Below, one piece after another: positions 1-16,461 of a DNA stretch of 16,461 nucleotides. Position 1 is the stretch's first letter. Each line of letters begins with the position of its first letter. Both the position numbers and the translations under genes were made by a program. The notes under the pieces are model-generated. The model made no database searches and was not told where the DNA came from. It saw nothing but the letters and a program-made list of their open reading frames with translations. This stretch comes from Bacteroidales bacterium (GTDB lineage: Bacteria; Bacteroidota; Bacteroidia; Bacteroidales; UBA932), in the NCBI GenBank assembly GCA_016281435.1, contig JAEEIQ010000057.1:1-16461 (forward strand), read 5' to 3'.

Positions 1-291
1 CCCGGTGCCATCCACTTCTTCCAGAACAACGGCATCCTCTTCGCTCCCGGCAAGGCGGTCAACGCCGGCGGAGTGGCCACCTCGGGCCTCGAGATGACCC
101 AGAACGCCGAACATATCAGCTGGTCCGGCAAGGAAGTCGACGAGAAACTGCACTTCATCATGAAGTCCATCCATGAGCAGTGCGTGAAGTTCGGCACCCA
201 GCCGGACGGAAGCGTCGATTACGTCAAGGGCGCCAACATCGCCGGCTTCATGAAGGTGGCCCAGGCCATGCTGGAGCAAGGAATCGTCTAG
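1..291 (+). CDS. gdhA: NADP-type glutamate dehydrogenase, C-terminal 96 residues (5' end outside window)
   Basis: This is the C-terminal end of a hexameric glutamate dehydrogenase, which interconverts 2-oxoglutarate plus ammonia and glutamate in the cytoplasm. Frame 1 is open from the first base to a TAG at 289-291. The visible part contains the family hallmarks FAPGKAVNAGGVATSG and LEMTQN, followed by the helical KLHFIMKSIHEQC segment and the typical ending GANIAGFMKVAQAMLEQG. The serine of the ATSGLEM motif (residue 28 of the fragment) corresponds to the substrate-carboxylate-binding serine of the family. The ending is full length, so the gene is truncated only by the window edge. An internal GTG at 73 is not a start because homology runs through it. 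It is convergent with the porin and symporter genes. NADP rather than NAD preference is inferred from the closest-looking family members, since the cofactor domain is not visible. Confidence 0.95.
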   Translation, partial: PGAIHFFQNNGILFAPGKAVNAGGVATSGLEMTQNAEHISWSGKEVDEKLHFIMKSIHEQCVKFGTQPDGSVDYVKGANIAGFMKVAQAMLEQGIV

Positions 292-299
292 GTCCAAGA

Positions 300-417
300 C
301 GGGGAGGGTGGGCCCGGAGGAACCGTGGCCACCCTCGGCCACGTAAGAGGGAGGGGCCCAAGCTTGCTTGGGAAGGATGAGCCGAAGGCGAAGTTCTCTC
401 CGGGCCCACCCTCTCCG
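300..417. repeat. 118-base GC-rich folded element: 20-bp terminal inverted repeat enclosing three hairpins
   Basis: The element starts 9 bases after the gdhA stop. Arms 300-319 and 398-417 are complementary over 20 bp with one G-U pair; the core 304-319/398-413 is a perfect 16 bp. Inside are a perfect 7-bp hairpin (324-330 with 337-343), a perfect 7-bp hairpin with a 2-base loop (357-363 with 366-372), and a small GCC-GAA-GGC hairpin (381-389). The whole could fold as a multibranch junction. No known riboswitch or RNA family is recognised. It could be a dispersed palindromic repeat or miniature mobile element with terminal inverted repeats, a 3'-end structure of the gdhA message, or a small RNA. 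No flanking target-site duplication is visible. The pairing is directly seen; the role is unknown. Confidence 0.6.
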
Positions 418-433
418 GCTGGAATACAACCCC

Positions 434-469
434 TTAATAAAATAGCCTGTCCCCGAATGGGGGCAGGCT
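434..469 (-). terminator. Rho-independent terminator of the symporter-porin transcript
   Basis: An 11-bp stem (444-454 with 459-469, one G-U pair, GAAT loop in the + orientation) lies 24 bases beyond the porin stop. Read on the minus strand, the stem is followed by ATTTTATTAA, a U-rich run typical of intrinsic termination. On the + strand the following sequence (GCTTTCGTAT) is only weakly T-rich, so any role in stopping gdhA transcription would be secondary. Confidence 0.8.
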
Positions 470-492
470 GCTTTCGTATATTGTCTGTCAGT

Positions 493-1572
493 TTACCAGC
501 GGATGTAGGTTTGGAGCCAGAGTTCGCTGTAGGTGGAGTTGGTGATAGTCTGGTCGTTGTGCAGGCGGTACTCGAACTGGAAATTCAGGTTCTTGTGCAG
601 GCGGAAGTTGGCTGCCCAGGAGAACATGTCGTGGGAACTTTCCTTGTTGCCTTGGTCGCGGTACTCATCCCATTTGACATAGAGTTTCAGCCAGTCCTTG
701 ACGGGCACGCCGGCAGTGAAGTAGAAGGCGTCCGCGACTCCGCTGCCGTGCCATGTGGCGGCGACGGCGGGATCCTCAGGAGCGTCGCTGAAGAACTCCG
801 AAGCCTTGTGACCGAAGGACTTGGCGTATTCCGTGCGGAGCGTCCAGTTGTTGTAGTCGTATTTTGCTCCGAAGCTGTAGCGGTTGCGGTCCACGGTGAC
901 GGTGCCGTTGCTCCAGTTGCCCTTCCATCCGAATGCTCCGATCCAGAGCCCCTTTACCGGCTGGATCTGCAGGGTTCCGATGAGGTCCTTCTGCGCGTTG
1001 TTGTCGGCGCGGTTGATACCGTTGCCGTTGTAGAGTCCGAGCTGGTAGTGGAGGAGGTTGTGCTTGTCCTTGCCAATGGGCAGGAGGTCGCCCTGGATCT
1101 GGATTCCGAGGTCACGTCCGCCCATCGAAGCTTCGCCGCAACGGTCGCCCATGCCGGCGAGTTTCTTGACGAGAAGCGAGAAGTCGCCCACTCCCACGTC
1201 CCAGGGATTCATCGGGTTCTCGAAGGTAAAGGCCCTCTTGAACTGTCCCATCTTCACGGAGAAGGCCTTGTATTTTGCCCACTCGACGAAGAAGTCCTTG
1301 ACGTGCGGCGTGCCGTTGAGCTCGACCTGCACGCGGTAGTTGAACTGGTCGAAGATGCTGCCGTCGACGTATGCACGGATGAGGCGGGCGTTGAAGCCGT
1401 CGCCGCCGTGGGCGTCAGGACGGGTGGAGTATTTGTATGAACCGATGATGTATGCGCCGACCTTGGGCTTGCTTGCAAAGCCCGTCTGCTTATACCCGTA
1501 TTCGGGCGTTTCCTGCGCTGAAAGCGCGAGTGCGGCGAAGATGGCCGCCGCGGCCATGATTATCTTTTTCAT
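493..1572 (-). CDS. Phosphate-selective-type porin (OprO/OprP family) of the outer membrane
   Basis: Predicted 359-residue outer-membrane beta-barrel. Residues 1-20 (MKKIIMAAAAIFAALALSAQ) form a signal peptide. The mature part has the OprO/P-family look: an early barrel strand (GAYIIGSYKY, 39-48), GQFKRAFTFENP (109-120) and the GRDLGIQ signature (152-158), followed by repeated amphipathic strands such as YSFGAKYDYNNWTLRTEYA and a final aromatic residue (Trp). The family forms anion-favouring pores; phosphate specificity has been shown only for Pseudomonas members and should not be assumed here. The start lies 4 bases after the stop of the symporter gene, so the two are almost certainly cotranscribed. 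The pair gives an outer- and an inner-membrane step for one, probably anionic, substrate. A terminator follows the gene. Confidence 0.85.
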   Translation of the reverse strand: MKKIIMAAAAIFAALALSAQETPEYGYKQTGFASKPKVGAYIIGSYKYSTRPDAHGGDGFNARLIRAYVDGSIFDQFNYRVQVELNGTPHVKDFFVEWAKYKAFSVKMGQFKRAFTFENPMNPWDVGVGDFSLLVKKLAGMGDRCGEASMGGRDLGIQIQGDLLPIGKDKHNLLHYQLGLYNGNGINRADNNAQKDLIGTLQIQPVKGLWIGAFGWKGNWSNGTVTVDRNRYSFGAKYDYNNWTLRTEYAKSFGHKASEFFSDAPEDPAVAATWHGSGVADAFYFTAGVPVKDWLKLYVKWDEYRDQGNKESSHDMFSWAANFRLHKNLNFQFEYRLHNDQTITNSTYSELWLQTYIRW

Positions 1573-1576
1573 AGTA

Positions 1577-3031
1577 TCAGGCAGCTGTGAAAGGGAATAT
1601 CTTTGTAAGGAGGAAATAACCGAGCACGAAGCCCACCACTCCCATGATGATGCCGACCTTGGCCATCTGCGAGGTTTTCACGAGGCCGGTCGAGGATGCG
1701 ATGGCATTGGGAGGCGTGGAGATCGGGAACAGCATCGCGAGCGAAGCGCACATCGCTATGAACGGGATCATGGCGTACATTCCTCCGAGCGAAGTGAACT
1801 GGGCGTTGTTCGCCGCAGTCGGGTCTGCCATCGCCGTTCCGACTACCACGAGGATAGGGACGAGCAGGGCTGCCGTTGCGGAGTTGCTGATGAAGTTCGA
1901 GAGGAAGTAGCATACGAGGCCCGCGATGATGAGCACGAGGATGACGTTCATCGTGCTGAACGGGATCGCGTTGATGAGGACGGCCGCAAGGCCTGTCTTG
2001 TTGAGCCCGGTCCCGAGGGCGAAACCGCCGGCGACCAGCCAGAGTACGCTCCAGTTGATTTCCTTGATGTCTTCCTTGTTGAACACTCCGGTACAGGTGT
2101 AGACCGCGAGCGGAATCAGGGCGACGATGTTGGAGTTGATCTTGGTTATCTGCTCGGTGACCCAAAGAAGGATGGTGACGAAGAAGGTGATCCAGGCGAT
2201 GTAGTCCTTCGCGGTCCATTTATGGGACTTGGTCTCGATCTTGAGCTCTATCTCCTTGCTCTTGAAGGGGAAGAAAAGCTGCAGGATGACCCACGCGAGA
2301 AGGATCATGATGATGACGAAAGGAAGCATCCTGGACATCCAGGTTGCGAAGCCGATCTGGTATCCGGCGTTCTCGAGCGCGCCTATCGCAATGGCGTTGG
2401 GGGGCGTTCCGATCGGCGTTCCGATGCCTCCGAGGTTGGCGGCCACGGGGATTGAAAGGGCCAGGCCGACCTTTCCGGTCTCATCTTCGGGAAGTGCCTT
2501 GAGCACGGGGGCCAGGAAAGCCAGCATCATGGCGGCGGTGGCGGTGTTGCTCATGAACATCGAGAAAATCGATATGATGATGAGGAAGCCCAGCAGGACC
2601 ATCTTCGGTTTCTTCCCGAAGAGGCCCAGGAGTCCCTTGGCGATCACAGCGTCCATGCCGTACTTCGAGGCGACTATGGCCAGGACGAAACCGCCCATGA
2701 AGAGCATCACTACGGGATCCGCGAAGGAAGCCATTATGCTCTTGTAATCGACGAGCGTCCCGAATTCGGGCTTGCAGAAGAAGCCCAGCCCCTTGGTGGA
2801 TACGCTGAGGAGCATCACGACGATGACGATCAGCGATGTGGTCCAGTTCGGGATGATCTCAAACATCCACATGAGAGCCGCGAACACGAAGATCGCGATC
2901 ATGCGCTGCTGGACGACCGTGAGGGCGTCAATGCCGAAGGAAGACGTGGGAAGGGCCCAGAGAAGGATCGTTACGATCAGGACCAGAGGTAGAAGTACAC
3001 AGTACTTGACTGAAAAATTGCTTTTAGCCAT
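1577..3031 (-). CDS. SLC13/DASS-family sodium:dicarboxylate (anion) symporter
   Basis: Predicted 484-residue polytopic inner-membrane transporter of the divalent anion:sodium symporter family (VcINDY, SdcS, CitT relatives), which takes up dicarboxylates such as succinate, citrate-type acids or sulfate with Na+. The inverted-repeat signatures are present. The first half has SNT (161-163) and TPIGTPPNAIA (205-215); the second half has SNS (382-384) and STPPNAIAS (438-446). About a dozen hydrophobic segments span the length. The start is placed at ATG 3029-3031 (MAKSNFSV). A 15-residue longer reading back to 3076 would run through a good promoter (3064-3071) and is rejected. No Shine-Dalgarno is seen, as usual in this phylum. 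The gene is the first of a two-gene unit with the porin. The second SNT motif has Thr replaced by Ser, which is conservative. The exact substrate cannot be read from the sequence. Confidence 0.93.
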   Translation of the reverse strand: MAKSNFSVKYCVLLPLVLIVTILLWALPTSSFGIDALTVVQQRMIAIFVFAALMWMFEIIPNWTTSLIVIVVMLLSVSTKGLGFFCKPEFGTLVDYKSIMASFADPVVMLFMGGFVLAIVASKYGMDAVIAKGLLGLFGKKPKMVLLGFLIIISIFSMFMSNTATAAMMLAFLAPVLKALPEDETGKVGLALSIPVAANLGGIGTPIGTPPNAIAIGALENAGYQIGFATWMSRMLPFVIIMILLAWVILQLFFPFKSKEIELKIETKSHKWTAKDYIAWITFFVTILLWVTEQITKINSNIVALIPLAVYTCTGVFNKEDIKEINWSVLWLVAGGFALGTGLNKTGLAAVLINAIPFSTMNVILVLIIAGLVCYFLSNFISNSATAALLVPILVVVGTAMADPTAANNAQFTSLGGMYAMIPFIAMCASLAMLFPISTPPNAIASSTGLVKTSQMAKVGIIMGVVGFVLGYFLLTKIFPFTAA

Positions 3032-3063
3032 GTTTAAATGACAATTGCCTATAAATGCGGGCG

Positions 3064-3095
3064 CAAATATAGGCAATTATAACAAGAATAGCAAG
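3064..3095 (-). promoter_or_regulatory. Bacteroidetes-type promoter for the symporter-porin operon
   Basis: On the minus strand TATATTTG (3071 to 3064) matches the Bacteroidetes -7 box TAnnTTTG exactly, and CTTG (3095 to 3092) lies 20 bases upstream, the expected place for the -33 TTG/TTTG box. Transcription would begin near 3057, leaving a leader of about 26 bases before ATG 3031. The site sits just after the stop of the M16 protease gene (3102), with no terminator between, so read-through from the upstream operon is possible as well. Confidence 0.7.
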
Positions 3096-3101
3096 ATTCG
3101 C

Positions 3102-5912
3102 TTACTCTTCAGTATAGACTTCCACGAGTTTGTTTCCGGATGCGATACGGCGGGCTATGGAGCGTATTTCGCCGGGCTTGACGTCTCTTACAAGGGACTC
3201 GTAATCATAGCCGTACTGGATACCCCAGCGGACGAAACGGAGCATCCTGTCTTCCTGCGCGGAGATCGACTTCGAAATCCTGTTTTCCTCCTCCGCGCGG
3301 TGCTTTACGAGGTATTTGACGGCAAGTTCCATCTCCTGCGCCGTCGGGCCGTCCTTGCACATCCGGTCCATTTCATCCTGAATGTCCCTGAGGAGGATCC
3401 CGCGCATTTCGGGCCTTGTGCGGAATTCCACGTATGAACGGGAAGGGACCGCTGCCTCGTTGGAGTTTTCGGTGCGGAACGACACGCTGTACGCACCGCC
3501 CCTTTCTTCACGGATGAGGGCCAGGTAGCGGGCGGACATGATGTAGTTCAGGATGTCGAGCCTGGCCCTGTCCCTGACGGAACGTCCTCCGCCGTAGAAC
3601 CAGTTCCAGCTGATGTCGGTGTACGGGGAAGCTGCGGGAGGATTGGTCTCGCCAATGTCAAGGCGGCCCTTGAATGCGGGCTTTTCCGGCAGGTACTTTC
3701 CCTTGGAATAAGGGTAGGGGATATCCAGCGATGCTATATAGCGTTCCACAAGGCTCCGTATCTCCGCTTTGGGGAGGTCGCTGCAGATAACCGCTTTCAT
3801 GGAAGGGATGTCCCCGTAAAACCTCTTGAAGACTTCTTCGATGAGGGCCATGTCAGTGGCCTGGACCGCAGCGCTGTCGAGATCGTCCATCCACGGATGG
3901 CCTCTGTAGACGAGCTTGCGGCACTTCCTGTCGTAGAGTTCACGTTTGCTTTTCTGTTTTCCGAGGGATTTCAGCTGGACAGCCTTCTGGCGCTGCAGTT
4001 CACCCGGTTTTCCGAAGTATGGATCGTTGAGTTGGAGCCAGGCGGCCTTGAACGCCGTTTCGGCCTTGTCGGCGCGGGACGAAATCTCTATGCGCGCAGC
4101 CTGGTCGCCGCCGCTCAGGGTCAGGTTCACCCCGCTGAGTTCGGGGTAATTCTTCATCTCCGGCCTCGCGCAGCCGCGGAAGCCGGTCTGGCGTTTGTCG
4201 TAGGCTGCGGCAAAGCGCGATGCGGTCACCTTCGCAGGGTCGAAACTGCGGTAGCCCGTGTCGAAGAGCAGGGTCATCACGAGATGGCTGCCGTCCTTTA
4301 CCGGGGCGGCCTCCTTGTAGAACACCCGGGCCCCGTTTGAAAGGACCCATTTCTCCATGTCGGTTCCCTTCACTTCGGACACCGAGATTATGCTTCCGGG
4401 AGCGGCGCTGACGCTGAGGTCGAGGTCCGGATACTCCAGGAACATGGGCTCCGGCGATGATGAGTCAGCCTCCTCCACGGCTTTTTTCATCAACTCCGCT
4501 GAGGGAGCTATCCCGTTCTCCTCCACGTTGTTGTAGCAGTTGGAATAGATCTTCTCGCAGTCTGCGAACATGATGGCGGGATAGGGGGCGATGTCTTCCG
4601 CGGTGATTTTCTCGAGACATGCCTTCTGCAGGGATTTCATATCCCCGGGCATCACCAGGGGCGCGCCCTGCAGGAAGTTGCCGAGGATGGCCTTTACAAT
4701 GTCCGCGCTCGATGTCTCCTCACGTGGAGTCTCGACGTCAAGATGCATCCGGGCTGACAGGCCGAGCTTCGCCACTTCGATCTCTTCCCCGCTGACGCCG
4801 TGAAGCAGCAGGCGCCTCACTTCAGTCTCGGCGAAGGAAAGGCTCTCCAGGAGATTCTCCTTCTTTTTCGGTACGGCCGTCAGTAGCGAAACGTACATCT
4901 GCGGCTTGTAGCTTCCGGTCACGAGGGTTGCGCTTTGCACCGGTGCGTCCTTCCTCTTGCTGCGTTCCTTGAGACGGTCGGCGAGGATGGACGATACGAT
5001 CTGGCGGCAAAGGAAGTCCTTGTAGAATTCGACGCTCCCGGGATCGTTCACTGTCCAGCGCTGCTTGAAAAGGGCTTTCAAGGCCTGGTACTTGATTTCG
5101 GGATCGGTCATGTCTTTGTAAAGAGGCTCATCCTGGACTGGCGGGACGAAGCTCTCCTTGGGCTCCGGGTTGATAGGAGCGGGGATGTCGGAAAAGAGCC
5201 TTTTCACCCTTTCTTCCATCCAGTCGGTGTCGAAGTCTCCTACCACGATTATTGCCTGCAGGTCCGGGCGGTACCATTTATGGTAGAAGTCGAGGATCTC
5301 GTGCCTCTTGAATCCGTTGATGACTTCGAGGGTGCCGATCACGTCCCTTTCGGCCTGCTTCGAACCCTTGTAAATGAGCTCCATCTGGCGATTGTTCATG
5401 CGGCTGCGGGAGTCGTTGCGGAAACGCCACTCCTCGCTGATGACCCCGCGCTCCTCATCGAGCGCCTTCTGCTCGCAGGAGATGTCGCAGGACCAGTCGT
5501 GCAGGACCATGAGGACCGAGTCGGTGAATGATTCGCGCACGAGGGGCACCTTGGAGATGTTGTAGACCGTCTCCGTCCGCGATGTATAGGCGTTGACGTT
5601 GTAGCCGAAACGTACCCCTTCCTTCGCGAGGAAATCCAGGACGCCTTTGTCTGGATAGTGCTTCGTACCGTTGAAGGCCATGTGCTCGAGGAAGTGGGCG
5701 AGACCGTTCTGGTTGTCCTCCTCCTGCAGCGCGCCAACGTTGTGCGCGATGTAGAATTCGGCGCACCCTTCAGGCCTGGCATTATGGCACAGGTAATAGG
5801 TCAGGCCGTTACCGAGCTTTCCGACGCGGAATTCAGGGTCGGCGGGAATCGGCTGCGCGAATGCGGCTGCAGCGAGGAAGATAAGGAGTGCCGTGGAGGT
5901 TATTCGTTTCAT
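3102..5912 (-). CDS. M16-family (pitrilysin/PqqL/FusC-like) zinc metalloprotease, exported
   Basis: Predicted 936-residue double-length M16 peptidase. A signal peptide (MKRITSTALLIFLAAAAFAQ) sends it to the periplasm. The inverted zinc site HFLEH is at 73-77 (zinc ligands H73 and H77, catalytic E76), with the third ligand expected at E154 in LDEERGVISEEW, 77 residues further on as in pitrilysin. The C-terminal half carries the conserved ERGGAYSV segment (805-810 region) that completes the active site. Such enzymes enclose and cut unfolded polypeptides up to small-protein size. The length is close to E. coli PqqL and Pectobacterium FusC, periplasmic M16 proteases tied to TonB-dependent import. 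Start ATG 5912 was chosen because it gives a clean signal peptide; an ATG at 5933 would add MEGILLI in front. It is the fourth and last gene of the receptor operon, 25 bases after the DUF6850-like gene, with no terminator visible after it. Confidence 0.92.
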   Translation of the reverse strand: MKRITSTALLIFLAAAAFAQPIPADPEFRVGKLGNGLTYYLCHNARPEGCAEFYIAHNVGALQEEDNQNGLAHFLEHMAFNGTKHYPDKGVLDFLAKEGVRFGYNVNAYTSRTETVYNISKVPLVRESFTDSVLMVLHDWSCDISCEQKALDEERGVISEEWRFRNDSRSRMNNRQMELIYKGSKQAERDVIGTLEVINGFKRHEILDFYHKWYRPDLQAIIVVGDFDTDWMEERVKRLFSDIPAPINPEPKESFVPPVQDEPLYKDMTDPEIKYQALKALFKQRWTVNDPGSVEFYKDFLCRQIVSSILADRLKERSKRKDAPVQSATLVTGSYKPQMYVSLLTAVPKKKENLLESLSFAETEVRRLLLHGVSGEEIEVAKLGLSARMHLDVETPREETSSADIVKAILGNFLQGAPLVMPGDMKSLQKACLEKITAEDIAPYPAIMFADCEKIYSNCYNNVEENGIAPSAELMKKAVEEADSSSPEPMFLEYPDLDLSVSAAPGSIISVSEVKGTDMEKWVLSNGARVFYKEAAPVKDGSHLVMTLLFDTGYRSFDPAKVTASRFAAAYDKRQTGFRGCARPEMKNYPELSGVNLTLSGGDQAARIEISSRADKAETAFKAAWLQLNDPYFGKPGELQRQKAVQLKSLGKQKSKRELYDRKCRKLVYRGHPWMDDLDSAAVQATDMALIEEVFKRFYGDIPSMKAVICSDLPKAEIRSLVERYIASLDIPYPYSKGKYLPEKPAFKGRLDIGETNPPAASPYTDISWNWFYGGGRSVRDRARLDILNYIMSARYLALIREERGGAYSVSFRTENSNEAAVPSRSYVEFRTRPEMRGILLRDIQDEMDRMCKDGPTAQEMELAVKYLVKHRAEEENRISKSISAQEDRMLRFVRWGIQYGYDYESLVRDVKPGEIRSIARRIASGNKLVEVYTEE

Positions 5913-5937
5913 AATCAGCAGGATGCCCTCCATCGCC

Positions 5938-7521
5938 CTAGAAGTTGCAGCCGAGGCTGACGGAAGCGACGTTGCGTGTCCGGCCGTCGAGGTACTGCGG
6001 ATCGGAAAGGAGGGTGACAAAGCTGTCGGAAATCTTCAGGTAGGGGACCAGCTTCTTATAACTGAGAATGGCCCAGCCTAAATCAAGGGATACTCCAGCC
6101 CTGGAGGCGGTTTCATATTCGAACTGCCTGTTCAGCCAGTCGTCGAAGGATTTTGCCTTTGAGGAGCCGCCGTAGGAGCCGTCAGCTTTGGGAGTGCCGC
6201 TCCCTGTGACGAACATGAGGCCGGTCCCTACCGAAAAACAGTTCCCCCGGGTCTTGATGTTGCGGCTTGCACGGACGGCCGCCGCCAGATTGAGGACAGA
6301 CTGGTCCCTGTAGTCCGGGTATATGACAGTATGTTTGGAACTCATAAGGGCATTGGCCTCTGCGCGCAGGGTCCAGTCCGGGAGGTATCCGCGCCTGTCT
6401 TTTTCGTAAGTGTAGGCAAGACGGGCCCCGATATCAGTGCGCGTAAGGGTCTGGTTCTGTCCGTGATATTCAATGGTCGTGTTCATGCCGGACACGGCCT
6501 TGTATTCGTACGAGTTCGTGAAATTGGAGAGAAGCTTGAACTCTCCGGCCGCTTCGATACGGTGAAGGTCCCTTCCGGACGGTATGTCCAGCGTTCCTTC
6601 CAGTTTCGCTTCCGGGCCGCTGAATTCGCAGAAAACGACAGAAGTCGAGGTCCTGCTTCCGAAGTACCCGGTTCTCCACAGTCCGGTCAGTTGCCCGTAG
6701 ATGCGGGTTGAATTGCCCGAGGCCATCTGGACGGCCAGCCCGTAGCGGTCACTGGTAAGCGGGCGGACATTCGACAGGGAGACGTGGTAGTGGTCTCCGT
6801 CGAAATCCTCCTTGCTGCCAAGAAATGCGCCCTGGTCGACCAGGATGTCGTAGTCCGTGTCGACGGTCCCGAAAAGACCGGCGCTGAGTTGCTCGAGAGT
6901 GTGACGGTAAACGAGGTTGGCGCCTATTGTAAATGAATCCGAGAGCTTGAACATGACCCCCGGTGCGAGATCCAGGTCCGCAAGTACGTTGAGGAACCTC
7001 GGATCCTTGAATTTTGCCTGGTCTGCGGCTGTGTAGTCCAGACGGATGCCGGCGCTGAACGAGTTGCTGAAAGAATAGGACAGGGCTCCGTTCAGGACGT
7101 AGGTCTCCCTTTTCTTTTTCCCGACACTGGACATATCCCCTTCGAGGAAGTTGATCGCATTGTCGGATGGGTTCAGAAGGACTTCGCCACCCATATCCTT
7201 CCCCTGGAACTGGGAATATGCCAGAACTCCGCTGAAAACAATCTTGTCGGAAATCCTTCTGAATGATTTTGTAAAGGCGGATGCTTCCCAGGAATCCGGC
7301 GACCCTTCAATGGGTATGACAGCGCCGTCCGCCTTGTCGAATCGGGCATTCGCTACTGAAAACCTTTCGTTTCCGACGGTAGCCAGACCTGCCGGGTTGC
7401 TGAAACCGAGCAGAGGATTGGCATCCATGGTATGCTGGTAATCGCGCACTGGAGCCTGCCCCGCGGCCTGCGCCGCGAGGCAGAGTACCAATGTGCAAAC
7501 GAAAGGTAAGCGGAATCTCAT
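5938..7521 (-). CDS. Outer-membrane beta-barrel protein, DUF6850-like
   Basis: Predicted 527-residue exported protein. Residues 1-22 form a signal peptide ending AAQAAGQ. The early motif NPLLGFSNPAGLATV resembles the N-terminal plug or first strand seen in several Bacteroidetes outer-membrane barrels. The rest alternates polar and hydrophobic or aromatic residues with turns and ends in Phe (SVSLGCNF), the usual last residue of a barrel. It resembles the DUF6850 outer-membrane family, often found next to DUF4876 lipoproteins and TonB-dependent receptors; that assignment is from memory of the family, not a search. Function is unknown. It begins 3 bases after the stop of the lipoprotein gene and precedes the M16 protease, so it probably forms part of the same envelope complex. 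FadL-like transport is an alternative reading. Confidence 0.65.
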   Translation of the reverse strand: MRFRLPFVCTLVLCLAAQAAGQAPVRDYQHTMDANPLLGFSNPAGLATVGNERFSVANARFDKADGAVIPIEGSPDSWEASAFTKSFRRISDKIVFSGVLAYSQFQGKDMGGEVLLNPSDNAINFLEGDMSSVGKKKRETYVLNGALSYSFSNSFSAGIRLDYTAADQAKFKDPRFLNVLADLDLAPGVMFKLSDSFTIGANLVYRHTLEQLSAGLFGTVDTDYDILVDQGAFLGSKEDFDGDHYHVSLSNVRPLTSDRYGLAVQMASGNSTRIYGQLTGLWRTGYFGSRTSTSVVFCEFSGPEAKLEGTLDIPSGRDLHRIEAAGEFKLLSNFTNSYEYKAVSGMNTTIEYHGQNQTLTRTDIGARLAYTYEKDRRGYLPDWTLRAEANALMSSKHTVIYPDYRDQSVLNLAAAVRASRNIKTRGNCFSVGTGLMFVTGSGTPKADGSYGGSSKAKSFDDWLNRQFEYETASRAGVSLDLGWAILSYKKLVPYLKISDSFVTLLSDPQYLDGRTRNVASVSLGCNF

Positions 7522-7524
7522 TGC

Positions 7525-8838
7525 TTATTTCTTGAGAGCAGCGACCTTTCTCATGTGGAAGTCAGTGGCCGAGTTGTTGGTGTCCATGAAGACGATCTTG
7601 GCGCCATTGGCAATCGAAGCTTCGGCATCGATTCCTGAAGGGTCTGCATCATCCTCGTTGACAGCGCCCGAGTAGTTATAGACGAGCTTGCCTTCGTTCT
7701 CGGCGATTGCCTCGGTGGCTTCCTTGTCGACGTTACGGTAAGTGGAGTAGCCGAGCTTGTTGGTATAGACCTGATAACCCAGGTTGATGGATGTCGGGAA
7801 ACGGAGGAAGTACTTCGAAGGGTCGGCCGCAGGCCAGAGTTCGAGAGCGTCGAGCACCCAGCCGATGGGGACTTTGACGAAGTTCGAAGCGAGGCTGGTG
7901 GGCTGCTGGTTGTCCTGATTCTTGGAGTCCTTGACGTATTCCGTGAGATCCACTCCTTCTTCGGGGATAAGGATGAAGGGAGATGCGGACTGGATAGGGA
8001 AGGGCCATGCGGTACCGGTTCCGAAGACGTAGGTCTTCATATGGTGGCTGGTCGGTATGGTCTCGGAGGGAGCCGGATAGTTGTCCTCCTTCTTGAAAGT
8101 GGTCTCCAGGTCGTAGAGGCAGAAGTCTGCATTGCTCAAGTCCAGGGACTGTGAATAGGTCTTGGAATGGTCCACTGCTCCGTTGATGGAGATTACAATC
8201 TGGGAATAAGGGGCGATCTTGACCTCGGTGCCCTTCTGGAACCACCAGATGGCGTATGATGCGGGGCACCAGCCTGCGGTTTCGTAAGCGATGATGCCTT
8301 TATCGTCGTACGTGTATTTGTTCGTTGCGGGCAGGGCCGTGATCTGGGCCATGGCGAGTCCCATCCTGCTGGCGTCGACTTCGGTGTCGGAGTTGTTGTA
8401 GATGACGATATATTTGTCAAGCTGGTAGGTCTTGCCGTCGGTCCCGGTCGCTCCGCCGTTGTAGCACTCCTTGATGATGAGCTGGCTGGACTTGGATTCG
8501 GCGAGGGTGACCGTGGCTTCGGCGGCAGCACCCGCTTCTACTACGACGCTCGCACTTCCGTTATAGTTGAACAGGGAGCCGTCAATTGATTTCTTGAAGG
8601 AGACAGTGGCGGTATAGACACCGAAGGGAACTTTGAAAAGAGCAACTCCGTCGGCTCCGGTGACGGCTTCGAAGTTGGCCGAACCATTGGATAAGGTGAC
8701 GGCAATGCCTTCTTCCTCGAGGATGCCTCCGTTGAGGGAGAGATTGATCCCTACTTCTTCCGTTTCGGGACCTTTGGGCTGGCAGGAGACTGCCACGAAG
8801 GCGAGTGCAACTGCAATCAGACTGAGGATCTTTTTCAT
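7525..8838 (-). CDS. DUF4876-like surface or periplasmic lipoprotein
   Basis: Predicted 437-residue lipoprotein. The signal peptide ends in a lipobox (FVAVSC) with the lipidated cysteine at 19; the following QPKGPETEE contains acidic residues that might serve as a surface-export signal, though it is not a clear match. Residues about 28-110 look like a carboxypeptidase-regulatory or Ig-like sandwich (GVALFKVPFGVYTATVSF). From about 115 onward the protein resembles DUF4876, with LIIKECYNGGATGTDGK and YIVIYNNSDTEVDASRMGL. That stretch reads like a lamin-tail-type fold, which is an inference. It sits 19 bases after the TonB receptor gene and 3 bases before the barrel gene. There is no SusD-type protein in the operon, so this lipoprotein is the natural candidate for the receptor's ligand-binding partner. 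Confidence 0.75.
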   Translation of the reverse strand: MKKILSLIAVALAFVAVSCQPKGPETEEVGINLSLNGGILEEEGIAVTLSNGSANFEAVTGADGVALFKVPFGVYTATVSFKKSIDGSLFNYNGSASVVVEAGAAAEATVTLAESKSSQLIIKECYNGGATGTDGKTYQLDKYIVIYNNSDTEVDASRMGLAMAQITALPATNKYTYDDKGIIAYETAGWCPASYAIWWFQKGTEVKIAPYSQIVISINGAVDHSKTYSQSLDLSNADFCLYDLETTFKKEDNYPAPSETIPTSHHMKTYVFGTGTAWPFPIQSASPFILIPEEGVDLTEYVKDSKNQDNQQPTSLASNFVKVPIGWVLDALELWPAADPSKYFLRFPTSINLGYQVYTNKLGYSTYRNVDKEATEAIAENEGKLVYNYSGAVNEDDADPSGIDAEASIANGAKIVFMDTNNSATDFHMRKVAALKK

Positions 8839-8857
8839 AATGCTATGAATTTAATGG

Positions 8858-11848
8858 TTAAAATTTGAGTCGTAAGGTAAGTCCGTAGTAGAACTTGGGG
8901 ACGTAGCTTGCAGCGGAGACGTATGTCTTGGTCCTGGTTGACCACAGCTGCGCCCTGTTCACCAGGAAGTTGTTTGCATAGAAAGATATGGAGGCAAGGT
9001 CCCCGATCTCCTTTGTCACGCTGAAATTGGCGCTGAAGAAGGGGGAATAGTAATCCTTCTCGAAGATGTAGAGATAGTTGGAACCGTAGGAAAGGAGTTT
9101 CAGGTCGCTGAACAACTTGCTGTCCCCGGCTTCCCTTGCAGCTTTCAGGTCAGCCAGATAGTCCCTCGGAGTCGGGTCGTCGTAAGAGCTGTAGAACTCC
9201 GGATATCTGATCACATAAGAATTCCCGTCATAGATCGAAGCGCCGTCGATGGTCGAAAGGATGTCGGCTTTGTCGCTGACGACCTTAGCAATTTCCTTGC
9301 CGTCGGGGGTTTCGCTCAGGGTACGTGAGTATTTGACCAGGCTTGCTTCCACCTTTACGGACAGGATCATCCTTATGTCGGGTATGTGCGTGGTCAGGGT
9401 GACATTGGTGCGCAGGGTGGTGGATTCGGATCCGTTCGAGCTGGCATTCCCTCCGAGATAGTGACCTATATATTTATAGGGCATGCCGTCCTGCGCGGAG
9501 CGCTGGGTGACGGGGGCGTACTGCTCCCATGTGTAGGAAAGGCCCTTGTAGTGATACCATGCGCCGTCGAGTCGGATGTCCGTATGGATGGGTTTGATCC
9601 TCACGAAGTCCACTATCCATTCGAGACCGTAGCGGTTTATGGGATTCGCTTCGTTGCCGGGATAGTAGCGGGTACAGAGTTCCTTGTATGTCTTGTTGGC
9701 AAGGGTCTGGGATGGAAGCAGGCCGTTCTTGTCGGAAACCGTTATCACTCCGGTAGTCCGGTCCGCGGTGTAAACCCGGTCGTCGGAGGGGATGGTTACC
9801 GCTCCGATCGAGGAGTCCGGGGTATAGGTATAGCTCATCCTGTCGTAGGACGTGTAAAGCTGGTAGGCATCCAAAGTCCGGTTCCAGTATGCGGACAGGG
9901 AAATCTTGTTGCCGAAGAGATTGGTCTCCACACCTATCTCCGCCATCCGGTTCCGCTGCCATTTCAGGTCAGGGTTGTATTCGACAGCCCTCGGCATGAT
10001 GTACCAGGCGGTAAAGGACTCGTTGTTGGAATTGGTCGGTGACGTGTAAACCGAGATGTCCCTGTAGGTCGGCATGGGGAAGAGCACGCTGAAGGAGGGG
10101 AGTTTCACGGCCTCTCCCCAGCTGGCGCGCACAGCGAGCGAACGTACCTTCTTCCTGGCCCGCCCCTGGGCCGGGAGAATTGTGTACTTCGCATTGAAAC
10201 GCGGTGAGACGGAGGAAGTGACGCCATAGGCGGATCCTTTGATTACGGTGTTGTCGTTGCGTATTCCCGCTATGAGGTTGATACGTCCTTTCCCGATGGG
10301 GAACATGAAGTTCTCCTCGGCGTAGAACGCTATGTTGTGCATGACGGGATTGTCGCAATAGCGATATTCGCGGAACGTGGGGGCGGTGGACATGTCCTCG
10401 GAGTACTGGCCGATGCCGAAGTTCCTGTCGGTACTCCAGTCCGCTCCGGCTTTCAGCTTGCTGTTCGCCAGGGCGAAGTGGTGGCTGATATTGGCCTTTA
10501 CCGAGAGCCTCGTGGTCATCGGGCGGTCGTCGTCGCACATTATGTTGTACCAGTGGCCGCCTGGGATGTACATCACGGGAGGCACGTCTTCGGAGTACGG
10601 GACGGCCATGTAATAGCCGGCTTCCCTGCCGTGCAGTACGGTTTTGTTGATGGCGGATGAATTATATGTCCTTTCCCTGCCCGACTTGTCGGACCAGGCC
10701 AGAGACCCGTCGACCTCGATATTGGTAAGCCATGGCTTGCTGAGCAGCCAGTTCACGGAGAAGTTGCCTCTGACGGCATTATCCGAGACCTTGGACCACG
10801 TGCCCTGGACTGCGTCCGGATCGGCAGAAGTGTTCATGCCGCCGACGTTGCCTGTGAGTCCCATGCTGAGACGCAGTGGGTGGGATGTGAAAATGCCCGA
10901 ATTGAAGAAATTCATGTACGAAACGGACATCTGCTCCCTGCGGTAAGAAGTGTAGGGCGACATCTGCTTGGAGACCGACTCGGTCAGTTCCAGGCTGGCG
11001 TTCAGTACGCCGATCTGACGCCCGGATTCCGTGACTCCGAGCCCGAACCCTTTGGAAACGGAGGTCTGCTTCGTGTTGGGGCTGGTGGACGCCGTGAACA
11101 TCCAGGGGGTCTTTCCCTTCTTAAGGTTGACCTTCACTATACCGGAAGACATGTCGCCGTACTCCACGGAAGGGACACCTGTGATGACTTCCACAGATTC
11201 GACGTTTGTCGAGGCTATGCTGTTGGTGGATACGCCCTTGACAGTGTTGGTCGTGGATGCGGTGGCGTACGAGGCGTTGTTCGACAGCCGGACCCCGTCG
11301 ACTTCGACCGCGGTTCCGAAGGAGGCGTTGCCGGATTCGCTGCTGCCGGCGCGCAGGTTGAACTGCTGCTCGGAGGTGAGGAGAGGGTTGGCGGTCGCTC
11401 CTCCGGGCAACAGGCTGGAGATGTCGGCCACGTTCATCATCTGGACATGGTCCAAGGCGGTACGGTCTATCGTACGGGACGTTGTGGCTGAATTCGCATC
11501 CTCCTTGGCGGTCACGACGGCGCCTTCGAGGGAGAGGTTGTCAGGATTGATGGAAATCTTGAATGTCGGTATGTCCTTGGAAATCTGGATTTCGCGGCTC
11601 CATGAAACATATCCGAGGCATGAGACGGTGACTCTGTTCTTGCCCGCCGGGACATTCCGGACGGAGAACTTTCCCTGTGCATCGGCGACGGCCCACTGTT
11701 CCGTGCCTTCCAGGACCACGGTGGCGAACTCCACCGGAGCCCCGGTGGACGCATCAGTGACGGTGCCCGAAAAAACGTATCCTTTCTGGGCAAAGACGCT
11801 TGCGGAAAACAGCGTCAGCAAAAGCGATATGAGCAGTTTTCTGGTCAT
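8858..11848 (-). CDS. TonB-dependent outer-membrane receptor with N-terminal carboxypeptidase-regulatory-like domain
   Basis: Predicted 996-residue receptor for TonB-powered import across the outer membrane. A signal peptide (1-20, ending SASVFA) is followed by a CarboxypepD_reg-like domain (about 25-100: GTVTDASTGAPVEFATV, GKFSVRNVPAGKNRVTVSCLGY). A likely TonB box/linker (LEGAVVTAKE, 107-116) follows, then the plug domain (about 125-245, with VEVDGVRL and SSGIVKVNLKKG). The remainder is a 22-strand-type barrel ending LRLKF. The start is ATG 11848; a GTG 12 bases upstream is in frame but leaves a poorer signal peptide. The gene heads the operon and is preceded by a good promoter. It lacks the SusD partner of glycan systems, so a siderophore, metal complex, peptide or protein ligand is more likely than a polysaccharide. 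The ligand itself is not identifiable. Confidence 0.93.
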   Translation of the reverse strand: MTRKLLISLLLTLFSASVFAQKGYVFSGTVTDASTGAPVEFATVVLEGTEQWAVADAQGKFSVRNVPAGKNRVTVSCLGYVSWSREIQISKDIPTFKISINPDNLSLEGAVVTAKEDANSATTSRTIDRTALDHVQMMNVADISSLLPGGATANPLLTSEQQFNLRAGSSESGNASFGTAVEVDGVRLSNNASYATASTTNTVKGVSTNSIASTNVESVEVITGVPSVEYGDMSSGIVKVNLKKGKTPWMFTASTSPNTKQTSVSKGFGLGVTESGRQIGVLNASLELTESVSKQMSPYTSYRREQMSVSYMNFFNSGIFTSHPLRLSMGLTGNVGGMNTSADPDAVQGTWSKVSDNAVRGNFSVNWLLSKPWLTNIEVDGSLAWSDKSGRERTYNSSAINKTVLHGREAGYYMAVPYSEDVPPVMYIPGGHWYNIMCDDDRPMTTRLSVKANISHHFALANSKLKAGADWSTDRNFGIGQYSEDMSTAPTFREYRYCDNPVMHNIAFYAEENFMFPIGKGRINLIAGIRNDNTVIKGSAYGVTSSVSPRFNAKYTILPAQGRARKKVRSLAVRASWGEAVKLPSFSVLFPMPTYRDISVYTSPTNSNNESFTAWYIMPRAVEYNPDLKWQRNRMAEIGVETNLFGNKISLSAYWNRTLDAYQLYTSYDRMSYTYTPDSSIGAVTIPSDDRVYTADRTTGVITVSDKNGLLPSQTLANKTYKELCTRYYPGNEANPINRYGLEWIVDFVRIKPIHTDIRLDGAWYHYKGLSYTWEQYAPVTQRSAQDGMPYKYIGHYLGGNASSNGSESTTLRTNVTLTTHIPDIRMILSVKVEASLVKYSRTLSETPDGKEIAKVVSDKADILSTIDGASIYDGNSYVIRYPEFYSSYDDPTPRDYLADLKAAREAGDSKLFSDLKLLSYGSNYLYIFEKDYYSPFFSANFSVTKEIGDLASISFYANNFLVNRAQLWSTRTKTYVSAASYVPKFYYGLTLRLKF

Positions 11849-11877
11849 GTGCAGAGTCACTCCAATGCTTCAAATCA

Positions 11878-11909
11878 CAAATTTAACTGAATAATTATTT
11901 AAATACAAT
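11878..11909 (-). promoter_or_regulatory. Bacteroidetes-type promoter for the receptor-lipoprotein-barrel-protease operon
   Basis: On the minus strand TAAATTTG (11885 to 11878) is an exact TAnnTTTG box. ATTG (11909 to 11906) is placed exactly 20 bases upstream as the -33 element. Transcription would start near 11871, about 23 bases before ATG 11848. The site lies in the 96-base gap shared with the divergent S46 gene. That gap is strongly A/T-rich and could hold operator sites for both directions, but no clear dyad for a regulator and no equally good promoter toward the S46 gene were seen. Confidence 0.7.
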
Positions 11910-11944
11910 GAAAAATACTCATTATTTATGATTAATATTGCGGT

Positions 11945-14005
11945 ATGAAAAGGATAATAACAGTCATTATCGCCGTCCTGACCTTGTGCATGCCGCTCGT
12001 GGCAGACGAGGGGATGTGGATGGTGGGCACTTCCAAACCTGCGGTCAAGGCTCTTGCAAAAGCCGTAGTATCAATTGATTTCATGGGGACGGGGAGCTTC
12101 GTCTCAGACGACGGCCTCGTCATCACGAACCACCATGTCGCCTATGCCGACGTGTTCGCTCTCGGAACGAAGGAACACAATTGGCTCGAAGAAGGTTTCT
12201 GGGCTCGCGAGCGCTCCCAGGAGTTGCCCGTTCCCGGCCGGAAGGTCCAGATTCTCAAGGAGACCATAGATGTCACGTCCGTGGTCGACTCACTGATTGC
12301 TTCCGGCAGCGTCAAGAAGGGAATGATGATGATGCGCAAGCTCAGCTGGATCCTTGAAAAGCGCTATAAGGAGAAAACGGGGCTTGAGGCGAGCCTGAGC
12401 AGCATGTGGAGGGGGACGAAGTACTACATCGACCTGTACGAGGAGTACGCTGACGTCCGCCTGGTAGCGGCGCCGCCCGTCTGCATCGCGGCATTTGGAG
12501 GAGACGTGGACAACTGGGAATGGCCGCAGCACAAGTGCGATTTTGCCATGTACAGGGTCTATACGGCCCCGGACGGGAAGCCGGCGGAGTATGCCCCCGA
12601 GAATGTGCCGCTGAAGTCTCCGGCAAGGTACAAGGTTTCCATGAAAGGATACAAGGAGGGGGATCAGGCGACGGTCATCGGTTTTCCTGGCCGCACGAGC
12701 AGGTATGCTGCTTCGGCGAGGGTGGAGTACCTTACCGAGGACGAGTTGCCGGTGGTCAGCGGCGTCCGGGCCAGGCACATGGAGATCATTTCTGCATGGA
12801 TGGACAAGGATCCCGAAGTGCGCAGGCTCTATTCCGACTATTATTTCGGCCTTTCCAATTTCCAGGAGCTGGCGCTTGGCCAGATGCAATGCAACCGCCG
12901 CTTCGGCGTCGCAGCCGCCAAGCAGGAAGAGGAACGCGGGCTTCAGGCATGGATCGAGGCCGATCCGGCGAGAAAACAGAAGTGGGGCACCCTTCTTTCC
13001 GATCTCAAGGCCAAGTATGACGCGGTAAAGGATATTCAGCTCGATATCCTCTGGTACAGGGAGTGCATAGCGCGCGGGATGCGGTTTGAGGCAGTCGCCT
13101 CCAGGACCATGTCCCTAAAGCGTAAGGGCGGACCCGAAAGGGTGAAAGGAGTCCTCAATGCCGGCCGACGCAATTACGAAGAGAGGGACCTCCGGGTCGA
13201 GAGGGATCTTTTCCGCGCCAATCTCGAGATGTTCCTGGAGAATCTCAGCCCAGAGAGGCTCGGGCCCTATCAGAAGGAACTCAAGGCCCGTTTTGCCGGG
13301 GATTACGACGCGCTGTGCGCTTATCTCTGGGACGACAGCTGGATGACCGATCCCGTCCGCATTGAGAAGTACCTGAATTCCGAATCCACCCTTGAAGACA
13401 ATCTCGACGAGTATCTGGCAGATCCGCTGGTGCGTTTCTTCGAGGATATCAAGATGGCTGATTTCAGCGCCGTGTACACCCGCCTCCAGGGCAAGCCGAC
13501 CATCAACGACCTCGGGCAGGAATATGCCCATGCCCTTTATGAGTACCGCGCGGCTTCGGGGCTTCAGCAGTATCCCGACGCCAATTCCACCATGCGCATC
13601 AACTACGGCAAGGTCCTCGGTTACGAGAGGGAGGACGGCCTTGTCTGCCGTTGGTATACGACCATGGCGGGACTGCTCGCCAAGCACAATCCTTCCTCAC
13701 ATGACTTCTGCCTGATTCCGGATTGGAAGGCGGTCGCGCAGACGGCGGATCCCGCGATGAAGGTGGACTTCCTTACCGACAACGACAGTACGGGTGGCAA
13801 TTCCGGTTCCCCGGTGCTGAACCGGAAGGGGGAACTGATCGGCCTTCTTTTTGACGGGGTCAAGGAATCCCTCTCCGGGGATTTCTACTTTGTCCCCGAA
13901 GTCAACCGCAGCGTCAACGTGGACATACGTTATGTGGTCTGGGTGCTGCGCAACTACGGCCGCATGGACAAGGTCCTTTCCGAGATGGGGCTTGCTTCCA
14001 AATAA
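11945..14005 (+). CDS. S46-family dipeptidyl-peptidase, DPP7-like specificity residue
   Basis: Predicted 686-residue exported serine exopeptidase that removes dipeptides from peptide N-termini in the periplasm. The signal peptide runs to about residue 20 and is followed by the family's DEGMW start. The catalytic triad is visible: H64 in TNHHVAY, D199 at the end of WEWPQHKCDF, and S620 in GGNSGSPV. N190 and W191, which bind the substrate amino terminus in this family, are conserved. Eighteen residues after the serine is G638 (LLFDG), the position that is Gly in DPP7 (hydrophobic P1) and Arg in DPP11 (acidic P1), so DPP7-like preference is inferred. Oddities: about 20 residues are missing between GMW and the trypsin-like core compared with Porphyromonas DPP7, and the two cysteines usually flanking the catalytic His region are Gly and Val here. 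It is divergent from the receptor operon. Confidence 0.93.
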   Translation: MKRIITVIIAVLTLCMPLVADEGMWMVGTSKPAVKALAKAVVSIDFMGTGSFVSDDGLVITNHHVAYADVFALGTKEHNWLEEGFWARERSQELPVPGRKVQILKETIDVTSVVDSLIASGSVKKGMMMMRKLSWILEKRYKEKTGLEASLSSMWRGTKYYIDLYEEYADVRLVAAPPVCIAAFGGDVDNWEWPQHKCDFAMYRVYTAPDGKPAEYAPENVPLKSPARYKVSMKGYKEGDQATVIGFPGRTSRYAASARVEYLTEDELPVVSGVRARHMEIISAWMDKDPEVRRLYSDYYFGLSNFQELALGQMQCNRRFGVAAAKQEEERGLQAWIEADPARKQKWGTLLSDLKAKYDAVKDIQLDILWYRECIARGMRFEAVASRTMSLKRKGGPERVKGVLNAGRRNYEERDLRVERDLFRANLEMFLENLSPERLGPYQKELKARFAGDYDALCAYLWDDSWMTDPVRIEKYLNSESTLEDNLDEYLADPLVRFFEDIKMADFSAVYTRLQGKPTINDLGQEYAHALYEYRAASGLQQYPDANSTMRINYGKVLGYEREDGLVCRWYTTMAGLLAKHNPSSHDFCLIPDWKAVAQTADPAMKVDFLTDNDSTGGNSGSPVLNRKGELIGLLFDGVKESLSGDFYFVPEVNRSVNVDIRYVVWVLRNYGRMDKVLSEMGLASK

Positions 14006-14010
14006 ATGAT

Positions 14011-14018
14011 TATATTTG
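14011..14018 (+). promoter_or_regulatory. Probable promoter -7 box for the membrane ferredoxin gene
   Basis: TATATTTG matches the TAnnTTTG consensus exactly and begins 6 bases after the S46 stop codon. The best upstream element is TTG at 13992-13994, only 16 bases away instead of about 20, so the -33 part is weak. Transcription would start near 14025, which leaves about 14 bases before ATG 14039 and argues against an in-frame ATG at 14006 as the start. Confidence 0.5.
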
Positions 14019-14038
14019 TGAATCGACTTATAACTAAT

Positions 14039-16072
14039 ATGGCAAAGAAATCCACAATCCGCAGCAACTGGCCAAAGTATGTGCTCCAGTGGGGCACTCT
14101 GGCCGCGTTGATATTCTTCCTCAGCGGCCTGGCCGCGAAGCTGTTCCCCAAGATGGAGCCGGTCAACCCTGAGGCTTACTGTCCCATGGGCGGACTTGAA
14201 GCCCTGGCGACCTATGCCCAGAGGGGCTCCCTTCCCTGCTCTATGACCACGATGCAGATCCTGATGGGGATAGTGCTGGCCGTGGCCGTCATCTTCCTGA
14301 GCAAGCTCTTCTGCGCCTATCTCTGCCCGATAGGGACGATAGAGGATCTTCTGATGAAGGCGCGCAAGGCCCTTGGCATCAACGCCGTCAACATCAAGAC
14401 CGGCAGTGTGGCCGACAAGATCCTGCGAATCTTCAAGTACGGGCTCCTTTTCTGGATTGTCTATATGACCGTGTCCTCGAGCGAGCTGTTCTGCAAGAAC
14501 ATAGACCCGTATTATGCGGTGGCGACCGGCTTCAAGGGGGAGATCACGCTTTGGATGAGCCTGACCGCCCTCGGCCTCGTAATCCTGCTCGGCTTCGTCA
14601 TCAACCGCTTCTGGTGCAAGTACATCTGCCCTCTGGGAGCCATCTCCAACACCCTGAAGTTCTGGACTTGGCTCGTGGCCCTAGCGCTCCTCTGGTGGGC
14701 GCTGACCGCGCTCGGACTCAAGCTCAGCTGGGTGTGGCTGCTCGGCGCGTTCTGCCTCGGCGGCTACCTGCTGGAGATCCTGAGCGGCAAGCCAAAGCTC
14801 CAGGTCATGCATGTCCTCATCGACCAGGACAGCTGCGGCCGCAAGTGCTATTCCTGCCAGAAGAACTGCCCCTATAGCATAGACGTCCCGTCATTCGGGG
14901 AGGCGGTCACTTCGGTCGACTGCACGCTTTGCGGCGAGTGCGTCGCTTCCTGCCCGACGAAGGCCCTCAGGATCGGCGTCGTTCCCGGAGCGAAGGAGCG
15001 CAAGTTCACGAAGTTCATCCCGCCCGTCGTCACGGCGGTGCTGGTTGCCCTCGCCCTCATCTTCGGCGGGAAGTTCGAGATTCCTACCATCTCCGAGACC
15101 TGGGGCGTGGAGCAGGGCATGACCCTGAAGACTGTCAGGGTCAGCGGACTCAAGACCGTCAAGTGCTACGGTTCTTCCATGGCTTTCAAGGCCCGCATGG
15201 AAAAGGTTCCCGGCGTGCACGGCGTAAAGACTTATGTCGGCAGCCATACCGTCGTTGTCTCTTACGATCCGTCAGTCACTACCGCCGAGAAGATCGAGCA
15301 GCAGATTTTCGTCCCTTCGCACTTCAAGGTGGCTACTCCGGATCCCGTCGCGATGCCCGAACTCAAGGTTGTCGGCCTGCGCGTTGAAAAGATGTACGAC
15401 AAGATGGACCTGAATTATCTCGGACTGCAGTTCCGCGGTGAGGAGGAAAGCGGCATCTTCGGAGTCGAATCCGAGTATGATTGCCCCGTGCTGGTGCGGG
15501 TGTACATGGATCCTTCGAAGGCGCATGACGAAGCCTGGTTCAAGGAAATCGTGAACCGCAAGAAACTCATCATGCCCATCCACGGCGGCGGTACCAAGGA
15601 AACTCCCATGGACCTCAAGTTCGTCAAGATGGAAAAGGAGAGCGCCCTGATCGCCACTCCGGACTTCATGCACCGCATGTTCAACGGCTTCAAGGCCGAG
15701 TACAACGGCAAGTATCCTTCCGCCGACACCACCGTCGTCCGCAAGAGGATCGAGGTTTATGCCGGCAAGCCCCAGTTCATGCTGGAGTTCGAGGAAGACC
15801 GCTTCGAGAAGCCCATCATCACCAGGGTGCTGCCCTTCCTCAGCAACCATATCTCCAAGGAGGAAGGTGTCATCGGTACCTATGTGGTCCTGAATGAGAA
15901 CCTCAAGCCCGCCCTGAGGATCCGTTTCGCTTCTCCCGCGACCGCAGACCGCATCAGGCAGCTGCTCGGCATGGAGAAGTGGAGCATCACCTACAAGGGC
16001 GGCGAGGTCAAGGAAGTCGATGCCAAAATCGCCTTCCCCAACCCCGGTACAGTCCGCCCCTGGGCTGAGTGA
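14039..16072 (+). CDS. NapH-like membrane 4Fe-4S polyferredoxin with C-terminal HMA-type domains
   Basis: Predicted 677-residue inner-membrane electron-transfer protein. The N-terminal half is a NapH-type membrane domain with about six hydrophobic segments and paired cysteine motifs CAYLCP (92-97) and CKYICP (193-198), plus YCPMGGLEAL near residue 47. Two ferredoxin clusters follow: C266, C270, C273, C277 and C295, C298, C301, C305, the last with the standard CxxCxxCxxxCP spacing. After one more membrane segment (about 328-343) there is an HMA-like domain (about 362-430) in which the metal-binding CxxC is reduced to a single cysteine (C376, VKCYGSS). The remaining ~245 residues include two further stretches with a similar beta-alpha-beta pattern. 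The start at 14039 (MAKKST) is preferred over 14006, which overlaps the promoter. A redox role in metal or quinone chemistry is likely, but partner and substrate are unknown. A strong terminator follows. Confidence 0.85.
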   Translation: MAKKSTIRSNWPKYVLQWGTLAALIFFLSGLAAKLFPKMEPVNPEAYCPMGGLEALATYAQRGSLPCSMTTMQILMGIVLAVAVIFLSKLFCAYLCPIGTIEDLLMKARKALGINAVNIKTGSVADKILRIFKYGLLFWIVYMTVSSSELFCKNIDPYYAVATGFKGEITLWMSLTALGLVILLGFVINRFWCKYICPLGAISNTLKFWTWLVALALLWWALTALGLKLSWVWLLGAFCLGGYLLEILSGKPKLQVMHVLIDQDSCGRKCYSCQKNCPYSIDVPSFGEAVTSVDCTLCGECVASCPTKALRIGVVPGAKERKFTKFIPPVVTAVLVALALIFGGKFEIPTISETWGVEQGMTLKTVRVSGLKTVKCYGSSMAFKARMEKVPGVHGVKTYVGSHTVVVSYDPSVTTAEKIEQQIFVPSHFKVATPDPVAMPELKVVGLRVEKMYDKMDLNYLGLQFRGEEESGIFGVESEYDCPVLVRVYMDPSKAHDEAWFKEIVNRKKLIMPIHGGGTKETPMDLKFVKMEKESALIATPDFMHRMFNGFKAEYNGKYPSADTTVVRKRIEVYAGKPQFMLEFEEDRFEKPIITRVLPFLSNHISKEEGVIGTYVVLNENLKPALRIRFASPATADRIRQLLGMEKWSITYKGGEVKEVDAKIAFPNPGTVRPWAE

Positions 16073-16095
16073 TCCGCCCTGCGCTAATGATTCCG

Positions 16096-16132
16096 GTGCC
16101 AGGCCCAGCCATGGGTCTGGCACTGTTCTTTT
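16096..16132 (+). terminator. Rho-independent terminator of the membrane ferredoxin gene
   Basis: A 12-bp stem (16096-16107 with 16112-16123, one G-U pair, GCCA loop) is followed directly by TGTTCTTTT. It lies 23 bases beyond the TGA stop of the ferredoxin gene. Stem and T-tract are both seen directly. Confidence 0.9.
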
Positions 16133-16148
16133 GTCCCGCCCCCGCCGG

Positions 16149-16325
16149 CCCTGTTCCGCTCCGCCTGGCCCTGTCCTGCTCCGCCGACCCTGTTCCGCTC
16201 CGCCTTGCCCTGTCCTGCTCCGCCGACCCTGTTCCGCTCCGCCTTGCCCTGTCCTGCTCCGCCTTGCCCTGTCCTGCTCCGCCGACCCTGTTCCGCTCCG
16301 CCTTGCCCTGTTCCGCTCCACATTG
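16149..16325. repeat. Tandem repeat array, nine 19/20-base units in a 39-base higher-order pattern
   Basis: Nine head-to-tail units all begin CCCTGT. Type A units (20 bases, CCCTGTTCCGC...CTTG) and type B units (usually 19 bases, CCCTGTCCTGC...CCGA) mostly alternate as A-B-A-B-A-B'-B-A-A, giving a 39-base super-unit; the last unit has diverged (ending CACATTG). The + strand is nearly free of A (pyrimidine- and G-rich). Because 39 is a multiple of three, reading frames through it stay open, but the translations are low-complexity and overlap a real gene, so no coding call is made. It follows the ferredoxin terminator. Neither CRISPR spacers nor a known origin motif is present. Confidence 0.9.
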
Positions 16326-16390
16326 CCCGTTGCCCTGGCCCCGGCCCGCCTGGTCTCTTCCCCGGCGACGTGGCCGGGCTTAATGAAATT

Positions 16391-16448
16391 AACCTGTCAA
16401 GGTAACCACATTCGTACTGGTTCCAGGCGCTGATTCGTTTGACAGGTT
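16391..16448. repeat. Nested inverted repeat near the window edge
   Basis: AACCTGTCAA (16391-16400) and TTGACAGGTT (16439-16448) are a perfect 10-bp inverted repeat. Immediately inside, GGTAACCA (16401-16408) pairs with TGGTTCC (16418-16424) with one bulged T. This could be a structured RNA, a palindromic repeat or a protein-binding site. The flanking stretch from 16326 to 16390 shows nothing else. On the minus strand the same bases read PVKRISAWNQYECGYLDRL without a stop, which may be chance. Confidence 0.45.
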
Positions 16449-16461
16449 CGCCCAAATCGTC

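Follow-up and report, generated by a model that had tools for sequence, protein, structure and literature searches.

The question raised by this locus is what a TonB-dependent receptor (TBDR) that shares an operon with a metalloprotease brings into the cell, and what the protease does to it. We consider a 16,461-nucleotide stretch of Bacteroidales DNA (the window), in which the open reading frames (ORFs) confirm an operon of four minus-strand genes in tandem with gaps of 19, 3 and 25 bases. The features are:

493..1572, minus strand: porin-like protein (Porin_4 just below the Pfam cut-off)
1577..3031, minus strand: DASS symporter, next downstream of the M16 gene
3102..5912, minus strand: exported M16 metalloprotease of two halves with an HFLEH zinc motif (Pfam, PDB sequence search, tree)
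5938..7521, minus strand: DUF6850 outer-membrane beta-barrel (ORF, Pfam)
7525..8838, minus strand: DUF4876 lipoprotein (ORF, Pfam)
8858..11848, minus strand: TBDR with N-terminal CarboxypepD_reg domain, plug and barrel (Pfam, ORF reading)
11849..11944, no strand: divergent intergenic region with an AT-rich dyad and no feoAB-type ATACC-N8-GGTAT box
11878..11908, minus strand: promoter TTG-N20-TAAATTTG of the receptor operon (pattern match)
11945..14005, plus strand: S46 dipeptidyl-peptidase, divergent from the receptor operon (Pfam, sequence comparison)
14006..16072, plus strand: NapH-like membrane polyferredoxin with an HMA-like domain (Pfam), its ORF beginning directly after the S46 stop

The gene identities given in the original prediction (TBDR, DUF4876-like, DUF6850-like, M16) agree with Pfam. 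The receptor, which starts with an ATG at 11848 and has a GTG in frame at 11860, matches the TonB_dep_Rec barrel (70 bits), Plug (34 bits) and CarbopepD_reg_2 (65 bits) profiles with a sequence that began at 11842, two codons short. DUF4876 scores 76 bits, DUF6850 134 bits across profile positions 1-464, and the protease 78 bits for Peptidase_M16 and 96 bits for M16_C. The export signals ascribed to all four products are recognizable by eye as signal peptides in the receptor (SVFAQ), the barrel and the protease (AAFAQ) and as a lipobox in the DUF4876 protein. The nine window proteins scanned with Pfam contain no match to the SusD family or to glycan enzymes, as had also been stated, and none to a TonB domain. 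Scans of the window with Rfam at gathering thresholds and for tRNAs gave no matches. The promoter proposed ahead of the operon is found at 11908-11878 on the minus strand, one of three window matches to the Bacteroidetes consensus form. A sigma-70 scan is no guide to promoters here because it found 3 sites in the window vs 6.0 expected.

Ending the system at these four genes proved too narrow, since the divergent S46 and NapH genes are kept in relatives. Among 25 fully flanked loci of M16 type, S46 is present in 20, NapH in 14 and a C69 peptidase in 11, while an ABC module occurs in none; one locus also contains an M3 peptidase. The S46 and NapH-like proteins thus belong to the conserved neighbourhood of the core. 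The S46 protein matches its family over most of its length, shares the GGNSGSP motif with the DPP7 and DPP11 peptidases and has Gly638 at the position of Arg673 in DPP11, which we take to indicate a DPP7-type pocket. Unlike DPP7 and DPP11, it is linked to an operon that encodes a TonB receptor and an M16 protease.

The protease itself is closest by sequence to the PDB chain 9ldy ('Peptidase, M16 family'), followed by PqqL (E 2e-64), its nearest relative among named solved proteins, and by 6b03, 6b05 and 6brs (E ~1e-35, 'Putative zinc protease'), which we take to be FusC. MPP and IDE lie far behind, and the likeness to FusC and PqqL drawn in the original prediction is borne out at this level. 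Among the best 80 of 305 loci by similarity, 61 have at least 5 kb downstream; DUF6850 directly follows DUF4876 in all 61, and an M16 gene is next on the same strand within 3.5 kb of the barrel in 39, which rejects the protease as a chance neighbour. A long M16 relative (E<=1e-20) is found in 16 of the 18 genomes searched. In a single midpoint-rooted FastTree run of 43 hand-picked sequences, printed with no support values, operon M16s group apart from other M16s, and those of loci L031, L077 and L133 and of L151 and L221 fall outside the group of the window. Hence, M16 proteases of different lineages recur beside the core.

A TBDR lies upstream of the core in 39/39 fully flanked relatives. The expected conservation of M16 with the other three genes holds within the clade of the window (39/61 loci, as above) and fails across the wider family, where the three genes of the core are common in the absence of M16; M16 is therefore an exchangeable module. 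In relatives, the receptor core is accompanied by an ABC/DUF4857/PepSY module in place of the digestion module, and the two modules never share an operon in our samples. ABC/DUF4857 genes flank 0/25 M16-type vs 8/14 other fully flanked loci, and in a second, hand-chosen sample of 62 loci, the second part of which was taken mainly because the genomes lacked DUF4857, M16 or S46 adjoins 0/25 ABC loci vs 9/37 others (Fisher p=0.008, kinship of loci uncorrected). DUF4857, part of the ABC-type module, is encoded in 47 of the 71 genomes in the order that carry DUF4876; it is absent from 15/15 window-type genomes and from the M16-linked genomes G333 and G289, and present in 9/9 genomes chosen for their ABC-type or other loci. 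In L034, an M16 gene lies upstream of an ABC-type core, three genes away, and NapH also adjoins two ABC loci (L147, L150). The combination of M16, S46 and NapH recurs in one distant lineage: L251 (TBDR-DUF4876-DUF6850-x-NapH-S46-S46-x-M16) and L239 (NapH-TBDR-DUF4876-DUF6850-M16) both encode a distant DUF4876. Genes were called with a simple longest-ORF script, homology matches first, and all counts are of related loci and uncorrected (the L033 and L023 promoters are near-identical); loci with no called DUF4876, namely 2/80 (L051, L076) and 2/64 later ones (L158, L245), stand outside them.

The two remaining core proteins would act at the outer membrane. The DUF4876 lipoprotein is probably a capture protein beside the receptor, with a surface exposure that we infer. 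Its lipobox Cys19 is identical in 30/30 aligned relatives, and H224, kept in 54/63, is the sole widely kept candidate residue beyond it; the alignment displays no family-wide set of metal ligands. Barrel candidates of the wider family are DUF6850 by Pfam in 56/56, where our own profile had matched beside only 11/39 wider loci; 6/62 wider loci had no candidate by length and place, that of L133 being identified later by Pfam. Foldseek matches of the barrel include FadL (query TM 0.25-0.34), but we do not class DUF6850 as a FadL member. The VIA list, led by CymA, FhaC and porins, is a second look at the Foldseek matches, so that absence from it means nothing. An N-x-A/G motif lies near the N-terminus of 33/73 DUF6850 barrels, and the consensus built from 56 wider relatives contains NPA, the FadL hatch motif. 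A literature search for DUF6850 returned no papers, and one for DUF4876 returned three.

The Pectobacterium Fus system (FusA/B/C) and the E. coli pair YddB/PqqL resemble the window in combining a TonB receptor with a FusC/PqqL-type M16 protease in the periplasm. FusA homologues are reported throughout Proteobacteria, and proteases or redox proteins adjoin some of them (PMC6793856). Iron regulation may be a further likeness, going by the published induction of related DUF4876 operons. In contrast to Fus, the window belongs to Bacteroidota, lacks a FusB-like TonB gene and adds a DUF4876 lipoprotein, a DUF6850 barrel, S46 and NapH. Moreover, its receptor has 0 matches at E<=0.01 among PDB chain sequences (phmmer, single sequence), although YddB (6ofr) and, presumably, FusA are represented there. 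The proposal of a Bacteroidetes counterpart of Fus is thus supported in part: the M16 protease is nearest to the PqqL/FusC type and S46 and C69 accompany it, but the unit extends beyond the four genes. The RagAB and SusCD importers of peptides and glycans also pair a TonB receptor with a lipoprotein; here, the lipoprotein is DUF4876, not SusD, an extra barrel is present, and proteases are part of the cluster.

The wider family points to iron. The DUF4876/TBDR operons BT3625-33, BT1938-39 and PG1019-22 are strongly induced by iron starvation, PG1019-22 rising 20.8-214.5-fold on iron depletion in P. gingivalis and BT3625-33 36.7-128-fold in B. thetaiotaomicron (PMC10434189). Hence, to call the system undescribed was too strong, the more so as a DUF4876 structure (4q1z, BT_1938) is already in the PDB; we found no literature account of what DUF4876 operons import. 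The published operons share TBDR and DUF4876 with the window and are not known to be of M16 type: instead of M16, S46 and NapH, genes for an ABC ATPase, DUF4857 and PepSY are recorded in BT3625-33, and one for a HEAT protein in BT1933-39 (PMC10434189). Compared with the BT3625-33 type, the window has the TBDR-DUF4876-DUF6850 core but no ABC ATPase/permease, DUF4857 or PepSY_TM.

The palindrome ATACC-N8-GGTAT, which precedes feoAB, flavodoxin, PFL and a hemerythrin-domain gene, provides a second line of evidence, as it also stands before many sister receptors. Some of the 13 sites in a first matrix (7 before feoA) had come from a pattern first noticed at receptors; the count was repeated with the 7 feoA sites alone, and 43/108 receptors exceed the shuffled 99% level and 38 the 99.9% level. 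Exact palindromes number seven in genome G004, four of them before gene starts (a DUF4876-type TBDR, a porin-like, a PFL and a hemerythrin-domain gene) and three elsewhere (between the end of rubrerythrin and the start of the next gene, downstream of a response regulator, and inside a gene). In G005, both exact palindromes precede genes (FeoAB and a porin-like gene), and the flavodoxin and DUF4876 TBDR sites carry one mismatch. Counting against the operator, a reversed-pattern control gave as many matches in genome scans with one mismatch (20 vs 21, 18 vs 15). Of 30 loci that the operator scans yielded, we inspected 15.

In the M16 branch the box is scarce. It precedes only 9/46 M16-type receptors without ABC, the window counted, and is absent from 37/46. 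Carriers include L013 and L057, which have the layout of the window but with S46 and NapH swapped, as well as L078, L024, L011, L067 and L045. Upstream of feoA, the box is present in 6/10 parsed regions and absent from 4 (2/12 were unparsed), and of the six window-type genomes with a box before feoA (L006, L014, L017, L033, L068, L078) only L078 has one before the receptor. Flavodoxin is unusable as an iron marker in window-type genomes, since a relative occurs in only 1/15. The intergenic region of the window scores 3.7 bits where the 99% null is 7.7; with the feoA-only matrix it scores 6.9 (null 9.3). We reject the view that the window itself has been shown to be iron-regulated, and general peptide feeding may therefore be the role of the M16 branch.

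At a probability of roughly 0.4, we favour a Bacteroidota protease-associated importer, with a receptor unrelated to those of the Fus and PqqL systems, that imports an iron-bearing polypeptide and digests it in the periplasm. The DUF4876 lipoprotein and the TBDR, aided by the DUF6850 barrel, would capture and import the polypeptide; the FusC/PqqL-like M16 protease would cut it in the periplasm, and S46, in many relatives together with C69, would trim the pieces. The NapH-like polyferredoxin may send electrons outward, reducing freed ferric iron for FeoAB. Counting against this reading, S46 and C69 suit amino-acid feeding equally well; the missing box, the absence of shared metal ligands in DUF4876, the different type of the operons with expression data, and the arrangements at L034, L147 and L150 also speak against it. 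A wider formulation is possible, if tentative: TBDR-DUF4876-DUF6850 might be a general Bacteroidales importer of iron cargo with exchangeable release modules, either ABC/DUF4857/PepSY or an M16/S46/NapH set assembled more than once that strips iron from a whole imported protein, and so a non-homologous counterpart of Fus. Plant ferredoxin in the rumen is the obvious candidate cargo under that formulation.

It is rather doubtful that the core simply imports oligopeptides as sources of carbon and nitrogen, to be digested by M16, S46, C69 and M3, with iron irrelevant to the branch. Several peptidase families do adjoin one another, S46 is of DPP7 type, and the box is missing from the window, from most M16-type receptors and from five of the six receptors whose genomes have it before feoA. 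However, the window has no SusD/RagB partner, NapH and ChaN are unexpected in a feeding operon, DUF4876 operons elsewhere are iron-induced (PMC10434189), and the box does precede the receptors of the carriers named above. Uptake of haem or a ferric siderophore by the core, with M16 and S46 processing other things or clearing damaged envelope proteins, is unlikely. It would fit the iron induction of sister systems with ABC/DUF4857/PepSY, the ChaN gene adjoining L151 and the commonness of long M16 proteases, but operon M16s separate from the others in the tree, so often stand directly behind the barrel and recur with S46 and NapH beside a distant core. M16 enzymes often have peptides as substrates, and a peptide siderophore or metallophore of another microbe, cleaved by M16 and S46 to free its metal, would reconcile peptidases with iron control; the scanned neighbours include no biosynthesis or known peptide-chelate gene, and we consider such a cargo quite improbable.

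Since the core pairs with either a protease set or an ABC/PepSY module, what M16 and S46 cut offers a route to the cargo. If the favoured reading is true, the piracy of iron from whole proteins that has been described around proteobacterial FusA homologues extends to rumen and gut Bacteroidales.

HEAT-type neighbours were suspected by eye to be gingipain-like (C25), an identity we reject, as Pfam finds HEAT_2 in three of four and nothing in the fourth; one of them, compared with PDB sequences, had no match. The DASS and porin-like genes, with a separate promoter-like site at 3094-3064, probably form a neighbouring unit, not part of the import system; in L013 and L057, too, the pair lies close to the cluster.

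The window system is real, conserved and modular, and import and digestion of an iron-bearing polypeptide is its best-supported reading, to which we assign a probability of roughly 0.4. The four genes and intergenic gaps of the original prediction were borne out by ORF reading and domain search: a TonB-dependent receptor (TBDR), a DUF4876 lipoprotein and a DUF6850 barrel, together the core, precede an M16 protease; next comes a DASS/porin pair, which has a separate promoter-like site. The genes for an S46 peptidase and a NapH-like polyferredoxin are oriented opposite to the receptor operon, divergent from a 96-base intergenic region. A pattern scan found the promoter candidate TTG-N20-TAAATTTG oriented toward the receptor, which we take to be a promoter from its match to the Bacteroidetes consensus. 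Two flanking features of the window are (L numbers denote loci fetched around DUF4876 relatives):

493-3031, DASS symporter and porin, a pair that L013 and L057 also have close to the cluster
14006-16072 (+), NapH-like polyferredoxin, with an HMA-like domain at 24.5 bits, slightly below the Pfam cut-off of 24.8, and a C-terminal part without Pfam match

A DUF4876 protein search gave 945 relatives among 7999 scored candidates. Thirty sequences out of the 120 relatives listed were aligned, and a contig scan with this alignment yielded 305 coding relatives, the best 80 of which were retained (DUF4876 called in 78). Downstream order was judged in the 61 loci with at least 5 kb downstream: DUF6850 came next after DUF4876 in 61/61 and M16 directly behind in 39. 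Partners were counted in 39 loci with at least 9 kb on each side. The 25 M16-type loci among them carry S46 (20), NapH (14), C69 (11) and M3 (1) peptidases or partners and the ABC module in none, and the 14 non-M16-type loci carry ABC, DUF4857 and PepSY (8 each), S46 (4), C69 (3) and M16 at another place (1). S46 and NapH are upstream and divergent in the window, L001, L033 and L068, and downstream and codirectional in L015, L017, L027, L029, L041 and others; their linkage to the core thus outlives rearrangement. L013 has the same genes as the window, including DASS and porin, with the S46/NapH order swapped, and L057 shares this layout plus one extra gene. Immediately 3' of M16 in the latter lies:

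L057:15753-17192 (+), a divergent DUF6850 protein (32.7 bits), the second in this locus

Across the order, PF16215 (DUF4876) occurs in 71/393 genomes and DUF4857 in 50 (49 above cut-off); comparing the two lists by eye, 47 of these 49 also have PF16215. In a wider sample of regions around 64 DUF4876 places, DUF4876 was called in 62, and 56/56 adjoining barrel candidates were DUF6850 by Pfam. These 62 loci include an ABC ATPase or DUF4857 in 25, often with a permease, a 183-aa lipoprotein-like gene and PepSY_TM, as well as HEAT-type proteins in 12 (one an ABC locus), NapH in 6 (two ABC loci), S46 in 6 and M16 in 5. M16 or S46 stood alongside the core at 0/25 ABC loci vs 9/37 others (Fisher p=0.008, for related loci with relatedness uncorrected). 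DUF4857 was found in 0/15 window-type genomes, in neither G333 nor G289 (genomes with M16 at DUF4876 loci), and in 9/9 other, hand-picked genomes. On a looser scale L034 is an exception: its ABC-type core has an M16 upstream, three genes away.

WWF and SGIDAE segments (residues 198-200 and 399-406) mark the window's DUF4876 branch, the tested columns being gaps in 50/50 aligned wider DUF4876 proteins. Exported proteins of 720-760 aa, starting SFAIVVD or similar, occur in 12/62 wider loci (L136, L137, L240 and others), with HEAT_2 in 3 of 4 scanned; a HEAT protein is listed in the iron-induced BT1933-39 set (PMC10434189). The window's closest relative has a further DUF4876 locus in its genome, L157, which adjoins a DUF4953 met-zincin, another protease class. 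Further variants are:

L151:11291-12247 (+), ChaN-like haem-binding protein (PF04187) flanked by a DUF4876 core on one side and three M16-family genes on the other
L234:8044-9999 (+) and L243:8886-10964 (-), DUF4876 domains within longer 650-690 aa proteins; no receptor gene was called in either fetched region

A tree built from 43 M16 proteins, without support values, unites 21 operon M16s, the window's among them; outside this group fall 16 M16s from the same or other genomes with no known core link. The DUF4876-linked M16s of L031/L077/L133, L151/L221 and L034 are placed among the M16s outside the group. L251, which contains the L221 gene, reads TBDR, DUF4876, DUF6850, a 564-aa gene, NapH, two S46, a small gene and M16; L239 reads NapH, TBDR, DUF4876, DUF6850, M16; L235 combines NapH with a cut-off S46, and L232, L238 and L249 have S46. 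Therefore, the same partners occur with the core more than once.

By analogy, the window system may work like the proteobacterial Fus/PqqL systems, although by receptor sequence it is not a member. Protease-associated import systems surround FusA homologues throughout Proteobacteria: FusC is part of 12/24 clusters, and some contain another protease or a cytochrome c peroxidase; "Bacteroidetes" is absent from the main text (PMC6793856). The accessible text of CC-licensed PMC papers yielded no account of an M16-DUF4876 system; three such papers name DUF4876 and none DUF6850.

The link to iron comes from published expression and a candidate operator. Upon iron depletion, PG1019-22 of P. gingivalis rose 20.8-214.5-fold, BT3625-33 of B. 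thetaiotaomicron 36.7-128-fold and BT1933-39 3.5-7.4-fold (PMC10434189). In a P. gingivalis haemin study, a DUF4876 gene and a TBDR changed by about -5.4 log2 (sign in the study's own convention), and HmuY and flavodoxin shifted the same way (PMC10470040). The feoAB-type palindrome ATACC-N8-GGTAT occurs, in pattern form, upstream of 25/109 receptors vs 0.55% of shuffles. In the L034 and L059 genomes it precedes FeoA-FeoB, pyruvate formate-lyase, a hemerythrin-domain gene, DUF4876 TBDRs, flavodoxin (one mismatch) and two porin-like genes, and additionally lies at places fitting no such gene. A 13-site matrix placed 42/108 receptors above the shuffled 99% level:

Receptors above the 99% level by locus type (13-site matrix)
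ABC: 22/37
M16 and S46: 4/29
Other M16: 5/17
M16 and ABC: 1/1
S46 only: 1/4
Other: 9/20

A matrix from 7 feoA sites only placed 43/108 above the 99% level and 38 above 99.9%. The window receptor, one of the 12 negatives among other M16 loci, scored 3.7 bits with the 13-site and 6.9 bits with the feoA-only matrix, below threshold in both. The palindrome precedes feoA in 6/10 parsed window-type genomes, and in these six it precedes the receptor only in L078. The expression and palindrome data therefore tie the family to iron, the M16-type branch partly and the window not directly. In both genomes scanned, a porin-like protein of 430-436 aa without Pfam match stands behind an exact palindrome and is a candidate for addition to this regulon:

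L160:111-1403 (-), porin-like protein
L175:1596-2906 (+), porin-like protein
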